Shown here: positions 1-64,000 of the stretch, piece by piece
How the letters are laid out: each line of letters opens with the position of its first letter
How positions within the stretch are numbered: position 1 is the first letter of the stretch
Assembly (NCBI GenBank): GCA_026417175.1
Contig: JAOADT010000002.1
Span: 22,052-86,051 of the forward strand
Direction of reading: 5' to 3'
Source: Deltaproteobacteria bacterium
GTDB lineage: Bacteria; Desulfobacterota; Syntrophorhabdia; Syntrophorhabdales; JANXAF01
DNA length: 64,000 bases
Notes under the pieces: generated by a model
Database searches by the model: none
Told to the model about the DNA's origin: nothing
What the model saw: only the letters and a program-made list of their open reading frames with translations
Program-made: the position numbers and the translations under genes

Positions 1-179
1 TCTATTTTGGGATTTTCTAAAAGATTCGAGTAAATCTCTTTTCTTTTGCTAGTGCAAAAATACAATTTGCCATTTCTTTTCATAACAAAACCAAAAGGTC
101 TTATTCTTGGTTCCTCTTTACTGACCGTTGCCACAAAAAAAATTTTGCTCTCCTTTAGAAATTCGTAAGCAGTCTCCAT
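1..179 (-). CDS. pyridoxamine 5'-phosphate oxidase-family (FMN-binding split barrel) protein, N-terminal part, truncated by window edge
   Basis: Manual reverse-strand translation METAYEFLKESKIFFVATVSKEEPRIRPFGFVMKRNGKLYFCTSKRKEIYSNLLENPKI; ATG at 179, runs off position 1. Confidence 0.7.
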   Translation of the reverse strand, partial: METAYEFLKESKIFFVATVSKEEPRIRPFGFVMKRNGKLYFCTSKRKEIYSNLLENPKI

Positions 180-342
180 TCTTAACCTCCTTTAATTATC
201 TTATTGTCAAATGATTGGGCAGTGCAAGTTAAAAATGACTACGCGATTTTTTAAAATGCTTAATTATATTTGGTTTTTTACATCTTTACACGCAATAAAG
301 ACGTATGGTAACTTTACGCAAAAAATGGTAGGAGGTAGAAAG

Positions 343-1959
343 ATGAGTGGGACTGTGTGGAAGGTGTTTAAAGAGACGGCTCAAAAAAACTCACACAAAA
401 CAGCGGTTATTTATCACGGAGTAGAATATTCATACGGAGAACTCCTTTTTCTTTGTCAACGTCTTGCTATAGCCTTGCATCGAGTGGGGATTGCGAAAGG
501 TGAAAGAGTAATAATATATTTGCCTCACTGTCCCCAGTGGGTTATAAGCTGGTTTTCTTTACAGGCGGCTGGAGCCTGTCCAGTTCCAATTACGCACTTC
601 TACGGTTCACGCGATATTGAGTACATAGCCAAAGACAGTGGAGCAAAAGCAGTTTTTTGCTGCGAAACTAACTATCAAAATATTGAACCACTTCTCGCGA
701 CAAACGTTTTTAAAAAGGTAATATACACAAATACCTTTGAAGAGTTACCTAAATGGAAAGATCTGGTAAACGAATCATTGGCAAAGACGAGAAATTTACC
801 GTATCCAAAAGATGTTTTGATATTTGAAAAGATTATGACCGAGGATGGTGAATTCACTGAACCAAACACTCATCCACAGGATCTTGCTGAGATTCTATAC
901 ACGAGTGGCACAACTGGATTGCCTAAGGGTGTTCCTTTTACTAACGATGTTTACATATGGAGCACAACTGAGGAGAGAAACATAGTTGCGAAAGTTGTCC
1001 CTAGAGGAAAGGCCGTTATTCTTCAGGGTTCTCCCCTTTATCATATCCTTGGCCAAGCACAGGGATTATCAGGGCTTTTGGCAGGAGACACTATTGTGCT
1101 TTTACCAAGAATGGACATAGAAGAGGTGCTTGCAAGTATAGAGAGGCACAGGATAACAAACATGTTTGGAACCCCCACATTTTATAGAATGATCCTCGAA
1201 CATCCATCTATTGATAAGTATGATCTTAGTTCTCTAATGTGGTGTTATAGCGGAGGGGATTATCTTCCCCCGGCATTCATCGAGAGGTGGAAAGCAAAAA
1301 CTGGAAAATACATTTATCAAGGCCTCGGAGCAACAGAAGCCTGCGGAGGAATCACAATGACGCCTGGTGACGAACAGATACCCGAAGGGAGTTTGGGAAA
1401 AGTGCTTTCCATATGGAAGGCAAAACTCGTTGATTCCGACACTATGGAAGAGTCAGGAATCCCAGGACAAGGCGAGTTACTTATTTCATCGGATCACATG
1501 ATAAACGGCTACTGGAATAAACCGGAAGACACTGCAAGAAGCTTTATTACTCTGGAAGGTAGGTTGTGGTATAAAACTGGCGATATCGTTCGAATAGATG
1601 ATAAAGGATGGGTCTACTTTGTCGACCGTTCAGGCGATATTATAAAACATAAGGGGTACAGAGTGGTACCATCGAAGGTAGAAAAGGTTTTAACAGAGCA
1701 TCCATCCATTTCAGCAGCGTGCGTTGTGGGTATCCCAGATGAGGAGGTAGGTGAAAAGATAAAGGCCTTAGTTATTCAAAAGACAGGACAAAATTTAGCA
1801 ACAGAAGAAGAGCTAATAAATTGGTGTAAGGGAAAACTCGCACCCTATGAAGTCCCTCATTGGGTAGAATATAAAGATAGTCTTCCCACATCTCCCTCTG
1901 GCAAAATTTTAAGAAGAAAAGTAAGAACAGAGGAAAGAGAAAAGATGGCAAAATCGTAA
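343..1959 (+). CDS. AMP-dependent acyl-CoA synthetase/ligase
   Basis: AMP-binding motif YTSGTTGLPKGV, YKTGDIVRID, PTSPSGKILRRKV; GGAGG SD before ATG 343 (ORF track begins at 211). Confidence 0.9.
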   Translation: MSGTVWKVFKETAQKNSHKTAVIYHGVEYSYGELLFLCQRLAIALHRVGIAKGERVIIYLPHCPQWVISWFSLQAAGACPVPITHFYGSRDIEYIAKDSGAKAVFCCETNYQNIEPLLATNVFKKVIYTNTFEELPKWKDLVNESLAKTRNLPYPKDVLIFEKIMTEDGEFTEPNTHPQDLAEILYTSGTTGLPKGVPFTNDVYIWSTTEERNIVAKVVPRGKAVILQGSPLYHILGQAQGLSGLLAGDTIVLLPRMDIEEVLASIERHRITNMFGTPTFYRMILEHPSIDKYDLSSLMWCYSGGDYLPPAFIERWKAKTGKYIYQGLGATEACGGITMTPGDEQIPEGSLGKVLSIWKAKLVDSDTMEESGIPGQGELLISSDHMINGYWNKPEDTARSFITLEGRLWYKTGDIVRIDDKGWVYFVDRSGDIIKHKGYRVVPSKVEKVLTEHPSISAACVVGIPDEEVGEKIKALVIQKTGQNLATEEELINWCKGKLAPYEVPHWVEYKDSLPTSPSGKILRRKVRTEEREKMAKS

Positions 1960-1997
1960 CCAGCCAATTATGTAAAAAATAAATAGAAACCATTTCT

Positions 1998-2024
1998 TTT
2001 GAGGCCGCAAAAAGCGGCCTCAAA
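1998..2024 (+). terminator. intrinsic-type hairpin downstream of acyl-CoA ligase
   Basis: TTTGAGGCCGC-AAAAA-GCGGCCTCAAA perfect 11-bp inverted repeat. Confidence 0.8.
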
Positions 2025-2134
2025 TTTATATCTAATCTTTAAAGTACATCTCTCTCTTAATTTTTTTAAAAAAAGGGGCGATAAATAGTCAGAAGATCAA
2101 GTATCGAAAAAATAAGAACCCCCCAGGAGGCCCC

Positions 2135-3781
2135 ATGGATCTTAACAGATTCACCATTGGAAAAAAGTTGGCAATCGGATTTGGACTAATAACCTTTTTG
2201 TTAATTTTCATATGTCTTTTATCAGTTGTCAACACGATCATAATGAAAAGAAGTTTCGATAGCATAGCTAATCTTGAAATTTCTAAAATCGATGCTGCTT
2301 ACAAAATCTCTGTTGCTATTCAGGAGATCACTAGATCATTAAGTCAAATGCCATTTTTAAGCAAAGAAATGGTCCAGGAAGAAAAAGAACGTATAGCTCA
2401 ATGGAGAAAAACTTACAGGGATGCCTTAGAAAAACTTGAGAAACTAGAAAAAACCAAAGAAGGTAATCGTATTATATCCGATTTCAAAGAACAGATAAAA
2501 AGCGGGGCGGAAATAAACAATCAGATAATCAACCTTGTCGAAAGTGGGAATCAAGTAGATGCCCAAACCCTTTTCTTTAAAGAAACGAAAGAAAGGACAA
2601 AAAGGCTTATGGAAGCCCTAGACAGACTAGTAGAATATCAAAAATCAAATTTAGCTCAAGAAGTAAATTCAATCGCCAAGAAAAATAAAAATATGCTCTA
2701 TCTATCTTTGGGAATAGCTATTTTGTCTGTAATTGTCGGATTAATCCTCTCCTTTAGAATCACTAGAAACGTAAAATTCCCTATTGAGGAGATCACTAAC
2801 TACATGAATCTCGCCTCAGAAGGAAACTTTGAATTTAACGTTTCTTCTGAGTCATTACATAGAAAAGACGAATTAGGACTCATTGCTGATGCTTTTTCAA
2901 GATTGAATCAGAACTTAAAGAAAACAGTAACAAGCATAGCAAAAGAAGTGGAGTCTCTAGCTGTGTCTGCCAATCATCTTTCAGCCATCTCTGAGGAAAT
3001 GTCAAAAGTTGCAGAAAACTCATCAAGTAGAGCTAACTCTGTTGCAGCAGCGGCAGAGGAAATGTCACAAACGGTTGTGGACGTAGCTAAAAACGTGGCC
3101 AGTATAGCAGAGAACGCGACAAAAGCTCGTGACACAGCATATGAAGGAAACACAATTGTGGAGAGATCGATAGAAGAGGTTAGAGAAATAGCGAAGACAG
3201 TTAACAAATCCGCTGATTTTATAAGGTCTTTGGGAGACCGTTCTTCACAGATAGGTGATATTGTGAATACCATAAACGATATAGCTGATCAGACGAATCT
3301 TCTAGCTTTGAATGCGGCTATTGAGGCAGCAAGAGCTGGAGAACAGGGAAGAGGATTTGCAGTAGTGGCAGATGAGGTGAGAAAGCTTGCAGAGAGAACT
3401 GCTAAAGCAACTTCTGAAATTGCCGAAATGATAAAGAGTATTCAGGACGAGATAAATAGGGTAGTAGAATTTATGATAACTGCAACGAAGAAAGTTGAAA
3501 ATGGCGTAGAATTAACATCTAAAGCAGGAGAGGCTTTACGGGAAATCGTTAAGGGCTCAGATGACTTACAAAGAATGTTGCACCAGGTTGCTGTCGCTAC
3601 TGAACAGATGTCTGCGTCCGCAGAACAGATAAGTAGAGAGATAACAGATATAGCTAATGCAGCCAAAGAAACTTTTTCGGTGTCTAACGAAACAGCAAAT
3701 TCTGCATCAAGAATTCTAAGTTCGGCTGATTCCTTAAAAGATGCAATCAGATTCTTCAAAATTAGACATAGAGAAGGGTAA
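2135..3781 (+). CDS. methyl-accepting chemotaxis protein
   Basis: Signature [38 protein letters not shown], two N-terminal TM segments, HAMP region. Confidence 0.95.
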
Positions 3782-3822
3782 CTCTCAATAAAACTCTACG
3801 CGAACTCTCTTTTTATAATTAG

Positions 3823-3858
3823 GTCCTGGTCAATCGGCCACGGACCTTATATCTTTTT
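3823..3858 (+). terminator. probable terminator after MCP
   Basis: AGGTCC...GGACCT inverted repeat followed by a T-rich tract. Confidence 0.5.
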
Positions 3859-3895
3859 TGAAGCTCTGGATCGTACCAAAGGATAAAACTTTTTA

Positions 3896-3910
3896 GGCAC
3901 ATAAATTGCT
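3896..3910 (+). promoter_or_regulatory. sigma54 (-24/-12) promoter candidate upstream of nadE-glnA cluster
   Basis: AGGCAC-ATAAA-TTGCT; GG-N10-GC spacing exact; 31 nt upstream of the nadE ATG. Confidence 0.65.
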
Positions 3911-3940
3911 CATTTAAAATTAGGAGGGAAAAAGAATCTT

Positions 3941-5644
3941 ATGAGTGAGAGTTTTCGAGTTGCGCTCGCCCAGATAAATCCTGTGGTTGGAGATCTCTCT
4001 GTAAACAAAGAAAAAATAATAGATTACGTAAATCAGGCTTATACACGGGGGGTCCACATAGTTTGCTTTCCGGAGCTTGCCTTAACCGGTTATCCCCCAG
4101 AAGATTTAATCCTTAAAAAGAAATTTATTGAAGACAACATGAACATAATGAGGGAAATAGTTGAAAAAACACCAGAGATAATCGTAGTTTGCGGGTTTAT
4201 AGACCAGGAGGGTGATCGGGTTTACAATGCAGCTTTTGTTTCTTATAAAGGAATACTTTTTGGTACATACAGGAAAGTAATTCTTCCTAACTACGGAGTT
4301 TTTGATGAAAAAAGGTACTTCAGACCAGGCGGAGAACCAATAGTATTTTCTTATGGTACTCTTACTTTTGGAGTCAATATATGTGAAGACATTTGGTTCA
4401 CAGAAGGCCCAACAAAACTTCAGGCTCTTTCCTCGGCCTCTCTGATCATTAACCTGAGTGCATCTCCCTATCATGCTGGAAAAATCAAAACAAGACAAGA
4501 AATGCTCGCAGAAAGAGCTAGAGAATATAACGTTTTCATTGCCTATACTAACATGGTAGGGGGTCAGGATGAACTAGTATTTGACGGTGGGAGCATGGTG
4601 GTAGACAAAACTGGAAATATAATTGCAAGAGCAAGCCAGTTCCAGGAAGAACTATTATTGGTTGACATAGAGATTGAAGATGTGAAAAGTTTTATGTTGC
4701 AGAAAAAGTACGGCATAAAAAGGATAGATATAACGAGAGACATTTCTGATAGAGATAGGCCATCAATCAAAAACCATATCTCTGAGGAACTCCCGATCGA
4801 AGCAGAGATATACAGTGCGCTAGTCTTAGGCCTAAAGGACTACGTGAGAAAGAACGGATTCAAAAAGGTACTGGTGGGATTAAGTGGGGGTATCGATTCT
4901 TCACTTACCGCAACAATTGCATGCGATGCCATAGGAAAAGAAAACGTGAAGGGTGTCTTTATGCCCTCCCCATACACATCACAAGGGTCAAGAGAAGACG
5001 TGTATGAACTTTCAAGGAATCTGGGAATAGAAGTTATAGAGATACCAATAGAAAATATATTTGCATCTTACATAGAGTCTCTTAAGCCAATATTCAAAGA
5101 TCTTAAAGAGGATGTTACAGAGGAAAATATACAGGCAAGGATAAGAGGAAATATTCTTATGGCTTTGTCTAACAAGTTCGGTTGGCTTGTGCTAACTACT
5201 GGCAACAAATCTGAGATGAGTGTTGGATATGCCACCTTGTACGGAGATATGGCAGGTGGATTTGCAGTCATAAAAGATGTGCCAAAGACAGAAGTTTACA
5301 AACTAGCTTATTACAGAAATAGTAAAGGAAAAGTAATTCCCGATAGAGTCCTAATAAAAGAGCCTTCGGCAGAGCTTAAACCGGGCCAAAAAGATTCAGA
5401 TTTACTTCCCCCATATGAGCTTTTGGACTCTATATTAAAACTTTACATCGAAGAAGATAAGGAACTGGAAGATATCGTGTCATACGGAATAGAAAAAGAA
5501 ACTGTGGAAAAAGTTTTAAATATGGTAGACAAGAGTGAATACAAACGTAGACAGGCACCCCCTGGTATAAAAATTACCCCAAAAGCCCTAGGGAAAGACA
5601 GAAGGATGCCCATAACCAATAGATACAGGATCAGACTGGTATGA
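3941..5644 (+). CDS. nadE: glutamine-dependent NAD+ synthetase (nitrilase domain + NAD synthase domain)
   Basis: LTGYPPEDL, NICEDIW, SGGIDSSLTATIA, TTGNKSEMSVGYATLYGDMAGGF. Confidence 0.95.
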   Translation: MSESFRVALAQINPVVGDLSVNKEKIIDYVNQAYTRGVHIVCFPELALTGYPPEDLILKKKFIEDNMNIMREIVEKTPEIIVVCGFIDQEGDRVYNAAFVSYKGILFGTYRKVILPNYGVFDEKRYFRPGGEPIVFSYGTLTFGVNICEDIWFTEGPTKLQALSSASLIINLSASPYHAGKIKTRQEMLAERAREYNVFIAYTNMVGGQDELVFDGGSMVVDKTGNIIARASQFQEELLLVDIEIEDVKSFMLQKKYGIKRIDITRDISDRDRPSIKNHISEELPIEAEIYSALVLGLKDYVRKNGFKKVLVGLSGGIDSSLTATIACDAIGKENVKGVFMPSPYTSQGSREDVYELSRNLGIEVIEIPIENIFASYIESLKPIFKDLKEDVTEENIQARIRGNILMALSNKFGWLVLTTGNKSEMSVGYATLYGDMAGGFAVIKDVPKTEVYKLAYYRNSKGKVIPDRVLIKEPSAELKPGQKDSDLLPPYELLDSILKLYIEEDKELEDIVSYGIEKETVEKVLNMVDKSEYKRRQAPPGIKITPKALGKDRRMPITNRYRIRLV

Positions 5645-5675
5645 TCCTTGCTTTTCAAAAAAGAGGGATCTAAAA

Positions 5676-5936
5676 ATGGAGCAATATCAAAAGATTGTAG
5701 AATTGGGGATAAAAAGAAAGAGTATCATTGACACCCTAAGCGAACGTGAAGAAATACGGCTTAACGGTGAATTCGATACCTACGAATTGCTCAAGAAAGC
5801 ATTAAAGAGTCTTGAGAAGCTTGAAAAGGAGTGGGAAATTGATCACGGAGCGTCTTCAATTCGAGATGAAATTTGTTTAATAAGATTCTACCTGAATAGT
5901 TTGGAAAAATACTTGGAAACTTTTGCGAATAAGTGA
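5676..5936 (+). CDS. small hypothetical protein, predicted helical/coiled
   Basis: 86-aa ORF in operon context between nadE and amidotransferase; no family recognised. Confidence 0.6.
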   Translation: MEQYQKIVELGIKRKSIIDTLSEREEIRLNGEFDTYELLKKALKSLEKLEKEWEIDHGASSIRDEICLIRFYLNSLEKYLETFANK

Positions 5937-5948
5937 TCCGATGTGTAC

Positions 5949-5980
5949 TTACAATTTTGTCGATACTTACAAAATTGTAA
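5949..5980. promoter_or_regulatory. 12-bp perfect inverted repeat, operator candidate
   Basis: TTACAATTTTGT-CGATACTT-ACAAAATTGTAA. Confidence 0.5.
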
Positions 5981-5996
5981 ATTTAGCTGAACAAAG

Positions 5997-6686
5997 ATGA
6001 AAGACAGATCAAAAAAAAGAGTTCTTTTGGTTAAGAATGCCAAAAACGAAGGACCAGGTAATATTAAAGAATTTCTCAGAGGAAAAAATATAGAATCTGT
6101 TGAAATTGAGGCCTATAAGGACAATTGGAGAACTCACTTGGTTGACAATTACGATTATATAGTTGTCCTTGGGGGACCAATGGGTGTATACGAGATGGAT
6201 AGATACCCGTATCTTAAGAGGGTTGCAGAAATGATTGAGCTGGCCTTAAAAAAGGAAAAAAAGATACTAGGTATCTGCCTAGGTGCTCAGCTTTTGGCCC
6301 ATGTACTCGGAGCGAAAGTATATAATTCTGGAGAAGAAGAGATCGGCTGGTGCGAAATTGAGCTTACAAATCACGGTTTTTTTGACGAATGTCTTTCAAC
6401 CTTTTTTGCAAATAGGGAAAAATGTGAGGTTTTTCAGTGGCACAATGATACGTTTGACCTTCCAAGAGGGGCGCTAAGACTTGCCTCATCAAAAAGATTC
6501 CCTAATCAGGCATTCTTATATTACCGGTCATATGGGCTTCAGTTCCACCCAGAGGTAACACCTTCCATGATAAAGGACTGGGTAGAAGAAAGAAGAGACT
6601 TCGGGCTAATAATCAATAAGACTGAACTTATATACCCGTCTTACAAGAAAGCCGCTGAAAGTCTCTATGAAATATTCTTCAAGTGA
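5997..6686 (+). CDS. class I glutamine amidotransferase (GMP synthase-like GATase domain protein)
   Basis: GGPMGVYE, GICLGAQLLAHVLG, LQFHPEVT triad motifs. Confidence 0.88.
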   Translation: MKDRSKKRVLLVKNAKNEGPGNIKEFLRGKNIESVEIEAYKDNWRTHLVDNYDYIVVLGGPMGVYEMDRYPYLKRVAEMIELALKKEKKILGICLGAQLLAHVLGAKVYNSGEEEIGWCEIELTNHGFFDECLSTFFANREKCEVFQWHNDTFDLPRGALRLASSKRFPNQAFLYYRSYGLQFHPEVTPSMIKDWVEERRDFGLIINKTELIYPSYKKAAESLYEIFFK

Positions 6687-6706
6687 ACAAAAAGGAGGTA
6701 TATTGC

Positions 6707-8038
6707 ATGGAAAAACCAAGGGACAAACAAGACGTCATGAAACTTGTGAAGGAAAAAGATGTAAGATTTGTGCGGTTTTGGTTTTGCGATATCCACGGTC
6801 AGCTAAAAAGCTTTGCAATCCATGTAGACGAACTTGAAAGCGCATTCGATGAAGGCATGGGTTTCGATGGATCATCGATTAAAGGTTTTGCAAGAATCGA
6901 TGAAAGTGACATGGTCGCTGTTCCTGACCCAAAGACCTTTGTCATCCTTCCGTGGAGACCAAAAGAAAAGTCTGTTGCCCGGATGTTCTGTGATATCTAT
7001 GAACCGGATGGAAGTCCATATAAGGGTGACCCCAGATACGCTCTAAAACGAGCGTTAGAGAAAATGAAAAGTATGGGTTTTACTAACTTTTATGTTGGTC
7101 CTGAACTCGAATACTTTTACTTTAAATCTGATAAAGAACCAGAAATCCTTGATCACGGAGGATACTTTGATTACCCCGTGGATGCAGCTGAAGATTTAAG
7201 AAGGGAGACCATTCTTGCCCTTGAAGAGATGGGGATTGGTGTTGAGTATTCCCATCACGAGGTTGCACCCTCACAGCACGAGATAGATCTACGGTACACT
7301 GACGCCTTGGAAATGGCGGATACAGTTATGACATACAGGGTGACAGTGAAAGAAATTGCGAAAAAGTACGGTGTTTATGCCACTTTCATGCCAAAACCTA
7401 TATTCGGAGTCAATGGAAGTGGGATGCACACCCATCAGTCTCTTTTTATAGGTGACAAAAACGCGTTTTTCGACGCCCAAGATAAATACCATCTGTCGGA
7501 GGTAGCTAAATTTTACATTTCGGGGCTTTTAACTCACATAAAAGAGATAACACTAGTACTTAACCAACTTGTTAATTCCTACAAAAGGCTTGTCCCTGGC
7601 TACGAGGCACCAGTTTACATATGTTGGGCAAGAAGAAACAGATCGGCCCTAATCAGAGTGCCTATGTACAAACCTGGCAAAGAGAAAGCCACCAGGATAG
7701 AACTTCGATCTCCAGATCCCGCGTGTAACCCGTATCTTGCATTTGCGGCAATGCTAATAGCTGGTCTAAAAGGCATCGAAGGACAGTATAAGCTCCCAGA
7801 GCCACTCGAACTTGATGTGTATCACCTCCCTCCTGAAGAGAGAAAGAATCTTGGTATAGAAGAATTGCCGGGAAGTCTAATTGAAGCAATTGAGATTGCG
7901 GAAAAAAGTGAAATTTTAAAAGAGGCTATAGGAGAGCACATATTTGGGGAGCTAATTCAGAGCAAAAAATTGGAGTGGGATGATTACCGGATACGGGTTC
8001 AACCATACGAAATAGAACGCTATCTCTCCGTAGTTTAA
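6707..8038 (+). CDS. glnA: type I glutamine synthetase
   Basis: DGSSIKGF, EFYF/VEYSHHEVAPSQHEIDLRY, NGSGMHTHQSL, NPYLAFAAML; GGAGG SD before ATG 6707. Confidence 0.96.
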   Translation: MEKPRDKQDVMKLVKEKDVRFVRFWFCDIHGQLKSFAIHVDELESAFDEGMGFDGSSIKGFARIDESDMVAVPDPKTFVILPWRPKEKSVARMFCDIYEPDGSPYKGDPRYALKRALEKMKSMGFTNFYVGPELEYFYFKSDKEPEILDHGGYFDYPVDAAEDLRRETILALEEMGIGVEYSHHEVAPSQHEIDLRYTDALEMADTVMTYRVTVKEIAKKYGVYATFMPKPIFGVNGSGMHTHQSLFIGDKNAFFDAQDKYHLSEVAKFYISGLLTHIKEITLVLNQLVNSYKRLVPGYEAPVYICWARRNRSALIRVPMYKPGKEKATRIELRSPDPACNPYLAFAAMLIAGLKGIEGQYKLPEPLELDVYHLPPEERKNLGIEELPGSLIEAIEIAEKSEILKEAIGEHIFGELIQSKKLEWDDYRIRVQPYEIERYLSVV

Positions 8039-8043
8039 CGAAG

Positions 8044-8068
8044 AAAGGGCCCTCCTAGAGGGCCCTTT
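8044..8068. terminator. intrinsic-type terminator between convergent glnA and sigma54 activator
   Basis: AAAGGGCCCTC-CT-AGAGGGCCCTTTT. Confidence 0.85.
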
Positions 8069-8072
8069 TACT

Positions 8073-9596
8073 TCACAAAAATGCGTGTTCTTCTATTCCG
8101 TATTTTTGGATTTTATACGTTATTTGGCGGAGAGTTATCCCCAGAAGTCGTGCCGCTTTTGACCTATTAAAGTTAGATTTTTTTAGTGCCTCTATTATTC
8201 TCTCTCTTTCCAGATTTTCAATGTCTTTAGTTAAAGAGTTTCCCTCCGTTGTTGTATGAGTGTTTTTCTGGATACCTTCTCTTATGTAGGATGGTATGTC
8301 ATCCTCTCTCACAAGACCGTCCTCGCTTAGAACTGCAATTCTCTCAATGGTATTCTCAAGCTCTCTTACGTTTCCTGGCCAACTATAATTTTTAAGTATG
8401 TCCATTGCACCGTTTGTGATTCTTAAGTTTTTTCCGTATTCCCTACTAAACTTTCTTAAAAAGTGTTCCACAAGCGGTGGTATGTCCTCTTTTCTCTCTC
8501 GCAAAGGTGGAATAAATATTGGTACCACATTAAGTCTCCAGTATAGGTCTTCCCTGAATTTCCCGTCCTTGACCATCTTCTCGAGATCTCTGTTGGTTGC
8601 GGCTATAATGCGCACATCTACTTTTATAGGCTTTGTTCCACCCAAACGCTCAAAAGTTTGCTCTTGTATCACTCTCAAAAGCTTTACTTGAATAGCTTGA
8701 CTTACATCTCCAATCTCATCAAGAAAAATGGTTCCCCCATTTGCAAGTTCGAACCTTCCAGGTTTTGTACTATGAGCTCCCGTGAATGCGCCCTTCTCGA
8801 ACCCGAAGAGCTCCGCCTCGAGGAGGGTCTCAGGTAATGCAGCGCAATTGAGAGCGACGAATGGACCCTTAGATCTATTTCCTTCATAATGGATAGCTCT
8901 AGCAATAAGCTCCTTTCCTGTTCCGCTTTCCCCACGGACAAGCACGGTTGCCTTAGTGTTTGCAACTTTGAGAGCGACTTTTAAAACTTCCTCCATTTTG
9001 TCTGAGATTGAAACTATGTTTGGAAGGCTATGTTTTGATTTCAACTCTAGAAAAAGATGTTCTTTCTCTGCCTTTTCCTCCTCATAAGCGTTATAAATCT
9101 TTATGGCCTGACCGATAAGCGTGGCAACAATTTCTAAAACTCTTAAATCTTCTTCCAGTGCAACTGTGTCTTGGAAAATCCTGTCAACAGATAAAACACC
9201 AAGAGTTTCGTTTTTTATCTTTATAGGTACACATAAAAAAGACACGTTATCTTTTTGGATCCTTGCTCCAGTCCTATTTAGGAAGAGTGGCTCTTTTCCT
9301 ATGTCTGGAACAATAATTGGAGAACCACTTTCAACGACTCTTCCAACTATACCCTCACCAATCTTATATTTTCCCCTTGCTATCTGCTCTTTTGTAAGCC
9401 CGTAAGCTACAGCTATTCTTAATTCTCCCGTCTTGTTATCTAGCAGGGTAACGGTACCTCTCTTCATATCCAGATGTTCCGAAAGAGCCTTCAAAGCATT
9501 CAGAATGTTATCTTCGAGATTAAATGATGAGTTTAATATCATACTAACTTCCAGAAGTGCACTAAGTTCGGCGTTTTTCCTCTTTAAAGATTCCAC
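8073..9596 (-). CDS. sigma54-dependent transcriptional activator, GAF-AAA+-Fis HTH (NifA/NtrC-like)
   Basis: [45 protein letters not shown]-type motif ([16 protein letters not shown]), C-terminal Fis-like HTH; N-terminal GAF. Confidence 0.93.
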
Positions 9597-9634
9597 GCTA
9601 GTATATTAACATATTTGTAAGTAAATGACAATTT

Positions 9635-9650
9635 TGTTAACACATTAACA
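9635..9650. promoter_or_regulatory. enhancer/UAS candidate: TGT-N10-ACA palindrome
   Basis: TGTTAA-CACA-TTAACA; fits NifA-type TGT-N10-ACA. Confidence 0.5.
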
Positions 9651-9698
9651 TATCTGGAACATTAAATTCTTCCTAATATATCAGGGTCTTACGAATAA

Positions 9699-9713
9699 GG
9701 CACAAATATTGAG
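9699..9713 (+). promoter_or_regulatory. sigma54-like promoter candidate upstream of porin-like gene
   Basis: AGGCAC-AAATA-TTGAG; GG-N10-GA (one deviation at -12). Confidence 0.4.
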
Positions 9714-9748
9714 ATTCATATGAAAATCAAAATTTTCGGAGGTGTTTT

Positions 9749-10582
9749 ATGAGACGCACTATTTGTCTTTGGTTATTAACAACAGCGATTTTCTCACTTT
9801 TTCTCCTTCAGGAGATTCTTGCAGAGGAAAAGAAGGAAATCTCCGGGTCAGCAATTTTAGGGATTTACAATCAATACATTTTTCGTGGATACGAAATAGG
9901 GAAAAACGGACTGGTTTTACAACCTTCTTTAAGTTTGGGGACTCACGGATTTTCCTTTAGTCTGTGGGGAAACCTGGATACAAATCAGAGAAGCACGAAA
10001 ACTGCTACGTTTGATAAAGAATACACGAAAGGATGGAATGAGACTGATTTATCTTTAAGTTACACATATGCACCGAAGAAACTTTCCTTAACAGTTGGAT
10101 ATACTTACTACAGTACAAAATACGCGAATGATACGGAAGAGATTTTTCTGTCCTTTAGCTATAAAACTCTCTTTAACCCCACATTTAGCGTTTACAGGGA
10201 CATTACGAGCTATATAGGCACATATATGAACTTGGGGTTTTCCCATTCTCTGTCCCTTTCGAACGGGATAACTATGGATCTATCATCTGCTTTTGGCTAT
10301 TTTCTAGGAGAAAGTGATTATTGGCGTACCTATGATAAAGCCACTTTTTCTTACACTGGTCGGAAGTATCGAGGATTCCATGATGGAATGATTAAGGTAA
10401 GTCTCTCCATTCCTCTTGGAAAAGTTCTATCGATCCAACCTTCCATCCAGTATTGGTTTCCTCTTTCTGGTAAAGCAAAGAAGGAGTATCCTTCCGGCGG
10501 AAGTATAAAGGATTCATATAACCCCAACGGGCCTGTGAAATATAATTTTGTTTATGGCGCATTAATTACTTGTAGTTTTTAA
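9749..10582 (+). CDS. TorF/Gcw_chp-like outer-membrane porin family protein
   Basis: Signal peptide, GIYNQYIFRGYEIGKNG N-terminal motif, alternating beta-strand-like pattern, C-terminal aromatic (ITCSF). Confidence 0.65.
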   Translation: MRRTICLWLLTTAIFSLFLLQEILAEEKKEISGSAILGIYNQYIFRGYEIGKNGLVLQPSLSLGTHGFSFSLWGNLDTNQRSTKTATFDKEYTKGWNETDLSLSYTYAPKKLSLTVGYTYYSTKYANDTEEIFLSFSYKTLFNPTFSVYRDITSYIGTYMNLGFSHSLSLSNGITMDLSSAFGYFLGESDYWRTYDKATFSYTGRKYRGFHDGMIKVSLSIPLGKVLSIQPSIQYWFPLSGKAKKEYPSGGSIKDSYNPNGPVKYNFVYGALITCSF

Positions 10583-10591
10583 AGCTGAATT

Positions 10592-10606
10592 GGTATCGAT
10601 TTTGCT
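10592..10606 (+). promoter_or_regulatory. sigma54-like promoter candidate upstream of amtB
   Basis: TGGTAT-CGATT-TTGCT; GG-N10-GC spacing exact. Confidence 0.5.
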
Positions 10607-10648
10607 TAATTACAAGTGAGATAAAATGAAATGAAAGGAGTAAAAGAC

Positions 10649-12308
<1,660 letters not shown>

Positions 12309-12332
12309 CTTTTTTTGATAACAGAGATTCCA

Positions 12333-13472
12333 ATGTGTAGGTTAGTTGCGATAACATCAAACGAGTACGTTTCACCCCTCGAAAATATTTTGGCACTTGA
12401 AACTATGAAAGAGGGACACGACGGATCGGGAATGGGTCTAGTTATGAAAGATCTTGGTGGCGTATTTAAAGACCTTAAGGATTATCCCATGCTGTCCGGT
12501 ATAGCAAGTAAAAATGGTCTTGCGGTTTTAGATGATTTTATGAAAAAAATGGGATTTAAGCTCATTCATGAATGGTCACCGAGAATAAGAGAGGTTAAAG
12601 GGATAAGAAAACGTGATCACTATTTTGCAAGGATTTACGAATATCCTGAGGTTTTTTCAGAAAAGACTAAAGAAGAAAAGGAGAATCTCCTTCTTGAAAC
12701 CAGGGTTGCCTTAAGAAAGATTGGGCAGGAAGATGAGAATCTTATTGTCTTCAGTTTCTACCCTGATGTGTTGATAATTAAAGAAGTGGGAGATCCGATT
12801 CAGCTTTGTGAGTTTTTCAATTTAGAGAATGAAGACATAAAAGCGAAGATCATCTTTGCACAGGGGAGGCAAAACACTAATTACGCAATAAACCTTTATG
12901 CCTGTCACCCATTTTTTATCCAAGGCTACTCAACGATGACAAATGGTGAAAATACAGCGTTTGTACCTATAAAGGAGTTTATGATGTCGAGAGGTTTTGT
13001 GGGATATTTAGGATACGAAAGTGACAGCGAAGTGTTTACTCACATACTCCACTATACGGTAAAAAAACTCGGTTTTCCACTTCAGTATTACAAAGATGTT
13101 ATAACGCCTCTTAAGGATCGGGAAATGAAAGAGAGAAAGGACAGATATGCGCTGGAGCTCATCAAGAGATCCTTGCGGTTTTTGGTCATAGACGGGCCAA
13201 ACTGCGTAATTGGGTTTACTCCAGATGGTACTTGCTTTATGGTCCAGGATTCCAAGAAATTAAGGCCAGGTGTAGTAGGAGGGATACCTGGTAAGTACTG
13301 TCTCACGTCTGAGGTTTGCGGATTGGACAGAATCGTTCCAAAAAGAGACATATCCATGGATATCTATCCAATGAAATATGAAATGGTCATTGTACCTTAC
13401 GGAGCAGAAAAAGTTCTTGTTTGGAATCAGCTTAAAGGAGAATTTGTGAATGGAAACCAGTATGGAAATTAA
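12333..13472 (+). CDS. glutamate synthase glutamine-amidotransferase (class II) subunit
   Basis: Starts MCRLVAITS (Cys2 Ntn nucleophile) when begun at ATG 12333; first of three split GltB ORFs. Confidence 0.85.
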   Translation: MCRLVAITSNEYVSPLENILALETMKEGHDGSGMGLVMKDLGGVFKDLKDYPMLSGIASKNGLAVLDDFMKKMGFKLIHEWSPRIREVKGIRKRDHYFARIYEYPEVFSEKTKEEKENLLLETRVALRKIGQEDENLIVFSFYPDVLIIKEVGDPIQLCEFFNLENEDIKAKIIFAQGRQNTNYAINLYACHPFFIQGYSTMTNGENTAFVPIKEFMMSRGFVGYLGYESDSEVFTHILHYTVKKLGFPLQYYKDVITPLKDREMKERKDRYALELIKRSLRFLVIDGPNCVIGFTPDGTCFMVQDSKKLRPGVVGGIPGKYCLTSEVCGLDRIVPKRDISMDIYPMKYEMVIVPYGAEKVLVWNQLKGEFVNGNQYGN

Positions 13473-15105
13473 GGATAACCAGTTACTGTCCATTAAGGAG
13501 TTCCCCTACATTATTACTTGGAGAGAAGATAGGTGTAAAAGATGTGGAAGATGTCTATCAGTGTGTCCTAACGGGTCTATTGTTGCCACACCTAAACTCG
13601 TAAGAGTGGTGGAGTCAGAGGGTCCCATACCAAAACCTATGGTAAAAGCAAAGGTCGTCCATGTGATAGAACAGGTCAGAGATATAGAAAAATATTGTAC
13701 CGGATGCGCAATGTGTGAGATAGTCTGTCCAAACGAAGCAATAGAGCCTATTTATAATCCGCAGAACAGGTTTTACCATTATATGAACAAAGGTGGAGAA
13801 CCATACCGGAGGGGAGGAAGAAGGAACGATCCGTCTCCTTCGACACTAGATAGGATAAAATTTATCCGTATATCGATGCTCACAGACCCCGCACTCGATG
13901 CGGGAAGACATGAATTTAGGATAAGAACTTACATTGGGAGGTTACTTCAGCCAGAGAATCTCCCTTTAACTACAGAAGACGGGCTTCTTGTACCCAACCC
14001 AGATGCATTTATCCTACCGGTGAGAGAGATATTTCCTGTGATGATCGGGTCTATGTCAGTTGGAGCACTCTCACCACCCATGTGGGAAGGACTTGCAATG
14101 GGAGTCGCGTATCTCAATGAGGTCGAAGGAATTCCTATAGTTATGTGTACAGGTGAAGGAGGGGTTCCCCCTAGGCTTCTCAGATCCAGGTATATAAAAT
14201 ACTTTGTGCTTCAAATCGCATCTGGATACTTCGGATGGGACGAAATTATTCACAGTATTCCCCATATGGTCGAGGATCCGGCAGCAATAGAAATTAAATA
14301 CGGTCAGGGAGCTAAACCTGGAGATGGAGGCTTGCTTATGGCTCAAAAGGTAATAAAACTAATCGCAAAAATCAGGGGGGTACCGGAGGGTGTAGATCTC
14401 GCATCTCCCCCGACACATCAGACTAAGTATTCTATTGAAGAAGCGGTTGCTAAGATGATCCAATCCATGTATATGGCTTTCGGATTTCGCGTACCCGTTT
14501 ATCCCAAAATATCGGGGACAAAAACTGCGACAGCAGTTTTAAATAATTTGATTAGGAACCCTTACGCAGCTGCGCTTGCCATAGATGGTGAAGACGGAGC
14601 CACAGGAGCTGCATATAATGTGTCACTCGATAAGATGGGACACCCGATAGCTTCCAACGTAAGGGATTGCTATTTAGAGCTGGTAAAACACGGAAAGCAA
14701 AATGAACTCCCAATAATAGCAGGAGGGGGGGTCGGGAAAAAGGGACATTTGGCGGCAAACGTGGCTGCATTAATAATGCTTGGTGCATCAGCGGTTCAGG
14801 TGTCAAAATATATAATGCAGGTGACTGCTGGCTGTCTTGGTGATGAATTTGGAAGATGTAACATCTGTAATACAGGCAGATGTCCCAAGGGTATCGCCAC
14901 ACAAGACCCAAAGTTATACCGTAGACTAGATTCTGAAAAAGTGGCGGAAAGGTTGGTTGAAGTTATCCGGGCGTGCGAAATGGAGCTCAAAAAGATATTT
15001 GCTCCAATGGGTAGAAGCACTGAACTGCCCATAGGAATGTCAGATGGAATAGGGATCGATGATAAGGACATGGCAGAGAGGTTAAAAATTAGCTATGTAT
15101 GCTGA
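13450..15105 (+). CDS. glutamate synthase FMN-binding subunit with N-terminal 4Fe-4S ferredoxin domain (archaeal-type)
   Basis: CKRCGRCLSVCPNGS, CTGCAMCEIVCPNEA, GEGGVP, KYGQGAKPGDGGLL, IDGEDGATGAA, AGGGVGKKGHLAANVAALIMLGA, GRCNICNTGRCPKGIATQDP. Confidence 0.92.
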   Translation: METSMEIKDNQLLSIKEFPYIITWREDRCKRCGRCLSVCPNGSIVATPKLVRVVESEGPIPKPMVKAKVVHVIEQVRDIEKYCTGCAMCEIVCPNEAIEPIYNPQNRFYHYMNKGGEPYRRGGRRNDPSPSTLDRIKFIRISMLTDPALDAGRHEFRIRTYIGRLLQPENLPLTTEDGLLVPNPDAFILPVREIFPVMIGSMSVGALSPPMWEGLAMGVAYLNEVEGIPIVMCTGEGGVPPRLLRSRYIKYFVLQIASGYFGWDEIIHSIPHMVEDPAAIEIKYGQGAKPGDGGLLMAQKVIKLIAKIRGVPEGVDLASPPTHQTKYSIEEAVAKMIQSMYMAFGFRVPVYPKISGTKTATAVLNNLIRNPYAAALAIDGEDGATGAAYNVSLDKMGHPIASNVRDCYLELVKHGKQNELPIIAGGGVGKKGHLAANVAALIMLGASAVQVSKYIMQVTAGCLGDEFGRCNICNTGRCPKGIATQDPKLYRRLDSEKVAERLVEVIRACEMELKKIFAPMGRSTELPIGMSDGIGIDDKDMAERLKISYVC

Positions 15106-17485
15106 AGGATTAACCCTAAAATCAAAAAAAACTGGTTTAGTGGAGTGGATTGATTCAAAAACTGTGCGGATACGCGGAAACATAGACGGTGTCCGTATTC
15201 CCTCCAGGATACTTGAGGAAATGATTCAAAATACTGTAAAAAACGGTGCAAGAAAAATCTTTGTAAAAGCAGATGGTCAGCATGGCATTGGGGGAAGAAT
15301 ATGGCCAAGAGAGGAAAAGGTGGAATTAATAGTGGAAGGACCTGTGGGGCAGAGACTCGGTTCTATGGGCATGTTCGGAACAGAAATAGTGGTAATGGGT
15401 TCTGCATCTAATGATGTGGGATGGTTAAACTGCGGTGCCTCTATAAAGGTCCTTGGAGATGTTGGTGATGGCGCATTCAACGCAGCAGCTCAAGGGATAC
15501 TCTATGTGAAAGGAAGCGGTGGAGCAAGATGTGACACTTTAACAAAACATAACCCCAGGTTTGATCCTCCGCAATCCTGGTATTTAAGGGATGTGGGAGA
15601 TAGTTTTGCAGAATTTAAAGCGGGCGGTATATCCGTTGTCTGCGGTTACAACCCCAGAAACCCTGAGAATATCTTGGGATATAGACCCTGTGTAGGAATG
15701 GTAGGAGGTGTCATATTTTTTAGAGGAAGGATAAGAGAATATAGTGAAAAAGACGTCAAACTTCTTCCTATTGATGAGTCCGATTGGACCTGGCTTATTA
15801 CTAATGTTAAAGAATTCCTTCGTGCGATCGGAGAAGAAGGGCTGTATAAAACACTTACAAGCGATCCGAAAGAGTGGATGAAACTTGTGGCGTTAAAACC
15901 AGAGGAAAGAAAAAAGGTGTCTTTTCCCGTTCCAATGAGCGAGTTCAGGAAGAAAGTATGGGAGAAGGAGGTGGGAAAGGACGGTATATTTGCGGAATAC
16001 ATCGACCATGAAAGATGGACGGTAATCCCCTACGTAGTTACAGGAGATCTAAGAAGAACCAAACCTGTTTGGGAAAACGAGAAGTATTTGTCACCATGTA
16101 CTTATGCCTGTCCGACAAAAATTCCTGTGAATAAAATACTTTCTATGGTTAGAGCAGGAAACCTTTTGGAGGCTAACCGGACGCTTCTTTTACAATCTCC
16201 ACTACCCCGAACTGTTTGTGGCCAGTTGTGTCCTAACCTGTGTATGGATGCTTGCACTAGATGCGCTCTTGATTCTCCAGTGGGAATAAATAAAATGGGT
16301 GAACTAAGCGTAGATATAGAGATATTAAGCCCGAAAATCAAATCATCAAAAAAAATAGCTGTCATAGGATGTGGTCCTGCCGGGATGAGTGTAGGATGGC
16401 ATCTTACCCTCAGGGGGTACCCTGTGGATATATTCGAGGTGGAAACAAAACTCGGAGGAAAGATAGAACTCCTTATCCCGAGAGACAGATTCGCCTATGA
16501 AATTTTCAAGAAAGAGACCGAGAGATTTCTTAGTGTCGTAAAAAATGTCCATCTTGGGGAGAAGGTAACACGGGAACGGTTTCTTCATATTTATAACCAA
16601 TATGATCTAGTAATTATAGCTTCCGGTACGCATAGTCCGAGGAGACTCAATTTTCCAGGTTCTGAGTATGTGGTTTCAGCTTACGAATTTCTTAGAGAGA
16701 TAAATGAAGGAAAGAAACCAGATTTTAGAGGAAAAAACGTACTAATAATAGGAGCAGGTAACGTAGGTATGGACGTTGCCTCCCAGGCCTATGTGTTTGG
16801 GGCAGAATCCGTTTACGCGATAGATATCCAGAGACCTAAAGCCTTTGGTAAAGAGCTCGAAATAGCACAAAAAAAAGGTGTCCAAATTATATGGCCCAAA
16901 AACGTCAAAGAATACGATAGGTCAAAAAAAAGAGTACTCTTCGATGATGGTACTTCCCTCAAAGCAGACTTTGTTTTTGTAGCAATAGGAGATATACCTC
17001 AACTAGATTTCGTCCCGAAAGAAATCGTTTCCCAAGATGGATGGATTAAAATAAACGAATGCTATCAGACAGAGGATCCAAAGATTTACGCAATAGGAGA
17101 CATAACAGGCCAAGGCCTCATTACCCATGCCATAGGTCATGGAAAAAAGTTGGCAGATTACATTGACAAGTATTTATCAGGATGTAAATTGGAATTAAAG
17201 CGGGAAGAAGTTATCCCCTATGAAAGAATTAAAAAAGAATACTATTACGGAAAAACGTTTGATGAAAGGAACGGAATATTAGCTGAAGCGGAAAGGTGTC
17301 TTTCTTGTGGGAGCTGTAGAGATTGTCACCTGTGTGAAGCTACATGTTATCACATGGCTATAAAGAGGATAGAAAAAGGGGATAGGGAGTACGAATACGT
17401 GGTTGAACATGATAAATGTATCGCCTGTGGTTTTTGCGCTTACGTGTGCCCATGCGGGGTGTGGGAGATGACAACTCTCCCGTAA
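15095..17485 (+). CDS. glutamate synthase GXGXG domain fused to GltD-like NAD(P)H oxidoreductase with Fe-S domains
   Basis: N-terminal GXGXG repeats (GQHGIGGRIWP, GCGASIKVLGDVGDGAF); C-terminal CPTKIPVNKIL, VIGCGPAGMSVGWHL, VLIIGAGNVGMDVA, CLSCGSC, CIACGFCAYVCPCG. Confidence 0.9.
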   Translation: MYAEGLTLKSKKTGLVEWIDSKTVRIRGNIDGVRIPSRILEEMIQNTVKNGARKIFVKADGQHGIGGRIWPREEKVELIVEGPVGQRLGSMGMFGTEIVVMGSASNDVGWLNCGASIKVLGDVGDGAFNAAAQGILYVKGSGGARCDTLTKHNPRFDPPQSWYLRDVGDSFAEFKAGGISVVCGYNPRNPENILGYRPCVGMVGGVIFFRGRIREYSEKDVKLLPIDESDWTWLITNVKEFLRAIGEEGLYKTLTSDPKEWMKLVALKPEERKKVSFPVPMSEFRKKVWEKEVGKDGIFAEYIDHERWTVIPYVVTGDLRRTKPVWENEKYLSPCTYACPTKIPVNKILSMVRAGNLLEANRTLLLQSPLPRTVCGQLCPNLCMDACTRCALDSPVGINKMGELSVDIEILSPKIKSSKKIAVIGCGPAGMSVGWHLTLRGYPVDIFEVETKLGGKIELLIPRDRFAYEIFKKETERFLSVVKNVHLGEKVTRERFLHIYNQYDLVIIASGTHSPRRLNFPGSEYVVSAYEFLREINEGKKPDFRGKNVLIIGAGNVGMDVASQAYVFGAESVYAIDIQRPKAFGKELEIAQKKGVQIIWPKNVKEYDRSKKRVLFDDGTSLKADFVFVAIGDIPQLDFVPKEIVSQDGWIKINECYQTEDPKIYAIGDITGQGLITHAIGHGKKLADYIDKYLSGCKLELKREEVIPYERIKKEYYYGKTFDERNGILAEAERCLSCGSCRDCHLCEATCYHMAIKRIEKGDREYEYVVEHDKCIACGFCAYVCPCGVWEMTTLP

Positions 17486-17523
17486 AAAAGAGATCTTGGT
17501 TTAACCCAAACATCGCTTTATCT

Positions 17524-17757
17524 TTATTTGTCTTCTATGGATTCAGGGACTATCCCCGCTTCTTTTTTCGCTTTCTGAATCAAGGCTTCTGATGTTCTTT
17601 CTGCGAGAAGTTTTTTCACCCCCTTTTCTGAGATGTGAACATTATATGGAGGTGTTTCAGCAGGCTCACTGTTAGAATCTGATTGTTTGGTTTTTTGCTT
17701 AAGGTGCTTTAGATAAAGTTTTATGACGGCTGATACTTTAATATCTGATATAGTCAT
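17524..17757 (-). CDS. hypothetical small protein (possibly flagellum-associated; weak)
   Basis: 77-aa ORF, convergent end with gltB cluster; no secure family. Confidence 0.45.
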   Translation of the reverse strand: MTISDIKVSAVIKLYLKHLKQKTKQSDSNSEPAETPPYNVHISEKGVKKLLAERTSEALIQKAKKEAGIVPESIEDK

Positions 17758-18323
17758 CTGGTCCTAGATAATTTATCGTAAAAAAGATTTTTTTCTTAAG
17801 ATCGAATTATCTTCTTGCTCAAAATTTCATAAAAGTCTAATTTTTCGTTCTAGGATTTGCAAATGAAAACTAGAAATCAAATTAAACTTTTAAATTAATT
17901 CAACAAGAAACTAGTGATGGATTTGTCGAAAAAAAACTTTAGTTAAACATTGGAATGCGTCAAAATAGTGGAAGTTAAAGCCATACTTATCCGAATGATC
18001 ATTCCCAACCCCGGCAGCATCCTCAGTCAAATATAAAAATTTGAATTAACATTATAAAGCAAAAATAAATGATTAGGACGTAAAAAACTACACAGAGAAA
18101 TTCACAGAAAAATTCTATCAGGGGGTTATTCTATATGCGATGGCAAGGGTTTTCATGGCTGCCGAGGATATTTGAAATCATGTGTAATCCTTTTATAGGA
18201 CAACGTTTTCTTTAGCTTACATCAAATGATAAAGACGCTATGAGAGAAAGAGATTCTGACCGAAAAGGAAAATCTTTCCACACTGAATAGGGTTTCTAAG
18301 AGACCAGGAAGATCACTTAGGTT

Positions 18324-18530
18324 CTTATACCTATCTCTGATACCGGTTCGAGAATACGCGAAGACACAAAAGAAAAAAACATAACAGGACTTGGCTTATC
18401 TATTGTGTGTAAGAAGAGTTAGATAACACAGAAAAGACATAACAGTTTAGAGAGTGTCCACGGACACGACTCAAGAGGTACTTACTGCCAAGATATACAC
18501 CGAGAAAAGGGGGCGGACAAAAAAACGTAG
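18324..18530 (+). pseudogene. remnant of a histidine kinase HATPase domain
   Basis: Frame reads VLIPISDTGSRIREDTKEKNITGLGLSIVCKKS*ITQKRHNSLESVHGHDSRGTYCQDIHREKGADKKT*: DTG..I and TGLGLSIV boxes with internal shortening and an in-frame TAG. Confidence 0.65.
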
Positions 18531-18657
18531 AGAAATTAAATACCCGTTAAAAAATATTGACTTGTGTTAAACAAAACCTTTAAATAAAAATCAGGAAGAA
18601 AATAAGTAGTCAAAGGATGCTTGAGTATATGATTGATGAGAAGACCGCAAAGTTAAT

Positions 18658-19326
18658 ATGGAACCTTTAAGTATTTGGCAAGACGTTTACCAAGTAGGTG
18701 GGTATTATATTTCGAATTTTAATGACTGCTCCATTTATCTGTTAAACGGTGGCAAGGAATTGGCGCTTATCGATTCTGGAGTTGGGACAAGCTTTGAAAA
18801 AGTGGTTAAAAATATTGAAATACTAGGTTTTTCCCCAGAAAATATAAAATATGTCATTGCTACTCACGCCCACATAGATCATATTGGAGGCTTATCAAAA
18901 TTCAAACATATGTTCAACTCAATAATTATAGCCCATACTTTGGATACCGATAAGATAGAGAAAGGGGTAGATGTCGGTGCAGAATACTATGGAGTTAATT
19001 ACGATCCATGTACTGTGGACATAAAGATTGATACAGAACACCATACTTTACATGTTGGAAAGCATGAGTTGAAACTCATCCATATTCCCGGGCATACACC
19101 AGGCAGTATTGCATGTTATGTAGATGTTAAAGGTAAAAGGGTCTTATTTGGCCAAGATATTCACGGTCCCTACAGTTTACCGGGCTCTAACCCTGAAAAG
19201 GCAAGAATATCCTTAAAGAAACTTATCGAACTTGAGTCAGACATTCTATGTGAAGGACATTTTGGAGTGTACAAACCGAAACATAAAGTAAAAAACTACA
19301 TAGAAAGCTGGCTAGCTAAGATATAG
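18658..19326 (+). CDS. MBL-fold metallo-hydrolase
   Basis: ATHAHIDHIGG, HIPGHTPGSI, GQDIHGP, CEGHFGVY. Confidence 0.9.
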   Translation: MEPLSIWQDVYQVGGYYISNFNDCSIYLLNGGKELALIDSGVGTSFEKVVKNIEILGFSPENIKYVIATHAHIDHIGGLSKFKHMFNSIIIAHTLDTDKIEKGVDVGAEYYGVNYDPCTVDIKIDTEHHTLHVGKHELKLIHIPGHTPGSIACYVDVKGKRVLFGQDIHGPYSLPGSNPEKARISLKKLIELESDILCEGHFGVYKPKHKVKNYIESWLAKI

Positions 19327-19341
19327 TACTTTCGAATCTTT

Positions 19342-19884
19342 ATGATTTTTGTAAGCACGAAGGGACCGCAAAATTCGTGGAGGAGTTTTGAAAGTGATCC
19401 TCATTTAAGATTAACTAAGAAGCGTATTTATGAACGTTGTGTTCCATGCCTTAGTAACCTTCTCCAATCCCTGAGACATAACCCAGAAAAAGTCGATTTA
19501 AGTTTACCATATAACTGCTGGAAGATAACTGTCAGTTTGCTTTCCTTAGATGATTGTTTTAGATTTTTGGAGCTTTTCTCTGAACTTTGGCCCGATGAAT
19601 ATGTCCATGGTAAATTTGGTACTGGTGACCCAAATAGACCTACAAAGGCAGTAGTTTTTCACTTAGAAGAGAACAGGGATTGGATAATAGTGCTAGAACC
19701 AAAAGTAAGATGCTGCGCAGAAAAACTATCAAGACCATATGAACTAAGGATAACTCGTGGCTGTTCTTTTCCCTACGAGGCTCTTTTTGGATCTTGTGAA
19801 AATTGGCAGATTGAGATGGGCGTGATTAATAAGGAAAATTTGGGTGGAGTTATAAAAACGCTAGAAAAAATGCTTTACTATTGA
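19342..19884 (+). CDS. hypothetical protein, Cys-containing, no recognised family
   Basis: 180-aa ORF 15 nt downstream of MBL gene, same strand. Confidence 0.6.
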   Translation: MIFVSTKGPQNSWRSFESDPHLRLTKKRIYERCVPCLSNLLQSLRHNPEKVDLSLPYNCWKITVSLLSLDDCFRFLELFSELWPDEYVHGKFGTGDPNRPTKAVVFHLEENRDWIIVLEPKVRCCAEKLSRPYELRITRGCSFPYEALFGSCENWQIEMGVINKENLGGVIKTLEKMLYY

Positions 19885-20054
19885 AAGTTCACACGGTGAT
19901 TTCAATAATTTATATAAAAGGACACTATAAACGATAAAACTCCCTAATCACGAATACTTCTCATGAAGAGTTCAAAGAAATTCGTTTTTCTTGACAAATA
20001 ATTTCCCTTAGGGCAAAAATAGACATCTTAAATTTTAAGGCTCGGTTTTTAAGG

Positions 20055-21293
20055 GTGGCAACCAAGGTCGGAGTATCTTGTACAGATGATTTGCTTAAAG
20101 TTGGCTCGTCAAAATATCTTCTTGAGTCGGCGATAAGTTCAGCGTGTATAGATAACCCGAGTGTAGTCTTTGCTTTCGCTTCTGGAAGTATAGATCCAAC
20201 CACTTTCTTTGAAGAAATAAGGGAAGCTTTAGGACCTTATATACCTATTGTAGGTGGATCTGCCATTGGAGTGATGTCTAACAGTTTTTTGTCATACAGA
20301 AAGAATTGTGCAGGGATACTGGTTCTACAATCCGATATTATGAATCTAACGATAAAATGTGATAGCGGTCTTAATTTTTGCGAGGAGAAGGCTGCGGAAA
20401 GACTTATGAAAAAATTTATAACTGATATAGACTTCGAGACAAAACTCTTTATGATCCTATATGACTCACTGAAACAGCCTAAGATCAACAATTTGCCACC
20501 AATTATGAACTCCTCGTTCCACCTGCTTAAAGGTATTAAGAAAAACCTTAACACTGGCGTACCAGTGTGCGGTGCCGGTCTTATCGGTGACTATGAGTTT
20601 AGTTCTGCTTATCAATTCTGTGGTGATCACGTTGGTATGGGCCATTTAATTGGCATTCTTTTTAGAGGCAAAATAAAGACCTACTACCGGATAATGCATG
20701 GATGTACACCGCTCGATGGGATTTACAGAAAGATAACAAAGATTGAAGGACCAATCCTCTATGAGATAGATGGCAAACCTGTTGTTCAAATGATAAACGA
20801 ACTATTGGGGGACGAAGATTGGCAAAAAGAAAACCCGGTAGATTTTTTGACGATAGGCGTCAATTACGGAGAGAGATACGGACCATATGACGAAGAAGCA
20901 TATGTAAATAGGTTAATCATTGGGGTTACGCCAGATAAAAAGGGCGTTCTTCTTTTTGAGCCTGATCTTGAAGAAGGTATGGAGATTCAACTGATGACCA
21001 GAGATTCCGAAAGGATGGTAGAATCAGCCAAAAAAAATGCTAACGTCCTTTTGAGTTCCATACTCCAAAACGGTGAGATTCCCCTTTTTGGCATATACAT
21101 AGATTGCGCTGGGAGAGCAGCTGAGTACCTCAAAATAGATGTAGAAGAAGCATGGGAAGTTCAGAAAGTATTAAATGCTCATAATGTTCCCCTTTTTGGA
21201 TTTTACTCCGGAGTAGAAATAGCCCCTCTTCTGGGCGAAAGTAGGGGGCTCGATTGGACTGGTGTACTTATAATTTTTACTGAAGAAAGGTAG
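20055..21293 (+). CDS. FIST-domain signal transduction protein (GTG start)
   Basis: FIST N-type pattern (PSVVFAFASGSIDPTTFFEEIREALG..PIVGGSAIGVMS) and FIST C-type C-terminus (GAEIAP-like GVEIAPLLGESRGLDWTGVLIIFTEER). Confidence 0.8.
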   Translation: MATKVGVSCTDDLLKVGSSKYLLESAISSACIDNPSVVFAFASGSIDPTTFFEEIREALGPYIPIVGGSAIGVMSNSFLSYRKNCAGILVLQSDIMNLTIKCDSGLNFCEEKAAERLMKKFITDIDFETKLFMILYDSLKQPKINNLPPIMNSSFHLLKGIKKNLNTGVPVCGAGLIGDYEFSSAYQFCGDHVGMGHLIGILFRGKIKTYYRIMHGCTPLDGIYRKITKIEGPILYEIDGKPVVQMINELLGDEDWQKENPVDFLTIGVNYGERYGPYDEEAYVNRLIIGVTPDKKGVLLFEPDLEEGMEIQLMTRDSERMVESAKKNANVLLSSILQNGEIPLFGIYIDCAGRAAEYLKIDVEEAWEVQKVLNAHNVPLFGFYSGVEIAPLLGESRGLDWTGVLIIFTEER

Positions 21294-21299
21294 GTTTAT

Positions 21300-22943
21300 C
21301 TGAGTAGAGAAACCGAATATTACAAAAGGATCGCAGAAGAAATAGGAAAGAGGTACTTAAGACAAGTAAGGAAGTTGTCTAAAATCATTGAGGAAAAACT
21401 AAAGGTAGAACAAGAGTTGAGGATCGCAGAAGAGAAATATAGAAATCTATTCGAAAATGCTCCAGAAGGTATATATGAGACCACCCAAGACGGCAAATTT
21501 AGAACCGCAAATCCTAAGCTTGCCAAAATTTTAGGATATGAATCTCCGGAAGAACTGATCGAGTCGGTAAAGGATATTTCGACATCTCTATACGTCGATC
21601 CTACCGAAAGGAGACGTTTTAAAACAATCCTCGAAAAAGTTGGAAGGGTTGAGGGGTTCGAAACACAGTTCAGAAGAAAAGATGGAAAAATAATTTGGGT
21701 TTCCCTCAGCGCGCGAGTCTTGAAAGATGAAAGAACAGGCGCAATTTACTATGAGGGTACTTGTGAAGATATAACCGAAAAAAAACAGATGCAAGCTCAA
21801 ATTTTCCATGCACAGAAATTAGAAGCCCTAGGAACACTCACAGGAGGAATCGCACATGATTTCAATAACATCCTTACAATTATTAAGGGATATGCAACGA
21901 TTCTCGCCTCGAAAATGGAAGATGGGGATTTTAGAAAGGTATACGTTGACCAGATTCTCCAAGCATCCGAGAAGGCCTATGGTTTAATAAGAGATCTTCT
22001 CGCTTTTAGTAGAAAACAACCAATAAAACTAGAGCCTGTGGATCTGCCCTCTGAAATAAAAAGAATTGAGAAACTTTTAAGGAGGCTCTTACCTGAAAGT
22101 ATAGAATTGGAAATTAACTCATTTGAAGACGGTCTTGTGGTAATGGCAGATAAGACTCAGATAAGTCAGATTCTTTTTAATTTAACCACTAATGCAAGGG
22201 ATGCCATGCCAGATGGGGGCAAATTGACAGTTAATGTTTTAAGAAGAAGGCTTGATTCCATATTTGTGAAAGATGAGAAACCTAGAACCAAAGATGCCTA
22301 TGCCATTATAGAGGTCTCAGATACGGGATGTGGGATAGAAGAAAATGTCTTACCGCGAATCTTCGACCCATTTTTTACCACTAAAGAACCTGGCAAAGGA
22401 ACAGGCCTTGGTCTTGCCTCAGTTTACGGGACAGTAAAACAGCACGGTGGATATGTAACTGTGAAAAGTACGGTGGGAAAAGGAACAACTTTCAGGATTT
22501 ATCTTCCCTTAGTAGACATTAAATTTGTGTATGAAGAGAGAGAGGATATTCCAGTTAAAGGTGGTTCCGAAAAGATCCTGGTTGTCGAAGATGATTCAAT
22601 AGTGCGGAGTTTTGTGAAGGAAGCTTTAGAAACTCACGGATACACTGTTTTTGAGGCCAAAGATGGGGAAGAGGCGTTAAAAGTGCTTTTAAGTGACAAA
22701 GACATAAGGCTGGTCATAACTGACATAGTAATGCCAAAGAAGGGTGGTATAATGCTTTACCGAGAGGCAACGGAATTGAGAAAAGATACAAAATTTTTGT
22801 TTGTAAGTGGCTACCCTGACCAAAATATGGATTTTCCGGCAATGGACCATCGTTACAATTTTTTAAGTAAACCTTTATCCTATTATGAACTTCTTTCTAA
22901 GGTTAGAGAATTATTGGACGAATGCTTTAGGCTTCGAGATTAG
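21300..22943 (+). CDS. PAS-HisKA-HATPase hybrid histidine kinase with receiver domain
   Basis: [15 protein letters not shown] (PAS), [12 protein letters not shown] (H-box), [20 protein letters not shown]-terminal KILVVEDD...[12 protein letters not shown]. No ATG/GTG/TTG between the upstream TAG and TTG 21375; likely begins near CTG 21300. Confidence 0.85.
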
Positions 22944-23242
22944 ATTTCGTATTTTGGATTGTTTCAACTATTTAGTTTGATTTTTGATTTCACTGCCAAT
23001 TCCTAATTGATTCTGGACCTTACCCGAAACAAACTTTCTGAAAAATCCTACTAAAAAATTTGATTTTTCATTAATCTGCCTATGTTCATAAAAAATTATA
23101 AGTCTTACTTCACAAATATCTTTCTTTAAAATCCAATCTGGAAAATAATATCACTCAAGTTAAACTTCTTGTAAAGTTTTTACAGATAATTTTACTTCTG
23201 TTACACCTAAGTAGTTTGTTAAGTTTTGCCCATAATATTTTC

Positions 23243-23271
23243 TTGACTTGGATTTTTTTGCAGTTTATAAA
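23243..23271 (+). promoter_or_regulatory. sigma70-type promoter of mgtA-like gene leader
   Basis: TTGACT-N17-TATAAA; predicted TSS ~23278. Confidence 0.65.
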
Positions 23272-23277
23272 ATGTTG

Positions 23278-23414
23278 CTGACATGGGTGAGTCGGAAAAT
23301 AGTGAAAATATCGGCCGTACGGGCCTAAGCGGTCGTACGATGGGCCGTTATCATTAGAACACCCGTGGCCCACCTGTGAGGCCGCAGCCCTTAAGGCCTG
23401 AGACAGAGTGGGTC
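23278..23414 (+). ncRNA. candidate structured 5' leader (cis-regulatory RNA) of Mg2+ P-type ATPase
   Basis: GC-rich island in AT-rich DNA; helices CATGGGTG/CACCCGTG, CGGCC/GGCCG + GTACG/CGTAC, CCCACCTGT/ACAGAGTGGG next to ATG; competing helix TGGGCC/GGCCCA. Confidence 0.5.
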
Positions 23415-26030
23415 ATGAAAGATATCCTCGATTCTAAAATTAAAAATCCAAAAGAACATAACCTCATAGAACTTTGTCTGCTTCCTACTGACGAAACCTT
23501 AAAAAGGCTGGGAACTACAATAGAGGGTTTATCAACAGATGAAGCTTCTTTTCGACTAGAGAAGTATGGCCCGAATGAGCTTTCTCACTTAAGGAGATTG
23601 ACATTCTATGAGAATTTACTTGGAAGATTCAAGAACCCTCTTGTAGTGCAACTCATCATCATTGCGATTGTCTCTGGAATTATTGGAGAGATAAAATCTA
23701 CAATCGTCGTAAGCATAATGCTCTTTCTAAGTGTAGGTCTGTCATTCATATTTGATGATAGATCCACAAAAGCTGTAGAAGCTTTGGGAAAGCAAGTCGC
23801 TACTCGAGCTTCAGTCTTGAGGGACGGAATTGAGACGGAAATCAAAATTTCAGAAGTAGTACCGGGAGATATCGTATTATTGAAAGCAGGTTCAATAATA
23901 CCAGCTGACTTAAGGCTTATATCCACTAGAGATTTCTTCGTGAATGAATCAGCTCTAACCGGCGAGTCTATGCCTGTTGAAAAAATGGTAGAAGCAACAT
24001 CATCAAATTATACTTCTGCTCTCGAACTACCTAATGCATGCTTTTTTGGGACCCACGTAGTGAGCGGAACAGCTAAAGGGGTCGCAATTCACACAGGCAG
24101 AGATACACTATTCGGTGGAATTTCTGAAAAATTAACTAAAGGTAGAAGCGAAACAAGTTTCGACAAAGGGGTTAGGTCATTCACGTATCTCATGACTAAA
24201 GTCATGATTCTTCTCGTTTTTATCGTTTTCTTTCTCGTCGGTATCACAAAAGGAAATTGGATTCAGGCACTCCTTTTCGGACTGGCGATTGCAGTTGGAC
24301 TTACGCCCCAGATGTTGCCTATGATAATCACTGTTAACTTGGCAAAGGGCGCTCTCAGCATGGCAAAGAAAAAAGTTATAGTTAAGAGACTCCCGTCAAT
24401 CCAAAACTTTGGGGCCATGGACGTATTATGCACGGATAAAACTGGTACTCTTACCCAAAACAGAGTAGTGCTTAAAAAACACGTTGATATAATCGGCAAA
24501 ACCAGTGAAGAGGTTCTGCACTACGCTTACCTCAATAGCTATTTTCAAACGGGACTAAAAAGTCTCATTGATAGTACCATATTAGAGCATGTAAGTCTTG
24601 ATGTTAGTTCATGCAGATTGGTAGATGAGCTTCCCTTTGATTTTCAAAGGAGAAGGATGTCAGTCGTTGTCGATTACGAGGGGTCCCATGTCCTTATATG
24701 CAAAGGTGCAGTAGAAGAGATTTATGCATGCTGCACCCATTACCAGATAGATGACCATGTGTATCCTCTAATCGACTTAATAAGGGCGGACCTTTTTGAG
24801 GACGTTGAAGAATTAAATAGAGATGGCTTCAGAGTTCTCGGTATTGCTTATAGAGAATTTCCAAGGGAAAAGAAAACGTTTACAGTTGAAGATGAGAAAG
24901 AACTGATTCTTCTTGGATACATCGCATTTTATGATCCCCCTAAAGATTCAGCGATACAGGCTATAAGACTCTTGAAAGAAAAAGGGGTCAGGATTAAAGT
25001 TCTCACAGGTGATAATGGACTTGTTACAAAAAAAATATGTGACGATGTGGGGCTTAAGGTTGAAAAATTGATCACTGGTAGTGAACTCTCTTTGCTTTCA
25101 AGAGAAGAATTCATAAATGCGGTGGAGAATTATGACATATTTGTTAAATTATCGCCCATTCAAAAAGAAGAAATTGTTCGACAACTTAGAGAAAACGGCC
25201 ACGTAGTTGGTTTCTTGGGAGATGGAATAAATGATGCACCAGCTATGAAAGCAGCCGACGTAGGTATTTCTGTTGATACCGCTGTAGATGTGGCGAAGGA
25301 GAGTGCTGACATAGTACTTTTAGAAAAAAGCCTTGGTGTGCTTGAAGAAGGGATAATAGAGGGAAGAAAGGTATTCGCAAACATAGTAAAATACATAAGA
25401 ATGGGCTCGAGTTCTAATTTCGGTAATATGTTTAGTGTTGTCGGGGCGAGCTACCTTTTACCATTTTTGCCTATGCAGCCCATACAAGTTTTAACAAATA
25501 ACCTCCTCTACGACTTTTCACAGACGGCAATTCCCACTGATAATGTGGATAAGGAGGTTGTGGAGAGACCTTTAAAATGGAATATAGATGGTATTAGGAA
25601 ATTCATGATGTTCATAGGGCCTGTAAGCTCCATTTTTGATTACTTGACTTTTGGTCTTTTGTGGTTCGTCTTCGGTTGTGGAGCGTTCGTAATTCCTGAA
25701 GTTGATCTCGGAACCAAAACCTTTTCCGAAAAATTATTCCAAACCGGTTGGTTTGTTGAATCTCTTCTAACGCAAACGCTCATCATACACGTAATAAGAA
25801 CAAAAAAAATTCCGATCATAGAGAGTTCTCCATCGCTCGCTATGATTGTTACAACTTTGATCGTAATGGCTGTAGGCGTATATCTTCCTTATTCCCCAAT
25901 AGCATCAGACTTAGGTTTTGTTCCACTGCCCTTCTCATTTTGGATCTGGATTATATTTTTCTTAGCCTCATATGCATTTCTTACGCACAAAATAAAGGTC
26001 TGGTTCTTTAATCGTTACGGAGGTGAATAA
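23415..26030 (+). CDS. mgtA: magnesium-transporting P-type ATPase (P-IIIB, MgtA/MgtB-like)
   Basis: GLAIAVGLTPQMLPMIITVNLAKGALSMAKKKVIVKRLPSIQNFGAMDVLCTDKTGTLTQ, TGDN, GDGINDAPAMKAADVGISV; ORF track uses GTG 23376, ATG 23415 equally plausible. Confidence 0.92.
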   Translation: MKDILDSKIKNPKEHNLIELCLLPTDETLKRLGTTIEGLSTDEASFRLEKYGPNELSHLRRLTFYENLLGRFKNPLVVQLIIIAIVSGIIGEIKSTIVVSIMLFLSVGLSFIFDDRSTKAVEALGKQVATRASVLRDGIETEIKISEVVPGDIVLLKAGSIIPADLRLISTRDFFVNESALTGESMPVEKMVEATSSNYTSALELPNACFFGTHVVSGTAKGVAIHTGRDTLFGGISEKLTKGRSETSFDKGVRSFTYLMTKVMILLVFIVFFLVGITKGNWIQALLFGLAIAVGLTPQMLPMIITVNLAKGALSMAKKKVIVKRLPSIQNFGAMDVLCTDKTGTLTQNRVVLKKHVDIIGKTSEEVLHYAYLNSYFQTGLKSLIDSTILEHVSLDVSSCRLVDELPFDFQRRRMSVVVDYEGSHVLICKGAVEEIYACCTHYQIDDHVYPLIDLIRADLFEDVEELNRDGFRVLGIAYREFPREKKTFTVEDEKELILLGYIAFYDPPKDSAIQAIRLLKEKGVRIKVLTGDNGLVTKKICDDVGLKVEKLITGSELSLLSREEFINAVENYDIFVKLSPIQKEEIVRQLRENGHVVGFLGDGINDAPAMKAADVGISVDTAVDVAKESADIVLLEKSLGVLEEGIIEGRKVFANIVKYIRMGSSSNFGNMFSVVGASYLLPFLPMQPIQVLTNNLLYDFSQTAIPTDNVDKEVVERPLKWNIDGIRKFMMFIGPVSSIFDYLTFGLLWFVFGCGAFVIPEVDLGTKTFSEKLFQTGWFVESLLTQTLIIHVIRTKKIPIIESSPSLAMIVTTLIVMAVGVYLPYSPIASDLGFVPLPFSFWIWIIFFLASYAFLTHKIKVWFFNRYGGE

Positions 26031-26032
26031 GA

Positions 26033-26827
26033 ATGGATACATTACTTGATGCCTTACAAGAAGGCCGTCTTTTTGAACTCCCTGAAAATGATAAAAATCA
26101 TGCTTTGCAGTTCCTAGCCCATGTGATCGAAGCCTTTCCAGAAATACCACCGGATACAGACGTGGTTGGACTTGTAATGAAAAGAGAGGAATCGGTAAAT
26201 ACAGCCCTCGGAAAAGGATGGGCCTGCCCCCATGCAAGAGTTCCTTTCGAGGAAGATTTAAAATGTGTGATCGGTTGGAGTCCCCAAGGAATAGATTACG
26301 GAGCGCCGGACGGTAAACCAGTTAATCTCATCCTTATGTACCTAGTTCCTGAAAACCAGCGAAACCATTACTTGAGAGAAGTCTCAATGATAGCGAAAGC
26401 ACTTGAAACGTATACGGACGTAGATAAGATTAAAGATGCAAATAGTTTAAACGACATTCGAAATTATCTTCTAGATCTTATAGACACAACAAAAGAGACT
26501 ATAGGTCCTGATTCCCGTGCAAGAATGATTAGGCTTCAGGCGCGACCACAAAAAGAAACGCTTGTCTTTCAGGATCTTTCAAATTTGATCGTGGAACCTC
26601 TAACAATTGTGTCTGTTCCAAAAATCAGACCTATTCTTTTAACGCATAATCCTAATCTAATAGAATATCTTGAAACTTCTGACGAAGTAGTTCACAGAAT
26701 TGAAACTGATGGGGTTTTTCAGATCGGTCCTTGGAAAATTTTAAGAAAAACTTCTACCACCTATCAAGGCGGTATTGTCACTTATGAGTGCATAGGAGTA
26801 AGACTCAAAGACAATTCAGTTAGATAA
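26033..26827 (+). CDS. PTS EIIA-Ntr-like domain protein with C-terminal extension
   Basis: REESVNTALGKGWACPHARVPF (phospho-His site), GAPDGKPVNLILMYLVPENQRNHYLREVSMIAK; 2 nt after the ATPase stop. Confidence 0.85.
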   Translation: MDTLLDALQEGRLFELPENDKNHALQFLAHVIEAFPEIPPDTDVVGLVMKREESVNTALGKGWACPHARVPFEEDLKCVIGWSPQGIDYGAPDGKPVNLILMYLVPENQRNHYLREVSMIAKALETYTDVDKIKDANSLNDIRNYLLDLIDTTKETIGPDSRARMIRLQARPQKETLVFQDLSNLIVEPLTIVSVPKIRPILLTHNPNLIEYLETSDEVVHRIETDGVFQIGPWKILRKTSTTYQGGIVTYECIGVRLKDNSVR

Positions 26828-26919
26828 GAAAATGAATTGATATCAACACCTCTTCTTCAAAAATCATATAATACTTACAGAACTGACTTATAGACATAAA
26901 AAGGGGTTATAAAAACATT

Positions 26920-27291
26920 TTAACCCATTACAACGAACCCTCTTCGTAAAGGCCTATTCTTTTCATCTACATAAACCTTCTTCGGTTCAAAGGAGACAAG
27001 TTCTTTTTCTTCATAAGCCGCGTAAGACACTATTATGATCAAATCTCCCTTTTTTGCTTTGTGTGCTGCCGCTCCGTTGATACATATGGTACCTGAATTT
27101 CTCTCACCTTTTATAGCATATGTTGTAAACCTTTCACCATTGGTAATGTTGTAAACATCAACTTGTTCGTAAGGGATAATGTTTGCCTCCTCCATCAAGA
27201 TCTCATCGATGGTTATGCTACCTTCATAATCTAAATTGCTATCAGTAACCCTTGCCCTGTGAATCTTTGATTTCATCATGACTCTCATCAT
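26920..27291 (-). CDS. panD: aspartate 1-decarboxylase (self-cleaving proenzyme)
   Basis: [23 protein letters not shown] (Gly-Ser cleavage), [21 protein letters not shown]; exact start among several Met codons uncertain. Confidence 0.94.
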
Positions 27292-28144
27292 GTTCATACC
27301 TCCGAAGTATAGTGTTGTCTATGAGTCTCGTTTTTCCTATTCGACATGCTATGGCAACTACGCCAGAGTCGTTAATCCATTCTAATTCCTCCAACGTTTC
27401 ACAGTCGACCACACTTATATACTCAATCTCTAGCCCTTCTACTGAAGATAGTAAATTTCGTGCCTCTTCTACAAGCTTTTTCGCATTTCTTTCTCCTTTC
27501 TTAAACAACTCTTCCGCCTTTATTAAAGCCATATATATGTGTTGAGCCTTCTTTCTTTCTTCCTGGGACAGGTAAGTGTTTCTTGAGCTCATTGCAAGAC
27601 CATCGGGCTCTCGGATAGTAGGGCATGCGACGATATTAACATCCATATTTAAATCTCTTACCAATTTCTCAATTATCTTCAACTGCTGATAATCCTTTTG
27701 ACCAAAAAACGCAAGATGCGGTTTCACTATGTTAAAGAGCTTTGTTACTACGGTGGCTACCCCTTGAAAATGCCCTTTTCTCGTTTTCCCACAAAGATAA
27801 TCTTCCATCTCCTGCACTCTCACATAAGTTTTGTAATCCTCGCCATACATTTCATCTTTTTCAGGGATAAAAAGAACATCCACCTTCTCTTTTTCAAGTA
27901 AACTTCTATCTCTCTCCAAATCTCGAGGATACATTTCGAAGTCTTCATTCGGTCCGAACTGGATGGGGTTCACAAATATACTTACCACTGTTACATCTGT
28001 CATTTCTTTAGATTTTCTTACAAGAGAAAGATGACCTTCGTGCAGAAATCCCATAGTTGGCACAAAGCCAATGATTTTATCCTTTCTTACCGTTTCTGCA
28101 ATAGATTGCATTTCCCTTATCTTTCGAACTATGAGCATTGCCAT
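27242..28144 (-). CDS. panC: pantothenate synthetase (pantoate-beta-alanine ligase)
   Basis: [62 protein letters not shown]. Confidence 0.96.
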
Positions 28145-28146
28145 CC

Positions 28147-28932
28147 TCAGTGAAAGGAATGTGCGTCGTCAGGAAATATTCCGTTTTTTACATCGGATAC
28201 GTACTCAATAGCGGCTTTCTTTACAACATCTCTTAGTTTCACGTACTGCCTCACAAATTTTGGTCTAAAATCTCCAAGCAATCCTAAAAGATCATGAATA
28301 ACAAGAACTTGACCGTCACAGTCCGGTCCGGCTCCGATACCTATTGTGGGGATTGAAATCTCCTCCGTTATTCTTTTTGCTATCTGCCTTGGAACACATT
28401 CAAGTACTACAGAAAAAGCTCCGGCTTCTTCGAGTGCCTTTGCATCTCTGATAAGTCTTTCGGCTTCTTTTTGTACTTTGTACCCGCCAAACACATGATA
28501 AGATTGTGGAGTAAGGCCTATGTGTCCCATTACAGGAATATCTATATCTACCAATGCTTTGATAACATCTTTCATCTTTTCTCCGCCTTCTATTTTTACC
28601 GCCTCTGCTCCAGTCTCCTTAAGCATCCTTCCTGCATTCCTTTTTGCCTTTTCTATGCTTTCTTGGTAAGCCATAAAAGGCATATCTATAACTACAAGCG
28701 CCCTTTTAACTGCCTTTACTACAGCTTTGGCGTGATGAATCATCTCAGAGATAGTAACAGGAATAGTGGTGGAATAGCCTAACATTACGGTTCCAACAGA
28801 GTCACCCACTAATATAACATCTACCCCTGCCTCATCAATAATTTGAGCAAAACAATAGTCATAAGCTGTAAGCATCGTGATTTTTTCTTTACCCTTTTTT
28901 TCTTTTAGGACTGGCACTGTCACTTTGTCCAT
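28147..28932 (-). CDS. panB: 3-methyl-2-oxobutanoate hydroxymethyltransferase
   Basis: MLTAYDYCFAQIIDEAGVDVILVGDSVGTVMLGY, VKIEGG, PVMGHIGLTPQS, IGIGAGPDCDGQVLV. Confidence 0.96.
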   Translation of the reverse strand: MDKVTVPVLKEKKGKEKITMLTAYDYCFAQIIDEAGVDVILVGDSVGTVMLGYSTTIPVTISEMIHHAKAVVKAVKRALVVIDMPFMAYQESIEKAKRNAGRMLKETGAEAVKIEGGEKMKDVIKALVDIDIPVMGHIGLTPQSYHVFGGYKVQKEAERLIRDAKALEEAGAFSVVLECVPRQIAKRITEEISIPTIGIGAGPDCDGQVLVIHDLLGLLGDFRPKFVRQYVKLRDVVKKAAIEYVSDVKNGIFPDDAHSFH

Positions 28933-28950
28933 CTATCCTCCTAATAAAAA

Positions 28951-28976
28951 AACCTTCTGGACGTCTCCAGAAGGTT
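28951..28976. terminator. intrinsic terminator between pdxA and panB
   Basis: AACCTTCTGGA-CGTC-TCCAGAAGGTT flanked by A/T runs on both sides. Confidence 0.85.
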
Positions 28977-29039
28977 TTTTGATTTTACCACACCTTCCGT
29001 CTCAGTCCAGAAAACTGGATCCAAGCGGTTTTTTTTATT

Positions 29040-30020
29040 TTAATCCTCAGCGGAAGACTTTGTCAAAAGGTTTTTTGTAAGGGTCTCGGCCAGCCGGTAT
29101 GCCTCTATAAAGCTCGTTGGATCGGCAACCCCTTTTCCTGATATGTTGAAAGCTGTTCCGTGTCCGGGCGATGTTCTTACAAATGGGAGACCTAGTGTTA
29201 TATTTACAGTCTTTCTGAAATCTAATGTTTTGACTGGAATGATCCCCTGGTCATGGTACATGGCTATGTATGCGTCATACCTTCTGTCCCAGAAAACTGA
29301 ATCCGGAGAATAAGGACCACTAACTTCTATTCCAACTTCTCTCGCATTTTGGATAGCCTTTTTTATAAAACTTTCTTCTGTTCCTAAAAGTCCTTCTTCT
29401 CCCGCATGGGGATTTAACCCACAAACTGATAAAGAGGGAGACTTAATTCCAAAAAGTTCTTTAAGAGATCTGTAAGTTATAAAGATGGTTTTAAATACTC
29501 TTTCTGTCGATATTAAGCTCGGTACATCCCTAAGAGGTACGTGAGTTGTAACCAGAGACACTTTAATTTTCCTGTTAGCAAGCATCATCACATAGTCTCT
29601 TACACCGCTTAATCGTGCTAATAATTCTGTGTGTCCAGCATACTTGATTCCAGCAAGTTCAAACGATTTCTTATTTATGGGACACGTAACTATTCCGTGG
29701 ACTTCCCCGCTTAAAACTAGCTTTAATCCTTCCAAAAGATACTGGTAGGCTGCATGCCCATATTCCTTTGAAATAACTCCGTATCTAACATCTTTAATGA
29801 CTCCCAAATCGATGAACTCCACATTGCCCATTTTTCCTTTCATGTAAGGGACAAAATTTGTAGAGGTACCCATTGACAAAAGCTCTATCGTCTTTTCTAT
29901 AACATTTATGTCTCCTACTACAACTGGGATACTTTTTTTTGTTATTTCCGGTAGGGATTTCACTATAATTTCGCTTCCTACCCCTGAAGGATCCCCCATA
30001 GAGACTACTATACGGTTCAA
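29040..30020 (-). CDS. pdxA: 4-hydroxythreonine-4-phosphate dehydrogenase
   Basis: MGDPSGVGSEIIVK, GHTELLA, GLNPHAGEEGLLGTEE, YHDQGIIPVKTL, RTSPGHGTAFNISGKG. Confidence 0.95.
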   Translation of the reverse strand: MNRIVVSMGDPSGVGSEIIVKSLPEITKKSIPVVVGDINVIEKTIELLSMGTSTNFVPYMKGKMGNVEFIDLGVIKDVRYGVISKEYGHAAYQYLLEGLKLVLSGEVHGIVTCPINKKSFELAGIKYAGHTELLARLSGVRDYVMMLANRKIKVSLVTTHVPLRDVPSLISTERVFKTIFITYRSLKELFGIKSPSLSVCGLNPHAGEEGLLGTEESFIKKAIQNAREVGIEVSGPYSPDSVFWDRRYDAYIAMYHDQGIIPVKTLDFRKTVNITLGLPFVRTSPGHGTAFNISGKGVADPTSFIEAYRLAETLTKNLLTKSSAED

Positions 30021-30946
30021 AGTTTTACCTCTATGTATGAATCTTTTTTGAGTTTCTCTATATATTCCTTGTATCTCTTTTCTGATTCCTCGATAATTAA
30101 CTTTTTCTGTATCTCTTCTCTCACACTTTCAAAAGGTACCTTTTCTCCTTTTTTTCGATCTATTAACTTAAGAATGTGAAATCCGTAGCGAGATTGGACA
30201 ACGCCAGTATACTCTCCTTTTTTTAAATCCTTAAGTGCATCCCTAAGTTCAGGGATTAATTCACTTTTTTTTATAAATCCTATGTCTCCCCCGTATTTTC
30301 CCGATGGATCATCCGAATATATCTTTGCAAGTTCTTCAAAAGGCATACCTCTTCCTATAGATTGGTGGACTTGTGTTGCTATTTCCTTTGCGTCATTACG
30401 CATCCCAGAAATGAATATCTGATAAACATGAATCTCTTCTTCTGTAAACTCTTCTACATGGGTGTCGTAATATTCTTTTAACACCTTCTCGTTAAGATTC
30501 ATCTCTGGGGTTATCACTCTAGCGAGAACCTTATTTCTAAGTAACGTGGTTTTTATGCCATTTAGGAACTCTTCATAGGATATATTTTCTTTCTTTAATT
30601 GTTCCTTTAACTCTTCATCAGTTATAAGATTCTGCTTTTTTATGCTTTCCACGACATGCTCTAATTCTTTTTCTGAGACATCTATTTTTAGCTTTTTTGC
30701 CTGTTGCTTGATGAGTGTATTCTCAATAAATATATCCAGCTTTTCCCTCAGTTGTAGCCCAAAAAGATAATCTTGGACAGATTTAAAAGTGTTTTTCTTA
30801 TCCACATGTACGAACTTTTCTACCTCTTTAAGCGTTATGATATCATCATTTACTACAGCAACTATCCTGTCCACAATTTCACAACGACATTCCTGTGTGA
30901 GCAAAAGTAACAGGACCAAAATAAGAAGGATGGAAAATCTATTCAT
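30017..30946 (-). CDS. SurA-like periplasmic parvulin peptidyl-prolyl isomerase
   Basis: Signal peptide, VDRIVAVVNDDIITLKEVEKF, SDDPSGKYGGDIGFIKKSELIPELRDAL, YGFHILKL. Confidence 0.9.
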   Translation of the reverse strand: MNRFSILLILVLLLLLTQECRCEIVDRIVAVVNDDIITLKEVEKFVHVDKKNTFKSVQDYLFGLQLREKLDIFIENTLIKQQAKKLKIDVSEKELEHVVESIKKQNLITDEELKEQLKKENISYEEFLNGIKTTLLRNKVLARVITPEMNLNEKVLKEYYDTHVEEFTEEEIHVYQIFISGMRNDAKEIATQVHQSIGRGMPFEELAKIYSDDPSGKYGGDIGFIKKSELIPELRDALKDLKKGEYTGVVQSRYGFHILKLIDRKKGEKVPFESVREEIQKKLIIEESEKRYKEYIEKLKKDSYIEVKL

Positions 30947-31824
30947 GGTTTTGACTTTTTATCGTCTTTGGAAATATCTTTCCCTGTTTCCTTGTCCTCC
31001 TTAAAAAATTCTTCGTTTATTGTGATTTTTGCCTTCTTTTTTAACTCGCTCAAATAATTCTCTAAAAGCTGTCCTTGTCGCTCTTGAATGAGTTTTTGTC
31101 GGATTATCTCTTTTACTTCCTCAAATGAGGCATAAGAAGCGGGCTTCACACCTTCTAGTCTAATTATGTGATAACCAAACCGACTTTTGACAATTCCGCT
31201 TACCTGTCCAACCCTTTTTAACTTAAAAGCTTCCTCCTCGTACTCAGGAACTAGGGCTCCTTTAGGATGAAAGCCTATTTCTCCCCCTGTATTTTTAGCT
31301 GACGGATCTATGGAATATTTCTTGGCAAGTTCAATAAAGTCCTCACCTTTGGCTAACTTTTCCTGGACTTGTCTTGCCTCTTCCTCTGTCCTCAAAAGTA
31401 TATGACGTGTATTAATTTCCTGTGGCTTTTTAAACTCATCTTTATGTTGCTCATAGTATTTCTTTATCTCGGTCTCATCTATTTTTACGTCTGTAACTAA
31501 TTTTTTCTTAAGAAGCATTTCTATGAGCAGCTGATCTTTTATATCGGAAAGTCTATCTTTGAACTCTTTTTCTTCTTCGATATTCTCTTTTTTTGCTTCC
31601 TTAAGAAGAAGTTTTTTCATAATCAGTCTCTCTAGATAGTTCTTTTTGCCCACCTGGGTAGCAACTAACATTTTTAGTTCCATAGGTATTTTGTCTAGCT
31701 CTTTGTTGAATTCCTGAACCGTAATCTTTTCTCCGTCTATTTCCGCCACAATCTTTGAATCTTTTTTCTTTCCACACCCGAATATGATCAAGATTACCAA
31801 AAGCGCAAAAAATGTCCTTTTCAT
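30943..31824 (-). CDS. lipoprotein parvulin-type peptidyl-prolyl isomerase
   Basis: Lipobox LIIFGC, parvulin domain ARHILLRTEEEA-like, YSIDPSAKNTGGEIGFHPKGALVPEYEEEAF, FGYHIIRL. Confidence 0.9.
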   Translation of the reverse strand: MKRTFFALLVILIIFGCGKKKDSKIVAEIDGEKITVQEFNKELDKIPMELKMLVATQVGKKNYLERLIMKKLLLKEAKKENIEEEKEFKDRLSDIKDQLLIEMLLKKKLVTDVKIDETEIKKYYEQHKDEFKKPQEINTRHILLRTEEEARQVQEKLAKGEDFIELAKKYSIDPSAKNTGGEIGFHPKGALVPEYEEEAFKLKRVGQVSGIVKSRFGYHIIRLEGVKPASYASFEEVKEIIRQKLIQERQGQLLENYLSELKKKAKITINEEFFKEDKETGKDISKDDKKSKP

Positions 31825-31852
31825 CTAGAGGCCTCCTTTTTTTCAATTTATA

Positions 31853-34800
31853 TCACAGAGACAGAACCTTCAACAATACATTTCTAGTTAGGCCCAAAAG
31901 ATCTAAAGGCTTTTTTTCTATTTTCACAAGTACCTTATTTTCTGGTATAAGTTTAACCCCATCTTCAATGGCAAGCCTAATTAGCTTTTCAACATCTATG
32001 GGTGTTTTATCTGTGATGTGAATTAAAAGCCCTTTTTCCGTTTTTTCAACTTTTTTCACATTTACTTTTTCTAAGAACAACCTCAAGCTAACTATCTCAA
32101 GTAGATTTCTTACAGGCTGCGGAATCCTTCCGTATCTATCGACTACCTCTAATTCCATTTCCTTTAACTCTTCTTCAGATCTTATTTTGGCAATTCTCTT
32201 GTACAAGAGAAGTTTCTGAGAAGAATCCCCCACATATGAGTCTGGGATATACGCCTCTACGGGAAGGGAAATTTCCGGGATGAACTCCTGCTCTTCATGG
32301 GGTCTCTTTTCCCTCAACTCCTTTACAGCATTTTCAAGCATTGATAGATACAATTCGAACCCTACGGAATCTATGTTACCTGATTGCTCCTTCCCCAACA
32401 AATTTCCACAGCCCCTAATTTCAAGGTCATAATTTGCTATATAGAATCCAGCTCCAACTTGCGTCATCTCTTCTATAATCTTGAGTCTTAGTATAGCTTC
32501 TCTTGTCAGTACCTCATTCTCAGGTACAAGAAGATATGCGTAAGCTTGTCTAGGGCCCCTCCCTACTCTTCCTCTCAACTGATAAAGCTCGGAAAGTCCC
32601 ATCCTATGGGCATTATTAATGAAAATCGTATTTACATTAGAAATGTCTAAACCTGATTCTATTAGATTGGTGGACAGAAGCACATCATATTTTCGATCTA
32701 TAAAATCCAGCATTACTTTCTCCAGATGGGATTCTTTCATTTTTCCATGTGCAACCCCGATTTTTATGTTTGGTATTAGCCTCTCAATGTGGCCTTTAAC
32801 CTTTTCTATATTGTAGATATAGTTGTGAACGAAAAAAACCTGCCCACCTCGATCAAGTTCCCTTAATATCCCTTTTTTTATAATCTCGTCGTTAAATTTC
32901 ATGACGTATGTCTTAATTGCAAGCCTATCCAAAGGCGGAGTATCGATTATGCTGAGATCCTTTATGCCTGAAAGGGCCATATATAGTGTTCTGGGAATCG
33001 GAGTCGCACTAAGAGTCAGTACATCAACGTTTCTCTTTATAGATTTGAGCTTCTCTTTGTGTCTAACTCCAAACCTCTGCTCTTCATCTATTATCACAAG
33101 GCCTAGATCTTTAAAACCTACATCGTTCTGAAGCATACGATGGGTACCTATTATGATATCGATCTCGCCTCGTTTCAATTTTTCAACTATTTCTTTTTGT
33201 TCTTCCTTTGACCTGAATCTGCTAAGCATTTCAATCGATACTGGATAATCGCCTAGCCTATCTGTGAACGTCTTGAAATGCTGATGGGCAAGGACCGTTG
33301 TCGGCACCAAAATAGCTACCTGTTTGTTGTCCAGAACTGCTTTAAACGCAGCTCTTAAAGCAACCTCTGTTTTGCCAAAACCTGCATCCCCACAGATGAG
33401 TCTGTCCATTGGCTTTGGAGATTTCATATCTGATATAACTTCATTAATAGCTCTCCTTTGTCCCTCTGTTTCTTCATATTCAAATTTGGTTTCCATTTCT
33501 CTAAAAAGTTCATCTTCATCAGAGAATGCAAAGCCTGTAGAACACTGTCTTTCGGCATATATCTGAAGTAACTCGTTCGCTATATCTTCTACCTTCTTTT
33601 TTACTCTTGCCTTGGTTCTTACCCATTTATTCGAACCGAGCTTATCAATCTTTGGTCGTCTATTCTCCGTAGAAATGTACTTTTGTAAAAGATAAAAATC
33701 ATGTGCTGGAACGTAAAGTCTATCCCCACCCTCGTACTCTACTACAAGAAAGTCCTTAGTAGATCCGTCTACATTTATTTCTCTCGTGCCTCTGAATATT
33801 CCTATCCCGTAATCTAAGTGTACAACGAAATCACCAGGTGTAAGTTCTTTAAAAGCATCTAGGAATTCGTCCTTTTCTGGAAGCTTTGTTTTTACCGTCC
33901 TTCTCTTCGGACCAAGTATTTCATCCTCAGTGATAACAATCATATTTTTCGTTCTAAATCCCCGTCTCAAAGGTCCATAAACAATCCCCCACTCCCTTTT
34001 TTCTGGGTTAAATTCAGGCTTTTTTATTATTGGAATGGAAATCCCATACGCAGACATTATCTCTTTTAACCTTTCGGCCTGATACTCTGAATTGCAAGTG
34101 ATGTAAAAGCACGGAACATTCCACCATTCCTCTATTATCTTTTGGGAGAGTATTTTGAAGACCTCATTTTTTTTAAGCTGGAAAAGCCCTCTTAAGTCTT
34201 CATTTGAAATTGCTTCTTCAATGCAGTGGTGATCTGAATCCTCTACACTACCTATGTTAAGTATTCTGACTTTTTCTGTCTTTTCATTCCAAATATTGAG
34301 GAGAAACGTGTCTCCGTTAGTTTTCAATCTTTCATCAAGACTTTTGTAGACAATCAAACTCCCTTCTTCTATGTAATGGAGAATTGTCTCTTTCTTTTTT
34401 TGTGATTGGATTAGACTCAAAACATCTACGTTTTTTACCTGCCTTTTAGACCTCTGCGTTCCTGGATCAAAAAACCTAATAGAAATGATCTCATCGCCCA
34501 TAAACTCTATCCGTAATGGGTCCTCATAATTTGGAGCGTAAATGTCGATTATACTTCCTCTTTTCGAAAACTCTCCCTTTTCTCTTACGATGGGGGTCTG
34601 ACTGTAGCCTGCATCAACTAAATATGCGATCAATTCTTCCTGATAGATAAGTTCCCCTTCCTTGAGCGGCTTCAAAAGAGATATAAGTTCTTCTCTGGAT
34701 ACAATTTCAGTACTTATCTCATCTTCAGGAAAAAGACCTATGAAATGGCTCTCATTTAATAATTTATAAAGAAATCCAAGTCTTACAAGTTCATCTTCCT

Positions 34801-35005
34801 TTTCAAAAATCCTATTTTTCTTTGGAGGATAGACACATACTTCTTTTCCTGAGAAGAATTCAATTTCTTCCTTATTTAGCAGTGCTTCCTCTTCGTCGTC
34901 ATAAAAAAAGAGTATTCGCTCCCCAATTCTTGATATGAGAAAGGAAGTGAAGGACCCCCCTGTACCTCTGATAGAGAGTCTTCGGGCAGAATCAAAATCA
35001 AACAT
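31853..35005 (-). CDS. mfd: transcription-repair coupling factor
   Basis: DFVVHLDYGIGIFRG, DRLICGDAGFGKTEVALRAAFKA, IDEEQRFGVRHKE, LSATPIPRTLYMALSGIKDLSIIDTPP, QLRGRVGRG. Confidence 0.97.
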   Translation of the reverse strand: MFDFDSARRLSIRGTGGSFTSFLISRIGERILFFYDDEEEALLNKEEIEFFSGKEVCVYPPKKNRIFEKEDELVRLGFLYKLLNESHFIGLFPEDEISTEIVSREELISLLKPLKEGELIYQEELIAYLVDAGYSQTPIVREKGEFSKRGSIIDIYAPNYEDPLRIEFMGDEIISIRFFDPGTQRSKRQVKNVDVLSLIQSQKKKETILHYIEEGSLIVYKSLDERLKTNGDTFLLNIWNEKTEKVRILNIGSVEDSDHHCIEEAISNEDLRGLFQLKKNEVFKILSQKIIEEWWNVPCFYITCNSEYQAERLKEIMSAYGISIPIIKKPEFNPEKREWGIVYGPLRRGFRTKNMIVITEDEILGPKRRTVKTKLPEKDEFLDAFKELTPGDFVVHLDYGIGIFRGTREINVDGSTKDFLVVEYEGGDRLYVPAHDFYLLQKYISTENRRPKIDKLGSNKWVRTKARVKKKVEDIANELLQIYAERQCSTGFAFSDEDELFREMETKFEYEETEGQRRAINEVISDMKSPKPMDRLICGDAGFGKTEVALRAAFKAVLDNKQVAILVPTTVLAHQHFKTFTDRLGDYPVSIEMLSRFRSKEEQKEIVEKLKRGEIDIIIGTHRMLQNDVGFKDLGLVIIDEEQRFGVRHKEKLKSIKRNVDVLTLSATPIPRTLYMALSGIKDLSIIDTPPLDRLAIKTYVMKFNDEIIKKGILRELDRGGQVFFVHNYIYNIEKVKGHIERLIPNIKIGVAHGKMKESHLEKVMLDFIDRKYDVLLSTNLIESGLDISNVNTIFINNAHRMGLSELYQLRGRVGRGPRQAYAYLLVPENEVLTREAILRLKIIEEMTQVGAGFYIANYDLEIRGCGNLLGKEQSGNIDSVGFELYLSMLENAVKELREKRPHEEQEFIPEISLPVEAYIPDSYVGDSSQKLLLYKRIAKIRSEEELKEMELEVVDRYGRIPQPVRNLLEIVSLRLFLEKVNVKKVEKTEKGLLIHITDKTPIDVEKLIRLAIEDGVKLIPENKVLVKIEKKPLDLLGLTRNVLLKVLSL

Positions 35006-35011
35006 AAAACT

Positions 35012-35614
35012 TTAAGGATCTGGAAGAACCTCTATGTACCTTTTATATTCCTTTAAAACTGCATTAGAAAACTTCGTTCTGTAATTTTGGCTTGAATAGT
35101 CACTGAGCCTTGTTTCACCCATATTGTAGGCACTTAAAGCGTAATGGATATCATGATATTCTTCTATAAGATTGGAAAGAATGTGCGTACCTATCATCAC
35201 ATTCTTTTGAGAGTCGTGGAGACTTTTTCTATTATGTAGTTTTATTCCTAGGTCTTTTGCTACTTTGTGTGCAACAGAAGGTTTTACTTGTAGAAGACCC
35301 CTAGCTCCCTTTGGAGAGACTGCATCGATTCTAAAATTACTTTCCACTTTTGCAAGGGCGAGGATTATTCGGTAATCTATTCCGCTCTTTTTAGATACCC
35401 TGTATATTGCAGTTGCAACCTCTTGAAGAGTTTCAGTATCTAAATTCGTCCCTTCCTTTTGAATGAAATCCACAACTTGTGAAACGACACATTTTTCTTT
35501 TATTTCTTCCATCTCGCTTCTTATAAAAATGGCAGACTTCGGTGATATGACCAACAGTGTAAAAATAAAAATCCCACCCCCGAGAAGTATTTTAATTTTT
35601 TTGCTCTCTTTCAT
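35012..35614 (-). CDS. lytic transglycosylase (SLT domain), membrane-anchored
   Basis: ALAKVESNFRIDAVSPKGARGLLQVKPSVA, ALSAYNMGETRL. Confidence 0.9.
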   Translation of the reverse strand: MKESKKIKILLGGGIFIFTLLVISPKSAIFIRSEMEEIKEKCVVSQVVDFIQKEGTNLDTETLQEVATAIYRVSKKSGIDYRIILALAKVESNFRIDAVSPKGARGLLQVKPSVAHKVAKDLGIKLHNRKSLHDSQKNVMIGTHILSNLIEEYHDIHYALSAYNMGETRLSDYSSQNYRTKFSNAVLKEYKRYIEVLPDP

Positions 35615-36757
35615 AGAGTCTTTACTTTACAACACGGAATCTTCCCTTGTCAATCCGAGCTTATTAATTCTCTGAAAACTTAAATACTTCTTGTCAATCA
35701 AGGTTTTCCGTCAATTTAGTTTCGGTAACCAAACCGAAAGAAAATATTTAACAATAAAAAACAGAAAATAGGTAAATGTGAGCGATAAGTACATTAATAA
35801 CACTATAAATAAAGTAAACCTAAAACGTTCTTTTGAAAAACTTTTTATGCGAATTGTTCTTTAAAAAACCAAAAACGTGAAAAAGTAATCTTCAGTTTTG
35901 CTGTTAATTATTGTTAGATCTTGTTATATAATCTTACCGACTCATTACAATCATTTCACTTTATCCTTTTTGTATGTTAACCCAGAAGGCAGTTTTACTC
36001 CTAGGACCATTTCTTTTCGGAAGAGCTAAAAAATATAGGATGATCTTAAATAGTTCACCGAAATCAGTTGAACATCTTTAAAAACTTGGCTGATCATATT
36101 TTTCAAATAAAAAGCATTAATGGATATTATAAAAACCAATTTTAGTATAAAACATTCTCTCATTTTACTCAACGGATAAGGGTACGGAGTCAAGTCAAGT
36201 CTGTGTATTTGAGAAAAGTATCTTAAGCCTTTCAACACAGAACAAGTTGTATTTTCGGGTATAGCAGGGTATGCCATTAACTTGTGTTTAGTAATGAGGT
36301 TAGCAGATTGTCAGGGAACGTAATGTTGGATTTAAATTCAGGGGACACGGTCCTTTCACGCATATATTTTTATTGAAACACTTCAAACTATAGGGTATTG
36401 AAAAAATATGTGTTACTTTGAGTTAAGCATTGTTCATGATAAGATTTGAAAACAAGTCCTTAGAAACTCTTGGCAAAAAAGAATGACTTACTTTAGGCTG
36501 ACGAATGGAAATATGATAGATCGGTTAGGTTTTACTTGCGAGTTAAGTCAGATCACCACATCCACAAAGGATCTGAAACTCCTAGAGTCCGCAACTATAG
36601 TTCTAACATTTGGGATAACCCATACAACGTTTTCTTTTGGAGGTAGTCTCCCTTATCAAGTTAACTTTTTTGAAAACGCTAAAACCTCATTTTCCGGACC
36701 TAGAAGGCTGCGTAGAAACCTTATAAAGTATCTCTATTTTAACTCAAGGCATCATAG

Positions 36758-37189
36758 ATGAAAGAATTTGTGGACCCCTTAAAGAAGGGTTTACTTAATG
36801 GGCTCTCTGTAACGTACACAATGGTTAAGGTCATAATACCGTGTTACGTTTTGATCGAATTCATAAAGTACTACGATCTGCTTAGACCAGTTGCTACTTT
36901 TTTTAAACCTGTAATGAGACTCCTAGATCTGCCTGGTGAGGCTGCATTGGGACTCCTTGCCGGTTTTTTCATCAATCTTTACGCTGCTATAGCAATCCTT
37001 TCACCGCTAAACCTTTCTCCGAAGGAAATCACGGTATGCGCTCTCAATTTAGGAATATGTCACAGCCTTACAGTTGAAACGCCTGTCACAAGAAAAACAG
37101 GAGTAAATTACGTCCCTTTACTCTTCTTACGACTCTTTTTGGGTCTTTTTGCGGGATGGGCAGTGGGCATACTATGGAAGATTTGGTAA
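36758..37189 (+). CDS. nucleoside-recognition ('Gate') domain membrane protein
   Basis: Membrane segments, VKVIIPCYVLIEFIKYY, GLLAGFFINLYAAIAIL pattern. Confidence 0.6.
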   Translation: MKEFVDPLKKGLLNGLSVTYTMVKVIIPCYVLIEFIKYYDLLRPVATFFKPVMRLLDLPGEAALGLLAGFFINLYAAIAILSPLNLSPKEITVCALNLGICHSLTVETPVTRKTGVNYVPLLFLRLFLGLFAGWAVGILWKIW

Positions 37190-37635
37190 AGGTACTTCTC
37201 GGTGGCCTTTATTCTTCAGTCTCTCTCATACTAAAATTATTGCTCATAATCCTACCTCTTACGATCTCGTATGAGTTTTTAAAGTTAAAAGAGAAATCGT
37301 ATCTAGGGAAAAAGGGTGCATTTTTGGGTATTTCAAAAGAAGGATTAATCCCTCTTATTACAGGCATCTTCGTCGGTTTAACATATGGAGCTGGTATAAT
37401 AATACATTCCATCAGGTACTCTAACCTAAGCAAAAGTGAAGCCTTTTTAGTCCTTTTGTTTCTCTCCATATGTCATGCGATTATTGAGGACACTTTGATA
37501 TTCGCCGTTATAGGTGCAGATGAATCTATACTCATTTTTTCCAGATTTTTTCTTACAACTCTTTTGACTCTAATGGTCAAAGTCACGTTAAAAAAAGTCT
37601 TCCTCTGGCATAAGTTAGGCTCCAAATGGAGTTGA
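37174..37635 (+). CDS. nucleoside-recognition ('Gate') domain membrane protein, second half/paralogue
   Basis: GLYSSVSLILKLLLIILPLTISYEFLK, GLTYGAGIIIHS, overlaps previous ORF. Confidence 0.6.
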   Translation: MEDLVKVLLGGLYSSVSLILKLLLIILPLTISYEFLKLKEKSYLGKKGAFLGISKEGLIPLITGIFVGLTYGAGIIIHSIRYSNLSKSEAFLVLLFLSICHAIIEDTLIFAVIGADESILIFSRFFLTTLLTLMVKVTLKKVFLWHKLGSKWS

Positions 37636-39905
37636 TCATAAGGGCTTGCGCATTCATAATGGGTTTAAGTGGACAAGTAGCTCAGATCACTCTCGTTCGA
37701 GAATTTCTAATTGTGTTCTCGGGAAACGAGTTTCTTTTAGGGATCATTCTTTCAAACTGGCTATTATTAGAAGCAATCGGCGCTTTTCTGTCTTATAGAA
37801 CCATAAAAAGAAGGAAAAAAATTACCGGATACTTAATGGCGAACATTTTCTTCTGCTTCACTTTATGTATTGCCTTGTTGGCAATAAGGTTACTTAAAAG
37901 AATTCTTAAGATATCAGTATCCGAGCATCTAGGGATTGGCGCTTCTTTTATTTCTTCTCTTTCCATACTTTCTTTTGTGAGTGGGTTTCACGGCGCCCTT
38001 TTCCCTTATACCTGTCACATTTATAATATTTTTCTTCCACAAAAAGGGGTACAAGCGGGAAAGATTTATGCTCTTGAGACCTTAGGTACGGTTATAGGTG
38101 GAATAATTCTCACGTACATTTTCATTCCATTTGCCGATTCTTTTCGGACGGTTTTTACAGTATCCTTCATAAACATCTCGTTATGCGCTTTACTTTCGTT
38201 TAAAACAGACAAAAATAAAACCACCTTCCTTCTATGCTTAGCAATTTCATGTTTTTTCGGATTTTTGATCTTTTGCGCAAATCAAGTTCACTGGTGGTCG
38301 ATAAAAAAACAGTGGCCAGGTCAAAACGTGGTACACTATGAAAATTCAAAATATGGGAACATTTGTGTAGTGGAAAATGAGGGACAGTACATCTTTTTCC
38401 AGCAAGGGATACCAGAGATATTTATACCCTATCCAGATATGGTAACCATAGAGGAGTTTGTTCATCTTGCACTTCTTGCCCACGAAGCCCCTAAAAATAT
38501 TCTACTTATCGGTTCTGGAGGAGGTGGTGTGATAAATGAAATAATCAAACATCCATCAGTGGAAAGGGTCCAGTATGTAGAGTTGGATCCTCTGATTATA
38601 AAGCTCTTTAAAAAATTTATCACACCCTTAACGGAAAAAGAATTTTCCAGCCCTAAACTAAGAGTAATTTATAAAGACGGAAGACTTTATTTAAAAGAAG
38701 CTCAATATTTTTACGATATTATACTTATAGGCATACAAAGTCCTTTAACACTAGAATCTAATAGACTGTTCACTAAAGAATTTTTCCATCTTGCTAGAAC
38801 AAGGTTAAACCAGAATGGGATGCTGGTCATTGGCATCCCATTCTCGTTCAGATATACCAGCAAAGAATTAAAAAACATGACCAGAACTATTTATCTTACA
38901 TTAGAGAGCGTCTTCAAATACGTAAGAGCATTTCCAGGCGATGGTTCGTGTCTTTTTCTCTGTTCTGATTCTGATTCTATCCTTAGACTTAGTAAGACTT
39001 TGGTTGCCGAGAGAGTTAGGGAAAGGAAATTGATTTTCACTACTGAACTCCCGTGGTACATTGAGCAGAAACTACACGAGGGGTGGAAAACTTGGTTTGA
39101 AAGTTTTGTAGAAAAAAAGATTGGCCACATTAATTCTGACTTTAAACCTATTGCAGTCTTTTATACAGTAGCGTATGTTCAATCTTTAATTTCACCATTC
39201 GTGGGCCATATACTAGAAGGTTTGTCTAGGATTGGATTAGAGATTGTCGTTTTGACACTTATTTCGTTGGTGTTAGCATATTTCGTTTTAAAGAAGAGGC
39301 AAAGCGAAAAAAAGGATGCCCGTTCCATAGGAATACCAATTTTATGTACCGGATTTTGCGGAATGGTTATAGGACTGATTATCCTTTTTTCTTTTCAATC
39401 AATATTTGGGTATGTTTTTTCCTGGCTTGGGGTTCTTCTGTCTGCATATATGGGGGGATCGGCGTTTGGAGCCTATATCGCCAGTTTAAAAAGACTCGAT
39501 TCAACCTCATGCTTGAGATTCTTTCTCTACTCGGAGGTATCCCTTGTTCTTTTCTCTCTTTTTTGTCCAGTATTTATTTGGGTTACAAATTCATATGGCC
39601 CATCTTTTCTTCTTCGGGTTCATTTTCTATTCCTGTCGGTCATAGCGGGTTTCCTTGTGGGGATTCAGTTTCCACTTGCTAATTTTATTTATCTCGGCGA
39701 TGAGATGGATCCTGAAAAAGTAGCAGCTTTTTTGTACGCCTCTGATCTTGGAGGGGGATTCATTGCCGGACTTGTAACCGGATTTTGGCTCATTCCTGTC
39801 TTCGGAGTTATGCAAACAAGTTACATTCTTGCCCTCATAAAACTTGCAAGTCTCACCATATTCATGGTTGAATTTTTTATAAAACCGAAATCAAATGAAA
39901 AATAA
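37626..39905 (+). CDS. polytopic membrane protein with central spermidine synthase-like domain
   Basis: TM helices at both ends; central NILLIGSGGGGVINEIIKHPSVERVQYVELDPLII. Confidence 0.8.
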   Translation: MELIIRACAFIMGLSGQVAQITLVREFLIVFSGNEFLLGIILSNWLLLEAIGAFLSYRTIKRRKKITGYLMANIFFCFTLCIALLAIRLLKRILKISVSEHLGIGASFISSLSILSFVSGFHGALFPYTCHIYNIFLPQKGVQAGKIYALETLGTVIGGIILTYIFIPFADSFRTVFTVSFINISLCALLSFKTDKNKTTFLLCLAISCFFGFLIFCANQVHWWSIKKQWPGQNVVHYENSKYGNICVVENEGQYIFFQQGIPEIFIPYPDMVTIEEFVHLALLAHEAPKNILLIGSGGGGVINEIIKHPSVERVQYVELDPLIIKLFKKFITPLTEKEFSSPKLRVIYKDGRLYLKEAQYFYDIILIGIQSPLTLESNRLFTKEFFHLARTRLNQNGMLVIGIPFSFRYTSKELKNMTRTIYLTLESVFKYVRAFPGDGSCLFLCSDSDSILRLSKTLVAERVRERKLIFTTELPWYIEQKLHEGWKTWFESFVEKKIGHINSDFKPIAVFYTVAYVQSLISPFVGHILEGLSRIGLEIVVLTLISLVLAYFVLKKRQSEKKDARSIGIPILCTGFCGMVIGLIILFSFQSIFGYVFSWLGVLLSAYMGGSAFGAYIASLKRLDSTSCLRFFLYSEVSLVLFSLFCPVFIWVTNSYGPSFLLRVHFLFLSVIAGFLVGIQFPLANFIYLGDEMDPEKVAAFLYASDLGGGFIAGLVTGFWLIPVFGVMQTSYILALIKLASLTIFMVEFFIKPKSNEK

Positions 39906-41028
39906 TGACTGTGAGCTAAGCAGACGCCAGTTTATTAAAAATGTGTCTAAATGGTGCACCAAAACCCTAGGCGTGTTGTTTTTTCCATATCTTTTAACGC
40001 TTCGTACAGGTTTTACTAGAGCTGGCCAAGAAAAAGTCTTTGAGCCTTCTTATTTGAAACTTTTGACCTCTTCTGAACTGAAAACAAGATCAGAAGCTCT
40101 ATGGGAGATAATGGTTTCTTGCGAACTTTGTCCCAGGAAGTGCGGAGTAAACAGACTTAAAGGTAAAAGAGGATTTTGTCAGGCGCCCGGTGCAACACTT
40201 GTGGTATCTGCGTTTCATCCCCATTTCGGAGAGGAAAGGCCTCTTGTAGGATACGGTGGCTCAGGTACTATCTTTTTTACACACTGCAACCTAAGGTGTG
40301 TTTTTTGTCAAAATTGGGAAATAAGTCATCTAGGAAGGGGCACCAAAACTACAATCGAAGAACTTGCACTAATGATGCTAGCCTTACAGGAGGTGGGATG
40401 TCACAATATAAACATAGTAACTCCTACTCACTACTCGCCTCATCTTGTAAAAGCATTGGAAATCGCAGCAAAAAAAGGGCTCAGACTTCCAATAGTGTAC
40501 AACACGAGTGGTTGGGAAAGGATAGAAATTTTGAAACTACTCGATGGGATAGTTGATATATATCTTCCTGACTTTAAGTACTGGGAAGGTGAAAAAGCAG
40601 CAAAGTACTCTTCGGGTGCTTGGAATTATCCAGATATCACTAAAAGAGCAATCCTTGAAATGCATAGACAGGTTGGTGTGGCTAAACCAGAAAGTGACGG
40701 TATTTTAAGAAGAGGACTCATAATAAGACATCTAGTTATGCCTAACAACGTATCTGGGTCAGAAAGAATAATGGAGTGGATAGCGCAGAACTTACCCAAA
40801 AACACCTATGTTAATATAATGGCCCAATACACCCCCTTATATAAGGCATTTGACTATCCGGAAATATCGAGAAGAATAACAAAAGAAGAATATGAAAGGG
40901 TTGTGGAAAAGGCAAAAAAACTGGGCCTTACAAATTTGGATATCCAAGGATTTAGGTGGTTTTTGGGGTCTATAGAAAAAGTTCCACAAGCTTCTGTTCG
41001 TTTACGTCAAATAGGCCCCTACTCGTAA
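39895..41028 (+). CDS. radical SAM protein (AmmeMemoRadiSam/PflA-like) with Tat-like N-terminus
   Basis: CNLRCVFCQNWEIS radical SAM motif, CELCPRKCGVNRLKGKRGFC; N-terminus LSRRQFIKNVSK...LGVLFFPYLL. Confidence 0.88.
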   Translation: MKNNDCELSRRQFIKNVSKWCTKTLGVLFFPYLLTLRTGFTRAGQEKVFEPSYLKLLTSSELKTRSEALWEIMVSCELCPRKCGVNRLKGKRGFCQAPGATLVVSAFHPHFGEERPLVGYGGSGTIFFTHCNLRCVFCQNWEISHLGRGTKTTIEELALMMLALQEVGCHNINIVTPTHYSPHLVKALEIAAKKGLRLPIVYNTSGWERIEILKLLDGIVDIYLPDFKYWEGEKAAKYSSGAWNYPDITKRAILEMHRQVGVAKPESDGILRRGLIIRHLVMPNNVSGSERIMEWIAQNLPKNTYVNIMAQYTPLYKAFDYPEISRRITKEEYERVVEKAKKLGLTNLDIQGFRWFLGSIEKVPQASVRLRQIGPYS

Positions 41029-42628
41029 TTTTCAGTTTTGGGATAACAGGAAGGCCAACAAAAGAAAGATTTACAAAAGGGTACGAAAACAAAATACCGC
41101 TTTCTTTGACGACCCGATTCAACTCTCTATATTTCCTTACAATTTCCTCATAACAAAGATCGCTCATAAGACCACCTATTGGCAAAGGGAGTACTTCCTT
41201 TCTTTCACTTGAAACGAAAACCATCCCCCCTTCATTTTCTATTACCTCATTTATGGCTTCAACTAAGGATATATCGTCACATCCCAGACCTATGATATGA
41301 TGGGAGTCATGCAATATCGATGAAGCCATAGAACCTTTTTTCAATCCAAAACCTCTCAAGAAACCTACTACTGGCTTGGTATTCTTTTTGTATCGGTTAA
41401 TTAGAACAACCTTCAGGATATCTCTTTCTTTATCAGATACTACTAAGTCGCCTTGTACTCGTGGTGTCTCCACACTCGCTCCGGTAAATAAAGATTTTTC
41501 TCTTGTCTCTATCACTCTGATTTTTTGACCCATACTAATTACTTTTATATCGTCTACTGTTAGCTTCGATGCTTGAAAATTATTTATAATTTTTGATCTG
41601 GCAGTATCAAGTTTTACACAACCTTCGTAAAAAACAGGGATACCGTCAATGTATGTAGCTATGACTCTTAAATCTTCAAGATTTTCAACTATTACAAAGT
41701 CTGCAGGATCTCCAACCCTTAAGAGACCTATATCTATACCATAATGAAGCCTAGGGGTCACAGATGTCACCCAAAGAAAATCGAAGATGCTAAGTTTTCT
41801 TCTGACACCCTCTTTTACAGCAGAGTCTATATAGTTCTCTTCCAGATCATCAGGGGCTTTATCATCGCTTCCAATCATGCACGATTTTGGATATCTTTCT
41901 ACCAGAGTAGAAAGTGCATCAAAATCTCTTGATACAGAACCGTACCTTATTATTACTTTCATCCCTTTTTTTATTTTTTCCTCAGCCTCTTCAACGTCTG
42001 TCACTTCGTGGTCAGTAGAGATACCTGCTGATATGTATCTTTCGAGCATTTCTCCTCTCAGTCCAGGTGCATGTCCGTCTATAGGTTTGTTTAAAGTTTT
42101 AGCAAAGGATATCTTTCTCATAATATCTTCCCTTCTCTGAATAACGGATTCAAAATCCATAACCTCTGCTAGAAATTTAATTTCTTTCCTTTTTAAAAGA
42201 GTTTCAATGTCCTGTACTCCTATCTTTCCACCTGAATCTTCCAAGTCCGTTGCAGGCACGCAAGGTGGTGCTCCAAAGTAGAACTTGAAATTTACATTTT
42301 TTGCATTGTTTATCATGAAATCTACCCCTTCCATTCCGACCACATTTGCAATCTCATGTGGATCACATATACAGGCAATGCATCCTTTTCTGACAGCAAT
42401 TTTTGCAAATTCTGACGGAGGCAAAAGAGAACTTTCAATATGTATGTGGGCATCCACAAATCCCGGAATGATAAAAACATTAGGCACGGTATTCTCTTCC
42501 CTTATTGCAAGAATTTTAGAGTTTTGAATGGTAATTGAGCCCTTGAAAACTCTCTTTTTGAAAATATCTACAACGTAGCCCTTTACATCCATACGAACAT
42601 TTTTATAATATGATTTTGATAAATTCAA
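40970..42628 (-). CDS. ade: adenine deaminase
   Basis: PGFVDAHIHIESSLLPPSEFAK, DPHEIANVVG, LAEVMDFESV, DGHAPGL, HDSHHIIGLGCDD. Confidence 0.93.
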   Translation of the reverse strand: MNLSKSYYKNVRMDVKGYVVDIFKKRVFKGSITIQNSKILAIREENTVPNVFIIPGFVDAHIHIESSLLPPSEFAKIAVRKGCIACICDPHEIANVVGMEGVDFMINNAKNVNFKFYFGAPPCVPATDLEDSGGKIGVQDIETLLKRKEIKFLAEVMDFESVIQRREDIMRKISFAKTLNKPIDGHAPGLRGEMLERYISAGISTDHEVTDVEEAEEKIKKGMKVIIRYGSVSRDFDALSTLVERYPKSCMIGSDDKAPDDLEENYIDSAVKEGVRRKLSIFDFLWVTSVTPRLHYGIDIGLLRVGDPADFVIVENLEDLRVIATYIDGIPVFYEGCVKLDTARSKIINNFQASKLTVDDIKVISMGQKIRVIETREKSLFTGASVETPRVQGDLVVSDKERDILKVVLINRYKKNTKPVVGFLRGFGLKKGSMASSILHDSHHIIGLGCDDISLVEAINEVIENEGGMVFVSSERKEVLPLPIGGLMSDLCYEEIVRKYRELNRVVKESGILFSYPFVNLSFVGLPVIPKLKITSRGLFDVNEQKLVELFL

Positions 42629-42696
42629 ACCTTTTGCTTTTGATCTTTAATAAAATTTTGCTAAAATACCAATCCAGAAAGGAACGGAGGTAAATC

Positions 42697-43728
42697 ATGC
42701 CTGTTGCCGATTATAAGATTTTTTGTGAAATGTTAGACAGAGCTAGAGAAATGAAATTTGCATATCCTGCCATAAATGTCACATCCATTCAGACGGCAAA
42801 CGCAGTCCTCAGAGGACTTGCAGAAAGTAGATCGGACGGGATTATTCAAGTTTCAACAAGTGGAGCAGCTCATATATCAGGTACTTATCTCAATGATATG
42901 TCTCTAGGTGCTATAGCGATCGCCGAATATGTACACAGAGTCGCAGACCGATACCCTATATACGTTGCTCTCCACACAGATCACTGTCCCCTGGAATTAA
43001 TTGAAAAATTTATTATACCTCTGGTTGAAGAAACAGAGAGAAGACGCAAAAATGGGCTTCCTAACCTTTTTAACGGTCACATGTTCGATGGAAGTGCTTT
43101 ACCGCTGGACAAAAACCTTGAAGTTGCCTACACGTTACTCGAAAGAATGCATAAAAGTGAGCTTATACTGGAAATAGAAGTGGGGGTAGTAGGAGGAGAA
43201 GAGGATGGAATAAAAGCAAGAGAAAATGCAAGACTATATACCAATCCGGAAGAGACGTTAGAAGTAGCTAAAAAACTAAATACGTTAACTGGAGCAAGAT
43301 ATCTTCTTGCGGCTACATTTGGCAACGTTCATGGGGTGTATAAACCTGGAAATGTAAAACTTAAGCCAGAAATACTTAAAGAGTGCCAGGAGATGGTGGA
43401 GAGAGAATACGGAAAGGAAGCGAGATTTTATCTTGTTTTTCATGGAGGTTCTGGATCATCCTTGAAGGATATCCACGAGGCGATAGAGTACGGCGTAGTA
43501 AAAATGAACATAGACACTGATACCCAGTACGCTTTCACAAGGGCAATAGTAGATCACATATTTAAAAATTATGATGGAGTTCTCAAAGTGGACGGTGAAG
43601 TGGGTGTAAAAAAAGCATACGATCCAAGAACTTATATGGCTATGGCAGAGATTTCAATGGCTCAAAGGGTGAAGAAAGCTGCAGAAGAACTAAAAAGCAA
43701 AAATAAAACCCTATACGGAAATCATTAG
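42697..43728 (+). CDS. class II fructose-bisphosphate aldolase
   Basis: FAYPAINVTSIQTANAVLRG, ALHTDHC, EIEVGVVGGEEDG, FHGGSGSS, GVVKMNIDTDTQYAFT. Confidence 0.93.
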   Translation: MPVADYKIFCEMLDRAREMKFAYPAINVTSIQTANAVLRGLAESRSDGIIQVSTSGAAHISGTYLNDMSLGAIAIAEYVHRVADRYPIYVALHTDHCPLELIEKFIIPLVEETERRRKNGLPNLFNGHMFDGSALPLDKNLEVAYTLLERMHKSELILEIEVGVVGGEEDGIKARENARLYTNPEETLEVAKKLNTLTGARYLLAATFGNVHGVYKPGNVKLKPEILKECQEMVEREYGKEARFYLVFHGGSGSSLKDIHEAIEYGVVKMNIDTDTQYAFTRAIVDHIFKNYDGVLKVDGEVGVKKAYDPRTYMAMAEISMAQRVKKAAEELKSKNKTLYGNH

Positions 43729-44030
43729 ACTATCTCGTTTATTATCCCCTCTCGTAAAAGATTTCTCGCTACATTTTGAGCGTCCGTTTTATACTCACCT
43801 TTTAGGACTGCCTCTTTGATCATTTGGACTTTCTCTTGTCGAACATCCGGAACCTTTTTTACCTTATCGACAAGATTAGATACTAATTCATTTTTTGTTG
43901 AGATCTCCACTTTGTCCCTTATGGCTTCCTGCCCATTTTTTGTCTGCGCATCTACCTTCGGGGCATGCACATCTGTCTTCCTGACGATCGCCGTAAGCAA
44001 ATCGTTTACCTTATTGTTGTCGATCTTCAT
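43725..44030 (-). CDS. flgM: anti-sigma28 factor FlgM-like
   Basis: ~101 aa; N-terminal MKIDNNKVNDLL, DKVEIS, C-terminal RQEKVQMIKEAVLKGEYKTDAQNVARNLLREGI pattern. Confidence 0.8.
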   Translation of the reverse strand: MKIDNNKVNDLLTAIVRKTDVHAPKVDAQTKNGQEAIRDKVEISTKNELVSNLVDKVKKVPDVRQEKVQMIKEAVLKGEYKTDAQNVARNLLREGIINEIV

Positions 44031-44083
44031 GGTTCCTCCGGTTACGCGTTTCTGTTATTATTATCGCACATTCCTTTCTTTTC

Positions 44084-44875
44084 TTAAACGAAAAATTTTT
44101 GAATAATGACCGAGGATCCCAAGAAAAAAACCTCTGCTAATTCGTTTGTTGCGCCAAGTGTATCTCCAGTATGACCTCCAAATCTTCTTTGAAAGAGAAA
44201 GGTAATAGTTATAGTAAAAAGATAAAGGACAAATAGAGCCGCGGTTAAATACACAAAAAATTTTAGATCTAAAGTACAAATAAAGATTAAAAATATCGTC
44301 AGAAAACTAGATAAAAAAAGATGTCCTTTTTTTATCTTCCCCACAAAGATACTACCCAACCCTTCTTTTTTCGCACTCTTCCCGTGGTACATTCCAAGCA
44401 CCACAGACGATCTTGAGAAAACTGGAAGCAGGATTAAGAATGTAACCCAATGTCCGTGAGTAATGAGATCTCTAAGGAAAAAGAATTTCAAAAGGATAAC
44501 CAAAATTACAGACAGAGATCCTATGGGGCCCTGGGTACCAGATGACATAACGGTAAGTCTCTTCTTTATTACCTCATCTCTTTCTCCAGTTGACTTAACT
44601 GAGAATCCATCAAAAGTATCGGAAAGCCCATCAATGTGAAACCCGCCTGTAAGCAATATAGTAGAAATGAGGTAAAACAGGCCACAGATCTCCATAGAGA
44701 AAGTATCCTTAAGGACTAACGGTGGTATAATGGACAACCCGCCGACAAAAAAACCGACGAGGGGGAAAAAGCTCGACGAATGTACAAGATCATCCTTATC
44801 CACCCATATCCATCTCGATATGGGGAGGATAGTCAGAATTGAGAAAGAACCACATATGGCGCTAATTACCTTCAT
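44084..44875 (-). CDS. cobS: adenosylcobinamide-GDP ribazoletransferase (cobalamin synthase)
   Basis: ILTILPISRW, GGFHIDGLSDTFDGF, LPVFSRSSVVLGM, GGHTGDTLGATNELAE. Confidence 0.95.
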   Translation of the reverse strand: MKVISAICGSFSILTILPISRWIWVDKDDLVHSSSFFPLVGFFVGGLSIIPPLVLKDTFSMEICGLFYLISTILLTGGFHIDGLSDTFDGFSVKSTGERDEVIKKRLTVMSSGTQGPIGSLSVILVILLKFFFLRDLITHGHWVTFLILLPVFSRSSVVLGMYHGKSAKKEGLGSIFVGKIKKGHLFLSSFLTIFLIFICTLDLKFFVYLTAALFVLYLFTITITFLFQRRFGGHTGDTLGATNELAEVFFLGSSVIIQKFFV

Positions 44876-45912
44876 TCCAGTTTCTTAGATACAGATGCCT
44901 CATCAAAAGTAGCCATTTCTCTATAAAGCTTAAGCGAAGCCTCAACTATAAGCGTGGCAAGTACCCCACCAGTTCCCTCTCCTAATCTCATTCCCAAATC
45001 TAATATGGGTTCAAGTTTAAGATAAGACAAGACCGCCCACTGACCTTTTTCTTCCGATTTATGTCCTGCGAATAAAAAATCCAAGATCTTAGATTCAAGT
45101 TTTGCTGCAACAAGAGCACCTGCACAGGATATAAGCCCGTCCAGAATAACAGGTATTCTTTTTTCTGCTGCGCCAATTACAAAACCCGCTATAGCTCCTA
45201 TCTCCGCACCCCCTACTTTAGCTAAAACGTCGACAGCGTCTTCTGGGTCCGGCCTATTTATCTTTATTCCTTTTTCTATTACTTCAATCTTTCTTTTGAG
45301 TGTCTCATCATCTATACCTGTTCCTTTACCAACCACCTCTTTGACCGGTTTTTTAAGAAGGGCAGAGATTACCGCAGAAGATGCAGTAGTATTTCCAATG
45401 CCCATATCTCCTGGCACAAGTATATCGTATCCTTGCTCTGCGCAACCGTGAGCAAGTTCCCTCCCTATTTCTATACACCTTTCTGCCTCTTTCCGATCCA
45501 TGGCGGGTCCTTTTGTAAAATTCCTCGTTCCTCGTAGCACCTTCTTCACAAGTAGTCCTTTTTGTTCTTCGAAGTCATAGTCAACACCTACGTCAACTAC
45601 TATACAGTCACATCCTGCAAATCTACATAGAACGTTAATTGCCGCACCTCCATTCAAAAAGTTATATACCATCTGATATGTTACTTCTTTAGGGTAGGCA
45701 GAAACTCCTTCCTCTGTTACTCCATGATCACCTGCGAATACAAAGACAGCCTTTCTTTTTATTTCCGGAAAGTGCACATTTTTCTGAACCGCAAGTCTTT
45801 TCGCAAAGTCTTCTAATCTCCCTAAAGAGCCTTTTGGTTTTGTAAGATTTCCGAGTCTTTCTTCTGCTAAGACAAAGAGCTTCTCATCAATTTTGGGAAT
45901 TTCGAATTTCAT
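44872..45912 (-). CDS. cobT: nicotinate-nucleotide--dimethylbenzimidazole phosphoribosyltransferase
   Basis: LTKPKGSLGRLEDFAKRLA, FAGDHGVTEEGVSAYP, GDMGIGNTTASSAV, LGMRLGEGTGG. Confidence 0.96.
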   Translation of the reverse strand: MKFEIPKIDEKLFVLAEERLGNLTKPKGSLGRLEDFAKRLAVQKNVHFPEIKRKAVFVFAGDHGVTEEGVSAYPKEVTYQMVYNFLNGGAAINVLCRFAGCDCIVVDVGVDYDFEEQKGLLVKKVLRGTRNFTKGPAMDRKEAERCIEIGRELAHGCAEQGYDILVPGDMGIGNTTASSAVISALLKKPVKEVVGKGTGIDDETLKRKIEVIEKGIKINRPDPEDAVDVLAKVGGAEIGAIAGFVIGAAEKRIPVILDGLISCAGALVAAKLESKILDFLFAGHKSEEKGQWAVLSYLKLEPILDLGMRLGEGTGGVLATLIVEASLKLYREMATFDEASVSKKLE

Positions 45913-46453
45913 ACTCTGCCTCCTCAATTTTATTTTTTATTACAAGAGAAATCCCTGCAATCATAAAAACGACTTTATCCGCTATTTTTGCGACCTTTTG
46001 ATTAAGAGTTCCAAGAACAGTCCTAAAATTTCTCCCAACCTCAGTTTCAGGCACAATACCTAAGCCTACCTCATTAGAAACGATTATTATATTTGTCCTT
46101 TTTTTTGAAATAACATCCAAAAGTTTTTCCACCTCTAAATCCACTTCTTTTCCATGATAAAAGAGATTAGATATCCAAATTGTCAGACAATCAACAAGGA
46201 TGATTTCGAAGTTTTCTGCTACGCTTTCAATGAGTTCTGCTATCCTTAACGGCTCTTCGAAGGTTTGCCATGTAGAAGATCTTTCTTTTTTATGTCTTTC
46301 TATCCTTTGTTTCATCTCTTCATCGATCGCAACAGCAGTAGCAACAAAAGCCTTTGGTCCGGTAGCACTTTCTCCTTCCATCAACGCATAATGACTTTTC
46401 CCGCTTTTTTCCCCTCCTAAAACCAGAATTAGCTTTTTCATTTTTTCACCCAT
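45887..46453 (-). CDS. cobU: bifunctional adenosylcobinamide kinase/guanylyltransferase
   Basis: LVLGGEKSGKSHYA, VDCLTIWISNL, SNEVGLGIVPETEVGRNFR. Confidence 0.94.
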   Translation of the reverse strand: MGEKMKKLILVLGGEKSGKSHYALMEGESATGPKAFVATAVAIDEEMKQRIERHKKERSSTWQTFEEPLRIAELIESVAENFEIILVDCLTIWISNLFYHGKEVDLEVEKLLDVISKKRTNIIIVSNEVGLGIVPETEVGRNFRTVLGTLNQKVAKIADKVVFMIAGISLVIKNKIEEAEYEIRNSQN

Positions 46454-47238
46454 TCCTCAAAAACAGGAAAAATGTATGGTTTTGATGAAATGGGGTTCTC
46501 CTTTACTATAACCATCGTTTCATATACGGTTTCCACATTTTCAAAAGTTAAAACTTGCTTAGGCGGTCCGTCTATGACTATTTGGCCGCCTGAAAGAAGT
46601 AAAAGTCTGTCACAAAACTCACTTGCCATGTTAAGATCGTGAAAAACAACAATCTCAGTAACTTTTTTCTCTTTGTTTAGTTTTCTCAAGAGATTCAATA
46701 TTCTCACTTGGTGACCGATATCAAGATGGGAGGTTGGTTCGTCCAATAAAAGTAGTTTAGGATTTTGAGCTATGGCTTTGCTTATACTTACAAGCTGTCT
46801 TTCTCCTCCGCTTAGGTTTGACATTGGTTCATCCTTAAGCTGTAAAAGCCCAGTTTGACTCAAGGAATCACACGCTATACGCATATCCTCATCATCCTCA
46901 AAAAACTTAAACGTACTTCGGTAAGGGATTCTTCCTAATAGGACGAAATCCATCACTGACATTGTTAGATCGAAAATCGAATCCTGCGATACCAAGGCCA
47001 CCTTTTTTGCAAGTTCTTTCCGAGAGATGGATTTCAAGTCTTTCCCTTCAAATCTCACCTTGCCATAGAAAGGAGTGAGAATCTTGGTTATCACTCTAAA
47101 TAGCGTTGTCTTGCCAGAACCATTAGGTCCTATTATTCCTAAAACTTCACCTTCATTAACAGATAGATTTATGTTTTTAAGAACCATCTTTTCTCCGTAG
47201 CCACAGGAAACGTCTATCACTTCCAGCAAAAGACTCAT
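46438..47238 (-). CDS. btuD: cobalamin/iron-type ABC transporter ATP-binding protein
   Basis: IGPNGSGKTTLFRVI, LSGGERQLVSISKAIAQNPKLLLLDEPTSHLD. Confidence 0.9.
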   Translation of the reverse strand: MSLLLEVIDVSCGYGEKMVLKNINLSVNEGEVLGIIGPNGSGKTTLFRVITKILTPFYGKVRFEGKDLKSISRKELAKKVALVSQDSIFDLTMSVMDFVLLGRIPYRSTFKFFEDDEDMRIACDSLSQTGLLQLKDEPMSNLSGGERQLVSISKAIAQNPKLLLLDEPTSHLDIGHQVRILNLLRKLNKEKKVTEIVVFHDLNMASEFCDRLLLLSGGQIVIDGPPKQVLTFENVETVYETMVIVKENPISSKPYIFPVFEEWVKK

Positions 47239-48209
47239 TCCTTTCTCCGTAAAAGAAGATACAAGAAAAGGCTTCCTCCAAATATTCCGGTTATAACTCC
47301 AACTGGGAGTTCGGCTGGCCTTATTAATATCCTAGAAATAGTGTCGCAGACTATCAGAAATGAGCTTCCAAAGAAAAAAGAGGAAAAAACGAGAAACCTG
47401 TGGTCAGAACCAAAAAAAAGGCGCATCACGTGGGGTACAAGAAGTCCCACAAATCCTATTATTCCCGTAATAGAGACAGTAATTCCTGTAAGAACCGATG
47501 ACAAAATTAAAAGTATTCTTTTAATTCTAAAGACGTCAACACCAAGGTGAGATGCCTCTTCTTCACCTAGCTGAAGCGCATTGAGATCTACCGAAAAAAG
47601 ATATGACATAAGAAGGAAAAAAACAGACACTAGAGAGAGAAAAAGGATCATCCCTCTTTTATCCTCCTGAAGAGTTCCCATCATCCAAAATATTATCCTG
47701 TGCACGTCTTCGGACCTAACAATTGCGAATAAAAGCATTATAAATGAAGAGCATACAAAACTTATCATAACACCCGAGAGGAGAAGTTCCTCTTTTTTTA
47801 AGTGTTTTCTCGATGAGAGAAAAAGGATTATGAGGAGAACTACAAATGAACCAACAAAACCAGCAACAGAGAGAAAAAATGAGCCAAAAATCTCATCTAG
47901 ACGGGTAATGATACTTATAGCCACAAAGATGGCCGCTCCGCCAGAAATTCCCAGCGTGTACGGTTCAACGAGCGCGTTTCTGAATATGCCCTGAAGCAAA
48001 AGTCCAGAGAGTGACAGACTGCCTCCCGCAGCAAATCCCAGAAGTACCCTAGGAAGTCTCAAGTCAAAAAGTATGGCCTCTTCGTAAATATCTTTGGGCA
48101 AAAGAACCATCCCTGCCGGACCGACTATAATTGAAGAAAAAACGCAAATTAAAAGAATGAGAAAAGAGCCCACCAAGGAAATCAGTAGTTTTTTTTTCTT
48201 CTCTTTCAA
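47235..48209 (-). CDS. btuC: cobalamin/iron-type (FecCD) ABC transporter permease
   Basis: LRLPRVLLGFAAGGSLSLSGLLLQGIFRNALVEPYTLGISGGA, GFVGLLVPHVMR, ELPVGVITGIFGGSLFLYLL. Confidence 0.92.
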   Translation of the reverse strand: MKEKKKKLLISLVGSFLILLICVFSSIIVGPAGMVLLPKDIYEEAILFDLRLPRVLLGFAAGGSLSLSGLLLQGIFRNALVEPYTLGISGGAAIFVAISIITRLDEIFGSFFLSVAGFVGSFVVLLIILFLSSRKHLKKEELLLSGVMISFVCSSFIMLLFAIVRSEDVHRIIFWMMGTLQEDKRGMILFLSLVSVFFLLMSYLFSVDLNALQLGEEEASHLGVDVFRIKRILLILSSVLTGITVSITGIIGFVGLLVPHVMRLFFGSDHRFLVFSSFFFGSSFLIVCDTISRILIRPAELPVGVITGIFGGSLFLYLLLRRKE

Positions 48210-48745
48210 TACTCTATCCCCTTCCTGGCTAATACTCCCTTAGAATAGTAATGCTTGACTTCTTTCATCTCGGTCACCAAATCCGACGCGTCAATCAATC
48301 TTTGGGGTGCGTACCTACCAGTAAGCACCAATTCTACGTTATCTGGTTTATTCTTTATCAATTCCAACACCTCTGCCTCAGATATAAGTCCAAAAAAAAC
48401 GGCGGTTATTATCTCATCTAAGACTACAATTCCATAATTTTTGGAAAGTAGAGCCTTTTTTGCTTTTTCGAACCCCTTTTTTGCAAATTCAATGTCCAAT
48501 TGATCTGGCTCCTTTTTTACATGTATGAAGCCTTTCTTTCCGTATCTTTCAATCCTGATGTAAGGCTTCAATAATTTAATTGCCCTAAATTCCCCGTAAC
48601 TCCTGCTCTTCATAAACTGTCCAATGTACGTTTTTATACCGTGACCACAGGCCCTCAATGCTAGACCCAGAGCCGCTGTTGTCTTACCTTTGCCATTACC
48701 AGTGTAGATCTGTACGTATCCTTTTCTTACGATTTTTTTTTTCAT
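48206..48745 (-). CDS. cobO: cob(I)yrinic acid a,c-diamide adenosyltransferase (CobA/CobO/BtuR)
   Basis: YTGNGKGKTTAALGLALRACGHG, VVLDEI, LVLTGRYAPQRLIDASDLVTEMKEVKHYY. Confidence 0.95.
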   Translation of the reverse strand: MKKKIVRKGYVQIYTGNGKGKTTAALGLALRACGHGIKTYIGQFMKSRSYGEFRAIKLLKPYIRIERYGKKGFIHVKKEPDQLDIEFAKKGFEKAKKALLSKNYGIVVLDEIITAVFFGLISEAEVLELIKNKPDNVELVLTGRYAPQRLIDASDLVTEMKEVKHYYSKGVLARKGIEY

Positions 48746-49578
48746 TGTTTTTTTCTCCTTCCTAAAAATATATCCCTTAGTGTTTCTACCCCTTCCAAAT
48801 AACTCTTGATTGTTGGACTGCAGTAAGTGTGGGAATCTACAAGGTAAATGTTACCTTCCCTTACTGCCTTTAATTCTTTATTTTTTTTCCATTCCTTTAT
48901 TTGTTGCTCTCCCTCAATCCCCATGCTTACTATGATTATGTAATTTGGATCTTTAATAAAGAGTTCTTCTTTAGAAAAAAGCCCTGTTTTCGTATCTTTG
49001 GCAATATTTTCCCCGCCTGCATCTTCTATAAAACTGTTAAGAATAGAGTCTTTTGTAGCTGTGAATAACGGATTCTTTCCCAATTGAATGAAAACACGAT
49101 GTTTCTTTGCCCCTGGGGGGATATTTTCTTTTAGGGTTTTGTAGCGACCGGTAAAATGTAAAACCATCTCAGATGCCATTTCCTTTTTACCAAATATTTC
49201 TGAGACACGTAAAAAACGATGGCATATTTCTTCAAAATTTTTTGGATGAGGGAAAGTGTATACCGTAATACCAAGTTTCTCCATTTTTTGCACCAATCTT
49301 CTATCCATGAGGGGAGAAGTAAATACTATGTCAGGTTTCAGCCTTATAACTCTCTCTAAATTCACATTAATGACGGAGCCTACCTTTTCTTTTGTTTTTG
49401 CATCTTCTGGCCTTGTGCAATAAATTGTGTTCGCTACTATATTATTTCTCATACCCAAAAGATACAACTCTTCGGTTATGGGGGGAGAAAGAGAGATGAT
49501 CCTTGGCTGGGAAGCGAAGGAGATTGAAAGTGTTAAGAAAAAAAAGACTATATAGTGGACTATAAATATACGAATCAC
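48742..49578 (-). CDS. btuF: cobalamin ABC transporter substrate-binding protein
   Basis: PRIISLSPPITEELYLLGM, RLKPDIVF, substrate-binding fold pattern; operon position. Confidence 0.88.
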   Translation of the reverse strand: MIRIFIVHYIVFFFLTLSISFASQPRIISLSPPITEELYLLGMRNNIVANTIYCTRPEDAKTKEKVGSVINVNLERVIRLKPDIVFTSPLMDRRLVQKMEKLGITVYTFPHPKNFEEICHRFLRVSEIFGKKEMASEMVLHFTGRYKTLKENIPPGAKKHRVFIQLGKNPLFTATKDSILNSFIEDAGGENIAKDTKTGLFSKEELFIKDPNYIIIVSMGIEGEQQIKEWKKNKELKAVREGNIYLVDSHTYCSPTIKSYLEGVETLRDIFLGRRKKQ

Positions 49579-49582
49579 TCCA

Positions 49583-50230
49583 TCAGCCCTCTACCTCGAA
49601 GGTCAAGGAGTAAATCCCGTCCTTTTTGACAATTCCTTTTCTCATAACCCGGAGTGGATTTTTAAATATTGGGCCCTCATAAACGAATGTGTGAAATTCT
49701 CCATTCTCACCACACGGATCTACGGATCTTTTTTCCATCTCTTGAACAAAATCTATATCTATATCTTTACCGAGAAAGTCTGCCAATTGATCAAATTTCG
49801 TGGAGCACATAAAACCTTTAAAGCCCTCATTTAGAAATGCCTCTATTACTTTAGGCCTTTCCATTTTCCATAAGGGAAGAATCGGGACAACACCTAGTTC
49901 TTTGCACACCCTTTCAACCCAGACTCTATGCTCCTCAAGGTCGATGTCACCAAATACACCAGCCTCGATTCCAGATCCCTTCATCTGATTAATAGCTTCT
50001 TTGAAATTCTCTTCGTATCTCTCCCAGGATGTTGGAACTTGTATAATCTTTACCTCCATCTCAGAGGCCTGTCTTAAAATTACTTCCTTTGGCAGCCTAT
50101 GAGATCTTGTGTATTTACCTGTCTCTTCTATCATGTTAAGCAAAAAGATTGGATCAATCCCTTGCCTTTTTGCAAAAAAGAAGGCAAGGGCACTGTCTTT
50201 ACCGCCACTCCAAGAACAAAATGCCTTCAT
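49583..50230 (-). CDS. diphthine--ammonia ligase-like (DUF71) PP-loop ATP-binding protein
   Basis: MKAFCSWSGGKDSALAFFFAKRQG; GVFGDIDLEEHRVWVERVC; C-terminal VDPCGENGEFHTFVYEGPIF. Confidence 0.85.
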   Translation of the reverse strand: MKAFCSWSGGKDSALAFFFAKRQGIDPIFLLNMIEETGKYTRSHRLPKEVILRQASEMEVKIIQVPTSWERYEENFKEAINQMKGSGIEAGVFGDIDLEEHRVWVERVCKELGVVPILPLWKMERPKVIEAFLNEGFKGFMCSTKFDQLADFLGKDIDIDFVQEMEKRSVDPCGENGEFHTFVYEGPIFKNPLRVMRKGIVKKDGIYSLTFEVEG

Positions 50231-51135
50231 AAGACCTCCACATAGCCGCATATACGGCAATGATTCGATTTTTTCCCTCCTTTGCAGTTGGGACATATAA
50301 TCTCGCCTATTTTAGCTTGAGGTATCTCTTTGAAAATACTCTTGTAGATCTCAAAGTAGTATAGATGATCCTTCCCATAAAATTTCATCCCATAGAGCCT
50401 TTTTTTCTCCTCAAACTCTTTATCTTCTATTTTAGACGCAAGATAATCCCTTAAGAAAGTCATACCCGATCCTATTTCTAAGGGTCTCTTATCTTGGAAA
50501 ATTAAAGCCTTAGGAAGAAATTTCTCGTATGCCTTTCTTAAAATCCATTTGCCCCATCCTTTTCTTATTTTCATCGATTTAGGGATCTCCTTTGCATAGG
50601 TCTTCACCATTTCGTCAACATAAGGTCTCTTTACAATTATTCCAAAAGCCTCTCCTATGGGGTCTGAGTTGAAAAATAGATTCTTAGAAATCCTTTCAAT
50701 ATACCCTTCTAGATCTTTTATTTTCTTCATGTACTCGTAGCCAGCAAAAAGTTCATCCGCTCCGTCACCAGTGATTACAGATGTAACTTTTTCTTCCTTT
50801 AGTCTTTTCATTCCAAAATATACAACAAGATCGTTTGGTATCGCAGGATCAAAACTTTTTAAAATCTTTATCACTTGAGGTATGGCAGACTCAGCTTCCT
50901 CTATTTTTACGTTTACAATTATAGGATCTATCTTAAGGATCTTTGAAAGTTGCGTCACGTATTCTAAATCTTTTCCCTTACCCTCAAGGAAAACCGACAC
51001 TGGTAAAAACCTTACCCCAAGATCCTTAAGGATAAGTGCTAGGATAGAAGTGTCTAATCCTCCCGAAAGCAGAAGTGACTCTGAAACGTTTCTTCTAACG
51101 GAATCCTCTAGAATTACTCTTAATTTTTTTATCAT
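50227..51135 (-). CDS. asparagine synthetase-like PP-loop protein with C-terminal zinc ribbon
   Basis: LLLSGGLDTSILALILKDLG, VITGDGADELFAGYEY; C-terminus ICPNCKGGKKSNHCRICGY; no N-terminal glutaminase domain. Confidence 0.82.
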   Translation of the reverse strand: MIKKLRVILEDSVRRNVSESLLLSGGLDTSILALILKDLGVRFLPVSVFLEGKGKDLEYVTQLSKILKIDPIIVNVKIEEAESAIPQVIKILKSFDPAIPNDLVVYFGMKRLKEEKVTSVITGDGADELFAGYEYMKKIKDLEGYIERISKNLFFNSDPIGEAFGIIVKRPYVDEMVKTYAKEIPKSMKIRKGWGKWILRKAYEKFLPKALIFQDKRPLEIGSGMTFLRDYLASKIEDKEFEEKKRLYGMKFYGKDHLYYFEIYKSIFKEIPQAKIGEIICPNCKGGKKSNHCRICGYVEVL

Positions 51136-52157
51136 ATACCTCTTAACGCCTCTATGAGTCTTTTGTTTTCCTTTCTTCTTTTTACACAGACCCTTATAAA
51201 GTTCTCGCCAAGACCAAAAAAGTTAGAGCAATCCCGAATGAGAATCCCTTTATTTAAGAGTTTCCATTTCAGCTCCTTAGATGATTGTCCGTCTTTAAGC
51301 TTAATAAGAAGAAAATTGGTAGTCGAAGGAAAAACTGTAAATCCAAGTTTTGAAAGTTCACGTTCAAGATATTTTCTTTCCTTTCTTATTAGTTGTAGGG
51401 TGTTTCTTGCAAATTCTTCGTCATCAATGAACAATTTTGCAAGAACCATAGCAATAGTATTTACCGTCCATGGTGGTTGAGCCTTTTTTAGCCTTTCTAT
51501 TAACTCTTCGTTTGCAACTAGATAACCTATTCGACAGCCCGCAAGAGGAAAGAATTTAGTGAACGTGCGAAGCACTATCAATCTTTTCTCTTTTATCAAA
51601 AAAGGAATAAAGGACCTGTCTTCTATATCCTCAGCAAAATCGATGAAAGCTTCATCTATCACATAGTATCGTGATGGTAATTCAAAAATTCTATTTCTTT
51701 CCTCTATCAGGAAATTTCCAGTAGGATTGTTTGGGTGACAAAGAAAAACCAGGTCTATATCTTCATCCGTTTTGTAAGAAGGAATCGAGAAATCTGGTTT
51801 GAATCCCATGTAAAGACGCGTAACACTTGCCCCCTCAATGATACTCGCCTTGTTGTATTCGGAAAACGTGGGTTCGAAAATAAGCACCTTTTTTGGTTTT
51901 ACAACCTTAGTAATTAAGTAGATGAGTTCTGTTGATCCATTCCCAAATAGGATCTCGGTTTCTTTAACGTTTAGTCTTTTTGAAACAATTTTTGTCAATT
52001 CGCTGCAAAAAGGGTCAGGATAGACCCTTAATTCCTCAAGAATCGATCCTTTAAAAAGTCTTTTTACTTTTGGGGGAAAGGGTAGCGGATTAACATTTGA
52101 GCTAAAGTCAAGCAATATTCTGTGATTACCTGCATAGCCCCCATGATCAAATTCCAT
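51132..52157 (-). CDS. aminotransferase class I/II, threonine-phosphate decarboxylase-like (CobD/CobC)
   Basis: NVNPLPFPPKV, GNGSTELIYL, CHPNNPTGNFL, LRTFTKFFPLAGCRIGYL; B12 operon context. Confidence 0.88.
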   Translation of the reverse strand: MEFDHGGYAGNHRILLDFSSNVNPLPFPPKVKRLFKGSILEELRVYPDPFCSELTKIVSKRLNVKETEILFGNGSTELIYLITKVVKPKKVLIFEPTFSEYNKASIIEGASVTRLYMGFKPDFSIPSYKTDEDIDLVFLCHPNNPTGNFLIEERNRIFELPSRYYVIDEAFIDFAEDIEDRSFIPFLIKEKRLIVLRTFTKFFPLAGCRIGYLVANEELIERLKKAQPPWTVNTIAMVLAKLFIDDEEFARNTLQLIRKERKYLERELSKLGFTVFPSTTNFLLIKLKDGQSSKELKWKLLNKGILIRDCSNFFGLGENFIRVCVKRRKENKRLIEALRGI

Positions 52158-53082
52158 GTAGTATGATACCTCCTACAACCATGAAAATGGACGATAATAA
52201 CATCAAATAAAGTGACTCTTTTATAAGACCCAATTTTATGTCTTTTTTCTCTTCTCCTATATAGGGCTTAAAACTTAACTTTCCACCGTAATACTGGGGA
52301 CCAGATATTCTGATCCCTAAAGCTCCTGCCATGGCCGCTTCGGGATATCCGCTATTTGGAGAAGGATGCCACGAACCTTGCTTAAAAAAAGTCTTAAGCG
52401 ACATTAGAAAAACTGAAAGGGATCTATAATATATAAGCGAGGAAAGCGAAATGAGAAATGCAGCAAGCCTTGCAGGGACATATCCAAAAACATCATCAAG
52501 TTTTGCAGAAAAAAAACCAAAGTGTAAGTATTTTTCATTTTTATACCCAACCATCGAGTCAAGCGTGTTTACGGCTTTATAAAGCATCGCTAGCACAGGA
52601 CCACCTATTATTAGGTAGAAAAGTGGGGCAACTACCCCGTCATTTGTATTTTCAGAGATACTTTCTACTGTAGATTTTATAATCTCTTTCTCATCCATGT
52701 GTTCCACATCTCTGCCAACGATCATTGAAAGAGCCTTTTTTGCACCATCCAAATCTTGTAGCTCTAGTTTTTTGTAAATTGCCATTCCATGGTCATAAAG
52801 ATCTCTCGTAGACAAAGTAAAATATGAAAGAAGCATAAATAAAGGTACTCTTACGTATTCACCTAGTTTTTCAGAAACGTAAAGGATAAAGGAAGTAGAT
52901 CCCATAGCAAAAAAAATAATAGAAATTGCCATAAATCCACCTTTTATTCGAAGCGTAATCTCCTTCCCGCCTCTATTCATTCTTTTGTCCAGAAAAGATA
53001 TGAGTTTCCCCATTATCTTAACTGGATGGGGGATCCACCTTGGATCACCAAGAAGAAGGTCCAGAATGTATGGTACTAGAAT
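52147..53082 (-). CDS. cbiB: adenosylcobinamide-phosphate synthase (CbiB/CobD)
   Basis: Frame extends upstream of ATG 53013 with conserved ILVPYILDLLLGDPRWIPHPVKIMGKLISF; NTNDGVVAPLFY, DSMVGYKNEKY. Likely non-canonical start (ATT 53082). Confidence 0.88.
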   Translation of the reverse strand: MLVPYILDLLLGDPRWIPHPVKIMGKLISFLDKRMNRGGKEITLRIKGGFMAISIIFFAMGSTSFILYVSEKLGEYVRVPLFMLLSYFTLSTRDLYDHGMAIYKKLELQDLDGAKKALSMIVGRDVEHMDEKEIIKSTVESISENTNDGVVAPLFYLIIGGPVLAMLYKAVNTLDSMVGYKNEKYLHFGFFSAKLDDVFGYVPARLAAFLISLSSLIYYRSLSVFLMSLKTFFKQGSWHPSPNSGYPEAAMAGALGIRISGPQYYGGKLSFKPYIGEEKKDIKLGLIKESLYLMLLSSIFMVVGGIILHGI

Positions 53083-54989
53083 GTTAACTTTATCCCTCCT
53101 TTTAAAACCCTTCCTTCAGTACCGTATCCCCATACCTCGTAGTAATGCTTGTCAAACATGTTCTCGACCCTTCCAAAAACTAATAAATTTTTATTAATCC
53201 TGTAGTCTACTGAACCTCCAAATACTGTGTATCCGCCCATCTTTCTTCCTCTTCCGGTATTGTTGTATCTTTCTCCTATGTACTGGCATTCTAACCCAAA
53301 GGAAGCTCTGTCAAGAACACGATATTGAAAGGCTGCATCAAATTTGTGTTTTGGTCTTCTTGGCAAAGGTTCATCGGCTTCTTTGTCTCTCGCATGACAA
53401 AGAGTGTATCCGAGAGTAAAATTTAAAGACTCTGTAAGCGTCCCACTCAAGGTAAATTCAAAACCTTTCGTCTCTGCTTTGCCTACGTTTTTGAATCCGT
53501 AGTAGACCCATAAAACCGGATCGTAGTCGAATATTATAAGATCCTTTACGTAGTTCTCGAAATATGTCACACCTAGCGACATTCGGTCTTTAAAAAACAT
53601 TTGCTCTAACCCGATCTCGTAAGATTTAGTTTTCTCTGGTTTTAAATCTTTGTTTCCAACAGGTCCCATAAACGGGTCAGCAGGGGCAAATAGCTGATAT
53701 ACAGTCGGTGCCTTAAAGCCGGTAGAATAAGACCCTTTAAGCCTAGTTCTTGTCTCGCTAATAGATAGACTTGGCGCAATTCTGAATGTTGTTTCCGTCC
53801 CAAATCTTGAATGATCATCGGTTCTTATACCTATTATTCCCTGAACCCTATCTTTAATATCAAACCTATCTTGGACATACAAAGATATAGTGTGCGTGCT
53901 TTTTTTCGGCATGATATCTTTTCCCCATGAACTTAAAGATTCGTATTTAGCGTTCTCTCTTTCGTATTCTATACCGAAAACAATTTCATTGTCAGATCGA
54001 ATCACCATGTTATTTTGCCACTCTATTTTCTCGATGGCTCCCTCATACGAATAACGGGACCAAAATGTTCTTACAGGATCTGGATCGTTTTCGTAGTTCC
54101 GATACATATCGTTAACTCCATACGATAATTTTTGAGTCCACTTACCATCGAATAGTTTGATATCTAAGCTTCCTTTTAGCACTAGATTTTTAAGCCTGGA
54201 ATCGTAATTAGGATCATCTCCTTTTGGGCCTGCCCCGTAATCTAGCTCCTTATAAGAATTTATGTGGTTCAAGAGAAAGTGTATCCCAATGTTTTCATTC
54301 GGCTTAACTTGAATCTTCGAGAAAAGAGTGGAATTCCTGTAACTGTCCTTTTCATCATTTCCAAATCTTTTATCTGCAGAAGAGATGCCCTTTGAGTCCT
54401 CGCGTGTAAAAGACAGAAAATAGTTAATTTTCTCCGTACCACCTGACAGCGAACCAGATTCTCGGAAAGTCGAATGACTCGCTGCCGAAGAAGTAAGAGA
54501 AAAAGTGGGTTTGCCCTTTCCTGTTTTTGTTACAATATTGACCACACCGGCTATAGCGTCAGATCCATAGGAGAGACTTTGAGCGCCTTTTAGAATTTCT
54601 ATCCTTTCTACATTTTCAAGCAAAAAGTGTCCAAAATCGAACGACCTATTCGATGAAGTCGGATCGTTTAATTCCATCCCATCTAGAAGCACCAGAGTAT
54701 GCTCACTATTCATACCTCTAATAAAAAGACCTGTTAAAGCGCCTTTTCCACCGGATCGCGTCAAATTCAACCCTGGCAATGTACCTAATGCGTCCTTCGC
54801 GTAATCTAAATGCCTTAATTCAATCTCTTCACTTGTTATCACATTTACTGAGCCCTGAGTCAAAGAGGCTGGGACTGTTACTTTCTCTGCACTTATAATT
54901 ATTGTTTCAAGCTTGTGAATCTCTTGCGAAAAAAGCAATTGGGGCAAAAAGGCAAAAATAAAAATTAGAATTACCGAGAAGTAGATCAT
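53076..54989 (-). CDS. btuB: TonB-dependent vitamin B12 outer-membrane receptor
   Basis: Signal peptide from ATG 54989 with GGAGG SD; plug domain LGTLPGLNLTRSGGKGALTGLFIRGMNSEHTLVLLDGMELNDPTSS; C-terminal GGIKLTF; downstream of cobalamin riboswitch. Confidence 0.93.
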   Translation of the reverse strand: MIYFSVILIFIFAFLPQLLFSQEIHKLETIIISAEKVTVPASLTQGSVNVITSEEIELRHLDYAKDALGTLPGLNLTRSGGKGALTGLFIRGMNSEHTLVLLDGMELNDPTSSNRSFDFGHFLLENVERIEILKGAQSLSYGSDAIAGVVNIVTKTGKGKPTFSLTSSAASHSTFRESGSLSGGTEKINYFLSFTREDSKGISSADKRFGNDEKDSYRNSTLFSKIQVKPNENIGIHFLLNHINSYKELDYGAGPKGDDPNYDSRLKNLVLKGSLDIKLFDGKWTQKLSYGVNDMYRNYENDPDPVRTFWSRYSYEGAIEKIEWQNNMVIRSDNEIVFGIEYERENAKYESLSSWGKDIMPKKSTHTISLYVQDRFDIKDRVQGIIGIRTDDHSRFGTETTFRIAPSLSISETRTRLKGSYSTGFKAPTVYQLFAPADPFMGPVGNKDLKPEKTKSYEIGLEQMFFKDRMSLGVTYFENYVKDLIIFDYDPVLWVYYGFKNVGKAETKGFEFTLSGTLTESLNFTLGYTLCHARDKEADEPLPRRPKHKFDAAFQYRVLDRASFGLECQYIGERYNNTGRGRKMGGYTVFGGSVDYRINKNLLVFGRVENMFDKHYYEVWGYGTEGRVLKGGIKLTF

Positions 54990-55024
54990 TAGACACCTCC
55001 TTATCCGCGTAAGGATCAGTGCCA

Positions 55025-55195
55025 ATTGAAGGTTCTGCCCAAGGTTTCCTGGCTTAGGGATTTAACCTTCACGCCTTCCCATATAGGTGTTACCCTATAC
55101 AGTGGCACATGTGTGAAGGCCTTAAACCCATCACAGTTGCGGGACAGCGGGGGATTTTCACCCCTCTTCCCTTGAAAGCAAAACCCAATTGACGC
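55025..55195 (-). ncRNA. cobalamin (AdoCbl) riboswitch
   Basis: Reverse strand contains GGGGTGAAAATCCCCCGCTGTCCCGCAACTGTGATGG...GCCACTG...GGGAAGGC...AAGCCAGGAAACCTTGGGCAGAACC, matching B12 element conserved segments. Confidence 0.95.
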
Positions 55196-55199
55196 CCTT

Positions 55200-56567
55200 T
55201 TACTTACCAGTTTTTTTTATATCAGTCAAGGAAAATAAAACTTTGAGCCACTCCTTCATCTTTTGCAATGTTTTTGTGAGATCCCACCTTCCTCCATCGA
55301 ATACCCCATAGTCTGCTCCACCCATGGCGGATGCCAGTCTAACAGAATTGGCATAAAAGAGCCATTGCTCAACCCATAGTCTTTCCAGTAGCTCGTTAAA
55401 AATCCCGTCCGCCATTTTTGCCTGTCCGCTATCCCATGAGGACAGGAGTATCTCTGTTGATTTTCTCGTAATTTCGTTAGTAGTTGTGATAGCCTCATCT
55501 AATTTTAAAAAGTGTCTCTCTATAAAGGAAGTTGCATGGCATACAGAGCATATAGATTTCATGGTGTTTCTTCTTTGGGTTTGCTCTTCCTTGCTAATCA
55601 AATATTCTTGAACAGGCTCGCCACTAAGCTCGGAAAGAAGCGGTAGATCTGCCCTATTCTTTACTCTATACGTCTCGGGAGACTTTGGATATGCCGTTGC
55701 GTAAGGAATTCCAAAGAGACGATGACTCAACCTGTCAGCCACCATATGGGTCCTTTTTGCTACAATTTCACCATTTTTTCTCACTTCACTCATATGGCAA
55801 GTAGCGCACGTAGGAGCATAATAGTCTTTCCCAGGGGTCCATGTTCTGGAACAGAAATTCCAATCATTCTTTTTGGATGAATATATAATCCCGTGCTTAC
55901 TCACCGTGTAAATTTTATATGCTGGTACATCAGGGCCTTTATGGCATCTTGAGCAGGTTTCAGGCTTTCTAGCTATCTCTACTGAGAAGCTATGTCTAGG
56001 GTGACAGGCTGAGCATGATCCTTTGGAACCGTCAGGATTCAGTCGACCAACACCTGTGTTTGGCCATCCATCTATCCACAAAAATTCCATAATTCCAAAA
56101 GGTGTTTCTCTCTTTTTTACGCCTTTCACTTCGAGCTTCGTACCATGACATGAAAGACAAGAGTCTTCTTCAGTTAAAGGACGTCCTTCAAAGTGGTTTA
56201 CATTTTTTATAAGTTCTTTAAAAAGACTATTGTAAATTAGGTTTCCATAAGCATAGGACATTATGTTACCCTCATACTCTTTTACCTCTTCTGGATGGCA
56301 TCTTTTACAATTTTCGGGCGTCGGAATACTGTGAATCCTAAAACCGTTGTGAGAGAAGGTGTCAGACCTTTCTTTTCCCGTGTGACAGTCAGTACAACCA
56401 ACTCGAGCTACTGTGAAATGCTTTGATATCCTCCAATCATTAACTATTCCAGGTGTTATTATCCCGTGACATTCAAGACAAGCTTTCAGAGTCTCGTCAG
56501 TCCAATCTTTTGCCTCCAGAAAAGAATAACAAAGTATGAGGATTACTACTGCAAATCCAAACTTCAT
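55200..56567 (-). CDS. octaheme c-type cytochrome, hydroxylamine oxidoreductase-like family
   Basis: Eight CxxCH motifs (CLECH, CTDCH, CKRCH, CLSCH, CSACH, CSRCH, CATCH, CSVCH), signal peptide, HAO-type C-terminal helical region. Confidence 0.82.
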   Translation of the reverse strand: MKFGFAVVILILCYSFLEAKDWTDETLKACLECHGIITPGIVNDWRISKHFTVARVGCTDCHTGKERSDTFSHNGFRIHSIPTPENCKRCHPEEVKEYEGNIMSYAYGNLIYNSLFKELIKNVNHFEGRPLTEEDSCLSCHGTKLEVKGVKKRETPFGIMEFLWIDGWPNTGVGRLNPDGSKGSCSACHPRHSFSVEIARKPETCSRCHKGPDVPAYKIYTVSKHGIIYSSKKNDWNFCSRTWTPGKDYYAPTCATCHMSEVRKNGEIVAKRTHMVADRLSHRLFGIPYATAYPKSPETYRVKNRADLPLLSELSGEPVQEYLISKEEQTQRRNTMKSICSVCHATSFIERHFLKLDEAITTTNEITRKSTEILLSSWDSGQAKMADGIFNELLERLWVEQWLFYANSVRLASAMGGADYGVFDGGRWDLTKTLQKMKEWLKVLFSLTDIKKTGK

Positions 56568-59251
56568 GTGATCTTCCCCCTTTTTAATCTCTTTCTTAAA
56601 TATTTATCAATTTCAACGACTATGACAACGGATAAGGACACAATTACTATTTGAACCCAATCATTTATGGCAATTGGTTTAGTTCTGAATACCCATTGAA
56701 AAGCGGAAGAATATATAAAAGCAAGTTGGGCAAAAAAAGAGGCGATTAGACTGAAAAAAAGAAAAGGGTTGGTAAACGGATTAATTTTAAAAATTGATTC
56801 GTGCTCTGACCTACTGTTCCAAGCCTGGAAGAACTGAAAAAAAACCATAGTGGTGACTGCAACTGTTCTTGCTTTTTCAAGCGACCCCCCGGTCTTGAGT
56901 GCCAAGACATAATTGAAAATAACTCCAACTGATATGAGCATCCCAACAATAATCGTTCTTTGGATTAAAAGTCTGGACATTATTCCTTCCTTGGGATGTC
57001 TCGGAGGTCTTTTAAGCACATATGCCTCACCAGGCTCAAATGCAAGAGCCACGTCTTGTAATCCATTGGTCACAAGATTAACCCAGAGAAGTTGAGCTGC
57101 TACATAGGGAATGGGTAAACCCATAATCATCGCCATACCTATGGAAATGATAGATGCAAGCCCCGTTGGTATTAAAAAAAAGGTGACCTTTCTAATGTTG
57201 TCAAAAACTATTCTCCCTTCCTTTACGGCCATAAATATACTGACAAAATTGTCGTCAGTGAGTATCATGTCCGAAGCCTCCTTTGCCACGTCTGTTCCAC
57301 TTTTCCCCATTGCGACACCGATATGGGCTGATTTTAAAGCAGGGGCGTCGTTTACGCCATCGCCTGTAATTGCGACTATTTCTCCACGCCTTTTCAGCTG
57401 TTCCACAATTCTCAACTTGTGTTCAGGAGACACCCTTGCGTAAATCTGTACATTTCTTACCTTTTCAAATAACTCTTCGTCACTCATCTTCTCCATATCT
57501 CTCCCGGTAATTACTTCTGAATCTCTATCCCCAATTCCCAACATCTCGCCTACGGCTCTGGCAGTAGCAGCATGATCTCCAGTAATCATGATTACCCTAA
57601 TTCCAGCCTCCTTACAGCCTTTTATAGCCTCCCGCGCTTCAGGTCTCGGCGGATCTATCATTCCTTGAAGTCCAACAAAAATAAGTCCATTGATTTCGTC
57701 ACACTTTTCAACTTCTTTACATCGAAACTCTCTTATCTCCTCTTGCACCTCCCGGTACGCGAAGGCCAAAACCCTTTGCCCATTCTTTGCCAATTCATGT
57801 GCAACATCAGATATGATCTGTCGATCCAACAGATTGTTGAAACTATCACGAACGCACATTTCTAGGACTTTTTCCGGAGCCCCTTTCACAAATATGTACT
57901 TTTTTCCGTTGTGTTCATGAAGGGATGCCATATAGCCTCTTTCAGATTCGAAAGGTATGACAGATATCTGCTTATATGTGTTTTTTTCTTCATCCGGATT
58001 GAGACCCCCTTTTATGGCTGCCACAATTAGAGCCCCTTCCGTAGGATCTCCTCTGACTACGTAATTTCCATCCTCAAGGTCTAAGGATGATTCATTACAG
58101 AGTAAGCCTATTCTTAAAGGTAAGAGGAGTTCGATTCTATCTTTAGCTAAAACTTTCTTACCTTCGTATAGAATGTCACCTAAAGGTTTGTAACCTGTAC
58201 CGTCTACAAAGTACATGTTTCTTCCGTCGAAGATGCTCTTAACTGTCATCTCATTTTTTGTTAGAGTCCCTGTTTTATCTGAACCAATGACAGTGGTACT
58301 ACCTAAGGTCTCAACAGCGTGTAGTTTTCTGACAATTGCATTATTCTTTGCCATTCTCGCAACCCCAACTGCTAGTGCAATTGTGACCACGACTGGTAAC
58401 CCTTCCGGTATTGCGGCCACAGCAGCTGCTACTGCTACCATAAACATGGCTTGAACCTTTTCTCCTGTAACTAGCCCGGCAGCAAAAAGTCCTAAAGAGG
58501 CACCTAAAACCAAAAACCCAATTCCGTTAGCAAATCTTTTGATCTTTTCTTGAAGAGGAGCCTCTATTCTTTCAGCCTCTTCAATTTGTTTGGCAATTCT
58601 GCCAAGTACAGTGTTTTTTCCAGTTTCAACAACAACTCCCTTCGCCCTTCCACTTACAACTATGGTTCCCATAAAAGCCATGTTTTTTTGATCGCCATAT
58701 GTAAGATTTTCTTCTTCTATCCTGTGACTATGTTTTTCAACAGGAATTGATTCTCCTGTCAGGATTGATTCATCTATTTTTAATTCAACCGTACTTATGA
58801 GTCTTACATCAGCAGGAACCCTGATTCCGGAGTAAAGAAGAATTATATCCCCCGGAACAAGTTCTTCGCTAGTAATTTCCTTTTCGAGTCCATCCCTCAA
58901 CACCTTTGCTCGAGGAATGATCATCTTTTTTAATGCTCTTACGCTTTGTTCTGCCTTGTACTCCTGAAAGTAACCAATAATTGCATTTAAAGTGACAACT
59001 GCGAGTATGACAAAACTATCTATATACTCTCCCAAAAGTACTGCTATACTTCCGGCTATAAGCAAGACGTATATCAGTGGACTTGCGAATTGATGAATAA
59101 ATATTTTTATGTGACTTACCTTTTTTTCTTCCGGCAGTCGATTTGGACCATAGAGATGAAGTCTATATCTTACCTCATCGGATGTAAGACCATAATCGGT
59201 GGTATTTAGCGTATTGTAAATCTCATGAGGTGTCAGACGGTACCAGTCCAT
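56564..59251 (-). CDS. cation-transporting P-type ATPase (P-II, Ca2+-type)
   Basis: AIPEGLPVVVTIALAVGVARMAKNNAIVRKLHAVETLGSTTVIGSDKTGTLTKNEM, GDGVNDAPALKSAHIGVAMG. Confidence 0.92.
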   Translation of the reverse strand: MDWYRLTPHEIYNTLNTTDYGLTSDEVRYRLHLYGPNRLPEEKKVSHIKIFIHQFASPLIYVLLIAGSIAVLLGEYIDSFVILAVVTLNAIIGYFQEYKAEQSVRALKKMIIPRAKVLRDGLEKEITSEELVPGDIILLYSGIRVPADVRLISTVELKIDESILTGESIPVEKHSHRIEEENLTYGDQKNMAFMGTIVVSGRAKGVVVETGKNTVLGRIAKQIEEAERIEAPLQEKIKRFANGIGFLVLGASLGLFAAGLVTGEKVQAMFMVAVAAAVAAIPEGLPVVVTIALAVGVARMAKNNAIVRKLHAVETLGSTTVIGSDKTGTLTKNEMTVKSIFDGRNMYFVDGTGYKPLGDILYEGKKVLAKDRIELLLPLRIGLLCNESSLDLEDGNYVVRGDPTEGALIVAAIKGGLNPDEEKNTYKQISVIPFESERGYMASLHEHNGKKYIFVKGAPEKVLEMCVRDSFNNLLDRQIISDVAHELAKNGQRVLAFAYREVQEEIREFRCKEVEKCDEINGLIFVGLQGMIDPPRPEAREAIKGCKEAGIRVIMITGDHAATARAVGEMLGIGDRDSEVITGRDMEKMSDEELFEKVRNVQIYARVSPEHKLRIVEQLKRRGEIVAITGDGVNDAPALKSAHIGVAMGKSGTDVAKEASDMILTDDNFVSIFMAVKEGRIVFDNIRKVTFFLIPTGLASIISIGMAMIMGLPIPYVAAQLLWVNLVTNGLQDVALAFEPGEAYVLKRPPRHPKEGIMSRLLIQRTIIVGMLISVGVIFNYVLALKTGGSLEKARTVAVTTMVFFQFFQAWNSRSEHESIFKINPFTNPFLFFSLIASFFAQLAFIYSSAFQWVFRTKPIAINDWVQIVIVSLSVVIVVEIDKYLRKRLKRGKIT

Positions 59252-59263
59252 CTAACTCATGTT

Positions 59264-60412
59264 TTAACTTATACCGAAAATTGGAAAGACGTTTTTTCTT
59301 ATAAAATTCACAACATCTTCTGCGGCCTTTAGGCGCATGCTTTTATTGCTAGCATTATTTTCTACGTTTTCCTCTCTTAGAAAGAATGGCAAGTCTACTT
59401 CTGGTCCATACATCATTCCACCTACCACTCCTGCAAATTGATCCACTATTTTTCTCTTAGTAAAGACAGAATAGGCGACAGCCCAGAGTGCCGGTGATTT
59501 ACTTATGCTGTAACCCCCAGCCCCTAATGCAACTAATTTATCGGCTAGTCCGTCAAGCTTCTCTAATGCATTTTTGAAGCCACGGGCTGTAATAGAAAGA
59601 TGAGACATGGGGTCATCCTTATGGAGATCTGCACCCACAAGAACTACAAGAAAGTCCGGAGAAAAAGTCTTAATCAATGGAGGCACAATAGATTCAAAAG
59701 CGTAAAGATACGTCTCGTCATCAGTTCCGTAAGCCAATGGAATATTTACATTATATCCATATCCTTCACCGTTACCTATTTCGCTCTCAGAACCTGTTCC
59801 CGGAAATAAAGTTACACCAGACTCATGGATTGAGATAGTAAGGACATCTTTATCTTCATAGAAAGCCTCCTGAATTCCGTTTCCGTGATGAGCATCCATA
59901 TCAAGAATAGCGAATCTCTTTCCCAATTTCTGAAAATACTTTCCAACAACTGCCACGTCGTTAAGATAGCAGAAACCCATAGCATGTCCCTTAAGAGCGT
60001 GATGGAAGCCACCTAAAGGATTAAATGCAAAACTTGCATTTCCCAAGACAATCTCGCGGAAGCATGTAAAAGTACATGCTACACAACCAAGAGAAAAATC
60101 AAACATTCCCTTGAATATCGGATTGTCGTCAGTGCCTATCCCTCTCCAAAATACTTCAAGATCGAAGGCTGAATCGGCCCTTTTGAGCGCCTGTATATAT
60201 TCTTTTTCATGGAACAGATAAAGTATATTTTCGTCTATCTCAAGAGGTTCAACTATTTTGTCAAATCTTTCGTCAAAGAGGCTGTATCGTCTGAGAAGTT
60301 CCGTAAATACACGAGCCCTTCTGGGTTTAAAAGGATGTGTTTCGTCGTAGAGAACCTCAGATAGTTTTTCTGAATAAGTGATCAGGTTTTTCTTATCTTT
60401 TTCAATTTGCAC
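59264..60412 (-). CDS. histone deacetylase/acetylpolyamine amidohydrolase/AcuC-family hydrolase
   Basis: GGFHHALKGHAMGFCYLNDVAVVGKYF, LDMDAHHGNGIQEAFYED, ISIHESG, VVLVGADLHKDDP. Confidence 0.9.
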   Translation of the reverse strand: MQIEKDKKNLITYSEKLSEVLYDETHPFKPRRARVFTELLRRYSLFDERFDKIVEPLEIDENILYLFHEKEYIQALKRADSAFDLEVFWRGIGTDDNPIFKGMFDFSLGCVACTFTCFREIVLGNASFAFNPLGGFHHALKGHAMGFCYLNDVAVVGKYFQKLGKRFAILDMDAHHGNGIQEAFYEDKDVLTISIHESGVTLFPGTGSESEIGNGEGYGYNVNIPLAYGTDDETYLYAFESIVPPLIKTFSPDFLVVLVGADLHKDDPMSHLSITARGFKNALEKLDGLADKLVALGAGGYSISKSPALWAVAYSVFTKRKIVDQFAGVVGGMMYGPEVDLPFFLREENVENNASNKSMRLKAAEDVVNFIRKNVFPIFGIS

Positions 60413-60628
60413 TCAGATATTTAACCCAGCAAACTAAAAAGAAGTCAAGTTAAAACCTTTTCGCGCTGAAAACAAAAGCCATCTTTTGTAGTCTAATTTA
60501 AACCCGACCCCTCGTTTCTTTTCAAATTACTTATGTCTTTATACACTGGGTGATTATTTTTGCACACCTAAGTTTAGAGAATATGCAACGACAGTTAAAT
60601 TGAAAAAGTGACAAATAAGAAAATTTCA

Positions 60629-61849
60629 TCAACTGTGATGCCTTTTTTCCAAATGACCGGTGTAAGTTATATATAAAAGATCTTCTAATTCTTTTGCAAT
60701 TTTTCGAAAAAGCCCTCCGTGGTGCTTTTGCGTTCCGAAAAGCTCTTCCCTCAATAAATTAGCCGCATGATTTTCGGTATTTTTCCAACTGATTGGCCCC
60801 TTACTTAAAAGTTCTCGTTCCATTATTAGAAGTTTTTTTGATTTGGACATGAACTCTTCAACCATTTCTTCTAGAACTTTAAATCTTTGGAATCCGAAAT
60901 ATTCAAGCTCTTTTTCATCTACCTTCATATAGATTTCTCTTAAAAGTACATACAGGGTGGAATACTCTAGACCCCTTATACCTCTTCTCCACATGAGTAG
61001 AAAATGGTTCCTCCAGTACCATAAAAAGTTTCTTCTTCCAAACTCGAATAAATCTTTAGCCATTCGATAAAGCTTTTTCGTTTTACGATTATAGTTGAAA
61101 TCCCTTTTAGATAAATATACATGGTCCCCAACCTGACCATTAAGATACTTCCATACGTTTGTGAGCACCATTAATCCTTTTGAATCAAATGGTGTATCCA
61201 AATGGACTAGAGATAGTAAAATCTTTCCATTCTCGTACTCCTCTTCTACAACGGCCGGCTCCATGTAAAGTCTTTTCGGATCTAAATTGATCCCGTAATT
61301 TTTCTCCCATCCTCCCCAATCAAAAAAATCTGCTCCGTGGTAGTCTCCTATACATACATCAGACGTAAAAGAAAAAGGATCTGGTTTTAAAAACCTTGCG
61401 ATCACCCCTCTATCTGTGGATAGCTGTGAAGGGTACCATGCATAAAAGCTGTAAGGTTTCTTAATGCCTTCCCATAACGGGTGTGGGTACAATTTGAGGT
61501 TTATTTTTCCGCTGAAACTAGGAATTCTATCGGTCGAAGACTTTCTCTTTATACTCACTAGATTCAGTCCTTCTTGAGTTGCAAGACCTGCGCCTCCACA
61601 AATTCCAAAGTATCTGCCCCCTTTTCTTATAAAATCCATAATAGCTTTTTTTCCTTCTTCTCCGAGGGAAGCGAGTTTGTTGGATGCCCATCCCCCAGGT
61701 ACGAATAAAAATGGTCTGCCCTCGAGGCCTCCTTTTTTTATTTCATTAGCCCTTACCAATTGAAAAGAGAGACGTGCCTTACAAAGGGCATAGTATGCCA
61801 TTACACCCCATAGTAGGGAATCGTCCCACAAAAAAGCGGGTAGACTCAA
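60629..61849 (-). CDS. BPL_N / glutamine amidotransferase-like domain protein with long C-terminal region
   Basis: FLFVPGGWASNKLASLGEEGKKAIMDFIRKGGRYFGICGGAGLATQEGLNLV. Confidence 0.7.
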   Translation of the reverse strand: MSLPAFLWDDSLLWGVMAYYALCKARLSFQLVRANEIKKGGLEGRPFLFVPGGWASNKLASLGEEGKKAIMDFIRKGGRYFGICGGAGLATQEGLNLVSIKRKSSTDRIPSFSGKINLKLYPHPLWEGIKKPYSFYAWYPSQLSTDRGVIARFLKPDPFSFTSDVCIGDYHGADFFDWGGWEKNYGINLDPKRLYMEPAVVEEEYENGKILLSLVHLDTPFDSKGLMVLTNVWKYLNGQVGDHVYLSKRDFNYNRKTKKLYRMAKDLFEFGRRNFLWYWRNHFLLMWRRGIRGLEYSTLYVLLREIYMKVDEKELEYFGFQRFKVLEEMVEEFMSKSKKLLIMERELLSKGPISWKNTENHAANLLREELFGTQKHHGGLFRKIAKELEDLLYITYTGHLEKRHHS

Positions 61850-63579
61850 AGTCTATATCCCCGTGGTGTGATAATAAAGTTCTTAAAGGTATATGTACTG
61901 CTATTGCCTATTATGAGTGTAGTCTCCATATCCACGTCTTCAGTCCTTACATTTCCCAGTTCACATATTTTGACCAACTGATTCTCTCTTGTTGCCGCCT
62001 TCACAACTCCTACAGGCGTGTTAAGACTTCTATAACGTGATATAATCTCAATCGCCCTTTTTAAGTTATCTTTTCTTCCTGTACTTCTTGGGTTGTATAA
62101 AACTATTACCATATCCGCTTGGGCACTGTTTTCCAACCTTTTTTCGATTTTTTCCCACGGCGTAAGTCTATCAGAAAGACTTATACAGGCAAAATCGTGG
62201 ACGAGGGGCCCACCTAGTAGGGCAGAGGCTACATTCAGGGCAGAAATTCCAGGTATTACAGAAACTTCCAAATCCTCAAAACTCTCATTAAACTCTCTCG
62301 ATATCAATTCAAGAACTAATCCAGCCATCCCATATACATTTGGATCACCTCCACTTATAAGCACAACATTTTTCCCTTGAGAGGCTAATTCTATCGCTTT
62401 TCTACACCTTTCAACTTCAAAGGTCATACCGGTCGAATAGATCTCCTTTCCTATAAGGAGTGTGTCAATCTGATTCAAGTATTTTTCGTAACCTACTACC
62501 ACATCCGCTTCTAGAATAGATTTTTTTGCTAAAGGGATTATGTAGTCCTGGGCTCCCGGTCCAATACCTACGATTTTTAAAAACTTTCTCTTTTTGTAAG
62601 ATTTTCTCAATGCTACGGCGATTGTAACATCTCCAAAACCTGTTTTCTGTACTATAAGCGTTCCTGTTTCTGAAAGCAATAAAGAGGCGGGCTCGGCCAC
62701 GCCGTATGCCCCCACAGAGTTAAAAACGTTAATAGACGGTTCTCTTAGGGGTACGCTATTTAGTTCAGAAGAAGTAAAATACTTTACAGGTACATTCACT
62801 TTTCTCATAAACTTCAAAAACTCTTTGTCAGTTTCCTTCTTATTAATGGTACCGATAGCATAAATAGAACTAAGCGAAAGTTTAGACCTTTCAAAGACCT
62901 CATTAAGGCATGAAAAAATCCTTTCTGATTTTGTTCCTGTATTAAATCCAATACCGACACATAGAACCTTTGGTCTGAGAACGGAAGCATTAGAAAAATT
63001 TGTAAGCCTTCTGTAACTCACTATTAGGTCTGCTGAGTCTGGATCTTTAACCTGGATATAATTTGAAGGTGTGGGAAGTTCAATGTTATCTAGGTATACG
63101 TTTATGTAACCAACCTGTAGTAACTTTTGTACAGCTTTAGTCAAGCTGTGTTTGTCCTCAACTACAAGTTCTAAATCTTTTGCCCATAAATCAGGCGAAA
63201 AATAACCTGAAAGATCACTGGATGTGGTAATCACTGCTTTAGCATTTATCTTACGACTTAATCTTAAAGCAAGCCTATTTGCTTCTCCCGAATGACCCGA
63301 AAGCAAACTTATGCAATATTTTCCCAGTTCATCTACCACAATTACACCAGGGTCTTCACTCTTGTCTTTCAAAAACGGTGCTATAAACCTTACCGCTACT
63401 CCTAACGCAGAAATTATCACGATTTGCTTTACCGAATTCCAACAAGATCGAATCGTATTTTTAGAGAGTCTATATAATACGCTTTCCCCTTCAACAAGTT
63501 TACAAATTTCATGTGCCAGGTTTTTTCCCCGTTCGGTAACATAAAAGACTGCTATTCCTTTATTCTTCTTTTTTTCCAT
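61846..63579 (-). CDS. CbiG-CbiH fusion: cobalt-precorrin-5A hydrolase / precorrin-3B C17-methyltransferase
   Basis: CbiG: LSGHSGEANRLALRLS, VGIGFNTGTKSE; CbiH: KIVGIGPGAQDYIIPLAKKSI, VLISGGDPNVYGMAGLVLEL, GGPLVHDFACISLSDRLTPWE. Confidence 0.93.
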   Translation of the reverse strand: MEKKKNKGIAVFYVTERGKNLAHEICKLVEGESVLYRLSKNTIRSCWNSVKQIVIISALGVAVRFIAPFLKDKSEDPGVIVVDELGKYCISLLSGHSGEANRLALRLSRKINAKAVITTSSDLSGYFSPDLWAKDLELVVEDKHSLTKAVQKLLQVGYINVYLDNIELPTPSNYIQVKDPDSADLIVSYRRLTNFSNASVLRPKVLCVGIGFNTGTKSERIFSCLNEVFERSKLSLSSIYAIGTINKKETDKEFLKFMRKVNVPVKYFTSSELNSVPLREPSINVFNSVGAYGVAEPASLLLSETGTLIVQKTGFGDVTIAVALRKSYKKRKFLKIVGIGPGAQDYIIPLAKKSILEADVVVGYEKYLNQIDTLLIGKEIYSTGMTFEVERCRKAIELASQGKNVVLISGGDPNVYGMAGLVLELISREFNESFEDLEVSVIPGISALNVASALLGGPLVHDFACISLSDRLTPWEKIEKRLENSAQADMVIVLYNPRSTGRKDNLKRAIEIISRYRSLNTPVGVVKAATRENQLVKICELGNVRTEDVDMETTLIIGNSSTYTFKNFIITPRGYRL

Positions 63580-64000
63580 AAAGCTTCGACCTTTTGTTTA
63601 TCTTTCTTGTCTTTGCCTCCAGAACTTTACCTACATAGATTAAGGTCGTTTTTTTTATCCCTTTCTGCTTTATAACGTGAGCCAAATCTTTAAGGTCACA
63701 GAAAATTATCCTTTCTTCTGGCCAACTAACCTTTTCAACTATCGCAACTGGCGTATGGGGACTATAAGAAACCAAAAGCTCTTCCTGAACTTTCTCGGCA
63801 AGACTTGCACTTAGAAATATAACCATCGTTGCGTTGTGTTGACCTAATTGTGATAGACTTTCTTTTTCTGGAACAATGGTTTTTCCTTTAGCTCTAGTAA
63901 GTATCACTGTTTGGGAAATTTCCGGTAAGGTTAGCTCGATTCCAATTTTCGCAGATCCTGCAAAAACCGAAGAAACACCTGGTACTATCTCGTAATCTAT
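63560..64000 (-). CDS. cbiF: cobalt-precorrin-4 C11-methyltransferase, truncated by window edge
   Basis: Frame continues to the edge: IDYEIVPGVSSVFAGSAKIGIELTLPEISQTVILTRAKGKT...MVIFLSASLAEKVQEELL. Confidence 0.9.
   Translation of the reverse strand: MDYEIVPGVSSVFAGSAKIGIELTLPEISQTVILTRAKGKTIVPEKESLSQLGQHNATMVIFLSASLAEKVQEELLVSYSPHTPVAIVEKVSWPEERIIFCDLKDLAHVIKQKGIKKTTLIYVGKVLEAKTRKINKRSKLYGKKEE

Follow-up and report, generated by a model that had tools for sequence, protein, structure and literature searches.

What kind of control does the leader of the mgtA gene exert at this locus? In the window (the whole 64,000-nt stretch of DNA analyzed), a sequence-only reading had described a GC-rich 5′ leader with mutually exclusive helices ahead of a Mg2+ P-type ATPase gene and had proposed a possible new leader class sensing Mg2+ or another ligand. 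We favor, with moderate confidence, a different interpretation: that the leader is a translational attenuator of the leader-peptide type, similar to Salmonella mgtQ/mgtL, rather than a ligand-binding riboswitch. The features involved are listed here by position.

23243..23271, + strand: sigma70-type promoter TTGACT-17-TATAAA, read directly (TTGACT at 23243-23248, 17-nt spacer, TATAAA at 23266-23271).
23282-23289/23360-23367, + strand: helix P1, which encloses the leader ATG and is present in the minimum free energy (MFE) structure.
23283..23357, + strand: leader ORF of 24 aa, MGESENSENIGRTGLSGRTMGRYH, with acidic residues E3, E5 and E8, no Shine-Dalgarno (SD) sequence, and a position conserved in sister species.
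23341..23346, + strand: segment A (TGGGCC), which spans leader-ORF codons 20-22 and pairs with segment B.
23367..23377, + strand: segment B, the anti-SD arm GGCCCACCTGT, common to helices A-B and P3.
23379..23399, + strand: inner AGGCC/GGCCT stem of the P3 hairpin, with 5 of 5 pairs invariant in three species.
23403..23413, + strand: segment C, the 3′ arm of P3, containing the mgtA SD GAGTGGG (23406-23412).
23415..26030, + strand: mgtA, Mg2+-translocating P-type ATPase of 871 aa; TIGR01524 equivalog, matching Pfam E1-E2_ATPase and others.

The promoter, the mgtA start codon at 23415 and GAGTGGG as the sole SD-like sequence were all where the sequence-only reading had placed them, and its GC-rich island in AT-rich DNA is real (leader GC of 46-58% vs 21-33% immediately upstream). 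Both promoter hexamers are kept in two sister species and the spacer is not conserved; the distance from the end of the −10 box to the leader ATG is 11 nt in all three species. A simple promoter scan of the window did not flag TTGACT-17-TATAAA because the scan demands T at −10 position 6. MgtA scored 1053.9 bits against TIGR01524 (cut-off 610.75) and shares 86% and 81% identity with the proteins of the two sister species of the same family. A gene for a PTS EIIA type 2 domain protein (26033-26827) begins 2 nt past the mgtA stop codon, and the two are probably co-translated.

The 136-nt leader has an MFE of −55.7 kcal/mol; dinucleotide shuffles averaged −42.0 kcal/mol (z −3.97) and none of 200 was as good. 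Helices P1, P2 and P3, drawn by hand in the sequence-only reading, all appear in the MFE structure of the window leader, and the exact complementarity of the proposed exclusive helix (TGGGCC 23341-23346 with GGCCCA 23367-23372) was confirmed. Such a strong fold, with mutually exclusive helices and a Mg2+ transporter gene downstream, would suit a translational riboswitch in which helices are exchanged upon direct binding of Mg2+ or another ligand by the RNA. The Rfam searches count against this explanation. No match of the leader reached the gathering score, so it fits no Rfam class; permissive filters gave it only three matches, all at chance level. The M-box (ykoK) riboswitch likewise controls Mg2+ transporter genes, but its covariance model had no match in the window leader, in agreement with the earlier failure to recognize an M-box by eye; the model of the enterobacterial mgtA leader (Mg sensor) had none there either. 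Related leaders in distant bacteria, described below, are also absent from Rfam, and no second copy of the leader was found in the genome.

The sequence-only reading overlooked the leader ORF. Its ATG sits within the 5′ arm of P1; thus coding sequence contains or borders P1, P2 and one half of the alternative helix. ORFs occupy the same place behind the same promoter in the sister species (MGEQDASERVGRLGKAAIV in L003 and MGESENSENRGPFGLGGPKMGLPI in L004). Transcription is predicted to start at about 23278, some 5 nt ahead of the ORF; since no SD precedes the ORF, it is probably translated as part of a near-leaderless message, judging from promoter spacing. In the first nine codons, the window's family has 2, 3 and 7 substitutions at codon positions 1, 2 and 3, respectively. 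The codon-position signal is weak across the whole ORF; hence what is conserved is its acidic N-terminal block. The window peptide is only mildly acidic and has no EEPEDPG block.

Conservation of the hand-drawn helices was uneven. P3 and the alternative helix are kept in both sister species. P1 recurs in the MFE structures of all three species with shifted arms, the 3′ arm included, the start of the leader pairing with sequence close to the end of the ORF (AUGGGAG/CUCCCAU in G001), and it is out of register in the MAFFT alignment of the three species. P2 was rejected as a conserved element, as it pairs fully in the window only and its register is not kept in the sister species.

Across the three species, 93.2% of P3 alignment cells are paired, with one compensatory change (CG to UA). 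For A-B, all 18 of 18 cells are paired, with one compensatory change (GC to AU) and one GU; pairing falls to 27.8-47.1% when the register is slid. In each of the three species, A begins at codon 19.0-19.3, with numbering from 0, and B follows 26 nt further on. One base triple, with a member in each of the segments A, B and C, changes jointly: positions 23343, 23370 and 23411 read G/C/G in the window, and their counterparts in L003 read A/U/A. As co-variation among three sequences, this joint change is suggestive. The co-variation counts are tiny because the window's family comprises three species only; they were matched by 152-188 of 500 shuffles and are not significant by that test, while a column shuffle of interaction energy in the same three-species family gave p-values of 0.007-0.037. 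The leader ORF and the SD hairpin are well supported. We agree with the earlier view of a cis-regulatory leader of a Mg2+ transporter gene, with an exclusive fold and SD sequestration as output.

We compared 20 leaders: the three of the window's family and 17 from more distant bacteria (six same-order leaders of f3 type, eight of S type from several families, two from Spirochaetia MAGs and one from a Desulfatibacillum MAG). The 17 further leaders carry a related, longer acidic ORF, typically MxDSDGS...EEPEDPG, preceded by an SD-like sequence in 16 cases, and the SD arm of the hairpin lies 41-69 nt past the ORF stop. Same-order relatives have a longer ORF with a good SD, e.g. MGDSDGSHSCKDISQEHPSEEHDDPGSLEGKKRPVTESVLLI, and then the hairpin GGTTCACCTC...GAGGTGAACC. 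The S-type leaders, e.g. MSDSDGSHSCQNMTQELIQEEPEDPGPRRLRHATRDVNGRHRLRA, occur elsewhere in the phylum and were found by a protein search with one of the same-order peptides and by a pattern search for its first codons. In 395 genomes of the phylum, this pattern had 14 matches and a reversed control pattern three; we judge nine of the 14 to be real leaders, all preceding mgtA or mgtE, and five to be background. The distribution is patchy: the strict pattern was mostly negative in orders holding positive genomes, and pattern searches of four orders revealed no leaders beyond those already known. The Spirochaetia and Desulfatibacillum MAGs have similar leaders immediately upstream of mgtA. Three S-type loci (L115, L120 and L144) have mgtE as the next gene; in the others, the first full-length gene is mgtA. 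Acidic residues occupy both position 3 and position 5 in 19 of the 20 leaders, and S-type codons 2-11 contain seven synonymous variants vs 1.8 expected among one-step changes.

These relatives bear on two explanations. One is that there is no regulation at all, the leader being a chance small ORF next to a constitutive SD hairpin. Short ORFs are common and the window's family has three species only; still, related ORFs with SDs precede the same genes in several bacterial groups, and the A, B and C arms hold a co-varying triple, so we regard the absence of regulation as very improbable. The other is the riboswitch. A small ORF whose peptide is conserved across relatives overlaps the structured region, and no conserved unpaired aptamer-like core was seen outside the ORF among them. 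What is conserved is the acidic ORF together with the SD hairpin, and P2 is not; a ligand-binding aptamer is unlikely. The comparative evidence likewise favors leader-peptide attenuation over the new Mg2+- or ligand-sensing leader class once proposed.

In the f3 and S groups, the top register placed a conserved alternative helix on the DPG codons; this helix was rejected as a codon effect because its variable position does not compensate. The column-shuffle test of the f3 alignment, which is gapped in that region, showed no signal.

The leader-peptide reading has precedents. An acidic-x-acidic arrangement within the first 30 residues, such as residues 3 and 5 form in 19 of the 20 leaders, is reported to make ribosomes pause or be ejected, and the EPDP motif of MgtL leads to ribosome drop-off at low Mg2+ (PMC11282234). 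In Salmonella mgtQ-mgtB, an acidic small ORF is combined with alternative pairing of segments (1:2/3:4 vs 2:3), and the last hairpin hides the mgtB SD (PMC8092293). The window's family shows the same traits: a small leader ORF upstream of a Mg2+ transporter gene, early acidic codons (E3, E5 and E8 in the window) and, in all three species, exclusive helices over the ORF, one of which hides the SD. The likeness to mgtQ-mgtB (PMC8092293) thus covers the small ORF, the early Asp/Glu codons, the four-segment layout and the hidden SD of a gene for a Mg2+-transporting ATPase. By contrast, mgtQ, with 8 aa, is situated between mgtC and mgtB, whereas here a 24-codon ORF stands at the 5′ end; the sequences are unrelated and the bacterial group is another one; and the 2:3 helix is thermodynamically favored in mgtQ, while its counterpart here is not.

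Under leader-peptide attenuation, ribosomes would initiate on the 24-codon ORF near the mRNA 5′ end and at once meet the acidic codons 3, 5 and 8. At ample Mg2+, a ribosome would read to the ORF end and cover A, so that B pairs with C and mgtA is off. At low Mg2+, ribosomes would pause or drop off on the acidic stretch and A would stay free; A could pair with B once B is transcribed, leaving C single-stranded and the SD accessible for synthesis of MgtA. Three elements are taken from the precedents: that acidic codons destabilize ribosomes, that Mg2+ is the signal, and in which direction control runs. From these we infer that the importer would be turned on here too when leader translation is slowed or aborted at low Mg2+.

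Folding energies constrain when such a switch could act. The isolated P3 hairpin of the window has −24.9 kcal/mol; in the three species, isolated SD hairpins range from −23.3 to −24.9 kcal/mol vs −7.7 to −9.9 kcal/mol for A-B, a difference of about 14 kcal/mol, and B-C wins at equilibrium. In equilibrium folding of the complete leader with a ribosome walked along it, the SD of the window's family stayed closed at every ribosome position, because the hairpin has about −24 and A-B about −9 kcal/mol. Given this advantage of the finished hairpin over A-B, any switch would have to be kinetic, with the choice made during transcription: A-B could compete with the sequestering hairpin only before the SD arm is transcribed. 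In transcripts ending just before C, with a ribosome on the acidic codons, the probability of A-B was near 0.9-1 in all three species; with a ribosome on the last ten or so codons, and so covering A, A-B is impossible. In the 20 leaders, B pairs upstream more than in dinucleotide shuffles (Fisher p 2e-5, pooled over relatives that are not independent). By group, the p-values were 0.015 for the window's family, 0.002 for f3, 0.003 for Spirochaetia and 0.09 for S; as the leaders are related by descent, both pooled and per-group values are rough. In the S-type group, A-B is weak and the duplex test was not significant.

The position of the leader stop codon speaks to positive translational coupling, in which ribosomes completing the leader ORF would open the SD hairpin from its base and thereby activate mgtA; the leader would then report on general translation. 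In some leaders, the stop indeed falls a few nucleotides before the anti-SD arm, but stop and B are anywhere from about 5 to 27 nt apart, and in L003, L007 and L009 a ribosome terminating on the leader ORF would be too far from B to touch it. Moreover, if acidic codons abort translation at low Mg2+, coupling would have the importer on at ample Mg2+. We find this explanation doubtful.

Intact 70S ribosomes, whose stability depends on Mg2+, probably initiate translation of near-leaderless mRNAs. As all three species have an ORF that lacks an SD and starts almost at the mRNA 5′ end, the switch could read Mg2+-dependent 70S stability at leaderless initiation instead of elongation on acidic codons, a variant we think unlikely.

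Enterobacterial mgtL and corL (PMC11282234, PMC11552253) share with the present leaders an acidic or proline-containing leader peptide before Mg2+ importers, with drop-off at low Mg2+ there, and the EEPEDPG or EPDDPFP blocks of the long relatives resemble the EPDP motif of MgtL. The output of mgtL/corL is Rho-dependent termination, whereas the helices here would act on the SD. Rho-dependent attenuation with a secondary role for the SD hairpin would have for precedent the same gene and the same acidic leader-peptide logic in E. coli and Salmonella (PMC11552253, PMC11282234). Here, however, the leader is short, the hairpin adjoins the ATG and the SD takes part in the co-varying pairs, which makes Rho-dependent control quite unlikely; a search for an intrinsic terminator in the leader found none.

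The mgtE motif SRC-65-1 of Thioalkalivibrio, a riboswitch candidate (PMC11109978), is similar in preceding mgtE and in forming a long hairpin whose base includes the SD and AUG; it is set apart by its description only, as genus-restricted and with no leader ORF mentioned. Among open-licence papers, leader peptide, mgtA, magnesium and Deltaproteobacteria were not found together. On present evidence, the leader is probably a case of acidic leader-peptide attenuation in bacteria for which we found no earlier report, not a new ligand-sensing class.

Ribosome-based Mg2+ sensing is known mainly from enteric bacteria. If our interpretation is right, acidic leader peptides before mgtA or mgtE span deltaproteobacterial and Spirochaetia lineages, and use of the ribosome's own Mg2+ need as a sensor would be widespread or repeatedly evolved. 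It would also be a warning that some riboswitch-like leaders of Mg2+ transporter genes are actually upstream ORFs.

Several loci have further peculiarities. In L114, L119, L008 and the f3 loci, the hairpin SD belongs to a short ORF located between the hairpin and mgtA, not to mgtA itself. In L114, L119 and L008, this ORF resembles the remains of an mgtE N-terminus, which suggests an ancestral order leader-mgtE-mgtA. In L007, L008, L009 and L010, the ATG expected after the SD arm reads ATT (CCATT), either a rare start codon or a sign of a decayed gene. Another kind of acidic leader ORF (MEDDPNGQCR.../MEDDPGGQCL...) occurs in L012 and L013, some 370 nt ahead of mgtA, with an SD and then a CTCC...GGAG hairpin. 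In the window itself, a second cation P-type ATPase gene lies at about 56966-59230 on the minus strand (31-36% identity to MgtA in two stretches), and a Cobalamin riboswitch was detected at 55028-55218, also on the minus strand (77.2 bits).
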